Source: Gemmatimonadaceae bacterium (GTDB taxonomy: Bacteria > Gemmatimonadota > Gemmatimonadetes > Gemmatimonadales > Gemmatimonadaceae). From it: a stretch of DNA of 64,000 nucleotides. The position numbers and the translations under genes are program-made. The first letter of the stretch is position 1, and each line of letters begins with the position of its first letter. The stretch lies in contig JANJUF010000051.1 of NCBI GenBank assembly GCA_024710705.1, forward strand, positions 1 through 64,000, in the 5' to 3' direction. Below, in pieces: positions 1 through 64,000 of the stretch. The notes below the pieces were generated by a model. The model saw only the letters and a list, made by a program, of their open reading frames with translations, was not told where the DNA came from and ran no database searches.

Positions 1-2
1 GC

Positions 3-800
3 TTCCTTGACGACTACCTCAAACTCAAGCAGAAGCGCGAGGGACGCGAAAACCGCGGACTGGTGGAGCGCTATAAGCTGGCCGGGCAGATCACCATCGG
101 CCTCGCGCTGGGCTACTACCTCTGGCAGTTCCCGATCAACAACCTGCCCGGCGCCTCCACCACGCTGCCGTTCTACAAGTATGTGCTCATCGTGCCCACG
201 TGGGCGTGGCTCTACCTGCCCTTCGTCACGTTCGTGATGACGGGGACGAGCAACGCCGTGAACCTCACCGATGGGCTCGACGGCCTGGCGACGGGCCTGA
301 TGGCCATCGCCATGCTGACGTTGGCGCTCTTCGCGTACGTGATGGGGCGTGTGGATGCGTCCGAGTACCTCGGCCTCATCTACCTGCGCGGGGCGGGCGA
401 GCTTACCGTGTTCTGCTCGGCGGTGTTCGGCGCGGCCGTCGGCTTCCTGTGGTACAACGCGCATCCGGCCGAGGTCTTCATGGGGGACACCGGCTCGCTG
501 GCCCTGGGCGGTGCCCTGGGGGCCGTGGCCATCCTGCTCAAGAGCGAGTTCCTGGTGCTGATCCTCGGGGGCGTGTTCGTGGCCGAGACGCTCTCGGTGA
601 TCCTCCAGCGCAGCGTCTTCAAGTACCGGAAGGCGAAGCACGGGCTCGAGTATGCCAAGGCCCACCGCGTGTTCCTGCGGGCGCCAATCCACCACCACTT
701 CGAACTCAAGGGCTGGCCGGAGACGCAGGTGGTGGTGCGCTTCTGGATCATCGGGATCCTCTGCGCCTTCGTGGCGCTCTCCACGCTCAAGATCCGGTGA
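3..800 (+). CDS. mraY: Phospho-N-acetylmuramoyl-pentapeptide-transferase (5' truncated by window edge)
   Basis: Open from window start in the frame of ORF 63..800; motifs NAVNLTDGLDGLA, FMGDTGSLALGG and HHHFELKGWPE are typical of MraY; followed by murD. Confidence 0.96.
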   Translation, partial: FLDDYLKLKQKREGRENRGLVERYKLAGQITIGLALGYYLWQFPINNLPGASTTLPFYKYVLIVPTWAWLYLPFVTFVMTGTSNAVNLTDGLDGLATGLMAIAMLTLALFAYVMGRVDASEYLGLIYLRGAGELTVFCSAVFGAAVGFLWYNAHPAEVFMGDTGSLALGGALGAVAILLKSEFLVLILGGVFVAETLSVILQRSVFKYRKAKHGLEYAKAHRVFLRAPIHHHFELKGWPETQVVVRFWIIGILCAFVALSTLKIR

Positions 801-2185
801 GTCGCCCTTTCCGTCCCCTGCCGGAAGTCGCGCGCGGCGGCGAAGTCGCGGTGATCGGGCTTGGGCGGAGCGGGGCGGCGGCGTCGCGGCTGCTCCGCGC
901 GATGCAGGCCGAGGTGTACGCGTCGGACCGCGGGGTGGGCGAGCGCATGGAGGAGACGGCTGCGACGCTCCGCGCCGCTGGCGTGCACGTGCAACTCGGG
1001 TCGCACGATCTGGCGCGTGTCGCGAAGTGCGCCCTGGTGGTGGTGAGCCCTGGCGTGCCGCCCGACGCGCCGCCACTGGCGGCGGCGCGCGCGGCCGGTG
1101 TGCCGATCGTCAGCGAAGTGGAGATCGGCCTGCGGGGCCTGGGCGCCGCGCAGTACATCGCCGTCACCGGGACGAACGGGAAGACCACGGTGACGGCCAT
1201 GCTCGCGCACGTGTTGCGGACGCTGGGCTTGGATGCCGAGGAGGCGGGTAACATCGGCACGCCGCTCTGTGAGATCGCCCTGCGTGACGTTGGGCCGGCG
1301 TGGCTGGCACTCGAGCTCAGCTCCTTCCAGCTGCACGACACGCCGAGTCTCGCCCCCGACGTCGCGGTGTTGACCAACCTCGCGCCCGACCATCTCGACC
1401 GCTACCCCTCGCTCGAGGCGTACTATGCGGACAAGGACCGACTGTTTCGGAACGCGCGCGCCGAGAGCGTTCGCGTGGTGAACGGTGATGACGCCGAGGT
1501 GCTGCGGCGTACGGCAGCGGTGCCCGGCGTGGCGCGCGTGTTCTCGCTGCGGCGTGCCGACGCCGACGCGGGATTCGATGCCACCAGGCGCGAGCTGTTC
1601 CTCGCGGGACAGCGGCTGATGCACCGCGACGAGCTCCCCCTGCTTGGGTTGCACAATGTGGCCAACGCGTTGGCGGCGGCGCTGGCGGTGTGGGCGGCGG
1701 CCGCGGCGGCGCGGACATCGGCAGGGCGCGCCGCCATTGCGGACGGCCTCCGCACGTTCCGCGCGCCGGCGCATCGCCTGGAGCAGCTCGGCGAGCGCGC
1801 GGGCGTGCTGTGGGTGAACGACTCCAAGGCCACGAATGTCGGGGCGGCGCGCGTGGCCATCGAGGCCATGGAGCGGCCGACCGTGTTGTTGCTTGGTGGA
1901 CGCCACAAGGGCGAGCCCTATGCCAACCTGCTTCCGGCACTGCGGGGTCGGGTGACCGCGGTGGTGGCGTACGGCGAGGCGGAGTCCCTGATTGCGGACG
2001 AACTTGGCGCCCACGTGCCGGTGGAGCGGGGCGGATCGTCATTCTCCGAGGTCATCGCGCGCGCCCGTGCCCTGGCACGGCCCGGCGATGCCATCCTGCT
2101 CGCTCCCGCCTGCTCCAGCTACGACATGTTCACGAACTTCGAAGCGCGCGGCGAGGCCTTCCGGGCCGAGGCGCAGCGCCCCTGA
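797..2185 (+). CDS. murD: UDP-N-acetylmuramoylalanine--D-glutamate ligase
   Basis: GTG start at 797 overlapping the mraY stop, in frame with ORF 200..2185; ITVTGTNGKTTVT-type ATP loop (AVTGTNGKTTVTAML), NDSKATNVGA motif. Confidence 0.95.
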   Translation: MSRPFRPLPEVARGGEVAVIGLGRSGAAASRLLRAMQAEVYASDRGVGERMEETAATLRAAGVHVQLGSHDLARVAKCALVVVSPGVPPDAPPLAAARAAGVPIVSEVEIGLRGLGAAQYIAVTGTNGKTTVTAMLAHVLRTLGLDAEEAGNIGTPLCEIALRDVGPAWLALELSSFQLHDTPSLAPDVAVLTNLAPDHLDRYPSLEAYYADKDRLFRNARAESVRVVNGDDAEVLRRTAAVPGVARVFSLRRADADAGFDATRRELFLAGQRLMHRDELPLLGLHNVANALAAALAVWAAAAAARTSAGRAAIADGLRTFRAPAHRLEQLGERAGVLWVNDSKATNVGAARVAIEAMERPTVLLLGGRHKGEPYANLLPALRGRVTAVVAYGEAESLIADELGAHVPVERGGSSFSEVIARARALARPGDAILLAPACSSYDMFTNFEARGEAFRAEAQRP

Positions 2186-2277
2186 CCGCGGTCGGCGACG
2201 TCTTCCCGCCCACGGGCCGCCCCACCACGCCTGCGCGTGGCGCGGGCGCCGTGCCGCGGGAGCGCGTCCGGTGGCGG

Positions 2278-3417
2278 ATGACCATCGAAGCGCGGCTGCT
2301 GGTGGTGCTCACCGCGACGCTCCTCGTGTTCGGCCTCACGACGCTGTACTCGGCGAGTTCCATCGTCGCCGTGCAGGAAGGGTATCCGAGCTGGCACTTC
2401 CTCGTGCGGCAGCTCATCGGCGTGGCGGTGGGCATCGTCGCGTTCGCGATCCTCGCCAAGTGGGATGCCGACCACTGGCGGGACTACGCGTGGCCGCTGA
2501 TCGCGATTGCGATCTTCACGATGCTGCTCACGATCATGCCGGGCCTCGAGCGATTCGCGCCGCGTATCAACGGCTCGCGGCGCTTCCTGCTCGGTGGATC
2601 CATCCAGCCATCGGAGTTCGCCAAGCTGGCGCTGGTGATCTGGACGGCCATGCTGATCGTGAAGAAGGGCGGGGCCGACGGCCTGCGCCGCCTGACCAAG
2701 GGTCTGATGCCATTCGGACTCATCCTTGGCGTGCTCAGCGTGATTGCCGTGATGCAGCCGGACTTCTCCGTGCCGCTCTTCTATGCGCTGGTGATGGGGA
2801 CGATGCTCTTCGCGGCCGGCGCCCGTATCGGGCACTTCGTCCTGCTCGGCGCGCTCGCCCTCCCGCTGGCGTGGAAGGAGATCCACCGCCTCGAGTACGT
2901 GATGAACCGCATCCTCGGCTTCGCTGGGGCGGATGGGGCGCAGGAGGCGGTGAACTACCAGCTGACGCAGTCGCTGATCGCGGTGGGATCGGGCGGGCTC
3001 TTCGGTGTGGGTTTTGGGCAGGGGCGCCAGCAGTACGGCTTCCTGCCGCTGCCGTACAACGATTTTATCGGCAGCAACATCGGCGAGGAGTGGGGCTTCG
3101 TGGGCATGGCCGGGCTGATCTGCCTGTTCGCGCTGTGGGGCTGGCTCGGGTTCCGCATCGCCAAGCGGGCGCGCAGTCCCTTCACGCAGCTGGTAGCCCT
3201 TGGTATCACCGTGACCACGGTCGTGACGGCGTACCTGCACATCGGCGTGGTGATCGGGCTGTTGCCGACGACCGGGCTCACGCTGCCGTTCGTGTCCTAT
3301 GGTCGCTCGAACATCCTGCTGTCGCTGGTGACGACAGCGATCCTCGTGAACGTCGGGAGCACGGCGGAGCGGGTCGTGGGCTCGGGCGCGTCGGATCCGC
3401 TCGCGGCGCGCCGCTGA
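2278..3417 (+). CDS. ftsW: FtsW/RodA family SEDS peptidoglycan polymerase
   Basis: Probable ATG at 2278 within ORF 1690..3417; multi-TM SEDS protein with NDFIGSNIGEEWGFVG and GLTLPFVSYGRSN motifs; dcw context. Confidence 0.93.
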   Translation: MTIEARLLVVLTATLLVFGLTTLYSASSIVAVQEGYPSWHFLVRQLIGVAVGIVAFAILAKWDADHWRDYAWPLIAIAIFTMLLTIMPGLERFAPRINGSRRFLLGGSIQPSEFAKLALVIWTAMLIVKKGGADGLRRLTKGLMPFGLILGVLSVIAVMQPDFSVPLFYALVMGTMLFAAGARIGHFVLLGALALPLAWKEIHRLEYVMNRILGFAGADGAQEAVNYQLTQSLIAVGSGGLFGVGFGQGRQQYGFLPLPYNDFIGSNIGEEWGFVGMAGLICLFALWGWLGFRIAKRARSPFTQLVALGITVTTVVTAYLHIGVVIGLLPTTGLTLPFVSYGRSNILLSLVTTAILVNVGSTAERVVGSGASDPLAARR

Positions 3418-3418
3418 G

Positions 3419-4513
3419 TTGGCGATGCACGTCTGGTTCAGCGGGGGCGGAACGGGCGGTCACCTGTACCCCGGACTCGCCATCGCCCGCGCGCTGACGC
3501 GCCTTCGTCCGGAGGTGCAGCCCTTCTTCGTGGGCGCGCAACGTGGCATCGAGCGCGAGGTGCTGCCGACGACGGGGTTCCCGCACCTGCTGCTTGATTT
3601 GCATCCGCTCTACCGCCCGCAGGTATGGAAGAACTGGCGTACGCTGCGTGGCGCGATGGCCAGTTGGTCGCGGCTCGACGCGGCGGCGCGCGAGCGGCCG
3701 CCGGCGCTGGTGGTCGGCACCGGAGGCTACGCGGCCGGCCTCGCGTTGCTCTGGGCATGGCGACGCGGGATTCCGGCGGTGCAACACATCGGCGACGCGG
3801 TGCCTGGCATCACGGCCCGCTGGGGGGCGCGATTCACACGCGAGTCGTACTTGGGATTTCCTGAGGCGGCACGGTACCTCGCCGCCGGGCGCGGCCGGTT
3901 GCGCGACACCGGCAACCCCATCGAGCCTCCACCCGACATCCGGCCCGCCGGCGCCGAAGCGCGCGCCCGCTGGGGATTTCCGGCGGCGGCCAAGGTGCTG
4001 CTCGTGTTCGGGGGCTCGCAGGGCGCGCGTGCCATCAATCAAGCCGTGGCGCGCTGGGTGGAGCAGGGGATCCCCAAGGGGTTGTGCATCCTCTGGGCCA
4101 CCGGCCGCGGGCAGCATGATGGCTTCGCGCATCTGGATCGGGCGGACGTGCGCGTGGTGCCGTACCTCTCGCCGATTGCCGATGCCTATGCGACCGCCGA
4201 CCTGGCGCTGATCCGCGGCGGGATGATGGGCACGAGTGAGCTGAGCGCGTGGGGCGTCCCGATGGTGATCGTGCCGTTGCCGTCCGCGGCCAATGACCAT
4301 CAGAGCGCGAACGCCAAGGTGTTGGCCGCCGCCGGAGCCGCCGTGCACTTGCCTCAGGCCGACCTGTCCGCCGAGCGGCTGGACACGGAGATCGGTGCAC
4401 TGCTCCTCTCCCCGACGCGACTGGCCGCGATGAGTGAGGCCGCGAAGGGGCGGGGGCGTCCGCAGGCGGCGGCGGAGATCGCCAGGCACGTCGCCGCATA
4501 TCTTTCGCGGTGA
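3419..4513 (+). CDS. murG: UDP-N-acetylglucosamine--N-acetylmuramyl-(pentapeptide) transferase
   Basis: GGGTGGHLYPGLAIA N-terminal loop, FGGSQGARAIN motif; TTG at 3419 or ATG at 3425. Confidence 0.95.
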   Translation: MAMHVWFSGGGTGGHLYPGLAIARALTRLRPEVQPFFVGAQRGIEREVLPTTGFPHLLLDLHPLYRPQVWKNWRTLRGAMASWSRLDAAARERPPALVVGTGGYAAGLALLWAWRRGIPAVQHIGDAVPGITARWGARFTRESYLGFPEAARYLAAGRGRLRDTGNPIEPPPDIRPAGAEARARWGFPAAAKVLLVFGGSQGARAINQAVARWVEQGIPKGLCILWATGRGQHDGFAHLDRADVRVVPYLSPIADAYATADLALIRGGMMGTSELSAWGVPMVIVPLPSAANDHQSANAKVLAAAGAAVHLPQADLSAERLDTEIGALLLSPTRLAAMSEAAKGRGRPQAAAEIARHVAAYLSR

Positions 4514-4541
4514 TGCCCTGTCCCTCCGCGCCGCTCCACTG

Positions 4542-5918
4542 ATGCCGCTGCTCGACCCCACCGATTCGCGGCCGGTCCACTTCATGGGGATCGCTGGCGC
4601 CGGCATGAGCGCACTCGCCGAGCTCTGTCACCGCCGCGGCGCGCGCGTGACGGGTTGCGACCAGAACGTCGCCGGGGCGGCTGACCTCGCCTCACTCGGT
4701 CTCACGGTGCAGCAGGGGCACGATGCCGCCCACGTCGCCGGACATCGTGCGCTCGTGGTGACCAGCGCCGTGCCCAAGGACCATCCGGAGCTCGTGGCTG
4801 CGCGCGCGGCCGGCATCCCGGTGATTCGCCGCGCCGAGGCCTTGGCCGAGGCGACGGCCGGTGGTCTGTTGGTCGGCATCGCCGGTACGCACGGCAAGAG
4901 CACCACCACGGTGATGGCCACCGAGGCCTTGGCGGCGGCGGGCAAGGCACCCACGGGTGTGGTGGGCGCGCGCGTGCGGGCGTGGGGGGGCAACCTTTCG
5001 TCCGGTGGACACGATGTGTTCGTGGTGGAGGCCGATGAGTACGATCGCTCCTTCCTGGCGCTCTGGCCGACGGTGGCGGTGGTCACGAACGTCGAAGCCG
5101 ATCACCTCGACATCTACGCCGACCTCGCTGACATCACCGCCACCTTCAGCGCGTATGTGCGGCGGGCCCGGTACGTGGTGCTCTGCGCCGACGACCCCGG
5201 CGCCAATGCGTTGCCGAGTCCGGCGACGAGCGAAGTGATCCGCTACGGCGTCACGAGTCCCGACGCACGCTTGGTGGCGCACGACGTGCGCAGCGTGGAC
5301 GGCGGGAGCGCCTTCAAGGTGCGCTATGACGGCAAGCCGATGGGCGAGGTGCGCCTGCGCGTGCCGGGGCTGCACAACGTGCGGAATGCGCTCGCGGCGC
5401 TGGCCTGTGGTATTGGGCCGTGGGCGCTGACGGTGGAGCAGATGGCCCCCGGGCTCGCCGCCTTCGTGGGCGCCGAGCGGCGCTTCGAGCGACTCGGCGC
5501 GGCCAGCGGCGTCGAGGTCGTGGACGACTACGCGCACCATCCCACCGAACTGCGCGCCACGCTGGCGGCGGCGCGTGACGCCTTCCCGGGGCGCCGGATC
5601 GTGGCCGCGTTCCAGCCACACCTGTTCAGCCGCACCCGCGACTTCGCCGTCGAGTTCGCGGAGGCGCTGGCGCACGCGGATGTGGCCTTCCTTGCCGACA
5701 TCTACCCGGCGCGCGAGCAGCCGATGCCGGGCGTGACGAGCGGACTGATTGCCGATGCCCTCACGAAGGCGGCGCGGGCGCCGGCGTGGACTGGTCCGCG
5801 GAGCGCGATGGCGGCGGCCCTCGCCGTCCACGTGCGCGAGGGCGACGTGGTGCTCACGATCGGGGCGGGAGACGTGACCAAGACCGGTCCCGAGCTCCTC
5901 GCGCTCCTCCGGAGCTGA
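4542..5918 (+). CDS. murC: UDP-N-acetylmuramate--L-alanine ligase
   Basis: Start ATG 4542 in ORF 4434..5918; HFMGIAGAGMSALAEL, GTHGKSTTT, DDYAHHPTE motifs. Confidence 0.95.
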   Translation: MPLLDPTDSRPVHFMGIAGAGMSALAELCHRRGARVTGCDQNVAGAADLASLGLTVQQGHDAAHVAGHRALVVTSAVPKDHPELVAARAAGIPVIRRAEALAEATAGGLLVGIAGTHGKSTTTVMATEALAAAGKAPTGVVGARVRAWGGNLSSGGHDVFVVEADEYDRSFLALWPTVAVVTNVEADHLDIYADLADITATFSAYVRRARYVVLCADDPGANALPSPATSEVIRYGVTSPDARLVAHDVRSVDGGSAFKVRYDGKPMGEVRLRVPGLHNVRNALAALACGIGPWALTVEQMAPGLAAFVGAERRFERLGAASGVEVVDDYAHHPTELRATLAAARDAFPGRRIVAAFQPHLFSRTRDFAVEFAEALAHADVAFLADIYPAREQPMPGVTSGLIADALTKAARAPAWTGPRSAMAAALAVHVREGDVVLTIGAGDVTKTGPELLALLRS

Positions 5919-5919
5919 C

Positions 5920-6657
5920 GTGGACGACGCGCGCGGTCCGGTCGGCCCCGTCCAGGCCGCGCTCCCGCCGTGGCGGCGCCGGCTGCGGCGGATTTCCCGC
6001 ATCACAATTCTGCTGGCGCTGGTGTCTTCCCCATGGTGGGGGCGGGCCCTCCTGCAGTCCATGGATTTCTTCCGCGTGCGTCGCGTGGAGCTCGAAGGCG
6101 TGCGTTACGCCACCCCCGATGAAATCGTTTCGCGGTTAGGGGTGGACACGACCGCGTCCGTGTGGGACGACGTGTCTCCGCTCGAAGCACGGGTGCGGGA
6201 GCATCCGCAGGTGCGCGAAGTGCGCATCCGTCGGAAGCTCCCCGGGACCCTCGTCGTGATGGTGACGGAGAACCCGCCGGTGGCGCTGGTGAGCACGCCA
6301 CGCGGATTGATCGTCATCGACGCGTCAGGGGATTCGCTCCCGGTGGATCCCACGACGATGGACGTGGATCTTCCCGTGCTTGCCCGGCGGGACACCCTGT
6401 TGCTCCGGCTGCTCGGCAGCACGCAGACGGAGGAACCGGCGCTCTTCGCTCGAGTGAGCGAGGCGCGTCGCTCGGGGCGGGGGGACGTCCTCCTCATCCT
6501 CCCCGAGTTCCGCATCGTGGCCGACAGCGCGGTGACTGCCGCGCGGCTGGCCGAGGTGCTGCCGGTGGAGGTTGATGCGGAGCGCCGCAACTGGCGCCCG
6601 CGTGAACTCGACCTGCGCTTTCGCGATCAAGTGATCGTCCGACTCCAGAGCCCATGA
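5920..6657 (+). CDS. ftsQ: Cell division protein FtsQ (POTRA domain)
   Basis: Single N-terminal TM, POTRA-like FFRVRRVELEGVRYATPDEI...VREVRIRRKLPGTLVVMVTENPPVAL; position between murC and ftsA. Confidence 0.88.
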   Translation: MDDARGPVGPVQAALPPWRRRLRRISRITILLALVSSPWWGRALLQSMDFFRVRRVELEGVRYATPDEIVSRLGVDTTASVWDDVSPLEARVREHPQVREVRIRRKLPGTLVVMVTENPPVALVSTPRGLIVIDASGDSLPVDPTTMDVDLPVLARRDTLLLRLLGSTQTEEPALFARVSEARRSGRGDVLLILPEFRIVADSAVTAARLAEVLPVEVDAERRNWRPRELDLRFRDQVIVRLQSP

Positions 6658-7922
6658 ATCTCGATCGACTCGTTGCAGGCCTCGACATCGGCTCCGCCAA
6701 GACCACGGCGGTCATTGCGGAAGTCGTCGGCGACCTGCCGAAGCATCCGACCGTCAACATTCTCGGCGTCGGGCAGGCCCGCACGACGGGCCTCCGCAAG
6801 GGCGTCGTTGCCGACATCGAGGAGACGCAGCGCTCCATCACCAAGGCGATGCAGGACGCCGAGCGGATGGCGGGGGCGCGCGTGGAAACGGTGTACGCGG
6901 GCATCGCCGGCGAGCACATGCAGGCCATGACCTCCACCGGCATCGCCTCGGTGACGGGCCACGAGATCACCCGCGCCGACGTGGACCGCGCCAACGCGGT
7001 GGCCCGCGCGCAGGCGATCCCGCAGGACCGCGAGCTGATCCACGCGATCCCGCAGGAATACACCGTGGACAAGAACCAGGGTGTGCGCGATCCGGTGGGG
7101 ATGATCGGCACGCGGCTCGAGACCGAGATGTACCTGGTGACGATCGGCTCGTCGCCGGCGATGAATCTGCGGAAGGCCGTGGAGCGCGCGGGCTACAAGG
7201 TGGGCGAGCTCGTGCTCGAGCCGCTGGCGAGTGCGCTCTCCGTGCTCACCGACGAGGAGAAGGAACTGGGTGTGGCCCTCGTGGAGATCGGCGCCGGCAC
7301 GACGGACGTGGCCGTCTTCCACGAAGGCAAGATCCGCTATCTCGGCACCGTGGGCTTCGGCGGGCTCAACGTCACCAGCGACATCGTCCACGGCCTTGGC
7401 GTCACCGCGCTCGACGCCGAGCGCCTGAAGGAGCAGTACGGTGCGGCGTATGAAGACCTCGTGAAGCACACCGGCGAGATCATCAAGCTGCCCAGCACCG
7501 GCGCGCAAGGCGATCGCGAGATCCCGCGGGAGCTGTTGGCCCACATCATCCACCAGCGCACGCAGGAAATCTTCGAGATGGTCCTGCACAACATCGAGCA
7601 GGCGGGCCTGATCTCGCGGCTGGCGGCCGGCGTGGTGGTGACGGGGGGTGCTGCGGCGCAGCCGGGCACGGACCTGCTGGCCAGCAACGTCTTCGGCACG
7701 GGTGCCCGCGTGGGCGTGCCGGGTGAATACCTCGGGGGTCTCGCCGACTCCGTGCAAAGCCCGCGGTTCTCCACGGTGACCGGCCTCGTGCAGTACGGTG
7801 CGCACCGGGTGGCCCTCGGCGCGGTGCAGGGGAAGGGCCGGCGCCTCTCCCTCTCGAGTGCCGCGCCGAACATGGACGGGATGGCCCAGCGATTCAAGAC
7901 CTGGCTGCAGGACTGGTTCTGA
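6654..7922 (+). CDS. ftsA: Cell division protein FtsA
   Basis: AGLDIGSAKTTAVIAEV, EIGAGTTDVAVF, VVTGGAAAQPG actin-fold motifs; overlaps ftsQ stop. Confidence 0.96.
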   Translation: MNLDRLVAGLDIGSAKTTAVIAEVVGDLPKHPTVNILGVGQARTTGLRKGVVADIEETQRSITKAMQDAERMAGARVETVYAGIAGEHMQAMTSTGIASVTGHEITRADVDRANAVARAQAIPQDRELIHAIPQEYTVDKNQGVRDPVGMIGTRLETEMYLVTIGSSPAMNLRKAVERAGYKVGELVLEPLASALSVLTDEEKELGVALVEIGAGTTDVAVFHEGKIRYLGTVGFGGLNVTSDIVHGLGVTALDAERLKEQYGAAYEDLVKHTGEIIKLPSTGAQGDREIPRELLAHIIHQRTQEIFEMVLHNIEQAGLISRLAAGVVVTGGAAAQPGTDLLASNVFGTGARVGVPGEYLGGLADSVQSPRFSTVTGLVQYGAHRVALGAVQGKGRRLSLSSAAPNMDGMAQRFKTWLQDWF

Positions 7923-7932
7923 TTGAGACTTC

Positions 7933-8123
7933 AGACGGAAGACGGAAGAAGGAAGGGTCACAAATATTCCGAATCTGGCTACGGGTGGTGGACAAGTCAT
8001 TGTCCCCCATCCGTTTCCGTTTCCGGGACTGGTCGTCAATGAGGTGTACGGGGGTCCAGGCCGCGCTATATTGCCGGAGCCCCAACGGGCTGTCGCCCCC
8101 TTTTCGTCTCACGTCTTCCGTCT
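7933..8123. repeat. Inverted heptad repeat bracketing the ftsA-ftsZ intergenic region
   Basis: AGACGGAAGACG (7933-7944) and its reverse complement CGTCTTCCGTCT (8112-8123), extended by imperfect heptads on both sides. Confidence 0.8.
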
Positions 8124-8135
8124 CACGCCTCTCAA

Positions 8136-9299
8136 ATGACCATCTTCGAGTTCGAAGAGACCAACGCCCAGAACGCCCGCATGAAGGTGGTGGGGGTCGG
8201 TGGCGGTGGCGGCAATGCGGTGAACCGCATGATCGAGGAGCAGCTCGAGGGCGTGGAGTTCATCTCCGTGAACACCGACGCCCAGGCCCTGCTCAACTCG
8301 AAGTCCGACGTGAAGGTGCAGATCGGCAAGAAGCTCACGCGCGGCCTCGGCGCGGGCGCCCGACCCGAGATCGGACGCCAGGCCATCGAGGAGAATCGCG
8401 ATGAGGTCGCCCGTGCGATCCAAGGTGCGGACCTCGTTTTCGTGACCTGCGGCATGGGCGGCGGCACGGGAACCGGTGCGGCGCCCATCGTCTGCGAGCT
8501 CGCCCGCGAAGCCGGCGCGCTCACCGTCGGCATCGTCACCAAGCCCTTCCTCTTCGAAGGCCGCAAGCGCATGCGCCAGGCCGACGAGGGCATTGCCGAG
8601 ATGGTGAAGCACGTGGACACGATGATCGTCGTGCCCAACGAGCGCCTGCTGGCCGTGGTCGGGAAGGGCATTCCCTTCCAGGACGCCCTCAAGAAGGCCG
8701 ACGAGGTGCTCCTCCAGGCCACCGGCGGCATCTCCGGCGTGATCACCAAGGCCGGCCAGGTGAACGTGGACTTCGCCGACGTGCGCACGGTGATGAAGGA
8801 CGGCGGCTCGGCGATCATGGGCACCGGCATCGGCCGCGGGGAGAATCGCGCCGTGGACGCGGCCCGCATGGCCATCGAGAGCCCGCTGCTGGACAATGTG
8901 TCCATTGCCGGCGCGCGTGGCGTGCTGATCAACATCACGGGCGGCCAGGAAATGACGCTCGATGAAGTCACGACTATCGCCGACATTGTGAAGGACGCGG
9001 TGGGCGAGGACGCCGAGATCATCTTCGGCTCGGTGATGGAGCCGGCCATGCAAGGTGAAGTGCGGGTGACGGTGATCGCCACCGGCTTCGCACGCCGCGC
9101 CTCGCAGGGCATGCCGCAGCGCGCCAGCACGCCGATCATTCCGCTTGACCCGGCGGCTCGCGCCCAGCGCCACTCCATGCCGAGCGCGTCGAGCGGGAAT
9201 GCGATGCCGGCGCCGCGTGCGCGCCCCTCGACGTCCCGCCCGGCCGAGGATCTCAGTGACCTCGAGATTCCGACCTTCATTCGGAGACAGATGGATTGA
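8136..9299 (+). CDS. ftsZ: Cell division protein FtsZ
   Basis: [25 protein letters not shown] tubulin signature, C-terminal [13 protein letters not shown] peptide. Confidence 0.99.
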
Positions 9300-10564
9300 A
9301 GCCGCGCGCCGCGCGGCTCCTGTTGGGCGTGGTGGTCGCGGGGCTCGCGGCCGCCGCGTTGCGCCTGCCGGCGCCGACGCCCGGAAACCCGGCGACGTTG
9401 CTGGGGGCGCTCGGTCGCAACGACGAGCTCGACCTGCAGCCGTGGACCCAGCACGACACGCTCGGCCGCGGTGAGACGCTGAGCGGCGTGCTGGCCCGCC
9501 GCGGCCTCACGGCGCAGGAGGCGGCGAACGTCCTGGCGGCGGCGACGCCGCTCGATCCGCGCCGCATTCCGGCCGGCCTTCCCATCGAACTCCGCGGCGA
9601 CACGACGGACCGTCGGCCGCAGGTGATCCGCTTCCGTATGGCGGTGGACCGCATCCTCCACGTGGCGCGTTATGGCGATGCCTGGGCGGCCACGGAAGAG
9701 GTGTTGCCGTGGGTCGTGGATACGCTGATGGTGCGCGGTACGGTGCGCGAGCACCTCTACCAGGCCATCGGCGAGGGCAGCGACTCGCTGCTCTCCGGCC
9801 GCTCGCGTGACGAGCTGGCGTGGAGCATCGCCGACATCTACGAGTACAAGATTGACATGTCCCGCGAGCTGCAGCAGGGGGACCAGGTGCGGGCCCTCTT
9901 CGAACGCCACACGGCGCCCGATGGCACGCAGCGCATCGGGGCGGTGCTGGCGGCGGGATTGCAGCGCGGCGGCACCGAGATCCAGGCCTACCGCATGGTG
10001 AAGGCCGATGGACGCGTGAAGTACTACGACGAGCAGGGGCGGTCGCTGGCGGCGGCGTTCCTGCGCACGCCGGTGCAGTTCCGTCGCATCTCCAGCAACT
10101 TCGGCCGACGCCGCCATCCGATCCTCGGAACCATGCGGCAACACGCCGGCATGGACTACGCGGCCAATGCCGGGACGCCGGTGCGGACCATCGGCGACGG
10201 CGTCGTGGTCTTCGCCGGGACGCGCGGCGGGTACGGCAACCTGCTCGAGATCCGCCATCCCAACGGGATGGTGACGCGCTATGCGCACCTGCGTGGCTTC
10301 GCCAAGGGCATTCGGCGCGGCTCCCGCGTGTCCATCGGCGAGTACGTGGCCTATGTGGGCTCCACCGGACTCTCCACTGCGCCGCACCTGCACTTCGAGG
10401 TGCTGATCGGCGGACAGCACCGCGATCCGCGTCGCGCCTTGGCGCAGGCCGAGGCGGGCCCGGCGCTCACCGGCACCGAGCTCGCGCAGTTCGAGCGCGT
10501 GCGCGATGCCGTGGCCTTTGCGCTTGAGCAGCCGGCCGGAACGGTCCGCGCGCTCGGGAACTGA
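9296..10564 (+). CDS. Secreted M23-family metallopeptidase (murein endopeptidase-like)
   Basis: [33 protein letters not shown]...[12 protein letters not shown] LytM/M23 zinc motifs; N-terminal signal/TM; start overlaps ftsZ stop. Confidence 0.88.
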
Positions 10565-10597
10565 TCGGCGGCGCTCGCCGCTGATGCCGCACCCTCC

Positions 10598-12181
10598 ATG
10601 CTGATTTGGGCCCTCGCGCTCACGCTGGGCTTGCTCCTCGCCGCGCTGTCCTACGCGCGGCTTGGAACCGGTGCACCGCGCCTTGCCGTCGCCCTGCGCG
10701 CGCTTGGGGGCACGCTCGCGGCGGCACTCCTGTTCGACGCCCCGCTGGCCCCAACGCGGATGCTGGCGCCCTGGGTGGCCCTCGATGCCTCCGCGAGCTG
10801 GACGCTCGCGGAGGACGGAGCCTGGCGCCGTGCCGTGTCCAGCGCGGACTCGGCGCTCGCTGCCGGAGGGGATTCGCTGCTTCTGATCGGTAGCAGTGTG
10901 CGTGCGGGACCCGCGCCCGACACACCGGCCGACCTCGCCACCCGCGTCGGTCCCCTCGTGGAGCAGGCGCGCGCCCTCGGCCGGCCCATCGTGCTGGTCA
11001 CGGACGGTGGCGTGGAGGATGCGGAGCGGCTGGCCGATCTCCCACGCGGATCCCAGGTCGTGGTGCTGGCAGCGGCCCCACGATCCGACCTGGGCATCGC
11101 CGAGTTCGATGCGCCGCGCGGAAGCGTCGTGGGGGACACCCTCGAACTCCGTCTGCTGGTAAGGGCCGGCGGTGCTGGTTCGACGCCGCGCACCCTGACG
11201 GTGACACTTGGCGGGCGCGAGGTCGCTTCCGCGACCGTCGATGCCTTGGCCCCATACGGCGAAGGCGCCCTGCGGCTGCCGGTGATCGTACCGGCGCTCG
11301 AGGGTGATCAGCGACTGGCGGCCGTCCTGGACGGCGGCGATGCCGTCGCGGTGAACGATCGCGCCGAGGCCACGCTGCGCGTCTCCGGGACGGCGTCGGT
11401 GGCGCTCGTGAGCACCGCGCCCGATCAGGACGCCCGCTTCGCCCTCGCCGTGCTGCGCGGCACGCAGCGAGGTGCGGTGCGGGCCTATTGGCGCGTGGCA
11501 CCAGGCCAATGGCGCGAGGGCGATGCGTTGCGCGCGGTACCGGAGGCGGTGGTGCGACGCGCAGTGGAACAGGCCTCGCTCGTGGTGCTGCACGGCGACA
11601 CGGCGTACTTCGGCCCGCCGCGGAGCCGCGTACGCGGTGCCCTGGTGCTGATGGCGCCCGCGGAGGGCGGCGACGAGCACTACGTAAGCGGGGTCGGGGA
11701 TTCGCCGCTCAGCGCGGCACTGGGCGATCTGCCCTGGGATCAACTGCCGCCGTTGCGGGTAGGCGCGCCGGCGTCGGGCCAGAGCCTTGCCGCGCTACTC
11801 ACGCGCCGTGCGCGCCGTGGCGCGGAGCGGGCGGTGGTTTCGCTGCGCGAGGGCGCCCCGCGGACGGTGATCGTCAGTGCTGGCGGTTTCTGGCGTTGGC
11901 GCGCGCGCGGCGGGCGGCCCGGCGACGCGTTCGACGCCGTGTGGGGCAGTATATTCGATTGGGTGGCAGCGGCGTCCGAGGCGACCGGCCCCGCGCGCGA
12001 GCGTCCCATCATCGCGCAGGAGCTCGTGCCCCGTCCGGCGGTGGTCGCGAGTGGGCCGGTGGGCACCGGCCCCGCCCGCGACCTGGCTCCCCGCGCGCGG
12101 AACGCGTGGTGGCTAGCGGCCCTCGCCCTCCTCGCGCTCTGCGCGGAATGGATGATGCGCCGCAGGATCGGATGGCGCTAA
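10598..12181 (+). CDS. Membrane-anchored protein with von Willebrand A-like domain
   Basis: N-terminal hydrophobic segments, ALDASASW (DxSxS MIDAS-like) and PIVLVTDGG (TDG) motifs, C-terminal TM (WWLAALALLALCAEWMMRRR). Confidence 0.6.
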   Translation: MLIWALALTLGLLLAALSYARLGTGAPRLAVALRALGGTLAAALLFDAPLAPTRMLAPWVALDASASWTLAEDGAWRRAVSSADSALAAGGDSLLLIGSSVRAGPAPDTPADLATRVGPLVEQARALGRPIVLVTDGGVEDAERLADLPRGSQVVVLAAAPRSDLGIAEFDAPRGSVVGDTLELRLLVRAGGAGSTPRTLTVTLGGREVASATVDALAPYGEGALRLPVIVPALEGDQRLAAVLDGGDAVAVNDRAEATLRVSGTASVALVSTAPDQDARFALAVLRGTQRGAVRAYWRVAPGQWREGDALRAVPEAVVRRAVEQASLVVLHGDTAYFGPPRSRVRGALVLMAPAEGGDEHYVSGVGDSPLSAALGDLPWDQLPPLRVGAPASGQSLAALLTRRARRGAERAVVSLREGAPRTVIVSAGGFWRWRARGGRPGDAFDAVWGSIFDWVAAASEATGPARERPIIAQELVPRPAVVASGPVGTGPARDLAPRARNAWWLAALALLALCAEWMMRRRIGWR

Positions 12182-12221
12182 TCGCGCTGCGCTCGTTCAC
12201 GCTCTAGACAACGACCCCACG

Positions 12222-13139
12222 ATGGCCCTCGACCTGCTCGGCAAGCGCTCGCTTTGGCAGCGCATCAAGGAGATTGCCCTCACCGACGTCACCGTGCTCG
12301 CGCGCGGCGGCGTGGATGCGGACACGCTCGAGCGGCTCGAGCAGACGCTCCTGGAGGCGGATTTGGGCGTGCCGGTCACGGCGCGGATGGTGGAGGAGGT
12401 GCGTTCGCGGGCCGCCCGCGGCCTCCTCTCGAACGCCGATGACTTCCGCCTCGTCATCGTCGAGCTGGTGGCGGCGGCGTTGCGGAGCGGGAACGCCGAC
12501 GCCGCGCTGCACGTCGCGCCGGCGGCCCCGACGGTCATCCTCGTGCTCGGCGTGACCGGCGCCGGGAAGACGACGACCATCGGGAAGCTGGCTGCGCGGC
12601 TCCGCAGTGAAGGCAAGTCGGTGCTCCTTGGCGCCGGCGACACCTTCCGCGCCGGCGCCATCGACCAACTCCGGATCTGGGCGACGCGCACGGGTGCCGA
12701 GTTCGTGGGTGCGCAGCCCGGGGCGGATCCCGCCGCGGTGGCCTTCCAGTCCATCGATGCGGGCGTGGCGCGCGGCGTGGATGTGATCATCATCGACACC
12801 GCTGGGCGCCTGCACACCAGCGGGGCGTTGATGGACGAACTGCGCAAGGTGCACCGCGTGGTGGCGAAGCGGCTCGAAGGCGCGCCGCACGAGGCGCTGC
12901 TGGTGCTTGACGGCACGGTGGGGCAGAACGCGGTGCAGCAGGCCAGGCAATTCGCCGAGGCGGTTCCGCTCACGGGATTGGTCGTGACCAAGCTCGATGG
13001 CACGGCGCGTGGCGGCGTGGTGGTCGCCGTGCACGAGGCGGTGGACGTGCCGGTGAAATTCCTCGGCTACGGCGAGCAGGCGGCTGACCTGCGGGCCTTC
13101 GATGCCGGTCGCTTCGCCGCCGAACTCCTGGCGGGATGA
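12222..13139 (+). CDS. ftsY: Signal recognition particle receptor FtsY
   Basis: LGVTGAGKTTTIGKLA, GDTFRAGAIDQL, DTAGRLHTSGALMDEL, TKLDGTARGG SRP-GTPase motifs. Confidence 0.96.
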   Translation: MALDLLGKRSLWQRIKEIALTDVTVLARGGVDADTLERLEQTLLEADLGVPVTARMVEEVRSRAARGLLSNADDFRLVIVELVAAALRSGNADAALHVAPAAPTVILVLGVTGAGKTTTIGKLAARLRSEGKSVLLGAGDTFRAGAIDQLRIWATRTGAEFVGAQPGADPAAVAFQSIDAGVARGVDVIIIDTAGRLHTSGALMDELRKVHRVVAKRLEGAPHEALLVLDGTVGQNAVQQARQFAEAVPLTGLVVTKLDGTARGGVVVAVHEAVDVPVKFLGYGEQAADLRAFDAGRFAAELLAG

Positions 13140-15235
13140 CGGCGGCGGCCGGTGGGGGCCCGCGGCGGACACTCGAGACGCCGGTGGAGTTCCTCACCGG
13201 CGTCGGCCCGCGGCGCGCCGAGGCCCTTCGCCGGCTGAACATCTTCACGGCGCGGGACCTGCTCTTCCACGTCCCGCATCGCTACGAGGACGCGAGCACC
13301 GTCTCAGCCATCGCCAGGCTGCGCGTCGGGGACGATGCCACGGTGATCGGCACCGTGGTCTCGAAGGGCGTGCTGCCCACACGCAAGGGGCTGCGGATCT
13401 TCCAAGCGGTGGTGCAGGACCCGTCCGGCTTGATCGAGGTGGGCTGGCCGGGGCAGCCCTGGCTCGACCGCCAGATCCAGAAGGGCGACCAGTTGCTGCT
13501 GAGCGGGCCAGTGCGATTCTACCACGGACGCCAGCTCGCGCCACGCGAGTTCGTGAACTTGGGCCCGGACGCCGATCCCACGGGAGCGGGGCGCGTGCTG
13601 GCGGTGTATCGCGCCACGGAAGGCCTCTCGTTCAAGGTGATCCGGCAGCTCGTCGAGAAGCACCTCGACGCGTTGCTGCCGCTGGTGCAGGAATATCTCC
13701 CGCCGGCGTTACTGGCCGAGGCCTCCCTTCCGCCGCTCCCCGAGGCGTTGCGGGCGTTGCATCGGCCGACCTCGGTGGCGGAGGCACACGCGGCACGCGC
13801 GCGATTGGCCTACGAGGAACTGCTCTTCGTGCACCTGTTGCAGCGGCGTGCGCACGCGCTGGCGAAGCAGGCGCGCGACGGCATCGTGTTCCGCAACAGA
13901 AAGGAGTTGACGACCGCGTTCCGTGCGGCGCTCCCCTTCGAGCTCACCAAGGCCCAGGTGCGCGCCGTGCGGGAGATCGTGGCCGACATGTGCCGGCCGG
14001 AGCGGATGCACCGGCTCCTGCAGGGCGACGTGGGCTCGGGGAAGACGGTCGTGGCGGTGTTCGCCGCGCTGCTGGCGCTCGAGAACGGCTACCAGGTGGC
14101 GGTGATGGCGCCGACGGAGCTCCTGGCCGAGCAGCACGCTCGCACGTTTGATGCGCTGCTCGCCCCGCTCGGAATCATTCCCGTGCTGATCACGGGTGGC
14201 CGCTCGCCCAAGGAGCGGAAGCTCGCGGCCACCCGCTTGCAGAGCGGCGAGCCGGTCATCGCGATCGGCACCCACGCGCTGCAGGAGGAGCGGACCCAGT
14301 TCGCGAAGTTGGGACTCGCGATCATCGACGAGCAGCACCGCTTCGGCGTGGAGCACCGGCGCGCGCTGGTGGAGCGGGGCGGCAAGGGCGAGAAGCCGGA
14401 CGTGCTGTTGATGTCGGCCACACCGATCCCCCGGTCCCTCGCGCTCACGGTGTACGGCGACCTCGATGTGAGCATCCTGGACGAACGGCCCCCCGGACGA
14501 CAGCCCATCACCACCGCGCTGCGCCCTGAGTCGGCGCGCGAGCGCGTGCTGGGCTTCGTCGAGCGGCAGGTGACGGCCGGTCGCCAGGCGTACCTGGTGT
14601 ATCCGTTGATTGAGGAGTCGGAGCGGAGCGCGCTGCGGGCGGCGACCAAGGCCTTCGCGGAACTCGCCGAGGGCGCGTTGGCCGGGCGGCGGCTTGCGTT
14701 GCTGCACGGCCGGATGAAGCCCGACGAGAAGGATGCCGTGATGCGGCGCTTCCGCGACGGCGACCTCGATGTGCTTGTGGCCACCACCGTGATCGAAGTC
14801 GGCATCGACGTGCCGAACGCGACGGTGATGGTCGTGGAGCATCCGGAGCGATTCGGGCTCTCGCAGCTGCACCAGCTGCGTGGGCGTGTGGGGCGCGGGG
14901 CCGAGGAGTCGTACTGTATTCTCCTCGGCGATGTAGGCCCGGAGGTGGCGGCGCGGCTGGCGCCCTTCCTCGAGACGGAGGACGGCTTCGTGATCGCGCG
15001 GGCCGACCTCGAGCAGCGCGGGATGGGCGACCTCTTCGGCGAGCGGCAGTCCGGGGTGCCGATGTTCAAGGTGGCCGATCCCCTGCGCGACGAGGCCTTG
15101 AGCGAGGTGGCCCGCGCGGGGGCCGAACGCCTGTTGCAGTCCGACCCCGAGCTGCGCCGGCCCGAGCACGCCGGACTGCGCGAGACGCTTCGGCGTTCAT
15201 ACGGACGGGCGATGGAGCTGTTTCGCGTCGGGTAA
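13136..15235 (+). CDS. recG: ATP-dependent DNA helicase RecG
   Basis: Wedge/OB region, LLQGDVGSGKTVVA, IIDEQHRFGVEHR, VGRGAEESYC helicase motifs. Confidence 0.96.
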   Translation: MTAAAGGGPRRTLETPVEFLTGVGPRRAEALRRLNIFTARDLLFHVPHRYEDASTVSAIARLRVGDDATVIGTVVSKGVLPTRKGLRIFQAVVQDPSGLIEVGWPGQPWLDRQIQKGDQLLLSGPVRFYHGRQLAPREFVNLGPDADPTGAGRVLAVYRATEGLSFKVIRQLVEKHLDALLPLVQEYLPPALLAEASLPPLPEALRALHRPTSVAEAHAARARLAYEELLFVHLLQRRAHALAKQARDGIVFRNRKELTTAFRAALPFELTKAQVRAVREIVADMCRPERMHRLLQGDVGSGKTVVAVFAALLALENGYQVAVMAPTELLAEQHARTFDALLAPLGIIPVLITGGRSPKERKLAATRLQSGEPVIAIGTHALQEERTQFAKLGLAIIDEQHRFGVEHRRALVERGGKGEKPDVLLMSATPIPRSLALTVYGDLDVSILDERPPGRQPITTALRPESARERVLGFVERQVTAGRQAYLVYPLIEESERSALRAATKAFAELAEGALAGRRLALLHGRMKPDEKDAVMRRFRDGDLDVLVATTVIEVGIDVPNATVMVVEHPERFGLSQLHQLRGRVGRGAEESYCILLGDVGPEVAARLAPFLETEDGFVIARADLEQRGMGDLFGERQSGVPMFKVADPLRDEALSEVARAGAERLLQSDPELRRPEHAGLRETLRRSYGRAMELFRVG

Positions 15236-15287
15236 CGGACGCGGCGTCGGCTGGCGGCCCGTCGTTCCGGTCGGTAGCGTCTAACCC

Positions 15288-17390
15288 ATGAGCGGCACGC
15301 GCGAGTCCTCGGAACGCATCGCGCCTTCTCCGCGCCCGCCGGCGGCGCGGCTCGTGATTCGCTGGACCTTGGTGTCCGCGTCGCTGGCGCTGGTCGCGGC
15401 GTTGATCGTGGACCGCTGGATCGGCGCGCACCAACTGGAGGAGGCGCGCGATGACGTCTCGCGCGGGATGGCACCCACGGCGGCAGCCCTGCGGTCAGCC
15501 GTGGATCGTCGCGTGGCCCTGCTGGAAGGGCTACGCTCCTTTGCGGCGGCGCAGCCGAGCCGGGCGCGGCTGGATGCGGAGTTCCCGCTCTTTGCCCAAG
15601 GCATCGTGCTCGCCACCAACGGTGTGCGCGCGCTGCAATTCAATGAGGGCGGCAGGATCGTCGCGACCTGGCCGCTCGCTGGGAATGAAGCGGCGCTCGG
15701 CTACGACCTGCTCAGTGACCCGCGCCCGGTGGTGAGTGGAGGGATGCGCCGGGCAATGGCCACCGACAGCCTGGTCGTGACGGGGCCGATCGCGCTGGTG
15801 CAGGGCGGGGAGGGCCTCCTGGTGCGGCGGCGGATGGCTCCCCGCTCCGGATTCCCTGAGGTGGCGGCGATCATTCTCGATGTACCGGCCATCGTGGAGG
15901 AGGTTGGCATCCCGGATGCGGGCAGTGGCCTGCATCTCGAGATCCGTGACCGCGACCGGGCGTGGTTCGGCGGCGACAGCGCTGGGAGCGCGCAGTCCCC
16001 GGAGTCGCTGCACGTGAGTGTGCCGGATGGCGACTGGCTGCTGCTGGGCAGTCCGCGCGAGGGCTGGCGGGCGCGCACGGCCTCGGCGCGCCTCACCACG
16101 CGAGCCGCGTCGGTCGGGTTCGTGTTGGCCGTGACCCTGCTCGGTGTGCTCATTGGTATGCGCCAGGCTCGGTTCGCGGAGGCGGTGACCGCCGGAGAGT
16201 CGCGGCTGGGCGTGGCGCTGCGCGCGGGACGCATGGGCACCTGGGAGCTCGACGTGGCCGCCGACCGGCTGCACTTCGACGAAACGGGCGCTGCAATCCT
16301 CGGCCGCCCACGCGCCGAGGTGGACGGGTCACTCGAGGAACTCTTCAAGTACATCCATCCGCAGGACGCCGCCTTCGTCGCTCGCGTATTCCTCGAGATG
16401 CTGGCTTCCGACCGGCCGGACTACTATTTGGAGCATCGCATCGTGATGCCGGACGGTGAGGCCCGATGGGTCGTGGTCAACGGCGAGATCGAGCGCGACG
16501 CGTCAGGCAAGGCCGTCCGGGCGCACGGCATCATCTCCGACGCGTCGGACCGCCGGGCGATCGAGGCGCGGGCGCGGCACTTGGAGCGCGTGGAGACCAT
16601 CGGCACCATGGCGGGTGGTGTGGCGCACGATTTCAACAATCTCCTCACCGCGATGATCGGCTTCACCGAGTTCGCGTTGGAAGAGCTCCCGGACGCGCCC
16701 GACGATCCGCGCATCGCGTCGGTCCGCGCCGACCTGCAGGAGGTGCTGCGCGTGGCGGCACGGGCGCGGGCGCTCACCGGACAGCTGCTGGCCTTCAGTC
16801 GAGGGACGGCGTCCGAGCCGCGGGCCGTGCCGCTCGCCCCCACGCTGCGCGACATGGAGCCGCTGCTGCGTCGCCTGCTCGGGCAGCGCATCGCGCTCGT
16901 GGTGGATGTGGGCGATGGCGAGGGCTCGGTGTGGATCGATCCGTCACAGTTCACGCAGGTGGTGCTCAACCTGGTTGTGAATGCTCGCGATGCCATCGCC
17001 GAGGCGGGCGAGGTGCGTATCCGCCTGCGCACGCTCGCGTCCGGCGCCCCGCGTCCGGCGGGCGCGCCCGAAGGCGCCTGGATGATGCTCGAAGTCGCGG
17101 ACACCGGCGTCGGTATGTCCGATGACGTCCGCCGCCGCATCTTCGAGCCGTACTTCACCACCAAGGAGAGGGCCCGCGGCACGGGGCTCGGTTTGTCGGT
17201 GGTCTTCGGAGTGGTGCGCGCCGCCGGCGGCGAAACGCAGGTGGAGACCGCCGAGGGGCGGGGAACGACCTTCCGCTGTTACTTTCCGCCGTTCGTGGGC
17301 GAGGCACCGGTGGCGCGTACTTCGGGCGCGCACCGCGCGCGCCCCTCCGGCGCGTTCTCCCCGCGGGATCAGGCCGGGGCCGGAAAGTAA
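15288..17390 (+). CDS. CHASE/PAS sensor histidine kinase
   Basis: N-terminal TM, CHASE-like periplasmic region, second TM, PAS region, GGVAHDFNNLLTAMIGF H-box, NLVVNARDAI and GTGLGLSVVFGVV ATPase boxes. Confidence 0.88.
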   Translation: MSGTRESSERIAPSPRPPAARLVIRWTLVSASLALVAALIVDRWIGAHQLEEARDDVSRGMAPTAAALRSAVDRRVALLEGLRSFAAAQPSRARLDAEFPLFAQGIVLATNGVRALQFNEGGRIVATWPLAGNEAALGYDLLSDPRPVVSGGMRRAMATDSLVVTGPIALVQGGEGLLVRRRMAPRSGFPEVAAIILDVPAIVEEVGIPDAGSGLHLEIRDRDRAWFGGDSAGSAQSPESLHVSVPDGDWLLLGSPREGWRARTASARLTTRAASVGFVLAVTLLGVLIGMRQARFAEAVTAGESRLGVALRAGRMGTWELDVAADRLHFDETGAAILGRPRAEVDGSLEELFKYIHPQDAAFVARVFLEMLASDRPDYYLEHRIVMPDGEARWVVVNGEIERDASGKAVRAHGIISDASDRRAIEARARHLERVETIGTMAGGVAHDFNNLLTAMIGFTEFALEELPDAPDDPRIASVRADLQEVLRVAARARALTGQLLAFSRGTASEPRAVPLAPTLRDMEPLLRRLLGQRIALVVDVGDGEGSVWIDPSQFTQVVLNLVVNARDAIAEAGEVRIRLRTLASGAPRPAGAPEGAWMMLEVADTGVGMSDDVRRRIFEPYFTTKERARGTGLGLSVVFGVVRAAGGETQVETAEGRGTTFRCYFPPFVGEAPVARTSGAHRARPSGAFSPRDQAGAGK

Positions 17391-17902
17391 GGCGCGAGCC
17401 AGGGCTCGATTCGGGCCCGTTGCGCCGCACTGAGGTGCTTGGCCCCCCGCACCCTGCCCACGCACTCGGCACTTCCGCAGTGGCAGTCGAAGGGCGACGC
17501 CATGTCCCACTCGGTGGTGTTGTAGTCGAAGGTCACGCCATCGCCGGTCGGGATGTTGCGCAGCGCGATCAACACCCGTTCGGTGATCCAGGCATTCGGC
17601 GCGCAGTGGTGATTCAGGTACATCCACTGCCGCTGGCGCACGCGGTCAATCGGCGTCGGCACGTCATCCGGGTCGAGATGCGTGTCGCGGCTGACCTGCA
17701 CGGAGTACCGGGTGGGAATCGCCGTCTCCCGTCCGCGCAGGGTGATGATCCGCGTCCCGGCCGCGATGTCGCGCACCGCGATGAGGCGCCGCTGGTCCTG
17801 CTCGACGAGCACCGCGACGAGGTCGCAGTCAGTGTTAAGGACGGCACCGACGGGGTGCGAGGCAGTGATCGAGGCGCGCGCGCGCTGCGGGAGTGCGGAC
17901 AT
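17369..17902 (-). CDS. SET-domain protein (putative lysine methyltransferase) with post-SET-like cysteines
   Basis: YLNHHCAPNAWI (SET NHSCxPN-like), VTFDYNTTEW, CHCGSAECVG C-terminal cysteine cluster. Confidence 0.75.
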   Translation of the reverse strand: MSALPQRARASITASHPVGAVLNTDCDLVAVLVEQDQRRLIAVRDIAAGTRIITLRGRETAIPTRYSVQVSRDTHLDPDDVPTPIDRVRQRQWMYLNHHCAPNAWITERVLIALRNIPTGDGVTFDYNTTEWDMASPFDCHCGSAECVGRVRGAKHLSAAQRARIEPWLAPYFPAPA

Positions 17903-17974
17903 GGCGGTGGAAGCTATGGTGTCCGGTACGCCGCGCTACTCCCCCCTGCGCCGCGTGTGCCGTATCGTTCGCCG

Positions 17975-19105
17975 ATGCCCATCCTCATCGCATTCCGCCG
18001 TCTCTCGTTGCTGGCGCTCGCCCTTGCGCTGGTTGACCCTGCCCAGGCGCAGGACGCGACACTGGCGCCCCCGAGGGTGCTCGTCATCGCCACCGGCGGG
18101 ACGATTGCCGGCGTCCAGGACTCCGCCGGCACCCTCGGTGGATACCGCGCAGGGACGCTCACCGCCGACCAGATCATCGCGTCCGTTCCGGAGTTGGCAC
18201 GATTCGCGGCGGTGGAGGCCGAACAGTTTTCGAACGTGCCGAGTACGCTGATCACGCCCACGCAATGGCTCGCGCTGTCGCGGCGCATCAATCAGGTGCT
18301 CAGTGAACGCGAGGATCTGAGTGGAGTCGTGGTGACACACGGCACCGACCGGCTCGAGGAGACGGCGTTCTTCCTGTACTTGACCGTGCGTAGCGAGAAG
18401 CCCGTGGCGGTGGTGGGTGCCCAGCGCCCCGCGACGGGCATCAGCCCCGACGGACCGATCAACCTCTTGGCGGCTGTCCGAACCGTGGCAGCCCCGCAGG
18501 CGGCGGGGAAAGGGGTGCTGGTCGTGATGGACGACCGTATCCTCTCGGCACGCGAGGTGCGCAAGCACTACCAACGCGTCGGCGGCTTCGACGTGGGTGA
18601 GATGGGAATGCTCGGCGTAGTGACGGGGCAGGGGCCGGAGTTCTTCTTCACGCCCACGCGCCGCTTCGGTCCGCGCAGCGAGTTTGACCTCGCGGGAGTG
18701 GAGACGCTGCCGACGGTGGACCTCGTCTTCTCGTATCCGGGAGGAGCGGGTCCGACCTACGGGGCGTTGCCGCAGGGCATCATGGTCGCGACGACCGGCT
18801 TCACCTGCGACGAGACGGCGGCTTTCCAGGCCCTGGCGCGCGGCGGCGCGGTGGTGGCCACCGTCTTTCCCAGCGGTGACAACGCGAACGTCGGAGGCGA
18901 GCGGCCCGTCCCACGCGACAGCGCGCCGCCGATGCTGGCCCGGAGTTGTCCGGCCCAATTCGCCGCGGGCGCCTACGCCGGTCGCTGGATGCCAATGGTC
19001 TCGGCCCAGCATCTCACCCCGGCCAAGGCCCGGATCCTCCTGATGCTGGCGCTCACGCGCACCCGCGATGTGGGCGAGATCCAGCGCATCATGCGGGAGT
19101 ACTGA
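17975..19105 (+). CDS. Asparaginase (type II-like, signal peptide)
   Basis: Start ATG 17975 in ORF 17420..19105; signal peptide ending AQAQ, VLVIATGGTIAG and VVVTHGTDRLEETAFFL active-site motifs. Confidence 0.93.
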   Translation: MPILIAFRRLSLLALALALVDPAQAQDATLAPPRVLVIATGGTIAGVQDSAGTLGGYRAGTLTADQIIASVPELARFAAVEAEQFSNVPSTLITPTQWLALSRRINQVLSEREDLSGVVVTHGTDRLEETAFFLYLTVRSEKPVAVVGAQRPATGISPDGPINLLAAVRTVAAPQAAGKGVLVVMDDRILSAREVRKHYQRVGGFDVGEMGMLGVVTGQGPEFFFTPTRRFGPRSEFDLAGVETLPTVDLVFSYPGGAGPTYGALPQGIMVATTGFTCDETAAFQALARGGAVVATVFPSGDNANVGGERPVPRDSAPPMLARSCPAQFAAGAYAGRWMPMVSAQHLTPAKARILLMLALTRTRDVGEIQRIMREY

Positions 19106-19163
19106 GCCCCCGTTCCGGCGTCCTACCGAAGGGCGTGGGGAGGGTCTAGTTTTCGTGCCACCT

Positions 19164-19201
19164 GCGCGGGCGTTCCGACGAGCACTCCGGAACGCCCGCG
19201 C
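19164..19201 (+). promoter_or_regulatory. Perfect 14-bp hairpin in the asparaginase-asnS intergenic region (terminator or leader structure)
   Basis: GCGCGGGCGTTCCG (19164-19177), 10-nt loop, CGGAACGCCCGCGC (19188-19201); no U-tract follows. Confidence 0.6.
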
Positions 19202-19231
19202 GCCGTCCCCTGCCGCCCCTGCCTGCGAGCG

Positions 19232-20539
19232 ATGTCCTCCGCCGTCGATCCCACCCGCATCAACGACCTTCCGGCCCTCGTCGGCCAGACCGTGACCGTC
19301 AGCGGCTGGGTGACCCATCTCCGCTCGTCGGGCAAGGTGGCCTTCGTCGTCATGCGTGACGGCACGGGTACGCTGCAGTGCGTCGTGGCCAAAAAGGAAG
19401 TTTCCGAGGCCACGTGGGAACAGTTTGGTCTCCTCACCCTTGAGGCCTCGTTCAGCGTGACGGGCGCGGTGCGTGCCGATGCGCGGCAGGTCGGTGGGGT
19501 GGAGATCGGTGTGAAGGAGCTCACGCTCCTCGGGCCCTCGGCGCTGGATTATCCCATCCAGCCCAAGGAGCACGGCGTCGACTTCCTGATGGACAACCGC
19601 CACTTCTGGCTGCGCACTCCGCGGCAGGTGGCCATCATGCGCATCCGCAACGAGATCGAGCAGGCCATCCACGACTTCTTCTACGAGCGCGGGTTCTTGC
19701 GCGTGGATACGCCGATCCTCACCGCCGCCATCGGCGAGCGCAGCGGGCTCTTCGCCACCGAGTACTTCGACGAAGGCACCGCCTACCTCGCGCAGACGGG
19801 ACAGCTCTACGGCGAGGCCGCCGCGGCCGCGTTCGGCAAGATCTACACCTTCGGCCCGACCTTCCGCGCCGAAAAGTCCAAGACGCGCCGCCACCTCACC
19901 GAGTTCTGGATGATCGAGCCCGAGGTGGCCTTCAACGACACGCACGCCAACATGCGACTGCAGGAGGACTTCGTCTCCTTCCTCGTGCAGCGGGTGCTGG
20001 AGCGCCGGCCGGCCGAGCTCAAGGAACTGGAACGCGACGTCTCCAAGCTGGAGGGGATCAAGGCACCGTTCCCGCGCATTGACTACACCGACGCCGTGGC
20101 GACCCTCCAGCGGAAGGGCAGCAAGGTGACCTGGGGCGAGGACCTCGGGGCGGAGGACGAGGCATTGCTCGTGGCGGACTACGAGACGCCGATCTTCATC
20201 TGCAACTACCCGAAGGAGGCCAAGGCCTTCTATATGAAGGAGAACCCGGCCGACCCGCGCACCGTGCTGTGCGACGATATGCTGGCTCCCGAGGGCTACG
20301 GCGAAATCATCGGCGGCTCGCAGCGCGAGGACGACTACGACAAGCTCCTGCATCGCATCCACGAGGAGAAGCTGCCGGTGGAGGCCTACTCCTGGTACCT
20401 GGACCTGCGGAAGTACGGCACGTTCGTGCACTCGGGCTTCGGGCTCGGCCTCGAGCGCACGGTGGCCTGGATCTGCGGCTCGCCGCACATACGCGAGTGC
20501 ATCCCCTTCCCGCGGCTCTTGAACCGCCTGCACCCATGA
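19232..20539 (+). CDS. asnS: Asparagine--tRNA ligase
   Basis: Class II aaRS with N-terminal OB fold; FTFGPTFRAEKSKTRRHLTEFWMIEPE, GSGFGLGLERTV-like motif (HSGFGLGLERTVAW). Confidence 0.93.
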   Translation: MSSAVDPTRINDLPALVGQTVTVSGWVTHLRSSGKVAFVVMRDGTGTLQCVVAKKEVSEATWEQFGLLTLEASFSVTGAVRADARQVGGVEIGVKELTLLGPSALDYPIQPKEHGVDFLMDNRHFWLRTPRQVAIMRIRNEIEQAIHDFFYERGFLRVDTPILTAAIGERSGLFATEYFDEGTAYLAQTGQLYGEAAAAAFGKIYTFGPTFRAEKSKTRRHLTEFWMIEPEVAFNDTHANMRLQEDFVSFLVQRVLERRPAELKELERDVSKLEGIKAPFPRIDYTDAVATLQRKGSKVTWGEDLGAEDEALLVADYETPIFICNYPKEAKAFYMKENPADPRTVLCDDMLAPEGYGEIIGGSQREDDYDKLLHRIHEEKLPVEAYSWYLDLRKYGTFVHSGFGLGLERTVAWICGSPHIRECIPFPRLLNRLHP

Positions 20540-20567
20540 CCATGCGCGACACGGTGCCGCCCACGAC

Positions 20568-21533
20568 ATGAGCGCGTCCTCGGAACTGCCCCGCAACGCC
20601 GGCCAGCCGCTCGACCTCGACGTCGTGCGCGCCATTCGCGTGAACAAGAGCGCGGCCGAGCGGCGCGCGGCGACGATCCCCACGCGGCGCACGGTGAAGA
20701 AGGAATGGCAGGCGGCGTGGCTGCTCAAGGCCATCACGCTGATGGACCTCACGACGCTGTCGGGCGATGACACGCCGGGCAACGTGAAGCGACTCTGCGC
20801 GAAGGCGCGTCGGCCGCTGCGCGATGACCTGCTCGAGCGGCTCGGCGCCACCGAGCTCGGCATTCGCGTCGGCGCCGTGTGCGTCTACCACCAGCTGGTG
20901 CCTACGGCGGTGGCCGCGCTCGAGGGGTCGGGGATTCCGGTGGCTGCGGTGTCCACCGGCTTTCCGGCTGGGCTCTCGCCCTTCGCGCAACGCCTCGAGG
21001 AGATCCACCAGTCGGTGCGGGCTGGCGCGCAGGAGATCGACATCGTCATCACCCGCGCACACGTGCTGACGGGTGATTGGGAAGCGCTCTACGATGAGGT
21101 GAAGGCCTTCCGCGAGGCCTGCGGCGACGCGCACCTGAAGGCGATCCTCGCCACCGGCGAGCTGGCCACGCTCACCAACGTGGCGCGCGCGAGCTGGGTG
21201 GCCATGCAGGCGGGCGCCGATTTCATCAAGACGTCCACCGGGAAGGAAGCCACCAACGCGACGCTGCCGTTCTCGCTCGTGATGGTGCGCCAGATCCGCG
21301 AGTACGAACAGGCCACCGGCTTCAAGGTTGGCTACAAGCCCGCCGGTGGCATTCGCACCGCCAAGCAGTCGCTCGACTATCTCCTCCTGATGAAGGAGGA
21401 ACTCGGTGACCGTTGGCTACAGCCCGACCTCTTCCGCTTTGGCGCCTCGAGCCTGCTGACCGACATCGAGCGCCAGTTGGAACACTTCGTGACGGGCCGC
21501 TATGCCGCGGCCCATCGCCACCCGATGCCCTGA
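20568..21533 (+). CDS. deoC: Deoxyribose-phosphate aldolase
   Basis: LMDLTTLSGDDT, GADFIKTSTGK catalytic lysine, FKVGYKPAGGIRT. Confidence 0.94.
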   Translation: MSASSELPRNAGQPLDLDVVRAIRVNKSAAERRAATIPTRRTVKKEWQAAWLLKAITLMDLTTLSGDDTPGNVKRLCAKARRPLRDDLLERLGATELGIRVGAVCVYHQLVPTAVAALEGSGIPVAAVSTGFPAGLSPFAQRLEEIHQSVRAGAQEIDIVITRAHVLTGDWEALYDEVKAFREACGDAHLKAILATGELATLTNVARASWVAMQAGADFIKTSTGKEATNATLPFSLVMVRQIREYEQATGFKVGYKPAGGIRTAKQSLDYLLLMKEELGDRWLQPDLFRFGASSLLTDIERQLEHFVTGRYAAAHRHPMP

Positions 21534-21547
21534 CCGCCGAGCGATCC

Positions 21548-23950
21548 ATGGCCAGTGTTGCCGAGATCTTCAAGACGATGGACTACGGGCCGGCGCCCGA
21601 GAGCGACGCCGAGGCGCGGGCATGGCTCGCCCGACACGGGGGCAAGTTCGGGCATTTCGTGGACGGCGCCTTCACCAAGGTTGGCACCACGTTCGACGTC
21701 ATCGATCCGAGTACGAATGCGCGACTCGCCAAGGTCACGCAGGGAACCACCAAGGACGTGGACGCTGCCGTCGCGGCGGCGCGAAAGGCCTTCACCAAGT
21801 GGTCCAAGCTCTCGGCCCACGAACGCGCCCGGCACCTCTACGCGCTGGCGCGGATGGTGCAGAAGCACTCGCGGCTGTTCGCGGTGGTGGAGTCCATGGA
21901 CAACGGGAAGAGCATCCGCGAGACGCGCGACCTCGACATCCCGCTTGTGGCGAGGCATTTCTACCATCACGCCGGATGGGCGCAGCTCTTCCCCACGGAG
22001 TTCGCCGGCTACGCGCCGGTGGGCGTGGTGGGGCAGATCATTCCCTGGAACTTCCCGCTGTTGATGCTGGCGTGGAAGATCGCGCCGGCACTCGCGGCGG
22101 GGAACACGGTGGTGCTCAAGCCGGCGGAGTTCACGCCGCTGTCGGCGTTGCTCTTCGCCGAGTTGGCGCACGGGGCCGGCGTGCCGCCGGGCGTCATCAA
22201 CATCATCACCGGCGACGGCCGCACGGGCGCCGCGCTGGTGGAGCACAAGGGCGTGGACAAGATCGCCTTCACGGGCTCCACCGATGTGGGACGCATCATC
22301 CGCAAGGCCACCGCGGGCAGCGGCAAGAAGCTCTCGCTCGAACTCGGCGGCAAGTCGCCGTTCATCGTGTACGATGACGCCGACCTCGATGGGGTGGTGG
22401 AAGGTGTCGTGGACGCCATCTGGTTCAACCAGGGGCAGGTCTGTTGCGCCGGCTCGCGCCTGCTGGTGCAGGAGGGCATCCACGACCGGTTGATCGAGAA
22501 GCTGCGCGTGCGGATGGAGAAGCTCCGCGTCGGCAGGCCGCTCGACAAGGCCGTGGACATGGGCGCGATCGTCGCGCCCGAGCAGCTGGAGCGCATCACC
22601 GCGCTGGTGAGGCAGGGGCAGGACGAGGGCGCCACGATGTGGCAGCCGAGCTGGGGCGTGCCCAAGAACGGCTGCTTCTACCCGCCCACGCTGTTCACGA
22701 ACGTGGAGCCCGCGAGCACCATCGCGCAGGTGGAGATCTTCGGGCCGGTGCTGGTGGCCATGACCTTCCGCACGCCGGAAGAATCGGTGGCGCTGGCCAA
22801 CAACACGCCGTTCGGCCTGGCGGCCAGCGTGTGGAGCGAGAACATCAATCTCGCGCTCGATATTGCGCCGAAGCTCAAGGCCGGCGTCGTGTGGATCAAC
22901 GCTACGAATCTGTTTGATGCCGCCGCCGGCTTCGGCGGATACCGCGAATCAGGCTTTGGGCGAGAGGGTGGCCGCGAAGGGATGTTTGAGTATGTGAAGC
23001 GGGACGGAAGACGGAGGACGGAAGGATCGCGAGCGGTGAAATCCGTGCGCGCGTCGAAACCTTCCAAGGGCACTCCTTCCGTCTCCCGTCTTCCGTCTGA
23101 TGTCGGTGTCGACCGCACCCCCAAGCTCTTCATCGGCGGCAAGCAGGCTCGCCCGGACTCTGGCTACTCTCGCGTGATCCTCGGCCCCACGGGCCAGCGC
23201 GTGGGCGAGGTGGGCGAGGGCAATCGCAAGGACATCCGCAACGCGGTGGAAGCGGCGCATGCTGCGGCCAAGGGATGGTCGCGGAGCACCGCGCACCTTC
23301 GCGCGCAGATTCTCTACTACATTGGCGAGAACCTCGATGCGCGCGCGGCGGAGTTCGCGGCGCGCCTGCGTGCGATGACGGGGGTGACCGCTTCGCAGGC
23401 CAACGCCGAGGTCCAGGCGAGTGTGGCGCGCCTGTTCAGCTACGGCGCCTGGGCCGACAAGTGGGACGGCGCCGTGCACAGCGTGCCGATTCGCGGCGTG
23501 GCACTGCAGATGAATGAGCCGATCGGGGTGGTCGCCGTGGCGGCGCCCAATGAAGCGCCGCTGCTCGGGTTCATCTCGGCTATCGCTCCGCTGATTGCCA
23601 CCGCGAACAGCGTGGTGGTGGTGCCCAGCGAACCCCACCCGCTCTCGGCGACCGATCTCTACACGGTGTTCGAGAGCTCGGACCTGCCGGGCGGCGTGGT
23701 CAACATCGTCACCGGCGCGAAGGACGTGCTGGCGAAGACGCTTGCCGAGCACGATGACGTGGAAGGCATGTGGTACTGGGGCTCGCGCGATGGCGTGAAG
23801 GCCGTGGAGTTCGCTTCGGCGCACAACATGAAGCGCACGTGGTGCCATGCCGGCGCCGTGGACTGGGCCGACGCCAACGAGGGCGAAGGCCGCGAGTACC
23901 TCCGCGAGGCCACGCAGGTGAAGAACATCTGGATCCCGTACGGCGAGTAG
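21548..23950 (+). CDS. Two-domain aldehyde dehydrogenase (ALDH16-like)
   Basis: Start ATG 21548 in ORF 21413..23950, about 800 aa; first domain has LELGGKSP Glu and GQVCCAGSR Cys; second ALDH-like domain (KLFIGGKQARPDSGYSR...) lacks these motifs. Confidence 0.9.
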   Translation: MASVAEIFKTMDYGPAPESDAEARAWLARHGGKFGHFVDGAFTKVGTTFDVIDPSTNARLAKVTQGTTKDVDAAVAAARKAFTKWSKLSAHERARHLYALARMVQKHSRLFAVVESMDNGKSIRETRDLDIPLVARHFYHHAGWAQLFPTEFAGYAPVGVVGQIIPWNFPLLMLAWKIAPALAAGNTVVLKPAEFTPLSALLFAELAHGAGVPPGVINIITGDGRTGAALVEHKGVDKIAFTGSTDVGRIIRKATAGSGKKLSLELGGKSPFIVYDDADLDGVVEGVVDAIWFNQGQVCCAGSRLLVQEGIHDRLIEKLRVRMEKLRVGRPLDKAVDMGAIVAPEQLERITALVRQGQDEGATMWQPSWGVPKNGCFYPPTLFTNVEPASTIAQVEIFGPVLVAMTFRTPEESVALANNTPFGLAASVWSENINLALDIAPKLKAGVVWINATNLFDAAAGFGGYRESGFGREGGREGMFEYVKRDGRRRTEGSRAVKSVRASKPSKGTPSVSRLPSDVGVDRTPKLFIGGKQARPDSGYSRVILGPTGQRVGEVGEGNRKDIRNAVEAAHAAAKGWSRSTAHLRAQILYYIGENLDARAAEFAARLRAMTGVTASQANAEVQASVARLFSYGAWADKWDGAVHSVPIRGVALQMNEPIGVVAVAAPNEAPLLGFISAIAPLIATANSVVVVPSEPHPLSATDLYTVFESSDLPGGVVNIVTGAKDVLAKTLAEHDDVEGMWYWGSRDGVKAVEFASAHNMKRTWCHAGAVDWADANEGEGREYLREATQVKNIWIPYGE
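23003..23097. repeat. Palindromic heptad repeat inside the aldehyde dehydrogenase ORF
   Basis: Left arm GACGGAAGACGGAGGACGGAAGGA (23003-23026); right arm TCCTTCCGTCTCCCGTCTTCCGTC (23074-23097), 22/24 complementary; 47-bp loop; reading frame stays open. Confidence 0.9.
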
Positions 23951-23954
23951 CGGC

Positions 23955-23975
23955 GCCTTCGTGGTGAATGCAGTT
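23955..23975. repeat. Truncated copy of the CACGAAGG-type repeat
   Basis: GCCTTCGTGGTGAATGCAGTT, 20/21 identical to 42031-42051. Confidence 0.75.
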
Positions 23976-25125
23976 AAGGCGAGCGCCACAGAGGGTAGAG
24001 GCGGACCAGCGGCTGCCCTTCGCCGGTGTCCACGTACTTGCCCAGCACGTAGTCGCGTCCGATCTCGAAGACCTGGAGGGCACGCGGCATTGCGACCGTG
24101 GCGACGTGGCGGCCATCGGGGCCGAAAACTTGCCACTCTGCCGTGGCGGAGGCAGGCGGCGTGTACGCGCGCACCCAGACGTGGTCGTCCGCGTCCACCA
24201 CGAGTGCAGTGTAGGCGGCGTGGGTCGCGGGATAGGTGATTCCCGCCGATTCCCGCTCCATTGACGCGCGCTCCGACTCGCCGCGCTCGGCCACATAGCG
24301 CTCGATGCGATCTCGGATGTCCTCGGGCGTGACCGGTTGCAGAGCGGCCGCGAGGTGGATCGGGTCGAGTGGCGTGCCGTCGAGGGCGTAGACTCGCAGC
24401 GTAAACGTGTCGCCGCTCCCCACATAGATCCGCTCGCGACCGACGCCGATCACCGGCTGGCGGCCGAAGGGCAGGGGCATCGTGCCGACGAATCGTCCGT
24501 TGTGGGTCTGTCCCCAGCGTTCGGACGAGGGGACCGAGTCGAAGACCACCGCCGGCCCGTCCGGTGTCGCGGTGGTCCACGCGGGCACCGTGTCCCGGTG
24601 AGTGCCCACCTGCGGCCGGCTGCGTGCGCCCCAGGCGAGATGCGCAAAGCGGCCGGCGGCGTTGCAGGCGGAGGCGTACGGCGCCTGCCGTCCCTCCGGG
24701 ATCGCGAAGCGGAACTCGCGCAGGTAGGTGCCTTCCAGTGAGAAGACGGAGACGCGCCGGCCGTCGATGTCGTACGTCAGGATCTCGTCGCCGCATCGAA
24801 AGAGCGTGGCGAGGTAGGTAATCTCCCCGGGGCCCGCGCCGTTTCGTGCGATCCGTGACTCGAGTGAGGCGTCGGCGCGGAAGATCCGGAGTGGCGTCTC
24901 GCCGAGGTCGGCGACGATGATGCGGCCGTCGGCGAGCCGAGTGGCGCCGGTCACGCGGGTGAGGAGGGCCTCGGGGCGCTCGTCGCGGCCGATGGTGATC
25001 GTGGCGGAGTCGAGGGACCAGGTCTTGGTTCCAGACTCGACTCGCGCCGCGTCGGGCGCGCAGGCCGTGAGCGCGATGGCAGCCAGGCCAGATATCCGTG
25101 CCACCATCGTGGTCGTCATTCGCAT
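23974..25125 (-). CDS. 6-bladed beta-propeller lipoprotein-like protein
   Basis: Lipobox-like LTAC near N-terminus; repeated blade-like motifs (GRIIVADLGETPLRIF, RNGAGPGEI, RVSVFSLEGTYL). Confidence 0.65.
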   Translation of the reverse strand: MRMTTTMVARISGLAAIALTACAPDAARVESGTKTWSLDSATITIGRDERPEALLTRVTGATRLADGRIIVADLGETPLRIFRADASLESRIARNGAGPGEITYLATLFRCGDEILTYDIDGRRVSVFSLEGTYLREFRFAIPEGRQAPYASACNAAGRFAHLAWGARSRPQVGTHRDTVPAWTTATPDGPAVVFDSVPSSERWGQTHNGRFVGTMPLPFGRQPVIGVGRERIYVGSGDTFTLRVYALDGTPLDPIHLAAALQPVTPEDIRDRIERYVAERGESERASMERESAGITYPATHAAYTALVVDADDHVWVRAYTPPASATAEWQVFGPDGRHVATVAMPRALQVFEIGRDYVLGKYVDTGEGQPLVRLYPLWRSP

Positions 25126-25127
25126 CG

Positions 25128-27214
<2,087 letters not shown>

Positions 27215-27248
27215 CGCGTTTTCGGCTCCGGTACACTTCGGGTTCCTG

Positions 27249-28343
27249 ATGCCCACCCAATCTAGTTCGGAGACGAAGCCCCGCGCGTGGGTCGAGGTGG
27301 ACCTCGCGGCCATCCTGCGCAACGCCAAGGCGCTCGAGCGCCAGACGCGCACCCGGCTCCTGCCCATGGTGAAAGCGGACGCGTACGGCCTCGGGGCGGT
27401 GCCCGTGGCGCGCGCCCTCGACGCGCTGGATCCCATCGCCTTCGGGGTCTCCAGCATCGTCGAGGGTGAGGAGTTGCGGCGCGCCGGCATCCAGCGCCCG
27501 GTCGTCGTGTTCACGCCGACGCTCCCGCGCGACTTGGACCGGCTCCGCCATGCGAAGCTCACGCCGACCCTCGCCTCGCCGGAGGGGATTGCCCGTTGGA
27601 CCGCGCTAGGCGGTGGACCCTGGCACCTCGCGATCGAGACGGGCATGCACCGCGCTGGCATCGCGTGGGACGCTGTCGGCGGATTGGCCGCGGCCGTGCA
27701 GGCCGAGCCCCCCGAGGGGGCATTCACTCACTTCCACTCGGCCGAGCTCGACAATCAGTCGCTGAGCCTGCAGGAGGAGCGGTTCCGTGTCGCGCTCGAC
27801 GCCCTGCCGCTCCGTCCTCGCGTGCTTCACACCGAGAACAGCGCGGCAGCAGTGCGCCGCCACCCGTCGCCCTGGGACTGCATTCGGCCCGGCGTCTTCC
27901 TCTATGGCGTGGGCAGCGGCCCCACGGCGGCGCTGCAGCCGGAGCCGGTGGTTCACCTGCGCGCCCAAGTGGTGGAGTTGCGCATCGTGCCCGACGGCGA
28001 GACGGTGAGTTACGACGCCACGTGGGTGGCGCGAGGGGCGCGCCGCATCGCCACCGTCGCGGTGGGCTACGGCGACGGCTATCGGCGGCATCTCGGCAAC
28101 GTGGGCAAGGCCCTTGTCGGCGGCGGCATCGCGCCCGTGGTGGGCGTGGTGACCATGGACATGCTGATGATCGACGCGACGGGTCTTCCTTGCGAGGAGG
28201 GCGACGTCGTGACCCTGCTGGGCCGCAGCGGGGAACACCTGCTCAGCGCCGAAGCGGTGGCGGAGATGGGCCACCTCTCGCCGTATGAGCTGCTCACTGG
28301 GCTTCGGCAGCGGCTGCCGCGCACGTATGTGGGCGGGGCGTGA
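27249..28343 (+). CDS. alr: Alanine racemase
   Basis: Start ATG 27249; PMVKADAYGLGAVPVARAL PLP-lysine motif, TVAVGYGDGYRR. Confidence 0.95.
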   Translation: MPTQSSSETKPRAWVEVDLAAILRNAKALERQTRTRLLPMVKADAYGLGAVPVARALDALDPIAFGVSSIVEGEELRRAGIQRPVVVFTPTLPRDLDRLRHAKLTPTLASPEGIARWTALGGGPWHLAIETGMHRAGIAWDAVGGLAAAVQAEPPEGAFTHFHSAELDNQSLSLQEERFRVALDALPLRPRVLHTENSAAAVRRHPSPWDCIRPGVFLYGVGSGPTAALQPEPVVHLRAQVVELRIVPDGETVSYDATWVARGARRIATVAVGYGDGYRRHLGNVGKALVGGGIAPVVGVVTMDMLMIDATGLPCEEGDVVTLLGRSGEHLLSAEAVAEMGHLSPYELLTGLRQRLPRTYVGGA

Positions 28344-29509
28344 TGGCGAGGCGCGCGGTCATCCTCGTGCTCGATGGCGTCGGTATCGGTGCGGCGCACG
28401 ACGTCGCGGCCTACGGTGACGAAGGCTCCGATACGCTCGGCAACGTGGCCCGCGCGGTGGGTGGGCTCCTCGTTCCCAATCTCGCGCGACTGGGGCTCGG
28501 ACGCATCCGACCGCTGTTCGGCGTGCCGGACGTGGCCGCCCCGAGCGGCGCCTGGGGCCTGCTCGAGCCGCGCAGCGCCGGCAAGGACAGCACCACCGGG
28601 CATTGGGAGATAGCCGGCGTGCATCTTGCGCGGCCCTTCCCGACGTATCCGCATGGCTTTCCCCAGGAGTTGCTCACCGAGTTCTCGCGGCGCACCGGGC
28701 GGGGGGTGATAGGCAACGTGGTCGGGAGCGGCACGAAGGTGCTCGACGACTTCGGGGCCGAGCACCAGCGCACGGGGAGCTGGATCGTCTACACCTCGGC
28801 CGACTCCGTCTTCCAGGTGGCAGCGCACGAGGACACGGTCCCGCTGGCGGAACTGTACGCGGCCTGCGCCACGGCGCGCGAGATGCTCGTGCCCCCACAC
28901 GATGCGTCGCGCGTCATCGCCCGTCCGTTTGCTGGTCGCCCCGGGGCGTGGGTGCGCACGGCGAACCGTCGCGACTACTCGATCGTGCCTCCCGAAGAGA
29001 CCCTTCTCGATGCGCTCCAGGCGGCGGGAATCGAGCGGACAGGGGTCGGGAAGGTGGATGATCTCTTCGCCCGCCGGGGGCTGGAGGGAGGCCACACGTC
29101 GGGGAACGCCGAGGGGATTCGCCGGATTCTCGAGTGGCTTCGTCGCGGACCGGATGGGTTGTTGTTCGCCAACCTTGTAGATTTCGACCAGGCCTACGGG
29201 CACCGGAACGATGTTCCGGGGTTCCACCAAGCACTGCGCGACTTCGACGCCGCGCTCCCTGAGATCATCGCCGCCCTCCGCGAGGACGACCTGTTGTTCA
29301 TCACGGCCGACCACGGCAACGACCCGACCACGCCCTCCAGCGACCACGCCCGCGAGAATGTCCCGCTGCTCGTCGCGGGTCCGCGCGTGCGTCCGGTGGA
29401 CCTTGGCCGGCGACCGACGTTCTCCGATCTGGGGGCCACGGTGGCCGACTGGTTCGGCATCGGCTTCCGCGGCCGCGGGACCTCGTTCCTTCCGGCGTTG
29501 CTCGACTGA
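28340..29509 (+). CDS. deoB: Phosphopentomutase
   Basis: LVLDGVGIGAAHDVAAYGDEGSDTLGN, STTGHWEI, ITADHGNDPTTPSSDHARENVPLL. Confidence 0.94.
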   Translation: MMARRAVILVLDGVGIGAAHDVAAYGDEGSDTLGNVARAVGGLLVPNLARLGLGRIRPLFGVPDVAAPSGAWGLLEPRSAGKDSTTGHWEIAGVHLARPFPTYPHGFPQELLTEFSRRTGRGVIGNVVGSGTKVLDDFGAEHQRTGSWIVYTSADSVFQVAAHEDTVPLAELYAACATAREMLVPPHDASRVIARPFAGRPGAWVRTANRRDYSIVPPEETLLDALQAAGIERTGVGKVDDLFARRGLEGGHTSGNAEGIRRILEWLRRGPDGLLFANLVDFDQAYGHRNDVPGFHQALRDFDAALPEIIAALREDDLLFITADHGNDPTTPSSDHARENVPLLVAGPRVRPVDLGRRPTFSDLGATVADWFGIGFRGRGTSFLPALLD

Positions 29510-29916
29510 TGGCCACGCTGCCGCGCGAGGAGGAGTTGACGACGCGCGCGCGCGCCGCGCAGGCGCGTGCCTACGCGCCGTACTCCCAGTTCCACGTGGG
29601 CGCGGCGCTGCTCTGCGCCGACGGGACGATCGTTGACGGCTGCAACGTCGAGAACGCCTCGTATCCCGCCGGGACCTGCGCCGAGCGGGTCGCGCTCGGC
29701 GCCGCGGTGGTGGCCGGGCATCGGCAGTTCGTCGCCGTGGCCATCGCCACCGACGCCCCCGAGGGCACGCCGCCCTGCGGCATCTGTCGGCAGGCGCTCG
29801 CCGAGTTCGCACCGACGCTGGCGGTGGTTGCCATCGCCAAGGACGGCCGCCGCGTCCGCTGGACGCTGGATTCGCTCCTGCCGTTCCCATTCACGCCTTC
29901 ATCGCTCGAGACCTGA
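29509..29916 (+). CDS. cdd: Cytidine deaminase
   Basis: CNVENASYPAGTCAERVAL and PCGICRQALAEF zinc-site motifs. Confidence 0.95.
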   Translation: MATLPREEELTTRARAAQARAYAPYSQFHVGAALLCADGTIVDGCNVENASYPAGTCAERVALGAAVVAGHRQFVAVAIATDAPEGTPPCGICRQALAEFAPTLAVVAIAKDGRRVRWTLDSLLPFPFTPSSLET

Positions 29917-31211
29917 TGTTTCGCCGTTCCGCTCGCCTGTGGTCGTTGCTGGCCTTTCCGGCCCTCTTCGCGGTTGCCGCGTGCACCGAGGATCTCGAGA
30001 CCGGGGCCGTCTGCCCGACGCTCTGCCCGGGGCAGGGCGTCGACGTCTTCGACACGATCCTGACGCCCGCCTACGTCTACGACTCGACCCTCGTCGGCTA
30101 TCCCACGCAGGGCCTCGAGAACCCGCTCTTCCTCGCCGCCCGCGGGGATTCACTCGACGTGCGGACGGTCATCCGCTTCGACACGCTCCAGCGCTTCTTC
30201 CGGCCAACGCCGGCCGACACGCTGCGTCCGATCACCGACGTCGATTCGGCCTATCTCTCCGTCATCATGCGGGCCGACGGATTGCCGACGCCGGGCACCT
30301 TCTTCGTGGACGTCTACGATGTCGACGATGCGGCGATTTCGGATACGATCCTGTCGGAGATCGTGCCCTTGTTCACGCCGGCACGATTGATGGGCACCTA
30401 CGAGGGCGACTCGACGCTCACCGACTCCGTGCGCGTGCGGATCCCGCTGGACTCGGCCTACCTGCGGGCCATCATCCAGGACCCGGACCGGCGGCTGCGG
30501 CTCGGCCTGCAGGTGCGCAGCGCCGATGCCGTCCAGCTCCGCATCACGCCGTTCACGCTCGGCGTCGACGCGGGCCCCTTCGTCGAGTACCGCGTGTCAC
30601 CGGACGAGATTGTCGGCCGTGTCGGGCCGCTCCAGCCCTACTCGGAGACGCCGACCACGCCGTTGATTGTCGCCGACGATCTCACCGACTACATCGTCGT
30701 GGTCAATGCGCCCGGGACCGTGGCGAGCGGCCGCTTCTCCGTGGGCGGATTCCCGGGGACCCGGGCATACCTGCGTTTTGACCTGCCGCGGTGGCTGACC
30801 GACTCGGTGGGCGTGCTGAAGGCCGAACTCGAGATGGTGCAGGATCCCGTGCGCGGGATGTCCGACGCGGACACGGTCACGCTGAACACCCACCTCGTGC
30901 TCGCGGGGTATCCAATCACCGAGGAACGCCGCGCGGCCACGCTCCTCTCGCCCCCGGATATCTTCACGTTGCCATTGCGCGTCGTGCCCAGTGACAGCGG
31001 GCAGAAGCGGCTGTCCATGGGCGGCCTCGTCCGTCAGTGGCGGACCTTCGATGGCGTGCAGTTCATCCCTACCGCCATCGTGTTCCGTAGCGCCGTGGAA
31101 GGCACGTCGCCGGCTACGGTGCGCTTCTTCGGCTTCGACGCGGCCGATCCGGCCCTGCGGCCGCGGCTCCGCGTGAGCTACACGCCAAACGTGATCTTCG
31201 GTCGCCCGTAA
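29916..31211 (+). CDS. Hypothetical secreted lipoprotein
   Basis: Signal with lipobox-like VAAC; long open frame, no recognised domain. Confidence 0.6.
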   Translation: MFRRSARLWSLLAFPALFAVAACTEDLETGAVCPTLCPGQGVDVFDTILTPAYVYDSTLVGYPTQGLENPLFLAARGDSLDVRTVIRFDTLQRFFRPTPADTLRPITDVDSAYLSVIMRADGLPTPGTFFVDVYDVDDAAISDTILSEIVPLFTPARLMGTYEGDSTLTDSVRVRIPLDSAYLRAIIQDPDRRLRLGLQVRSADAVQLRITPFTLGVDAGPFVEYRVSPDEIVGRVGPLQPYSETPTTPLIVADDLTDYIVVVNAPGTVASGRFSVGGFPGTRAYLRFDLPRWLTDSVGVLKAELEMVQDPVRGMSDADTVTLNTHLVLAGYPITEERRAATLLSPPDIFTLPLRVVPSDSGQKRLSMGGLVRQWRTFDGVQFIPTAIVFRSAVEGTSPATVRFFGFDAADPALRPRLRVSYTPNVIFGRP

Positions 31212-32350
31212 TGACACACTCCGGTTATTCCCGTCTGGGCGCGTTGGCGCTGCTCGCGCTCCTCGCCAGCGGCACGGTCGCCGCGCAGGGGACGGTCGGC
31301 GGCCAAGGCTTTGGCTATCCCACGGGCCAGATGTCGGGTGGCGTGCTCGGATCGGGCGGAGCCGGGGCCGAGAGCGACCCGAACTCGGCCATCAATCCGG
31401 CGGCGATTGCGCAGCCGAACCGGTTCTCGCTGATGCTGCAGTTCGAGCCCGAGACCCGACGCACCAGTGCCGGAGGGCGCAGCGATGCCGCGTCCATCGT
31501 GCGCTTCCCCGCCTTCATGGCGACCGGGGCGTTCAAGCGCTTCGTAGGCGCGGTCGGAGTCACCAGCGTGCTCGACCGCACCTGGACCAACAGCTATGCC
31601 GACAGCCTGCTCATCGATGGCAACTGGATCCCGACCACGGTCACCGCGCGCAGCGAAGGCGCGTTGAGCGACGTACGCGCGGCGGCGAGCTACTTCGTGA
31701 ATCGCCGCCTCCAGGTCGGCGTCGGCCTGCACGGCATGACCGGCGAGAACCGGACGGGGCTCACCTACGCCTTCGCCGACACCTCCGGCGTCGGCGCCAT
31801 CGTCCAGTCCGCGGATTATTCGTTCAACGGCGCGGCGATGTCGTTCGGCATCGTCTCGGAGCCGAAGGACGGCCTGCAGATCTCGGCGTCCATGCGCTCG
31901 GGTGGAGCGCTGGTGCTTGAGCGCTCAGGCGCCGAGGTGGGGGCTGCCGACGTGCCCATCCGCTTCGGCGTTGGCATCACGTGGGCGGCGATCCCGGGCC
32001 TGGCGCTCAGTGCCCGCCTCGACCAAACGCGATGGAGCGACCTGGAGGGATTGGGGAGCGCGCAGGTTTCGCTCTTCGATGCTACCGAAGTCGCGGTGGG
32101 CGCCGATGTGTTGGGGCCGAGGATCGGTCCCGTGAACTCGGCAGTCCGTGTGGGGCTTCGCGACAGGACTCTTCCCTTCGGGCTCGCAGGCAACGCCGTG
32201 AAGGAGCGCATCTGGGCGTTCGGCCTTGGACTTCCCGTGTCGCGCGGGCGTGCACAAGTCGATCTCGCACTGCAGCGCGCCACCCGCACGGCGCCCGGCG
32301 CGTCCGAGAAGGCCTGGCTCCTCACGGTCGGGCTCGGCATCAGGCCCTGA
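31211..32350 (+). CDS. Hypothetical outer-membrane beta-barrel-like protein
   Basis: Signal peptide ending VAAQG, alternating hydrophobic pattern typical of barrel strands; start overlaps upstream stop. Confidence 0.6.
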   Translation: MTHSGYSRLGALALLALLASGTVAAQGTVGGQGFGYPTGQMSGGVLGSGGAGAESDPNSAINPAAIAQPNRFSLMLQFEPETRRTSAGGRSDAASIVRFPAFMATGAFKRFVGAVGVTSVLDRTWTNSYADSLLIDGNWIPTTVTARSEGALSDVRAAASYFVNRRLQVGVGLHGMTGENRTGLTYAFADTSGVGAIVQSADYSFNGAAMSFGIVSEPKDGLQISASMRSGGALVLERSGAEVGAADVPIRFGVGITWAAIPGLALSARLDQTRWSDLEGLGSAQVSLFDATEVAVGADVLGPRIGPVNSAVRVGLRDRTLPFGLAGNAVKERIWAFGLGLPVSRGRAQVDLALQRATRTAPGASEKAWLLTVGLGIRP

Positions 32351-32358
32351 CCGCCACG

Positions 32359-33516
32359 ATGGAGCCCTCGGCCCCCGCCACCCCGACGACCACGGTCCTC
32401 GTCGCGGATGACGTCGAGGCCAACGTCGAGTTGCTGCGCGACCAACTGGCGCCCATCGGCTGCAGCATCCTCCACGCCACCGACGGTCCGGCAGCGCTGG
32501 CGATGGCCGCACATCAGCGCCCGGACCTTTGCATTCTCGACATCTCGATGCCCGCCGGGGACCTCGGCGTGTCCGACCGTGAGGCGGGATTCGAAGTCTG
32601 CCGCCGGCTGAAGCGCGATCCGCGCACGGCGCGAATCCCGGTGATCTTCGTGTCGGCCCTCAACGAGGCCGGCGATCGCATCAAGGCAATCGAGTCGGGC
32701 GGCGATGACTTCCTGCTCAAGCCGCACAACCGACACGTGCTGGGCGCCCGCGTGCGATCGCTGCTCAAGCTCAAGGGGGCCACCGACGCGCTCGAGGAGT
32801 CGCTGCGCCGCCTGCGCGAGATGCAGCGGGAGCGCGATGATCTCACGCGGATGGTGGTGCACGACCTCAAGACCCCGCTCACGTCGATGTTGGCCACGCT
32901 CGAGATGCTGCGTGACGGCGACTTCGGGCCGCTCGCCGACCGCGCCGCCCGAGCGCTCTCGGACGTCGAGGGCAAGGCCGAGGATCTGCTGGGGCTGATC
33001 CACAACCTCCTCGACGTCACGCGCGCGGAGCAGAAGCCCCTCGTGCTCGCTCCGGAGCCCATCGCCCCGGCGGCCTTCCTGGCCGAGCTCCAGTACGACT
33101 GGGCCCTGCGCTTCCGCCAGGAGCAGACGGCGACGGCCATCGAAGTGGCCGACGACGCCCCCGTCTTCTCGGCCGACAAGGCGTTGCTGAAGCGCGTCTT
33201 CTCGAACCTCATCCAGAACGCCATCACCCACTCGCCGATGCCGGTGCGGCTCACGTTGGCGGCGCGGCGCGATGGGACGGGCATCCTCTTCACGGTGGCC
33301 GACGACGGGCCGGGGATTCCCGCCGAGTACCAGGAGACCATCTTCGCGCAGTTCACGCAACTGAGCGTGCCCAACGCGCCGCGGGTGTTCTCCAGCGGCC
33401 TCGGCTTGGCCTTCTGCCGCGTGGCGATGGAATCGCACGGGGGGAGGATCTCCGTCCGCAGCGAGGGCCAGGGGAGTACGTTCTCGCTCTGGCTCCCGGT
33501 CGGCGCCGCGGCCTGA
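32359..33516 (+). CDS. Receiver-histidine kinase hybrid
   Basis: Start ATG 32359; receiver VLVADDVEANVELLRDQL...LCILDISMP, HisKA MVVHDLKTPLTSM, HATPase NLIQNAITHS and GLGLAFCRVAME. Confidence 0.92.
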   Translation: MEPSAPATPTTTVLVADDVEANVELLRDQLAPIGCSILHATDGPAALAMAAHQRPDLCILDISMPAGDLGVSDREAGFEVCRRLKRDPRTARIPVIFVSALNEAGDRIKAIESGGDDFLLKPHNRHVLGARVRSLLKLKGATDALEESLRRLREMQRERDDLTRMVVHDLKTPLTSMLATLEMLRDGDFGPLADRAARALSDVEGKAEDLLGLIHNLLDVTRAEQKPLVLAPEPIAPAAFLAELQYDWALRFRQEQTATAIEVADDAPVFSADKALLKRVFSNLIQNAITHSPMPVRLTLAARRDGTGILFTVADDGPGIPAEYQETIFAQFTQLSVPNAPRVFSSGLGLAFCRVAMESHGGRISVRSEGQGSTFSLWLPVGAAA

Positions 33517-33538
33517 TGGCATCGCTTATCTTTCGGCC

Positions 33539-34879
33539 ATGAGCACGCGTCCCGCTCCTACCGTCTATATCGAGACCTACGGCTGCCAGATGAACGTCAG
33601 CGATTCCGAGCTGATGTACGGGCGTCTGGAGGCCGAGGGCTACGTGTCGGTGGATGGTCCGAACGGCGCCGACGTGGTGCTCGTGAACACCTGCGCCATC
33701 CGTGAGAACGCCGAGCAGCGGGTGATCGGACGCTTGGGCGAACTGCGGCGCGACCTCAAGCCGGGCGCGGTGCTCGGCGTGACGGGCTGCATGGCCCAGC
33801 GCCTCGGCCCGCGCCTGCTGGAGACCGACACGCGCGTCCAGTTGGTGGTGGGGCCCGATGCCTATCGCTCGCTGCCGTCGATGATCGAGAGCGCCCGCAA
33901 CGGCGAACGGTTCAGCGCCACCGACTTCGACCTCGAGGAGCACTACGAGGACTTCACGGCCCGTCGCTTCGAGGGCGTCAAGGCGTGGATCCCCGTCCAG
34001 CGCGGCTGTGACTATCGTTGCACGTACTGCATCGTGCCCACCACGCGTGGTCCCGAGCGCTCGCGCAAGCTGGCCGATGTGGTTCGCGAGACGGCCGAGG
34101 TGGCGCAGCGCGGCATCAGCGAGGTGGTGCTGCTCGGCCAGACGGTGAACTCGTATCACGACGGCACGCACGACTTCGCCGACCTGTTGCGGGCGGTGGG
34201 CGCGGTGGACGGGATCCGCCGCGTGCGCTACACGAGCCCGCACCCGAACGACTTTTCGGACCGCGTCATCGCCGCGATGGCCGAGACGCCGACCGTGTGC
34301 GAGCATGTGCACCTGCCGATGCAGAGCGGATCCACGTCCATGCTTAAGCGAATGCTCCGCCGCTACTCGCGCGAGGAGTACCTGGAATGCGTGGCACGCC
34401 TGCGCACGGCCATGCCGGGCCTCGGGCTCACCACCGACATCATCGTCGGCTTCCCGGGCGAGACCGATGAAGAGTTCGCCGACACGCTTTCGCTCTGCCG
34501 CGAGGTGCGCTTCGACGATGCCTTCACCTTCAAGTTCTCGGCCCGCGAGGGGACGCCGGCCACGCGCATGCCGCCGGAATGGACGATCCCGCAGGACGTG
34601 ATGGACGCGCGGTATGACGCGTTGGTCGCCACCGTCCGTGGCATCTCGCGTGAGAAGAATCTCCGCCGGCTGGGCGAGCGGATGGAGGTGCTGGTGGAGA
34701 AGGAGGCGCGGAAGGGCGAACTCTTCCAGGCGCGCTCGCGCGACTTCAAGACCGTGCTCGTGCCGGGCACGCCCGCGAGCATCGGGGCCTACCTCACGGT
34801 GGAGCTCACGGGGACGACGGGCGCGACGTTCACGGGGACGCCGGTGCAGGAGCGACTCCCGCTGCCGATGGCGGGGTAG
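33539..34879 (+). CDS. miaB: tRNA-2-methylthio-N6-dimethylallyladenosine synthase
   Basis: TYGCQMNVSDSELM, RGCDYRCTYCIVPTTRGPERSR radical SAM cluster, TRAM tail. Confidence 0.95.
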   Translation: MSTRPAPTVYIETYGCQMNVSDSELMYGRLEAEGYVSVDGPNGADVVLVNTCAIRENAEQRVIGRLGELRRDLKPGAVLGVTGCMAQRLGPRLLETDTRVQLVVGPDAYRSLPSMIESARNGERFSATDFDLEEHYEDFTARRFEGVKAWIPVQRGCDYRCTYCIVPTTRGPERSRKLADVVRETAEVAQRGISEVVLLGQTVNSYHDGTHDFADLLRAVGAVDGIRRVRYTSPHPNDFSDRVIAAMAETPTVCEHVHLPMQSGSTSMLKRMLRRYSREEYLECVARLRTAMPGLGLTTDIIVGFPGETDEEFADTLSLCREVRFDDAFTFKFSAREGTPATRMPPEWTIPQDVMDARYDALVATVRGISREKNLRRLGERMEVLVEKEARKGELFQARSRDFKTVLVPGTPASIGAYLTVELTGTTGATFTGTPVQERLPLPMAG

Positions 34880-34941
34880 CAACACTTCAGGCGGTACAAT
34901 GATGCCAGGAGGGGCGCGCCGGGCGAGCAGGATGCCGAGCG

Positions 34942-37188
34942 ATGCCCCTCCTCTTCGTTGGCGGCGTAGCGTGGGTGGCGGGCACGGCGCTCGGGTTGCT
35001 CGGCGCGGTTGGCGCCGCGGGGCTGCTGGGTGTGGCAGCGCTCGGTGGCGTGGCCCTGCTGCGTGCGGCCCGTGGCACGGTCCCGACCGAGCGCTGGGAG
35101 ACGGGCGCGGCACTGGCGTTGCTCTTCGGGGCCGGACTTTCGCTTGGCGGCGACCTCGCCCGGGCCGACGCCGCCTGCGCCGTGGCCGCGCGCACTGCGC
35201 GCACCTGGGACGTGCAGTTGCTCGCGGATGCCGCGCCGGGGAGCTTCGTGCGCGCGACGCTGGAATCGTGTGCGCTGACGGTGGCGCTGGCCGTGCGGCG
35301 CGGCGAGGCGCCCGCCGGCAGCATCGTGCAGGTGACGCGCGCCGAGCTGTCGGAGAGCGAGCGCGGCATCCTGCTGCGCGATGCGGTGCTCGCGCCGCGC
35401 CGGCCACCGGGCCCCCTGGCGCGGTGGCGCTCGCGTGTGGCCCGGCAGCTCGACGCCCGCTTCGGCGATGACGCGCCACTTGTGCGCGCGCTCCTCATCG
35501 CCGACACCCGCGGACTCGCCCCCGAGCTCCGCGAGCGCTACACCGACGCCGGGTTGGTGCACGTGCTCTCCATCTCCGGCATGCACGTGGGCATCATCGG
35601 CGGCGCGCTCTTGCTGTTGGTGGAGGCGTTGCGACTCCCCACCGCGATCGGACGGCTGGCGGCCGTCGGCATCACGGTCGTGTATGTGCTGGCCATCGGG
35701 GCACCGCCGCCGGCGGTGCGGAGCGCCGCCCTCTTCACGGCCCTGAACATCGGCCGGATCCTGCAACGCCCGGTGCAGGTGTGGGCCACGTTCGCCCTCG
35801 GCGCGCTCGTGCCGTTGGTGGAGCCGCGCACCGTGCTGAACCTCGGATGGCAACTCTCGGTGGCAGGATACGCGGCGGTGATCGTGTCCGGCCAGTTCGC
35901 GCGTCGGGTGGTTCCGGAGTCGTGGCGTGGATGGCGCGCGCGCCTGGCTGGCGAACTCATCACCGGCGTGCTGACCACGCTGGCCACGGCGCCCCCGGTG
36001 GCCTGGCACTTCGGGCGGCTCAGCCTCGTGTCGCCGATCAGTAACGTGCTTGCCGGTCCGATCGTGGCGCTGTTGCAGCCCACGCTCTTCGCGGCCATGC
36101 TGCTGCCTGGGGCGTGGGGCGCCGACCTGACGGCCGACGCGTCGCGGCCGATGCTCCGGGCGCTGGACGCGGTGGCGGCGGGGGCGGCATCGCTCCCCGG
36201 TGCAGCGGTGGTGGTGGCGCCCACGGCGCTCGCGGCCCTCGTGAGCGTCGTGGGCGTGGTGGCCCTGCTCGCGGCGGCGTGGCGGCGGCACTGGGCGGCG
36301 CCGACGGCGGTCGCTGGCGCGGCGCTGGCGCTGCTGCTGTGGATTCCGGCCCCACGGTTGGCGGCATCGGGGGAGATGGAGTTGCATCTCATCGACGTGG
36401 GGCAGGGCGATGCCGTGGCACTGCGCACGCCGCGCGGCCGATGGATCCTCATTGATGCCGGTCGCACTTGGAGTTCCGGTGACGCCGGACGCGCGACGGT
36501 GATTCCCTACCTCCGCCGCGTGGGTGGGCCCTTGGCGCTCTTCATCCTCTCGCACCCGCACGCCGACCATGTGGGTGGGGCGGCCAGTGTCGTGCGCGCC
36601 CTGCGCCCAGCCGAGCTGCGCGACGCGGCCTTCGTGGCGGGGAGCGCATCGTATCGGGCCATGCTGGAGGCGGTGGCGCAGGTCGGCGCACGATGGCAGC
36701 GCGTGCGTCCCGGGGAGCGACTGGAGTTCGATGGCGTCACGCTCGAATTCCTCGCACCCGACTCGGCGTGGACCGTGTCGCTCGACGATCCCAACGCGGC
36801 CAGTACGATCGTGCGGGCGCGCTACGGCGCCGTGAGCGCCCTGCTCACCGGCGACGCCGAAGCCGAGGAGGAGGGCTGGCTGCTCGACCGTGATCCTGGT
36901 GCCGTGCGCGCGACCATCCTGAAAGTGGGGCACCACGGCTCGCGCACGAGCACGACGCCGGCCTTTCTCGAGGCCGTCGGTCCGCGCGTGGCGGTTGTGT
37001 CGGTGGGGGCGGGGAACGGCTATGGCCACCCGAACCCCGAGGTGATGGCGCGACTCACCGCGCGCGGCGCGACCGTGCTCCGCACCGACCAGCTCGGGAC
37101 GCTCGTACTCCGCACCGACGGCGAGCGCATCGGCGTCGAGGCCGGCGGGCACCGCTGGGAGATCCGCGACCCATTGCCTCCACCGTAG
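34942..37188 (+). CDS. comEC: ComEC/Rec2 family DNA uptake protein with C-terminal MBL-fold domain
   Basis: Competence core [19 protein letters not shown] motif [11 protein letters not shown], multiple TM segments. Confidence 0.93.
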
Positions 37189-37202
37189 GAACCCGGCCAC
37201 CT

Positions 37203-38255
37203 TTGGAGGGTCGCGCCACACTCTCTCTCGCCGCCCTCCGGAACGTGGTCAACTATACCGATACCTCGGTCGTCACGATCGAGCGCTACATCATCGAGCA
37301 GGAGCGTCGTTTCCCGGATGCCACGGGCGATCTCTCCGGCATCCTCTACGACCTCGCCCTGGCGAGCAAGATCATCGCCAACAAGGTGCGGTTGGCCGGT
37401 CTCGTGGACATCCTCGGCGGGCACGGCACGGAGAACGTGCAGGGCGAGGCGCAGCAGAAGCTCGACGTTATCGCCAACGACATCATCGTCAAGGCGATGG
37501 ACCACGGCGGTCGGCTCTGCACGATGGCGTCGGAGGAGCAGGAGGGCCTGATCCCGATTCCCGAGCAGTTCCGGCGCGGGAAGTACGTGCTGCTCTTCGA
37601 TCCCCTCGACGGGTCGTCGAACATCGATGTGAATGTGCCCGTGGGCACGATCTTCTCGGTGCTGCGCAAGGTCACCGAGGGCGAGGAGGGCCAGATGGCC
37701 GACGCCCTGCAACCGGGGATGAAGCAGGTGGCGGCCGGCTACGTGAACTACGGGTCGAGCACCATGCTCGTGTACACCACCGGGCGCGGGGTGCACGGAT
37801 TCACGCTCGATCCGTCCATTGGCGAGTTCCTGCTGTCGCATCCGAACATGCGGATCCCCGAGCAGGGCCGGTACTTGAGCGTGAACGACGCGTACGAGCA
37901 GCATTGGGAGGAGAACGTCCGGGCCCTGATGCGCCGGTACCGCGGCCTCGACGGCCAGCGCAAGGCGATGAACGTGCGCTACGTGGGTTCACTGGTGGCC
38001 GACTTCCATCGCAACCTACTCGGCGGCGGGCTCTTCGCGTATCCGGCCAACACCAAGAGTCCCAACGGCAAGCTGCGCCTGCTCTACGAGTGCAACCCGC
38101 TGGCCTTCATCGCCGAGCAGGCGGGCGGTGCGGCGATCGACGGCCAGCAGCGCATCCTCGACATCCAGCCGACCTCGTTGCATCAGCGCACGCCCTACTT
38201 CGTCGGCTCCAAGGCCGACGTCGAGATCGCGTCCGAGATGCTCGCGAAGGGCTGA
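37203..38255 (+). CDS. fbp: Fructose-1,6-bisphosphatase class I
   Basis: [45 protein letters not shown]; probable TTG start. Confidence 0.95.
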
Positions 38256-38260
38256 GCGCG

Positions 38261-39877
<1,617 letters not shown>

Positions 39878-39953
39878 GCCGATGGCTTGAATGGCGTATG
39901 GACGGGCGCTAAGTTTAACGGGTTCCACACGTTACGCCACGTCACACCAGGCC

Positions 39954-40298
39954 ATGCCAACCTACGAGTACCGCTGCCCCCAGGGGCACGACTTCGAGGA
40001 CTTCGTCCTCAAGATCAGCGAAGCGAAGCCCGAACTCCCATGCCCGACCTGCGGCGCCGTGGGTGCGCGCCGCATGAGCGCCGGCTCCGGACTGCTCTTC
40101 AAGGGCTCGGGTTTCTACATCACGGATTACGGCAAGGACGGCAAGAAGGATCAGCGCGCCGCCACGCCGAGTGAGGGTGGGACTGGCGCCGCGAGTGCTC
40201 CTGCGGCCACCGCGCCGGCCGCGTCCGCGTCGAGCGCCCCGGCCGCAAGCGCGCCCGCCGCCGCAGCCAGCACGCCGAAGTCCGGACCCGCGAAGTGA
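39954..40298 (+). CDS. FmdB-family zinc ribbon protein with Ala/Ser/Pro-rich tail
   Basis: MPTYEYRCPQGHDFE...LPCPTCGAVGARR, FKGSGFYITDYGK. Confidence 0.9.
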   Translation: MPTYEYRCPQGHDFEDFVLKISEAKPELPCPTCGAVGARRMSAGSGLLFKGSGFYITDYGKDGKKDQRAATPSEGGTGAASAPAATAPAASASSAPAASAPAAAASTPKSGPAK

Positions 40299-41938
40299 GC
40301 GGTGTAGACGCCCTCCGCGGCGCCTTGGTCCGCGCCGCGGTCGCCCTCGGCGCGTCCGGCGACGTGAGCGTGAACCTCGAGCGTCCGCGCGATCCTGCCC
40401 ACGGCGACTGGGCGACGAACCTCGCGATGACGCTCGCGAAACCGCTGGGCAAGAAGCCGCGCGAGATCGCCGACGCCATCGTGGCGTCGCTCGACCGCGC
40501 GGCCGCCGGCGTGGCCGAGGCCAGCGTGGCCGGTCCCGGCTTCATCAACTTCCGGCTCGACACTGCGGACCTCGCGTCGGGCCTCACGCGCGTGCTCGCC
40601 GCCGGCGCCCAGTGGGGCTGTGGCAGCGGCGGCGCCGGCAAGAGCGCGAACGTCGAGTTCGTCTCGGCGAACCCGACGGGGCCGCTGCACGTGGGGCACG
40701 GACGCCAGGCGGCGCTCGGCGACGCCATCGCCGCGTTGCTCGCCTCGCAGCAGTGGACGGTCACGCGCGAGTTCTACTACAACGACGGCGGCGTCCAGAT
40801 CGCCAACCTCGCGCTCAGCGTACAGGCGCGCTTGCGCGAGCGCGCTGGCGACGCGTTGGTGATCCCCGAGGGCGGCTACCACGGCGAGTACATCAAGGAC
40901 ATCGCCGAGCGCTATGCTGCCGAGTTTCCCGCCGATCCCCGCGGCGACGACTTGGAGCAGGTGCGGGCGATTGCCGTGCGCGAACTCCGCCGGGAGCAGG
41001 ACCTCGACCTCCGCGCCTTCGGCGTGAGGTTCGACGTCTACTTCCTCGAGAGCTCGCTCTACACCGACGGCCTGGTGGAGAAGACGGTCGCGGCGCTGCG
41101 GGCCAAGGGACACACCTTCGAGGACGATGGCGCGCTCTACCTGCGCACCACCGACTACGGCGACGACAAGGACCGCGTCATGCGCAAGCGCGACGGGACC
41201 TTCACGTACTTCGTGCCGGACGTCGCCTACCACGTGACGAAGTTCGAGCGCGGCTTCACGCGCGCCATCAACGTGCAGGGCGCCGATCATCACGGCACCA
41301 CGGCCCGCGTGCGCGCCGGGCTACAGGCCCTCGAGATGGGCGTGCCGCAGGGCTATCCCGAGTACGTGCTGCACCAGATGGTGACGGTGATGAAGGGCGG
41401 CGAGGAGGTGAAGATCTCCAAGCGCGCCGGCAGCTACGTGACCGTGCGCGACCTCATCGACGAAGTGGGGCGCGATGCGGTGCGCTACTTCTTCCTCATG
41501 CGGAAGGGCGACAGCCAGCTGGTGTTCGACGTGGATCTTGCGCGCTCGCAGAGCGAGGAGAATCCCGTCTACTACATCCAGATGGCGCACGCGCGGGTGA
41601 GCAACATCTTCCGCGTGGGCGAGGTGGATCCGGCCTCGGTGACGGGGGCCGGCGTGAACTGGGGTGTGCTCGATTCGGTGGAGGAGCGCGAGTTGGTAAA
41701 AGCCATCCTCGACTGGCCCGAGTTCGTGGCCGCGGCGGCCGAGGCCCTCGAGCCGCATCGCGTGGCCAACTGGCTCCTTGAGACGGCGCGCCTCGTGCAT
41801 ACCTGGTACCACAAGCACCACGTGCTCGGCGAGGCGCCGGAGGTCATGCAGGCCCGGCTCGCGCTGGCCAAGGCGGTGCGCATCACCCTCGCGAACGGAC
41901 TCGGCCTGCTTGGTATCGCCGCGCCCGAGCGGATGTAG
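40295..41938 (+). CDS. argS: Arginine--tRNA ligase
   Basis: EFVSANPTGPLHVGHGRQAALGD class I HIGH-type motif, C-terminal DALR-like anticodon domain. Confidence 0.95.
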   Translation: MSGVDALRGALVRAAVALGASGDVSVNLERPRDPAHGDWATNLAMTLAKPLGKKPREIADAIVASLDRAAAGVAEASVAGPGFINFRLDTADLASGLTRVLAAGAQWGCGSGGAGKSANVEFVSANPTGPLHVGHGRQAALGDAIAALLASQQWTVTREFYYNDGGVQIANLALSVQARLRERAGDALVIPEGGYHGEYIKDIAERYAAEFPADPRGDDLEQVRAIAVRELRREQDLDLRAFGVRFDVYFLESSLYTDGLVEKTVAALRAKGHTFEDDGALYLRTTDYGDDKDRVMRKRDGTFTYFVPDVAYHVTKFERGFTRAINVQGADHHGTTARVRAGLQALEMGVPQGYPEYVLHQMVTVMKGGEEVKISKRAGSYVTVRDLIDEVGRDAVRYFFLMRKGDSQLVFDVDLARSQSEENPVYYIQMAHARVSNIFRVGEVDPASVTGAGVNWGVLDSVEERELVKAILDWPEFVAAAAEALEPHRVANWLLETARLVHTWYHKHHVLGEAPEVMQARLALAKAVRITLANGLGLLGIAAPERM

Positions 41939-41964
41939 TTTTTCTCGTTCGACCTTGAACCGCG

Positions 41965-42044
41965 TTTCACCACGAAGGCACGAAGGGCTCCGTGGGCTCG
42001 AAACCATCTGCTCGCGTCGGAACCCTTCGTGCCTTCGTGGTAAA
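41965..42044. repeat. Palindromic octad repeat between argS and PfkB-family gene
   Basis: ACCACGAAGGCACGAAGGG (41969-41987) and perfect 19-bp reverse complement CCCTTCGTGCCTTCGTGGT (42023-42041), 35-bp loop. Confidence 0.92.
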
Positions 42045-42075
42045 TGCAGTTTCATCCTTGCGCTGAGAACTCTGC

Positions 42076-42993
42076 ATGAGCGTGCTCGTCGTCGGTTCCG
42101 TGGCCCTCGATTCCGTCGAGACCCCATTCGGCAAGGCCGATGAGGTGCTCGGGGGCTCGGCCAACTACTTCGCCGCCTCGGCGTCGCACCAGACCGCCGT
42201 CCAGCTGGTGGGCGTGGTGGGCAGCGACTACCCGATGGACAAGCTCGAGCCGCTCAGGGCGCGCGGCGTGGACTTGGCCGGCCTCGAGCGGGCCGAGGGC
42301 GAGTCGTTCCGCTGGCGCGGCCGCTACCGCCACGATCTCAACTCGGCCGAGACGCTGGAGACCCGCCTCGGCGTGTTCTCCCACTTCAAGCCGAAGATCC
42401 CCACGCAGTTCAAGTCGGCCGAGTACGTGTTCCTCGCCAACATTGACCCGCGGTTGCAGATCGACGTGCTCAGCCAGGTGGAGCGGCCCAAGCTCGTGGC
42501 CTGCGACACGATGAACTTCTGGATCGAGTCGCGGCGCCCCGACCTGCTCACCCTGTTGGGCAAGGTGGACCTCATCACGCTCAATGACGCCGAGGCCCGC
42601 CAACTCACCGAGCAGGCGAACCTCGTGCAGGCGGCGCGGTGGATCCTCGAGCGCGGGCCCAAGACCGTGCTGATCAAGAAAGGCGAGCACGGCGCCTTCA
42701 TGTTCACCAAGGACAGCGTCTTCTTCGCCCCGGCGTATCCGTTGGAAAGCGTGTTCGATCCCACCGGGGCGGGGGATTCCTTCGCCGGCGGCTTCATGGG
42801 CTGGTTGGCACGCACGGGTGACCTGAGCGAGGCGAACATGCGGCGCGCGGTGGTGGTCGGCTCGGCGATGGGGTCGTTCGTCGTGGAAGGGTTCTCCATC
42901 AAGCGGCTGCTCGAGGTCTCGCGCGAGGATATCGAGAATCGCGTGCAGGACTTCCACCAACTGGTGGCCTTCGACCGGGCGCTGGGCGCGTGA
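42076..42993 (+). CDS. PfkB-family carbohydrate/nucleoside kinase
   Basis: GGSANYFA N-terminal motif, DPTGAGDSFAGGFMG anion-hole motif. Confidence 0.9.
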   Translation: MSVLVVGSVALDSVETPFGKADEVLGGSANYFAASASHQTAVQLVGVVGSDYPMDKLEPLRARGVDLAGLERAEGESFRWRGRYRHDLNSAETLETRLGVFSHFKPKIPTQFKSAEYVFLANIDPRLQIDVLSQVERPKLVACDTMNFWIESRRPDLLTLLGKVDLITLNDAEARQLTEQANLVQAARWILERGPKTVLIKKGEHGAFMFTKDSVFFAPAYPLESVFDPTGAGDSFAGGFMGWLARTGDLSEANMRRAVVVGSAMGSFVVEGFSIKRLLEVSREDIENRVQDFHQLVAFDRALGA

Positions 42994-44027
42994 GCGACGC
43001 GCGGAAGGGGCTCACGTACGCCAGCGCCGGCGTGGACATCGATGCCGCCGAGGACTCGAAGCATCGCATCAAGCGGCTGGTGGAGAGCACGTTCACGGCC
43101 GGCGCGCGTGGCGCCTTCGGGGGCTTCGGTGGGATGTTCCGCGTGCCCGAGGGCGCCAAGAAGCCGCTGCTCGTGGCCAGCGCCGACGGCGTCGGCACCA
43201 AGATCAAGGTGGCCATCGAGGCCGACCGTCACGACACCATTGGCCACTGCCTCGTCAACCACTGCGTCAACGACATCCTCGTGCAGGGAGCGAAGCCGCT
43301 GTTCTTCCTGGACTACGTGGCCTTCGGCAAGTTGATCCCATCGGTGGTGGAGGCCGTGGTGGCCGGTGTCAGCGCCGGCTGCCGGGAGAACGGCGCGTCG
43401 CTGATCGGTGGCGAAACGGCCGAGATGCCTGGCGTGTACACGCCGCCCGACTACGACCTGGCCGGTTTTATCGTGGGCTGGGTGGAGGAGGACGACGTGA
43501 TCACGTCGGCCGGCGTGCGGGACGGGGACGTCCTCGTCGGGCTGGCGAGCACGGGGCTGCACACCAACGGGTACTCCCTGGCGCGGCGCATCGTCGCCGA
43601 CCGGTTGCGGCTGGGCTCGAATGACACCTTCCCCGACTCCGGGGGTAAGTCAGTGGCGGACGTGATGCTCGCCGTGCACCGCTCGTACCTGCCGATTCTC
43701 GGAGGGGCGCTCGGTCGGATCCACGCGATGGCGCACATCACCGGTGGGGGAATCCCCGGCAACCTCGACCGGGCGCTGCCGCCGCATCTCGACGCGGTGG
43801 TGGAGACGTCCTCGTGGGAGATTCCCCCCACGTTCCGGGTCCTGGAGCAAGCGGGGCGGGTCGATCGGGCGGAGATGTACCGGGCCTTCAACATGGGAGT
43901 CGGTATGATTGTGATGACCGACACAGCCGGCGCATCCTATATCCGTGACCTTGCCACACAGGCCGGCGTCGAGAGTTGGGTCATCGGCTTCACCCGCCCC
44001 GGTACGGGTCGGGTTCACCTCGTCTAG
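42990..44027 (+). CDS. purM: Phosphoribosylformylglycinamidine cyclo-ligase
   Basis: LTYASAGVDIDAAE, GVGTKIKVAIEADRHDTIG, LIGGETAEMPG, HITGGGIPGNL. Confidence 0.96.
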   Translation: MSDARKGLTYASAGVDIDAAEDSKHRIKRLVESTFTAGARGAFGGFGGMFRVPEGAKKPLLVASADGVGTKIKVAIEADRHDTIGHCLVNHCVNDILVQGAKPLFFLDYVAFGKLIPSVVEAVVAGVSAGCRENGASLIGGETAEMPGVYTPPDYDLAGFIVGWVEEDDVITSAGVRDGDVLVGLASTGLHTNGYSLARRIVADRLRLGSNDTFPDSGGKSVADVMLAVHRSYLPILGGALGRIHAMAHITGGGIPGNLDRALPPHLDAVVETSSWEIPPTFRVLEQAGRVDRAEMYRAFNMGVGMIVMTDTAGASYIRDLATQAGVESWVIGFTRPGTGRVHLV

Positions 44028-44044
44028 TACGGAGCTTACCGATT

Positions 44045-44995
44045 ATGCGTCGTTCCCTGGTCGCTGCGGCCACCGCGTTCACCCTCGCCGTCTCCGCGCC
44101 TGCCGTTGGCGCACAGGCAACCTGCTCGAATTCCGCGCTCGCCGGTGATGCCTGCGCCGTCGCCAGCGACATGTTCCGCTACATGGCGCCTCAGCTGGGC
44201 ACGGCAATCGCCGGCGGCAGCCATACGCTTGGCATCGGGACCAACCTGGGCGGTTTCCCGCACTTCGCGATCGCTTTGCGCGGCAACGTTGTGCAAGGGA
44301 ACGCGCCGAGCATCGACAACGTGAACACCGGTGCCGCCGTCTCGCGGAACTTCGGCGTCGAGGACGCGATGGTGCCAATGGCCACGGTGGACTTCGCGCT
44401 GGGCCTCACCAAGGGGTTCAACCTCGGCGTGACCCGCATCGGCGGCATCGACCTGATCGGCGGTATCACGTATGTGCCGGAGATCGAGGAGGACGGCGCC
44501 TCGTTGATTCCCCAGAACAGCACGGCGATCGGGCTCGGTGCGCGGGTGGGCATCCTGCAGCAGTCGGCGCTGCTGCCCGGCGTGGCGGTCTCCTACATGC
44601 AGCGCAACCTGCCCACGATCGACTTCGCGGCTTCGGCGGATGACGGCAGCACCTTCGACATCAACGACTTCTCGGTGAAGACCTCGTCGTGGCGAATCTC
44701 GGCGCAGAAGAACCTCCTGCTCTTCCAACTCGCGGCTGGTTTCGGTGGCGACACTTACGATTTCTCGACGGCCGGTAGCGTCACGGTGGACGGGAACAAC
44801 GCTGCCTTCACCGACAAGGCGTCGATGAGCCGCACGACGATGTACGGGTCGCTCGGCCTCAACCTCTTCCTCGCCAAGGTCGTGGCCGAAGTCGGCCAGG
44901 TGTCGGGCGGCAGCATCGAGACGTTCAACACCTTCGATACGCCGGCCGACGAGAAGCGGTTGTACGCCAACGTCGGTGTTCGCATCAGTTTCTGA
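44045..44995 (+). CDS. Hypothetical outer-membrane beta-barrel-like protein
   Basis: Start ATG 44045 with signal peptide (AVGAQA), barrel-like alternating pattern, terminal Phe (VGVRISF). Confidence 0.6.
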   Translation: MRRSLVAAATAFTLAVSAPAVGAQATCSNSALAGDACAVASDMFRYMAPQLGTAIAGGSHTLGIGTNLGGFPHFAIALRGNVVQGNAPSIDNVNTGAAVSRNFGVEDAMVPMATVDFALGLTKGFNLGVTRIGGIDLIGGITYVPEIEEDGASLIPQNSTAIGLGARVGILQQSALLPGVAVSYMQRNLPTIDFAASADDGSTFDINDFSVKTSSWRISAQKNLLLFQLAAGFGGDTYDFSTAGSVTVDGNNAAFTDKASMSRTTMYGSLGLNLFLAKVVAEVGQVSGGSIETFNTFDTPADEKRLYANVGVRISF

Positions 44996-45009
44996 GCCGC
45001 ACTGCTGAC

Positions 45010-46101
45010 GTGACCCCATCCACGGCCCCGCGCGACGGGGCACACATGCGCCGCGCGCTGGCCTTGGCGCGGCGTGGATGGGGCCAGACGGCGCCGAACC
45101 CCTTGGTCGGCGCCGTCGTCGTTCGCGATGGTGCCGTGGTCGGGGAAGGCTGGCATGCCCGACTGGGGGCGCCGCACGCCGAGGCGATGGCGCTGGAGGC
45201 GGCTGGCGCGTCGGCGCGGGGGGCGGATGTCTACGTGACCCTCGAGCCCTGTACCCATCACGGGCGGACGCCGCCCTGCGCGGATGCCCTCATCGCCGCC
45301 GGGGTCCGGCGCGTCGTCATTGCCGCCCTCGATCCCAATCCCACCGCGGCCGGCGGCGCCGAGAAGCTCCGCGCGGCAGGCATCGAGGTCGCCACGGGCG
45401 TGATGGAGGAGGAGGCCGCCGAGCTCAACGCGCTCTTCCTGTTCTCGCATCACCGGAGCGACCGACCGTTCGTCTCCCTCAAGTTGGCGCTTTCGGTGGA
45501 TGGGGCCATTGCGCCGGCGGAACGCACGCAGGTCTGGCTGACCGGCGAGGCGGCGCGTCGCTATGTGCACAAGCTGCGTGCGCAGTGCGATGCCGTCTTG
45601 GTCGGGATCGGCACCGCGCTGGCGGACGATCCCGACCTGACCGTCCGCTACGGGAAACGCCCCCGCACGGCACCGCGGCGCCTCGTGCTGGACCGCCACG
45701 CGCGCCTGCCGCTGACGAGCCGTCTCGTTCGAACCGCAGGGAAGGTGCCGGTGGAACTGCTGGCCGAGCAGCCGGACCCCGCCCGCGCCGCGGCGCTGGC
45801 CAAGGCCGGCGTGGTGGTGCGCACCGCGCCTGACCTGCTGGCGCACTTGGCGCTCCTGCGGGCCAGCGGGGTCCGGCACCTGCTGGTGGAGGGCGGGGCG
45901 GCCGTGGCGGCCTCCCTCCTGAGGGGCGGCGCGGTGGACCGCTTGATTATCTTTCAGGCGCCGGTCCTCCTTGGGGCCGGGGCCCTCGCCGGGCTCGGGA
46001 CCTTCGTCCCGTCGGCCGAGGGGGAGCGGCGATGGGAGGTGGTCGAGCGTCGCGAGTTCGGCGACGACCAGATGACCGTCTATCGCCCCGCCACACGCTG
46101 A
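45010..46101 (+). CDS. ribD: Bifunctional riboflavin deaminase/reductase
   Basis: APNPLVGAVVV, GAPHAEAMAL, TLEPCTHHGRTPPC deaminase motifs; LKLALSVDGAIA reductase domain. Confidence 0.95.
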   Translation: MTPSTAPRDGAHMRRALALARRGWGQTAPNPLVGAVVVRDGAVVGEGWHARLGAPHAEAMALEAAGASARGADVYVTLEPCTHHGRTPPCADALIAAGVRRVVIAALDPNPTAAGGAEKLRAAGIEVATGVMEEEAAELNALFLFSHHRSDRPFVSLKLALSVDGAIAPAERTQVWLTGEAARRYVHKLRAQCDAVLVGIGTALADDPDLTVRYGKRPRTAPRRLVLDRHARLPLTSRLVRTAGKVPVELLAEQPDPARAAALAKAGVVVRTAPDLLAHLALLRASGVRHLLVEGGAAVAASLLRGGAVDRLIIFQAPVLLGAGALAGLGTFVPSAEGERRWEVVERREFGDDQMTVYRPATR

Positions 46102-46121
46102 TTTCCACGCACGCAGGTCCG

Positions 46122-46718
46122 ATGTTCACAGGGTTGATCACAGCGGTCGGAGAGGTCGTCGCGGTATCCACCACGGATGCCGGGCGCGAGCTCGTGATCG
46201 CGGCGCCATTCACTGACCTGCAGCTCGGGGAGAGCATCGCCTGCAACGGCGCCTGCCTCACCGTGCGCGAGTTCGTGCCCGGCCAGTTCACGGTGGCGGC
46301 GGTGGTGACCACCCTTGATGTCACGGCCATCGACGCGTGGCAGATCGGCACCAGGCTCAACCTCGAACGCGCGCTCGCCGTTGGCGACCGCCTGGGCGGG
46401 CATCTCGTGCAGGGGCACGTGGACGGACTCGGTACCGTGGTGGCGGCCTTCCAACGCGACGATGCCTGGATCGTGGACATCCAGGTGCCGGATGAGGTGG
46501 ACGAACTCCTCGTACCGCGCGGCAGCATCGCCGTGGACGGGGTGAGTCTCACCGTCGTGGACCTGCCCGGCGAGCGCCTCCTGCGCATCAGCGTCATTGA
46601 CCACACGCTCCGCCACACCACGTTGGGGAGCCTCCGACCCGGCGACGCCGTTCATCTCGAGGCGGACCTCCTGGCCAAGCATCTCAAGCGCCTCGCGGCG
46701 CCCCTACTGAAATCGTGA
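46122..46718 (+). CDS. ribE: Riboflavin synthase, alpha subunit type
   Basis: MFTGLITAVGEV start, GESIACNGACLTV and GSIAVDGVSLTVV duplicated barrels. Confidence 0.95.
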   Translation: MFTGLITAVGEVVAVSTTDAGRELVIAAPFTDLQLGESIACNGACLTVREFVPGQFTVAAVVTTLDVTAIDAWQIGTRLNLERALAVGDRLGGHLVQGHVDGLGTVVAAFQRDDAWIVDIQVPDEVDELLVPRGSIAVDGVSLTVVDLPGERLLRISVIDHTLRHTTLGSLRPGDAVHLEADLLAKHLKRLAAPLLKS

Positions 46719-47920
46719 AAATGTTCGGGACTATCGAGCAGGCCCTGGCCGACCTGAAGGCCGGCAAGTTCATCGTCGTCGCGGACGACGAGGATCGGGA
46801 GAACGAAGGCGACCTCATCTGCGCGGCCGAGTTCATCACGCCGCAGATGGTGAACTTCCTGATGCAGGCCAAAGGCATGATCTGCGTGGCGCTGTCACCG
46901 GAGCGCGTGGACGCGCTGGCCTTGGAGATGATGGGCACGGAGAACACCGATGCCCTCAGAACGGCGTACACCGTGACCGTGGACGGTGCCCCGCGACACG
47001 GCGTGTCCACCGGCATCAGCGCGAAGGACCAGGCCACGACCATCGCCCTGCTCGCTGCGCCCTCCAGCGCGCCGGCGGACCTCCGTCGCCCGGGCCACGT
47101 GCATCCCCTGCGGGCCCGCGAAGGCGGCGTGCTCCAGCGCGTCGGCCACACCGAAGCGGCGGTGGACCTCATGCGCCTCGCTGGGCTGCAGCCCGCCGGC
47201 GTGATCTGCGAGATCCTCACGGCCGACGGCTCCACTGCCAAGCGTCCGGACCTCGAGACCTTCACGCGCGAGCACGGCCTCACCTTCATCACCGTCGCCC
47301 AGCTGGTGGCCTACCGCCTGCAGCACGAGCGGCTGGTGCATCGGGCCGCCGAGGCGCGCCTCCCCACCGAGTTCGGCGAGTTCCGCCTCGTAGGCTACCG
47401 CAACGACGTGGACACGCACGAGCACGTGGCTCTCGTCTACGGCGATCTCGAAGGGGCCGAGGACGTGCTGGTGCGCATGCACTCCAAGTGCCTCACTGGC
47501 GACACCTTCCACTCGCTGCGCTGCGACTGCCACTGGCAGCTGCACGAGGCCATGCGGCTTTGCGTCGAGGCCGGCAGGGGCGTGATCGTGTACCTCGACC
47601 AGGAAGGGCGTGGCATCGGGCTGCTGAACAAGCTGCGCGCGTATCAACTGCAGGACGAAGGAGCCGACACGGTCGAGGCCAACGAGCGCCTCGGCTTCGC
47701 CCCCGACCTGCGCAACTACGGCATCGGCGCGCAGATCCTGCTCGACCTCGGGCTCACCTCCATCCGGCCGATCACCAACAATCCCAAGAAGCTCGTCGGC
47801 CTCGAGGGATACGGACTGCGGCTGGGAGAGCGGGTGGCCATCGTCTCGCCGTCGAACGGCGAGAACGCCGAGTATCTCGAGACCAAGCGGACGAAGCTCG
47901 GTCACCTGCGGGCGATCTGA
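46715..47920 (+). CDS. ribBA: Bifunctional DHBP synthase/GTP cyclohydrolase II
   Basis: VADDEDRENEGDLICAAE (DHBPS), VRMHSKCLTGDTFHSLRCDC and DQEGRGIGLLNKLRAY (GCHII). Confidence 0.95.
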   Translation: MKMFGTIEQALADLKAGKFIVVADDEDRENEGDLICAAEFITPQMVNFLMQAKGMICVALSPERVDALALEMMGTENTDALRTAYTVTVDGAPRHGVSTGISAKDQATTIALLAAPSSAPADLRRPGHVHPLRAREGGVLQRVGHTEAAVDLMRLAGLQPAGVICEILTADGSTAKRPDLETFTREHGLTFITVAQLVAYRLQHERLVHRAAEARLPTEFGEFRLVGYRNDVDTHEHVALVYGDLEGAEDVLVRMHSKCLTGDTFHSLRCDCHWQLHEAMRLCVEAGRGVIVYLDQEGRGIGLLNKLRAYQLQDEGADTVEANERLGFAPDLRNYGIGAQILLDLGLTSIRPITNNPKKLVGLEGYGLRLGERVAIVSPSNGENAEYLETKRTKLGHLRAI

Positions 47921-48417
47921 TGGCGGAGTTCATCGGAGTGCCCTCCGGCGCCGGGCGCCGGGTGTTGATCGTCGTCGCGCGGTTCAACGAACCGGTGACG
48001 CAGAAGCTGGTGGATGGAGCGCTGGACTGTTGCCTCAAGCACGGGGCGCGCCTCGACGACATCGACGTGCTGTGGGTGCCGGGGGCGTGGGAGATTCCAC
48101 CGGCCCTGATGAAGGCATTGCAGACGGAGCGCTACGACGCGGCCGTGGCCTTGGGCGCGGTGGTGCGCGGCGAGACGCCGCACTTCGATTTCATCGCCGG
48201 CGAGGCCAATCGGGGCATCGCCCTGTTGCAGGGGGAGTTCGGCGTGCCGATCGGTAACGGGCTCCTGACCACGGATACGATGGAGCAGGCCGAGGCGCGG
48301 GCTGGCGGTGCGCACGGCAACAAGGGGTGGGATGCCACCCTCGCGGCGCTGGAGATGACCGATCTCTTCGGCCGCCTCGACCAGATGACCGAGGGGGATG
48401 ACGATGGCGCGCGTTGA
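47920..48417 (+). CDS. ribH: 6,7-dimethyl-8-ribityllumazine synthase
   Basis: ATG 47920; VVARFNEPVTQKLVDGAL, VPGAWEIP, LGAVVRGETPHFDFI. Confidence 0.95.
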   Translation: MAEFIGVPSGAGRRVLIVVARFNEPVTQKLVDGALDCCLKHGARLDDIDVLWVPGAWEIPPALMKALQTERYDAAVALGAVVRGETPHFDFIAGEANRGIALLQGEFGVPIGNGLLTTDTMEQAEARAGGAHGNKGWDATLAALEMTDLFGRLDQMTEGDDDGAR

Positions 48418-48823
48418 GACACGCGGCCGCGCCCGCGCCCTTCAGGCCCTGTACGCGTGGGACGTGCGGCGCGAGTCCGCGCCCTTGGCACGCGTGGCCC
48501 AGCTGGTCTGGGACGATCTGGCGATCACCCCGGCCGAGCGCGACTTTGCCGACGCGATCATCCAGCTCATCGTCGCCGACCAAGCCGCGATGGACGCCGA
48601 GCTCGCCGAGGTGACCACCAACTGGCGGCTTGAGCGGCTCGGGCACATCGAACGTTGCGTGCTGCGGCTCGGCGCCGCCGAGCTGACGCAGGGCGGGACG
48701 CCGCCACGGGTGGTGATCCAGGAGTGTGTGCGCCTCGCCGAGCGTTTCGGCTCAGGGCAGAGCGCGCGCTTCGTGAATGGTGTGCTCGACGCGCTCGCCC
48801 GCCGCATGGGCCGGCTGACTTGA
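48398..48823 (+). CDS. nusB: Transcription antitermination factor NusB
   Basis: RARALQALYAWDV, AELTQGGTPPRVVIQECVRLAERFGSGQSARFVNGVLD. Confidence 0.93.
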   Translation: MTMARVETRGRARALQALYAWDVRRESAPLARVAQLVWDDLAITPAERDFADAIIQLIVADQAAMDAELAEVTTNWRLERLGHIERCVLRLGAAELTQGGTPPRVVIQECVRLAERFGSGQSARFVNGVLDALARRMGRLT

Positions 48824-49926
48824 AGCTCGTCGCCGTCAACTGGCAGGACCTCGCGAATCCGCTGGGTGGGGGCGCCGAGACGCACCTGCACGAGATCCTG
48901 GAGCGCCTGGCGGCCTACGGCCACGAGGTCGTGCTGCTTTGCGGCGGCTGGCCGGGCTGCCCGCCGCGTGGCGAGCGGAACGGCGTGGAGATCCACCGGG
49001 TAGGAACGCGACAGACCTTCCCGTTCCTGGTGCGCGCCTACTGGGAGCGCCACCTCAAGTCCCGCGGCTTCGATGTGCTCTACGAGGACATCAACAAAGT
49101 CCCGCTCTACACCACGCGCTGGGGGGCGACGCGGGTGGTGGCGGTGGTGCCGCACCTCTTCGGCGGCGCGGCATTCCAGGAACTGAACCCGATGCTCGCC
49201 ACTGCGGTGTGGCTTTCGGAGCGGCCGCTGCCGTGGATGTACCGCGGGGTCGCGTTCCAGGCCATCAGCGAGAGTACGGCCGATGACCTGGTGGGTCGCG
49301 GCATCGCCCGCGAGCGTGTGCGCGTGATTCCCCCGGGGGTGAGCTTCGATCACTACACGCCGGCGCCCGCGATGCGGGCGTCGCGGCCCACCTTCGCGTA
49401 CCTCGGACGGCTGAAGAAGTACAAGGGCGTGGACTTGGTCATCCGGGCCTTCGCGGCGCTGGCGCGCCCTGACGCCCTGCTCGAGATCGCCGGGGCAGGG
49501 GACTACCGTCCGGCGCTCGAACGCCTGGTGGACTCGCTTGCCCTGCGCGAGCGCGTGCGCTTTCTTGGCTTCGTGACCGAGGCGGAGAAGCTCGCCCTGC
49601 TGCGCCGGGCGTGGGTGGTCTCGTTGGCCTCGCCCAAGGAGGGGTGGGGGCTGACGAACGTGGAGGCGGAGGCCTGCGGGACGCCGGTGGTGGCGTCGGA
49701 TTCGCCGGGCATCCGGGAGTCGGTGCGGCACGGGGAGACGGGATTCCTCGTACCGCACGGCGATGTGGCGGCGATGGCGGCGGCGTTTGCGCGGCTGGCG
49801 GACTCGCCGGCCCTCGTGGCCGCGATGGGCGTGAAGGCACGGGCCTTCGCGGAATCCTTCACTTGGGACCGGTGCGCGCGCGCGACCGAGGCGCACCTGC
49901 TCGAGGTGATCAACCAGAGGGGGTAG
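48820..49926 (+). CDS. Glycosyltransferase family 4-like protein
   Basis: Probable TTG start 48820; GGGAETHLHEI, YKGVDLVIRAFA, SPKEGWGLTNVEAEACGTPVVA GT-B motifs. Confidence 0.88.
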   Translation: MKLVAVNWQDLANPLGGGAETHLHEILERLAAYGHEVVLLCGGWPGCPPRGERNGVEIHRVGTRQTFPFLVRAYWERHLKSRGFDVLYEDINKVPLYTTRWGATRVVAVVPHLFGGAAFQELNPMLATAVWLSERPLPWMYRGVAFQAISESTADDLVGRGIARERVRVIPPGVSFDHYTPAPAMRASRPTFAYLGRLKKYKGVDLVIRAFAALARPDALLEIAGAGDYRPALERLVDSLALRERVRFLGFVTEAEKLALLRRAWVVSLASPKEGWGLTNVEAEACGTPVVASDSPGIRESVRHGETGFLVPHGDVAAMAAAFARLADSPALVAAMGVKARAFAESFTWDRCARATEAHLLEVINQRG

Positions 49927-49928
49927 GC

Positions 49929-50258
49929 GTGGAGATCGTCATCCATACGCATCACGCGAACGTCTCGGACTACATGCGCAAGCGCGCCGCGCGCGCGGTC
50001 GAGCGCGTGGCCGCCCGCGTCCCCCGGATCGTGGAGGGGATCCTCCGCTTCGAGGAGGACGGACCGACCCGCCGCGTGACCGTGACGCTGCGTGCGCCGA
50101 GGCATCACGATCTCATGGCCAAGGCGGAGGGCCGGTTCTTCGGGCCTGCGTTGACGGCCGCCATCACCAAGTTGCAGATGCAGGCGGGACGCGAGAAGCG
50201 CTCCAATGGCAAGGGCAATCCGCGCCGGCTCGCGGCTCGCGCCCGCCAGCGCGCCTGA
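49929..50258 (+). CDS. Ribosome hibernation promoting factor (HPF/RaiA family, short form)
   Basis: GTG start 49929; EIVIHTHHANVSDYMRKRAARAVERVA...IVEGILRFEEDGPTRRVTVTL; located immediately before hprK. Confidence 0.78.
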   Translation: MEIVIHTHHANVSDYMRKRAARAVERVAARVPRIVEGILRFEEDGPTRRVTVTLRAPRHHDLMAKAEGRFFGPALTAAITKLQMQAGREKRSNGKGNPRRLAARARQRA

Positions 50259-50263
50259 CGCCG

Positions 50264-51232
50264 ATGCCCACCCTCACCGTCGGCGCGCTCTACGAGCGGA
50301 TGCGCGAGACGCTCCAACTGGAGCTGCTCGGCAGCGCCGATGGATTGCAGCGCCCCATCGAGACGGACGACGCCTCCGGTCCGGGGCTCGTTCTCGCCGG
50401 CTACACCGGGCGCTTCGTGCACCAGCGCCTGCAGGTGCTCGGTGAGACGGAAGTGAGCTACCTGCGCTCGCTGAGCGCCGATGTGCGGGCCCGCAACCTT
50501 GCCGCGTTCTTTGCGTATCCCATTCCCTGCGTGATGATCACCAAGGGGCAGGAGCTGCCTGACGGCATGGAACAGGAGGCCCGGCGCGCCGGCATCGCCA
50601 TCCTCCGCTCGGCGCTCAAGACCCAGGAGTTCTACCACCTGCTCGCGCCCTTCCTCGAGGACACCTTCGCCCCGACGACCAACCTCCACGGCTCCTTGGC
50701 CGACGTCTATGGGGTCGGCCTGCTCTTCACGGGCCAGAGTGGCATCGGGAAGTCGGAGTGCGTGCTCGATCTCGTCGAGCGCGGGCATCGCTTGGTGGCG
50801 GACGATGTCGTCATCGCCCGGCGCAAGGGGGCGGACGTGGTGCTCGGGGCGGGACATCCGCTGCAGCGGCATTACATGGAGATCCGTGGCGTCGGCCTCA
50901 TCGATGTCCGCGCGATCTTCGGTATCCGCGCCGTGCGCCAACAGAAGCGCATCGAGGTGGTGGTCCACCTCCAGCAGTGGAAGGACGGGATGCCGATCGA
51001 GCGTACCGGATTGGAGACCGCGCTTACCGACATCCTCGGCGTCGAGATCCCGCGCGTCACCATCCCGATCATCCCGGGGAAGAACATCACGGTGGTCGCG
51101 GAGGTGATTGCGATGGGCCATCTGCTGCGCTACAGCGGCGAGGATCCGGCGCACGCCTTCAACGAGCGACTGAAGGGACACATGCGGCAGAAGGCGGATG
51201 TCCAACGGTACCTGCTCGATGACGACGAATAG
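50264..51232 (+). CDS. hprK: HPr kinase/phosphorylase
   Basis: GVGLLFTGQSGIGKSECVLDLVERGHRLVADD Walker A, EIRGVGLIDVRAIFG motif. Confidence 0.95.
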   Translation: MPTLTVGALYERMRETLQLELLGSADGLQRPIETDDASGPGLVLAGYTGRFVHQRLQVLGETEVSYLRSLSADVRARNLAAFFAYPIPCVMITKGQELPDGMEQEARRAGIAILRSALKTQEFYHLLAPFLEDTFAPTTNLHGSLADVYGVGLLFTGQSGIGKSECVLDLVERGHRLVADDVVIARRKGADVVLGAGHPLQRHYMEIRGVGLIDVRAIFGIRAVRQQKRIEVVVHLQQWKDGMPIERTGLETALTDILGVEIPRVTIPIIPGKNITVVAEVIAMGHLLRYSGEDPAHAFNERLKGHMRQKADVQRYLLDDDE

Positions 51233-51602
51233 CGCGCCGCGCGCCATCGTCGCCGGCCACGGATCCTTCGCTGCTGGGCTCGTCTCGGCCGTGGAGCAGA
51301 TCACCGGGCTCGGCGACGTCTACGTGCCAATCAGCAACTCGCAGCTCACGCCCGCCGCCATCGATGCGGCCATCCGTGATGCGATCGCGCGCAGCGGCGC
51401 CACCGTGGTCTTCACCGACCTCCCCGCGGGCAGCTGCACGATGATCGTCCGCCGGCTCGCCAAGCTCGAACCCGGCATCACGATTGTCACCGGTGTCACG
51501 CTGCCCACATTGCTGGCCTTCGCCCTCGGGGCCAGCGTCGAGGAGGCGGTGGCCAAGGGGCACGAAGCGCTCGGCCAGGTGGAAGGTCCGCGTGGCGCTT
51601 GA
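51219..51602 (+). CDS. PTS mannose-family EIIA component
   Basis: AIVAGHGSFAAGLVSAVEQITG active-site His context; PTS gene cluster. Confidence 0.85.
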   Translation: MTTNSAPRAIVAGHGSFAAGLVSAVEQITGLGDVYVPISNSQLTPAAIDAAIRDAIARSGATVVFTDLPAGSCTMIVRRLAKLEPGITIVTGVTLPTLLAFALGASVEEAVAKGHEALGQVEGPRGA

Positions 51603-52083
51603 GCATTTCCGCATTGACGATCGGCTGATCCACGGACAGGTCGTGGTGGGGTGGGGCCAACCCTGCGGCCTGGGGTTCGTGGTTTTGGTGGACGATGCCG
51701 TGGTGCACTCCGAGTGGGAGCAGGAGCTGTATCGGATGGGCGTGCCGCCGGATATGGATCTGTATTTCGACTCCGTGGAGAGCGCAGCCCGCAGACTCCC
51801 AGACTATCGCGCCGACCGACGGCCCGGGATGCTGCTCGCCGGGGACATCGCCACCATGCGGGCCCTGTGCGCGTCGGTGCCTGACATCACCCGGGTCACC
51901 ATCGGTGGCATCCATCACAAGGACGGACGCAGCCCGAGGCTCCGCTACGTGTTCCTCACGCCGGACGAGGAGGCGTCGCTGCGGACGCTGGCGGCGCAGG
52001 GGGTCGAGGTCGTCGCGCAGGATGTGCCAGGCGCACCGGCCATCCCGTTGGATGAGGTGCTCGCCGGCGACGGGAGGGGCTAG
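51592..52083 (+). CDS. PTS mannose-family EIIB component
   Basis: FRIDDRLIHGQVVVGWG active-site His motif; GTG start 51592. Confidence 0.92.
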   Translation: MALEHFRIDDRLIHGQVVVGWGQPCGLGFVVLVDDAVVHSEWEQELYRMGVPPDMDLYFDSVESAARRLPDYRADRRPGMLLAGDIATMRALCASVPDITRVTIGGIHHKDGRSPRLRYVFLTPDEEASLRTLAAQGVEVVAQDVPGAPAIPLDEVLAGDGRG

Positions 52084-52784
52084 TGGACGCCCTCGCGATC
52101 GACGTCCTGCAACTGCTGCCGCTCGCCGTGCTCGGTGCGGTGCTTGGCCTGGACGTGGTGAGTTTTCCGCAAGCCATGATCTCGCGCCCCATCGTGGCGG
52201 CGACGGCAGCCGGTGCGCTCATCGGCCAGCCGCTGCGCGGACTCGCCATCGGCGTGGCGCTGGAGTTCTTTGCGCTGGAATCGCTCCCCTTCGGGGCGTC
52301 GCGGTATCCCGAGTGGGGTTCGGCGGCCGTGGTCGGTGGGGCGCTGTTCGCGATGACGCCCGACAACACCCCGGCGGCGATGACCGTGGCGACGCTCGCG
52401 GCGCTCCTCACGGCCAGCATCTCGGGCACGTCCATGGTGGCCCTGCGCCGCTGGAACGCCCAACGCGCCCATCGGCAGGAGGCAGGACTCCTGCGCGGGT
52501 CGGGGAGCACCGTCGTGGCCTTGCAGCTGACGGGGATGACCGCCGACCTCGTGCGTGGCGGGCTCATCACGCTGTTGGGCCTCGCGATCTTCACCCCGCT
52601 GCGCACCGCGATCCTTGCCACGTTCACCTTCCCCGGCACCCTCTCGCGTGCCGTCGTGGTGTCGGTGGCGTCGGCGGTGGGGTTGGCGGCAGTCTGGAAG
52701 GTGACCCAGTCCACGTCGGGGGCGCGCTGGTGGCTGCTGTCCGGACTCGCGGTGGGCTTTGGCATCGCCTGGGGGCTATGGTGA
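52083..52784 (+). CDS. PTS mannose-family EIIC component
   Basis: GTG start; polytopic protein with LDVVSFPQAMISRPIVAATAAGALIG typical of ManY-like IIC. Confidence 0.85.
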   Translation: MDALAIDVLQLLPLAVLGAVLGLDVVSFPQAMISRPIVAATAAGALIGQPLRGLAIGVALEFFALESLPFGASRYPEWGSAAVVGGALFAMTPDNTPAAMTVATLAALLTASISGTSMVALRRWNAQRAHRQEAGLLRGSGSTVVALQLTGMTADLVRGGLITLLGLAIFTPLRTAILATFTFPGTLSRAVVVSVASAVGLAAVWKVTQSTSGARWWLLSGLAVGFGIAWGLW

Positions 52785-53548
52785 CGCCGCCGGAGCAGGC
52801 ACCGCACCTCGGACTCTGGACTCGCGTCGCGATCCTCTCGCGACTGCTGGCCATCCAAGGCGTCTGGAATTACGAGACCATGCTCGGCAACGGCATGGCC
52901 TTCGCCCTCGAGCCGGCCCTGCGCCTGCTCCCCGGCGGCAAAGGGGGCGAGGCGTACCGGGCGGCGTTGGCGCGGCACACCGGTTACTTCAACGCCCACC
53001 CGTATCTGGCGGGCCTGGCCGTCGGGGCGCTCGCTCGCGCCGAGCTGGACGGCGCGCCGGCCGAGCAGATCGAGCGCTTCCGCACCGCGGCGCCCGGACC
53101 ACTGGGATCGGTGGGGGACCGCTTGGTCTGGGCGGGCTGGCTGCCCCTCTGCTCGTCGCTGGCCTTACTTGGGTTCGGATTGGGGATGTCCCCGGCTGGC
53201 GTCGTGCTGCTTTTCCTGATTTCGTATAACTTCGGCCACCTCGGCCTGCGGATTTGGGGGCTGCACGCGGGTTGGCGTCACGGACTCCGGATGGCGCAGG
53301 CCCTTGGCACACCCATACTTCGGCAGGGGCCACCGCATCTCGCACGGGCCACCGCCTTCGTTGCCGGCGTCGCGTTGCCGGTGGCGGCGCAGGGGATCAT
53401 CGGTCCCGGGCGTGCGTGGATGGGCGGGTCGCTCGCGGCCGTCGCCGTGGGCGCCCTTGGCATCACTTGGTTGCATGGCCGGGCCGAAGGGTGGCGCCTC
53501 GCCACCGTCGTGCTGGCCGCCTTCGTCCTCTACTCGGTGCTGCGATGA
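52778..53548 (+). CDS. PTS mannose-family EIID component
   Basis: WNYETMLGNGMAFALEPALRLL, YFNAHPYLAGLAVG, GSVGDRLVW motifs; C-terminal TM segments. Confidence 0.9.
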   Translation: MVTPPEQAPHLGLWTRVAILSRLLAIQGVWNYETMLGNGMAFALEPALRLLPGGKGGEAYRAALARHTGYFNAHPYLAGLAVGALARAELDGAPAEQIERFRTAAPGPLGSVGDRLVWAGWLPLCSSLALLGFGLGMSPAGVVLLFLISYNFGHLGLRIWGLHAGWRHGLRMAQALGTPILRQGPPHLARATAFVAGVALPVAAQGIIGPGRAWMGGSLAAVAVGALGITWLHGRAEGWRLATVVLAAFVLYSVLR

Positions 53549-53814
53549 TGCTGGAGCGTGACGTCGAAGTGGTCAACGCCAACGGGATCCACGCCCGTCC
53601 GGCCGCCGAGATCGTCAAGCTCGCGGCCAAGTACTCGTCGCACATCACGATCGGACGCGACGGGATGGAGGTGAACGGCAAGAGCATCATGGGCGTGATG
53701 ATGCTGGCGGCCGAGTGCGGGTCGACGGTGCGGATCAAGGCGGAGGGGGACGATGCGGCGGCGGCGCTCGAGGCCCTTTCCGTACTGATCTCCTCGCGGT
53801 TTGGAGAGCAGTAG
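53545..53814 (+). CDS. ptsH: Phosphocarrier protein HPr
   Basis: NANGIHARPAAEIVKLAAKY (His site) and NGKSIMGVMML (Ser46-type site). Confidence 0.96.
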   Translation: MMLERDVEVVNANGIHARPAAEIVKLAAKYSSHITIGRDGMEVNGKSIMGVMMLAAECGSTVRIKAEGDDAAAALEALSVLISSRFGEQ

Positions 53815-53817
53815 CAG

Positions 53818-55584
53818 GTGCCCAGCGAACTGCACGGCGTTCCTGCATCTCCCGGCATCGTGGTCGGACCGGCGCATCTCCTGCGCTGGGAGGTGCCGGA
53901 CGTGCGGGCCCGCGTGGTGCGCGACGATGAGATCGAGGGCGAACTCGCACGCCTCCGCGCGGCCACCACGAAGGCCATCGAGCGCCTGCGCGCCGTGAAG
54001 GCGCGCGCCGCCGAGAAGGCGGGGCAGGCGGAGTCGGCGATTTTCGACGTCCAGATCTCCATGCTCGAGGACGCCGAGCTCCGCGAGCAGGTGGAGACGC
54101 TGGTGCGCCAGAACCTGGCCCCGGAGAAGGCCTTCGACATCGTGATGCTCGACTGGCGCGACCACTTCGGGCGCAGCACCAACCCGATGATGCGCGAGCG
54201 CACGGGCGACTTGGTGGACGTGCACATCCGCCTCCTGAGCATCCTGCTCGGCCTACCCGACCACGACCCGGTGGACCTGGCTCCGGGCTCGAACGCGATC
54301 GTGGTGACGCACGACCTGACGCCCAGCCTGACGATGCAGTTGGATCGGCGCGCCATCGCCGGCATCGCGACGGACGCGGGGACGCGCACCTCGCACGTGG
54401 CCATCCTCGCGCGGTCGTTGGGCCTGCCGGCGGTGGTCGGGCTCATCGACGCCACCAGCCGCATCACGTCGGGCGAGCGCGTCATCCTCGATGGTAGCAA
54501 TGGCCGCTTGGTGGTGAAGCCGACGGCGGCCGAGCTCTCGCAGTTTGCCGACCGGGCGCGCCGCGAAGCTGCGGCGCAGGCCGAGCTGGCGACCCTGCTG
54601 GATGCCGAAGCGCTGACCACCGACGGCGTGCACATCTCCCTGCGCGCCAACGTGGATCTCCCCGACGAAGCGGGCGCTGCGGCCGCCGCCGGTGCCGAGG
54701 GCGTGGGGCTGATGCGCACCGAGTTTCTCGTGGTCGGCCGCACCGCGATGCCCACCGAGGACGAGCAGTACGAGGCGTACAAGCGCGTCATCGCCGCCTT
54801 TGGGAAGCACCCGGTGGTGATCCGTACCTACGACGTAGGCGGGGACAAGCTCCCCGTCGGCGGCTTCCCGCACGAGCCGAATCCCTTCCTCGGCTGGCGC
54901 GCGATCCGCATGTGCCTCGACGAGCCTGAACTCTTCAAGGTGCAGCTGCGGGCGATGTTGCGGGCGGCGATGCACGGCGACCTGCGCATCATGCTGCCGC
55001 TGGTCGTCACCGTGGATGAAGTGCGCCAGGCGCGCTTTCTCCTGCTCGAGGCGGCCGACGAACTGACGGCGCGGGGCGTGGCGCATCGGCGCGACGTGCC
55101 GCTGGGCGTCATGGTCGAGACGCCGGCGGCCGCCGTCAGCGTGGACAGCTTCGTGAAGGAGGTCGCGTTCCTGAGCATCGGGACCAACGACCTGGTGCAG
55201 TACACACTGGCGGTGGACCGCGGGAATGCTTCGCTGGTTACGCGGTATACGCCGCTGCATCCGGCGGTCCTGCGTCTCATCGCCCGCACCGTCGAAGTGG
55301 GGGATGGCGCCGGGTTGGAGGTGAGCGTCTGTGGCGAGATGGCCTCGCAGCCGCTGATGGCGTATGCCCTCCTGGGGCTCGGCGTGACCAAGCTGAGCGT
55401 GGCCGCGGTCAGCTTGCCGGCGGTGAAGCGCATTGTGCGTGGTGTGAGCACGGCGGGGGCGGCCACGGCGGCGCGCGCCGCGCTCGACGCTGGGACCGCC
55501 CGCGAGGCGGCGCGGGTGCTCCGTGCAGGACTCCAGGCGGAGCTCGGCGAAGAGCTGCTCGACGGGTTGCTCGGCCTCGGCTGA
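53818..55584 (+). CDS. ptsI: Phosphoenolpyruvate--protein phosphotransferase (EI)
   Basis: [27 protein letters not shown] His motif, [19 protein letters not shown]. Confidence 0.96.
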
Positions 55585-55618
55585 CCGCGTTATCGTTCAA
55601 GCACGCGTCGTTCCCTTG

Positions 55619-55639
55619 CGGCCGGCAACTCGCCGGCCG
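55619..55639 (+). terminator. Hairpin between ptsI and metK, possible terminator
   Basis: CGGCCGGC-AACTC-GCCGGCCG perfect 8-bp stem followed by TTCGTTTCTTC. Confidence 0.5.
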
Positions 55640-55669
55640 TTCGTTTCTTCAGCCCAGCCCCTCGCCCAC

Positions 55670-56848
55670 ATGCTGCACCGCCATCTCTTCACGTCGGAGT
55701 CCGTCTCCGAAGGCCATCCCGACAAAGTCGCCGACCAGATCTCCGACGCCGTCCTCGACGCCATGCTGGCGCAGGACCCGGGTTCGCGCGTGGCCTGCGA
55801 GACGATGGTGACCACCGGCTTGGCGACGATCTTCGGCGAGGTGACGACGGCTGCCTGGGTGGACCTGCGGCAGCTGGTGCGCGATACGATCGAGCGTATC
55901 GGCTATACCGATGCCGGCATGGGGTTCGACGCGCATTCCTGCGCGGTGCTCAATGCGCTTGGCCAGCAGTCGCGGGACATCGGCCAGGGTGTGGACACCG
56001 GGGGCGCCGGCGACCAAGGCATGATGTTCGGCTTCGCCTGCGACGAGACGGAGGAACTGATGCCTCTGCCGATCACCCTGGCGCACAAGCTGGTGCACCA
56101 GTTGGCGGACCGTCGCAAGGATGGCACGCTGCCGTGGTTGCGGCCGGATTCGAAGTCGCAGGTCTCGGTGGTGTATGAGAACGGCCGCCCGGTGGAAGTG
56201 GACACCGTCGTCATCTCCACGCAACACGCCGACTCGGTGAGCAACAAGGTCATCCACGAGGCGGTGAAGCGGGACATCATCAACGAGGTGATCCCGCAGG
56301 AACTGCAGGCCAAGAAGATGAAGGTCCACATCAACCCCACGGGGCGCTTCGTGATTGGCGGCCCACACGGCGACGCCGGGCTCACCGGCCGCAAGATCAT
56401 CGTGGACACGTACGGCGGCATGGGGCGCCACGGCGGGGGTGCCTTCTCCGGCAAGGATCCGTCGAAGGTCGATCGCTCGGCGGCCTATGCGGCGCGCTGG
56501 GTGGCGAAGAACATCGTGGCGGCCAAGCTCGCGACCAAGGTGGAGGTGCAGGTGGCCTACGCGATCGGCGTGGCCAAGCCGGTGTCGGTGATGGTGGACA
56601 CCTTCGGTACCAACACGGTGGACGAGCGGCACATCATGCGCGCGGTGAACGAGGTGTTCGACCTCACGCCGAAGGGCATCATCGACGCGCTCGACCTCCG
56701 CAAGCCGATCTACGGTCCAACGGCGGCCTACGGCCACTTCGGGCGCCCGTACGAGAAGGCCGAGCGGTTGGGCAAGAAGGTCCAGCTCTTCACCTGGGAG
56801 CGGACGAACAAGGTGGCGGATCTCCGGCGCGCGGTGCGCGCCGGCTGA
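55670..56848 (+). CDS. metK: S-adenosylmethionine synthase
   Basis: [57 protein letters not shown]. Confidence 0.98.
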
Positions 56849-56868
56849 GCCGGCCAAGCCCCGCTGAA

Positions 56869-57366
56869 ATGATTGAGGTCACGGTCAGCCGCATCGGCGT
56901 GGACGCGCAGTCCCAGGCGTTCGTCGTGATCCTGGAGGAGCGCGCGGGCACGCGCGCCCTCCCCATCTGGATCGGCCGGCCGGAAGCCGAGGCCATCGCC
57001 GCCCATCTCAACGACGTGAAGCGCGACCGGCCGATGACCCACGACCTGGCGGCGTCGCTCGTCACCGGCCTCGGCGGCCTCCTGCGGCGCGTGCAGATCA
57101 CGCGCGTGGTGCAGGGGACCTTCATCGGCGAGTTGCATATCGCGCGCGGCGGGACCAGCATCGTGGTGGATGCGCGTCCGTCGGACGCGATTGCCATCGC
57201 CCTGCGGCTGGAGGCACCCATCTTCGTGGCCGAGCCCTTGCTCGACGAAGAGGATGGCGACACGCCAGACGAAGCACCTGTCGACCCTGACCATCTCTCC
57301 GCGGAGGAGCTGCAGCGCCATCTGGCGAAGCTGCGCCCCGAGGATTTCGGACGATTCAATCCATGA
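56869..57366 (+). CDS. Bifunctional nuclease (BFN/DUF151) family protein
   Basis: ALPIWIGRPEAEAIAAHL, RPMTHDLAASLV, VDARPSDAIAIALRLEAPIFVAE. Confidence 0.9.
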   Translation: MIEVTVSRIGVDAQSQAFVVILEERAGTRALPIWIGRPEAEAIAAHLNDVKRDRPMTHDLAASLVTGLGGLLRRVQITRVVQGTFIGELHIARGGTSIVVDARPSDAIAIALRLEAPIFVAEPLLDEEDGDTPDEAPVDPDHLSAEELQRHLAKLRPEDFGRFNP

Positions 57367-58538
57367 TGCTGTCGCTCCGCGGTTGCTGTGTCCTCGCGCT
57401 CACCGCGCTCGTCGCGCTCGTCGCGCTCACGCCGTCGCTGGAGGCGCAGGGCACGGCCCGCGTCCTCGAGGGGCGCATCACGCGTCCCGGCGCGGCGGGG
57501 CGGGCAATTCCCGTCGTCGGCGAGTGGGCCGTGTTGCACCGGGTGGGGAGCGACGCGGCCGCGCCGCTCGACTCGATGCGGACGCGCGCCGACGGCGGCT
57601 TCAGTTTCCGGTACCGAGCGACGGGCGACAGCAACGCGGTGTATTTCGTGAGCACCACGCGCGGCGGTGTGGCCTACTTCACGCCGCCGACCCGCGAGAC
57701 CAGTGTACGCGGCGGCACGGCCGACCTGACCGTGTTCGACACCACCAGCGGTCCCGTACCCATCACCGTCCGCGGTCGCCATCTCATCGTCACCGCGCCC
57801 GACTCGGCCACCGGTACCACCCGCACGGTGATCGAGGTCTACGAGCTGAGCAATGACTCGACGATCACGCGCGTGCCAGGGCAGTCGCAGACGCCGACGT
57901 TCGAGGCCCCGCTTCCCGAGGGCGTCATCAATGTGATGGGCGGGCAGGGCGACATTTCACCGGACGCCGTGCGCGCCGACGAGGGTCGGGTGCGCGTATG
58001 GGCCCCGATTGCGCCGGGGCTCAAGCAGTTCTCCTTCACCTATGAGTTCCCCGCGTCGCGCACGGCGATCGCCGCGCCGGTGGAGACGTCGATTCCGGTG
58101 TTGGAAGTCTTGGTGGAGGATCCGCGTGGCACCGCCGTCGGAGCGGGGCTCACCGAAGTGGATCCGGTGCAGGTGGATGGACGGCCGTTCAAGCGTTTCC
58201 TGGCGCAGGATGTCGCGCCGCCGGGCTTGGTCGAGATCACCACGCCGGGCGCCGAGGCCACGGCAGGTAGCCTGCGGCTGATGCTAGTGGTCACCGCCAT
58301 CGGCGCTGCGATGCTGCTCGGCCTGGGCATGGCGTTCATGCGCGGCGGGCCCAAGGCTTTTTCGCGGCGCCGCAACGATGATCCGGAGCGGCTGGCACTC
58401 GAAATCGCCGCACTCGATGCCGCCTACGAGGCCATTGCCGCGCCGAGCGAGCAGGAGAAGGCCGAGCACTACCTGAAGCGTGCGCATTTGAAGGGGCGCC
58501 TGAGCAACGCGCTTGCGAAGCGCGACGGCTTGGCGTAG
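57363..58538 (+). CDS. Hypothetical secreted/membrane protein with carboxypeptidase-regulatory-like N-terminus
   Basis: Signal peptide ending LEAQG, beta-rich N-terminal part, C-terminal TM (LMLVVTAIGAAMLLGLGMAFM) and cytoplasmic helix. Confidence 0.55.
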   Translation: MMLSLRGCCVLALTALVALVALTPSLEAQGTARVLEGRITRPGAAGRAIPVVGEWAVLHRVGSDAAAPLDSMRTRADGGFSFRYRATGDSNAVYFVSTTRGGVAYFTPPTRETSVRGGTADLTVFDTTSGPVPITVRGRHLIVTAPDSATGTTRTVIEVYELSNDSTITRVPGQSQTPTFEAPLPEGVINVMGGQGDISPDAVRADEGRVRVWAPIAPGLKQFSFTYEFPASRTAIAAPVETSIPVLEVLVEDPRGTAVGAGLTEVDPVQVDGRPFKRFLAQDVAPPGLVEITTPGAEATAGSLRLMLVVTAIGAAMLLGLGMAFMRGGPKAFSRRRNDDPERLALEIAALDAAYEAIAAPSEQEKAEHYLKRAHLKGRLSNALAKRDGLA

Positions 58539-58558
58539 GCTTCACCCACAATCGAAGA

Positions 58559-58710
58559 GCGAACGCGGGACACGGAAGCCGGTGTGAAACCGGCGCGGCC
58601 CCGCCACTGTGACGGGTAGCATTCGTCCGACTCGAGTACAGCCACTGGATCCCGCGGGATCTGGGAAGGCGAGTCGGATGGCCCGGAGCCAGGAGACGAC
58701 CCACGTTCGC
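58559..58710 (+). ncRNA. Cobalamin riboswitch aptamer
   Basis: GGAAGCCGGTGTGAAACCGGCGCGGCCCCGCCACTGTGACGGG, GCCACTGG...CTGGGAAGGC, GAGCCAGGAGAC core; P1 GCGAACG (58559-58565)/CGTTCGC (58704-58710); upstream of btuFCDB. Confidence 0.96.
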
Positions 58711-58753
58711 GCCACATTCGCACCCTCGGGGGAGGGTACGTGGCGTCAGGGAT

Positions 58754-58777
58754 GATCGGACCGCTGGTGGTCCGATC
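58754..58777 (+). promoter_or_regulatory. Perfect 9-bp hairpin between aptamer and terminator
   Basis: GATCGGACC-GCTGGT-GGTCCGATC. Confidence 0.6.
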
Positions 58778-58791
58778 GGCCGACGTGCACT

Positions 58792-58825
58792 CGGGCTCTC
58801 TCCCAACTGGGAAGGAGCCCGTTTT
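58792..58825 (+). terminator. Rho-independent terminator of the cobalamin riboswitch expression platform
   Basis: CGGGCTCTCTCCCAACTGGGAAGGAGCCCG followed by TTTT, directly before the btuF start. Confidence 0.8.
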
Positions 58826-58826
58826 C

Positions 58827-59735
58827 GTGTCGGAACCTGTCCGTCTCTTTTCGCGCGTGATGCTCGCGGCCGCCGCGCTCGTCGCGCTCTCCGCCTGTGC
58901 CGGCGAGCGCGCGGCGGCCGGCAGCGATCCGCTCGTGGATGACTTCGGCGACACCCTGCGCCTGCGCGCGCCGGCCACCCGCATCGTCTCGCTCAATCCG
59001 GTCACCACCGAGCTGTTGTTCGCCCTCGGGGCCGGCGCTCGGCTGGTGGGACGCACCAGTTGGGATCTCTTCCCCGAGCAAGCGCGCGCCGTACCTGACA
59101 TGGGCGCCGGGATGGGGCCGAACATCGAGGCTGTGATCGGGCAGCGGCCCGACCTGGTAATCCTCTACGCGAGCGAGTCGAACCGCCGCGCGGCACAACA
59201 GTTCCAGGCCGCTGGCATCCCGACGCTCACGTACCGGACGGATCGCATCGAGGACCTGCAGCGCGTGATCCCGGTGATCGCCGCGGCCATCGGCGCCGAC
59301 TCAATCGGACGGCTGGTGCGGGATTCGGTGATGGCGTCGGTCGAGTCGGTGCGCGCACTGAGCCGACCGGCGCGTGCGCCGCGGGCCTTCTGGCACATCT
59401 GGGAGACGCCACTGATGACGATCGGTGGTGGCAGCTACCTCAGCGAACTGCTCGAGGTGGCCGGCGCCGAGAATGTGTTCGGTGACCTCGCTGCGCCCTC
59501 GCCGCAGGTGTCGCTCGAGGAGGTTGCGCGGCGCAATCCCGACGTGGTGCTCGCCGGCCCCAATAGTGCTGCGCGCATTCGCCGTTCGCCGGCCTGGCAG
59601 AGCGTGCGGGCCGTGCGTGAAGGGCGCGTGGTCGTGATCGATACGCTCATCGTCGGCCGGCCGGGTGTGCGAGTAGGCGAGACGGCGCGCTTCCTGCGCC
59701 GCGTGCTGGTGGACTCCCTCATGATCCCGCGCTGA
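58827..59735 (+). CDS. btuF: Cobalamin ABC transporter substrate-binding protein
   Basis: GTG 58827 (or ATG 58860); lipobox-like ALSAC; RIVSLNPVTTELLFALGAGARLVGRT, periplasmic binding protein fold. Confidence 0.9.
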   Translation: MSEPVRLFSRVMLAAAALVALSACAGERAAAGSDPLVDDFGDTLRLRAPATRIVSLNPVTTELLFALGAGARLVGRTSWDLFPEQARAVPDMGAGMGPNIEAVIGQRPDLVILYASESNRRAAQQFQAAGIPTLTYRTDRIEDLQRVIPVIAAAIGADSIGRLVRDSVMASVESVRALSRPARAPRAFWHIWETPLMTIGGGSYLSELLEVAGAENVFGDLAAPSPQVSLEEVARRNPDVVLAGPNSAARIRRSPAWQSVRAVREGRVVVIDTLIVGRPGVRVGETARFLRRVLVDSLMIPR

Positions 59736-59736
59736 C

Positions 59737-60711
59737 GTGCAGGCGCGCCATTGGCTCCTGTTGGCTGCTGCCGTCCTCGTGGCGGTGCTGTTCGGCGTGG
59801 CCGGCGGTGCCGTGCCGCTCGAGCTTGCCGAGGTCGTGCGCGCGCTCTTCGGTGCAGGGGACGCGACCACGCAGGCCATCGTGCAGAACCTCCGCTTGCC
59901 ACGCGTGGCGCTGGGGCTGGCGGTTGGGGCGGGGCTCGCGGCGAGCGGCACGGCCCTGCAGGCCACGCTGCGGAACCCGCTGGCCGAGCCGTATTTGCTC
60001 GGCGTATCCGGTGGTGCGGCAGCTGGCGCCGTGGCCGCCGTGACGCTCGGGATCGCCTCGCCGCTCCTCCTGCCGTTGGCCGCCTTCGTGGGTGCGGCGG
60101 TTGCGGTGGTGATCGTGCTCCTCGTGGCGCGCGCCGTGGCGGGGCACGCCGACCCGCGCGTGCTGCTGATGGCTGGCGTGGTGGTCGGCGCCTTCTGCAC
60201 GGCGCTGATCATGGTGGCGCTTGCCACGGCACCGGAGAACACCGTGCGCGGTGCGCTCTGGTGGATGATGGGGTCGCTCGGTGACGCCCAATGGCGCAGC
60301 GTGCGCTGGGTGGCCGCGTACGTAGCGCTGGGCATTGCGCTCCTGGTGATCTGGGCCCGCGACGTGGATGTGCTGGCCCTTGGCGATGAGGCTGCCGCCT
60401 CGCTCGGGCTGCCGGTGGAGCGGGTCACGCGCCGCATCTATTTCGCGGCATCGCTGCTGGCGGCTGCCACGGTGGCGGGCGCGGGACTCATCGGCTTCGT
60501 CGGATTGATCGTGCCGGCCATCGCCCGCGCCCTGGGGGCGCGAAATACGCGCCAGACAATCGCCGCGGCGGCGCTCGCCGGCGCCGCGCTGGTGGTGCTC
60601 GCCGACCTCGTCGCCCGCACGGTCCTGCGGCCGGCAGAGCTGCCCCTCGGCGCCGTGACCGCGCTCATCGGCGTGCCGTTCTTCCTGTGGCGGCTGCGGA
60701 GGCTCCGATGA
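59737..60711 (+). CDS. btuC: Cobalamin ABC transporter permease
   Basis: NLRLPRVALGLAVGAGLAASGTALQATLRNPLAEPYLLGVSGGAA, GLIGFVGLIVPAIAR FecCD-type motifs. Confidence 0.93.
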   Translation: MQARHWLLLAAAVLVAVLFGVAGGAVPLELAEVVRALFGAGDATTQAIVQNLRLPRVALGLAVGAGLAASGTALQATLRNPLAEPYLLGVSGGAAAGAVAAVTLGIASPLLLPLAAFVGAAVAVVIVLLVARAVAGHADPRVLLMAGVVVGAFCTALIMVALATAPENTVRGALWWMMGSLGDAQWRSVRWVAAYVALGIALLVIWARDVDVLALGDEAAASLGLPVERVTRRIYFAASLLAAATVAGAGLIGFVGLIVPAIARALGARNTRQTIAAAALAGAALVVLADLVARTVLRPAELPLGAVTALIGVPFFLWRLRRLR

Positions 60712-61496
60712 TCCGCTTCGAGGACGTGGTCCTGCGCTACTCCGGCGCGGCGACGGCGGCGGTGAACGGGGTCTCGTTCCATGCGCTGCGCGGGCGCGTC
60801 ACAGCCGTCGTCGGACCGAATGGCAGCGGCAAGAGCACGCTGGTGCGGGCGCTGCTCGGCCGAATCGCGACAACCGGCGGCCGCATCACGCTTGACGGCG
60901 CGCCGCTCGACGCCCTGCAACGGCGCCGCATCGCCCAGCAGATGGCGGTCGTGCCGCAGCGCGAGGAGCCGGTCTTTCCGCTCGATGTACGCGAGTATGT
61001 CGCGCTCGGGCGGCATCCCCACGGCGGTCCGTTCTCCGGGCGCGACGCGGCGGACCGCGAGGCCATCGCCCGGGCGGTGGAGCGCGCCGCGGTGGCCGAG
61101 TTTCTCGACCGCACCACCGACGCGCTCTCCGGCGGCGAATGGCAACGCGTGCGCATCGCCCGCGCGCTGGCGCAGGGCGGTACGGCGCTCGTACTCGACG
61201 AACCCACGACCTTCCTCGACATCGCGCATGAGATGGCGGTGTTCGAGCTGCTCGACTCCCTCGCCCGCGAGGGATTGGCCGTCCTGCTCGTGAGCCACCA
61301 GCTCAACCTCGTCGCCCGCTTCGCCGATCACATCGTGCTCATGCACCGCGGCGCGGTGGCCGCCGCCGGCACGCCGGCCGACGTGATGCGCGGCGAGATC
61401 CTCGAGCGCGTCTACGAGTGGCCCCTCGTCATCTCCCGCGATCCGGCCGTCGGCGCACCGGTACTGGTGCCGCTGCGCAATCGCGGTGCTCGGTAG
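60708..61496 (+). CDS. btuD: Cobalamin ABC transporter ATP-binding protein
   Basis: VGPNGSGKSTLVRALLG Walker A, LSGGEWQRVRIARAL signature, LVLDEPTTFLD Walker B. Confidence 0.93.
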   Translation: MIRFEDVVLRYSGAATAAVNGVSFHALRGRVTAVVGPNGSGKSTLVRALLGRIATTGGRITLDGAPLDALQRRRIAQQMAVVPQREEPVFPLDVREYVALGRHPHGGPFSGRDAADREAIARAVERAAVAEFLDRTTDALSGGEWQRVRIARALAQGGTALVLDEPTTFLDIAHEMAVFELLDSLAREGLAVLLVSHQLNLVARFADHIVLMHRGAVAAAGTPADVMRGEILERVYEWPLVISRDPAVGAPVLVPLRNRGAR

Positions 61497-61533
61497 TCCC
61501 TCGTTCTTCCCTTCACACCTCTCTCCTCGTCCG

Positions 61534-63468
61534 ATGCATCTGCGCGCCCTCGCCCTCGTTCTCCTCGTTCCCCTTTCCGTCACGGCCCAGGCTGACACCA
61601 CGCGCCTCCCGGCCACGGTGGTCACGGCCACGCGGATTCCCACCGCCGCCGACGCACAGACGGCCACCGTCACCGTCCTCGATGGAGCCACGCTGCGCGC
61701 CGAGGGCCTCACGCACGTGGGTGACGCGCTCCGTCGCGTGCCGGGGCTCGCCCTGGCCCGCACCTCGTCGTTCGGTTCACAGCAGGCACTGTTCCTGCGC
61801 GGCGGACAGAGCAACTACGTGCGCGTCCTGGTGGACGGCGTGGCCCTCAACGAACCCGGCGGCGTGCTCGACCTCGGCCGCATCACGTTGGATGACGTCG
61901 CGCGCATCGAAGTCGTGCGCGGCCCGGCCAGCGTACTGTACGGCTCGGAGGCCGTCACCGGCGTGATCCAGATCTTCACCCGCTCGGGCGGGGGACCCAC
62001 CAAGTGGCGTGCCGAGCTCGGCGGCGGTTCCTACGGCGCGCAGCGCGGCTCGTTGGGGGCCAGCGGTGCCGCAGGCAAGTTCGACTGGAGTCTCCAGGGC
62101 GACCGGCATCACACGGACGGCATCCTCGCGTTCAACAACGCCTACCAGAACGATGGCGTGACGGGCGCGCTCGCGTTCGCCCCGGATGCGCGCAGCGACA
62201 TCAAGCTCACGTCGCGATTCAATGCGTCGCAGTACCAGTATCCCACCGGCAGCGACGGCAGCGTCGAGGACCGCAACGCCGAGCGGACGGAGCGTCGGCT
62301 GATGCTCGGGCTCGAGGCTGGCCGGCGGTGGACGGATCGCGTGGAGTCGCGCGCGCAGTTCACGGCCATGGACATGCGGCCTCGCACCACCGACCGCGCC
62401 GACGATGCCGCGGACACGGTGGGGTTCTATGGCTATCTCGCCAATGCGACGGTGAAGCGTCGCATGGTGGACGCGCGCAGCACCGCCCGCCTCGGCACGG
62501 CGCAGTTCCTGACCCTCGGCGGCGAGTGGAGTCGCGACACGGAGACCAGCTCGTCGGTATCGCTGAGTGAGTTCGGCGATTTCCCCGGCAGCTTCCGGGC
62601 GGCGCGCGAGAACCGCGCGGCCTACGCCCAGACGCATGGTGAGGCGGGAGCGTTCACCTATACGCTTGGCGGGCGCCTCGACGAGAACTCGGCGTTCGGA
62701 CGTTTCGAGACGGCGCGCGTCGGCGCCGCCTGGCGCATTGGCGCGCCGCTGCGCGTGCGGGCCTCGGCCGGCACCGCGTTCAAGGCGCCAAGCTTCTTCG
62801 AGAACTTCGCCTCCGGCTTCACGGTGGGGAACGCGGACCTGCGGCCGGAGCGCTCGCGCTCGGCGGACCTCGGCATCGAGCTGACGCTGCCGCATGGCAC
62901 CGGCATCCGGCTCACCGGCTTCACCCAACGCTTCCGCGACCTGATCCAGTACACCGGCGCGCCACCGGCCATGGGCGACCCCAACTACTACAACATCGCC
63001 AAGGCCAATGCCGGCGGCGTGGAGTTCGAGGCCAGTTTCCTCGCCGCCACCGGGCTCGCGACCACCATCGCCCACACGTGGACGGACACGCGCGTGGTGG
63101 ATGCCGGCTTCGAGACCGCGCCCGAGGCCAACTTCGTGGAGGGGGGTCGGCTGCTGCGTCGCCCGTCCCACGTGACCAGCATCCAGCTGCGCCGGCCGAT
63201 CGGGGAGGTGGGGACCCTCTCGGCCACCATACTCCGCACCGGCGAACGGGAGGATCGCGATTTCGCCACCTGGCCGGCAACGATTGTGATGCTGCCGCCG
63301 TTCACCGCGGTGGACGTCTCGTCGGACCTGCGGCTGCCGAACCTGCTCGGCAGCAGCGCCCGGCTGCTCCTGCGGGCCGAGAACCTGTTCGACGTGCGCA
63401 CGCAGCAGATCGCTGGATTCGCGTCGCCCGGCCGCATCCTCTACGCGGGACTTAGATTGGAGCGGTGA
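61534..63468 (+). CDS. btuB: TonB-dependent cobalamin receptor
   Basis: Signal peptide, TVVTATRIPTAAD TonB-box region, plug motif VRGPASVLYGSEAVTGVIQIFT; riboswitch operon context. Confidence 0.9.
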   Translation: MHLRALALVLLVPLSVTAQADTTRLPATVVTATRIPTAADAQTATVTVLDGATLRAEGLTHVGDALRRVPGLALARTSSFGSQQALFLRGGQSNYVRVLVDGVALNEPGGVLDLGRITLDDVARIEVVRGPASVLYGSEAVTGVIQIFTRSGGGPTKWRAELGGGSYGAQRGSLGASGAAGKFDWSLQGDRHHTDGILAFNNAYQNDGVTGALAFAPDARSDIKLTSRFNASQYQYPTGSDGSVEDRNAERTERRLMLGLEAGRRWTDRVESRAQFTAMDMRPRTTDRADDAADTVGFYGYLANATVKRRMVDARSTARLGTAQFLTLGGEWSRDTETSSSVSLSEFGDFPGSFRAARENRAAYAQTHGEAGAFTYTLGGRLDENSAFGRFETARVGAAWRIGAPLRVRASAGTAFKAPSFFENFASGFTVGNADLRPERSRSADLGIELTLPHGTGIRLTGFTQRFRDLIQYTGAPPAMGDPNYYNIAKANAGGVEFEASFLAATGLATTIAHTWTDTRVVDAGFETAPEANFVEGGRLLRRPSHVTSIQLRRPIGEVGTLSATILRTGEREDRDFATWPATIVMLPPFTAVDVSSDLRLPNLLGSSARLLLRAENLFDVRTQQIAGFASPGRILYAGLRLER

Positions 63469-64000
63469 TCGAGACCGCGGCGATCGTCCTTCATTGCTTT
63501 GACTATCGCGAGACGAGCCGGATCGTACGGCTCGCCACGCGAGAGGTCGGGGTCGTGTCGGCGATCGCCCGCGGGGCCCGGCGGCCGAAGAGCCGCTTCG
63601 GGCAGGGGCTGGACCTCTTCACGAGCGGCAGCGCGCAGTTGGTGATGCATCCCTCGCGCGACCTGCACACGCTGGCCTCATTCGATGCATCGCGGGCGCG
63701 GCCGCTGCTGGCGGGATCGCTGCGGCGCTTCGGGGCAGCGGCGGCCATCGGAGAGCTGTGCCTGCGATTCGGGACCGAGGCCACCGCCGGCGTGCACGAC
63801 GCGCTCGAAGGGGGCTTCGACCGACTCGAGACCGCCGACGACGCGAGCGTGGCGGCGCGCGCGCTGGCTGCGGGGTGGCGCATCGTGGCCGAGTTGGGAT
63901 TCGCGCCCTCGCTCGAGGAGTGCGCGCTGTGCCATCGCACGCTGGGTGACGACGAGGAAGTGCGGTTCGCGCACCGCGCCGGTGGGGCCGTGTGTGCCAC
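63465..64000 (+). CDS. recO: DNA repair protein RecO (3' truncated by window edge)
   Basis: GTG start 63465; IVLHCFDYRETSRIVRLATREVGVVSAIARGARRPKSRFG, CALCHRTLG zinc-finger half. Confidence 0.88.
   Translation, partial: MIETAAIVLHCFDYRETSRIVRLATREVGVVSAIARGARRPKSRFGQGLDLFTSGSAQLVMHPSRDLHTLASFDASRARPLLAGSLRRFGAAAAIGELCLRFGTEATAGVHDALEGGFDRLETADDASVAARALAAGWRIVAELGFAPSLEECALCHRTLGDDEEVRFAHRAGGAVCA

Follow-up and report, generated by a model that had tools for sequence, protein, structure and literature searches.

The palindrome in the interdomain linker of an ALDH16-like gene of a Gemmatimonadaceae bacterium belongs to a genome-wide family of convergent heptamer arrays with a fixed strand polarity; the positions of such arrays are partly shared between related genomes, different words occupy these shared positions, and the word found in the linker usually agrees with the word that recurs throughout the same genome. 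The novelty lies in the way words are exchanged at shared positions, some of them within reading frames. The reading that we favor, at a probability of roughly one half, is that the family consists of genome-wide convergent pairs of heptamer arrays acting as hairpins at gene borders, whose slots are inherited and whose words are rewritten in each species.

The gene lies at positions 21548..23950 (plus strand) of the window, i.e. the whole stretch of 64,000 nucleotides that was analyzed, and encodes 800 aa. The initial annotation had proposed a two-domain ALDH16-like enzyme, and this is borne out by Pfam PF00171 (Aldedh), which matches two stretches of the protein; the best solved relative, the aldehyde dehydrogenase 6MVR (767 residues), which we take to be the ALDH16 of Loktanella, aligns with it end to end (E = 1.5e-292). 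Judged from its sequence, the gene is an ALDH16 by definition, its predicted product joining a catalytic ALDH domain to a second, ALDH-like one. The linker between the two domains harbors a left G-rich arm at 23003..23026 on the plus strand (GACGGAA, GACGGAG and GACGGAA followed by GGA; GACGGAAGACGGAGGACGGAAGGA), translated in frame as RDGRRRTEG, and a right C-rich arm at 23074..23097 on the minus strand (TCC followed by TTCCGTC, TCCCGTC and TTCCGTC; TCCTTCCGTCTCCCGTCTTCCGTC), translated in frame as TPSVSRLPSD, the two being separated by a spacer of 47 nt (23027..23073) that is unlike the spacers of other family copies and is taken as ancestral linker. The near-perfect inversion of the arms (22/24 complementary) and the open frame that reads through both of them are present as first described, and none of 300 codon shuffles of this linker gave a palindrome as good (p = 0.003).

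A search for further copies in the assembly that contains the window (G000; 3.0 Mb in 137 contigs, 87.6% complete) returned 234 exact copies of GACGGAAGACGG, 112 forward and 122 reverse, against none for the reversed-pattern control, thereby revealing a real repeat family; the window by itself holds 9 matches at up to one mismatch where 0.81 are expected. In a 532-kb sample of this genome, partly picked around known copies, 79 arms form 24 opposed pairs in which the G-rich arm comes first in 24 of 24 and the reverse order never occurs. The first 448 kb, whose contigs were picked mainly by size, show the same polarity in 14 of 14 opposed pairs; they contain 41 arms, where the reversed word gives 3. 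Although about 90% of the latter DNA is coding, 31 of its 41 arms are intergenic; the distance between the outer end of an arm and a called stop or start codon is often 0-17 nt, and copies are also found between the tRNA genes of a tRNA cluster (L114). Single arms are common. Intragenic copies are, by contrast, rare: the 532-kb sample has them in 2 genes, so that the family is mainly a feature of gene borders. The two-sided test for intragenic copies left an FtsK gene and, in a sigma-factor-like gene (L112:7856), a single match due to chance, and it misses the ALDH pair because each arm falls in the flank of the other; several further arms were placed inside genes by the gene caller, and most of these look like misplaced start codons. 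GACGGAA arrays hold a stop codon in no frame of either strand. When 120 more genomes sampled from the phylum are taken in, their burst is still confined to G000 and the relative G005. Arrays of three GACGGAA units are nevertheless found on contigs from many other phyla (L061-L095; among them Streptomyces, Tychonema, Omnitrophota, Bacteroidales and Wenzhouxiangella), and in some cases adjoin arrays of further heptamer words (e.g. L090). Searches of the open-access literature by repeat string or by Gemmatimonadetes and palindrome found no description of the GACGGAA family.

For the relatives, whose words escape an exact-run period spectrum because it is too strict, we turned to degenerate palindrome scans and to counts of words. 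A significant linker palindrome (p <= 0.01, codon shuffles) is present in 13 of 26 full-length orthologs, or 12 of 25 when the gene under study is set aside, and the word of the left arm differs from genome to genome: GACGGAA in G000, GACGTGA in G005, AGTYGTG in G015, GGATGAA in G014, AGATGGG in G009 and G016, AGGTGGG in G003 and G007, CTGGGGC in G025, GGAACGC in G033, GGAATGC in G040 and a degenerate AGTTGGG in G011 (p = 0.01), with a longer unit, GGACGGTAAGGGCGGGAA, in G027 and a visible but non-significant remnant in G002 (p = 0.21). The palindrome is missing from the other half of the orthologs, including most of two congeneric clades.

These words are, as a rule, those of the genome at large: the linker word recurs genome-wide in 10 of the 11 genomes tested, the counts having been taken over the same 41 genomes with the linker words of G011 and G027 left out as such. 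Thus GACGGAAGACGG has 234 copies in G000, 58 in G005, 14 in G002, 8 in G015 and at most 5 elsewhere; AGTYGTG has 39 in G015 and at most 3 elsewhere, being absent from G011; GGAAYGC has 28 in G033, 13 in G040 and at most 1 in the others; GAGRTGG has 43 in G009, 39 in G016, 15 each in G003 and G007, 9 in G021 and at most 4 elsewhere; and GGATGAA has 16 in G014 and at most 3 elsewhere. GACGTGA counts 6 copies in G005 versus 56 in G029, a genome without a linker palindrome. Reversed-word controls are near zero except for the reversed GACGTGA pattern, GTGCAGAGTGCAG, whose 173 matches in G021 indicate that this genome has a heptamer word of its own, GTGCAGA. CTGGGGC failed as a genome-wide word of G025, having one copy only, in the linker itself, so that words must also be able to arise locally where no genome-wide pool exists. 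The single copy in G025, the absence of AGTYGTG from G011 with its degenerate linker word, and the higher count of GACGTGA in G029 than in G005 all weigh against the reading that we favor.

The agreement between linker words and genome-wide words lends weight to the strongest competing account, namely that the linker is a permissive site at which the resident array pair of each lineage landed independently and overwrote the existing sequence, nothing being inherited. On the tree, orthologs with and without a palindrome are intermingled, as repeated landing would have it; the sisters G025 and G040, 89% identical in the ALDH16-like protein, carry the unrelated words CTGGGGC and GGAATGC; and G000, G005 and G002 have a register unlike that of the CTGCAG group. 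Against it, six congeners (G015, G011, G009, G016, G003 and G007) have in common, by eye, an outer flank (CTGC|AG...CT|GCCGTC) and a 7-nt register while their words differ, as if a single palindrome had been inherited and its word replaced; in addition, linker length is nearly constant (40-51 residues in all but one readable fused ortholog among up to 40 relatives, the exception being G027 with 60), and scars of insertion were not found. On balance we consider independent landing rather unlikely. For the linker itself, the register favors inheritance with rewriting and the pair G025/G040 favors repeated acquisition.

The linker is one slot among several. The initial annotation had placed the same motif, non-coding, at the ftsA-ftsZ junction, where we indeed find a left GACGGAA-family arm at 7934..7954 (plus strand), 11 nt after the ftsA stop codon, and a right arm at 8109..8122 (minus strand), 13 nt before the ftsZ start codon. 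This slot holds GACGGAA in both G000 and G015, CACGAAGG in G011 and, in G005 (L163, L203), a nested structure of CACAGAGG arms around CGCAGAGG arms around a perfect GC hairpin; no array was found at the slot in G009. The slot behind the ALDH stop codon carries five words in as many relatives (CACAGAGG in G015, CACGAAGG in G011, GTAGGACG in G017, a 10-mer in G027 and GAGGCTC in G021) and plain GC hairpins in G014 and G010. In the window, CCTTCGTGGT stands at 23956-23965, directly 3' of the ALDH stop codon, and is apparently what is left of a CACGAAGG arm; in G011 this slot holds the full CACGAAGG palindrome. The second gene with an in-frame arm is the FtsK gene of G000 (L229, G000:C27; ORF 80-2500, minus strand), whose disordered linker contains a GACGGAA-family right arm (PSVFRLPSQ) together with an octamer arm of CACGAAGG (HHEGTKG); the same linker has a GACGGAG pair in G015 and a GACGGAT right arm in G005. 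An intergenic palindrome of the 8-letter word CACGAAGG at 41969..42041 of the window, with no strand assigned, repeats the convergent architecture of the heptamers, and the orthologous site holds CACGAAGG in G011 and CACAGAGG in G015. Octamer palindromes of CACGAAGG, CACAGAGG and CGCAGAGG in heptamer-like slots and architecture were also seen at L099:11569-11640 and L118:11773-11895, and a literature search found no paper containing these octamer strings. A de novo scan of 2.0 Mb yielded 30 palindromes of period 7 and 14 of period 8, versus 2 and 1 in codon-shuffled DNA. Taken over intergenic slots, those bearing arrays are shared between genomes above expectation, weakly so and for pairs that are not independent (odds 3.5, p = 0.04); the weakness of this signal also tells against the favored reading.

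Species-specific words with a fixed polarity at stop and start borders would also be expected if the arrays were binding sites of a regulator, a protein or an RNA-binding factor, with drifting specificity, site and regulator co-evolving; such a factor was proposed for TAACTGA repeats (PMC4679880). The slots just described speak against it, in that one genome can hold, at equivalent positions, a number of unrelated words with units of 7, 8 and 10 nt, and copies between tRNA genes and in protein linkers do not resemble regulated promoters; we hold this explanation to be improbable.

Even less credit is due to the in-frame insertion of a mobile element, be it a MITE, a REP or one akin to the Rickettsia palindromic elements. 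The high copy number of the palindromic, mostly intergenic family and its recent burst, with 234 copies in G000, 58 in G005 and no more than 14 in any other relative among the 41 genomes, are what such an element might produce; the remaining evidence largely contradicts it. Spacers are not conserved, the longest shared word being 5.96 versus 5.74 in shuffles, save for a few that have a GC stem in common, and direct repeats in the flanks (3.00) are at background (2.83), so that no target-site duplication is seen and transposition was rejected as the origin for want of scars. It follows from the unrelated spacers and the missing duplications that only word, polarity and position are common to the copies and that there is no element body; the frequent single arms and the different words at one and the same site are equally at odds with an element. 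The GC-rich stem (GGCGATGCGG or similar) occurs as an inner hairpin in otherwise unrelated spacers at L101:607-716, L105:12082-12166, L232:2010-2111 and L241:2073-2168. The initial annotation had read the ALDH palindrome as an insertion adding roughly 35 residues between the two domains; that idea did not survive the alignment, as linker lengths are alike in fused orthologs with and without the palindrome and no empty site is seen among them, the linker segment being there at similar length in nearly all relatives. The linker of 6MVR, at the same place and without a palindrome, has roughly 30 residues, about 14 fewer. In G020 (L060) and G022 (L059), two genera within the same family, the ALDH16-like protein is encoded by two adjacent ORFs, split exactly at the linker. 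As far as sequence comparison can tell, the ALDH palindrome does not appear to be an inserted element, a reading that is not supported; the best explanation is that it sits in an old, length-tolerant linker whose sequence it overwrote without adding a block.

Selection on the linker mRNA hairpin itself, e.g. to slow ribosomes between the two domains, is the least credible alternative: the fold is strong (-60 kcal/mol, z = -4.7) and the arms of 13 of 26 orthologs are rewritten yet complementary, but the hairpin is missing in the other half, including most of the two congeneric clades, and the same architecture lies mostly in non-coding DNA.

A copy of the family consists of (GACGGAA)n-GG, a short unrelated spacer and CC-(TTCCGTC)n; copies mostly fill short intergenic regions, with their outer ends near stop and start codons, and can form a single long hairpin, whether as RNA or as DNA. 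For inherited slots with rewritten words, we infer the origin, homogenization and function of the arrays along the following lines. Arrays may arise by slippage, the complementarity of the arms being maintained by template-switch copying across the hairpin; the word would then spread between positions, thereby giving each species a dialect of its own and rewriting old slots. Intergenic copies might serve as transcript-border hairpins, terminator-like or protecting RNA ends, and could be intrinsic terminators to judge from their hairpin potential only. Linker copies would be passengers, tolerated as long as they keep the frame open, presumably because disordered linkers accept any open frame. 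A bolder version, which is conceivable though doubtful, is that trans-acting copying (e.g. templated or oligonucleotide-mediated rewriting) periodically swaps words genome-wide, so generating the species dialects, while what is passed on, in coding linkers as well, is the position, the 7-nt register, the polarity and the hairpin architecture.

Earlier descriptions of heptamer repeats dealt with single genomes and a single, fixed word. Orthologous positions with differing words that mostly agree with the word of the respective genome, two such positions falling within essential-type or enzyme genes, separate an architecture that is inherited from a sequence that is replaced, and provide a handle on how short tandem repeats of bacteria are created, kept palindromic and homogenized. 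They do not only bear on repeat evolution but also on annotation, since palindrome-bearing linkers mislead the calling of genes and insertions.

Rickettsia palindromic elements, the precedent invoked by the initial annotation for a repeat tolerated inside an ORF, have a conserved sequence of about 100-150 nt, are translated in frame in unrelated proteins and act as insertions. The ALDH palindrome resembles them in being a palindromic repeat translated in frame; unlike them, it has only the arm word in common with other copies, and neither a conserved element sequence nor an empty site in orthologs was found. What holds of the original comparison is a real repeat family, one copy of which is read through in frame and devoid of a shared core of that type, and what falls is the inserted element. 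As to MITEs, neither a target-site duplication nor conserved terminal inverted repeats around a core were detected. REP/BIME elements with RAYT transposases (PMC2817692) amount to hundreds of species-specific intergenic palindromes per genome, as does the GACGGAA family; the present copies differ in having no fixed REP core, their arms being tandem heptamers and their spacers unrelated.

Closer cases are found among heptamer repeats. The TAACTGA repeats of Beggiatoaceae, Cyanobacteria and Bacteroidetes (MacGregor 2015, PMC4679880) likewise form arrays near start codons, some of which are read through in ORFs, mostly at protein ends; unlike the GACGGAA family, they are almost only direct repeats (one indirect), keep one word across phyla and contain forward stop codons. 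G-rich heptamers, GGGAATC in Xanthomonas and GGGGA(C/T)T in Nostoc (Rehm et al. 2015, PMC4692102), are genome-wide and over-represented in non-coding DNA, the G-rich strand being the sense strand downstream of stop codons and the antisense strand upstream of start codons, and Xanthomonas has 70-75 close convergent inverted pairs whose type is usually kept between two species. The word GGGNATC, with its runs of three G, can form G-quadruplexes (PMC4692102); GACGGAA, in contrast, has runs of two G only and no GGG tract for a classical quadruplex, and the relatives' words AGATGGG, AGGTGGG and CTGGGGC hold runs of three or more G. The convergent GGGAATC pairs of Xanthomonas are the closest known case, and the GACGGAA family fits that kind, with a tandem 7-nt unit, many copies, enrichment in non-coding DNA and a fixed strand polarity; it departs from it in that one word is kept between species in Xanthomonas whereas here shared positions carry different words in different species, units of several lengths occur side by side and copies lie in protein linkers.
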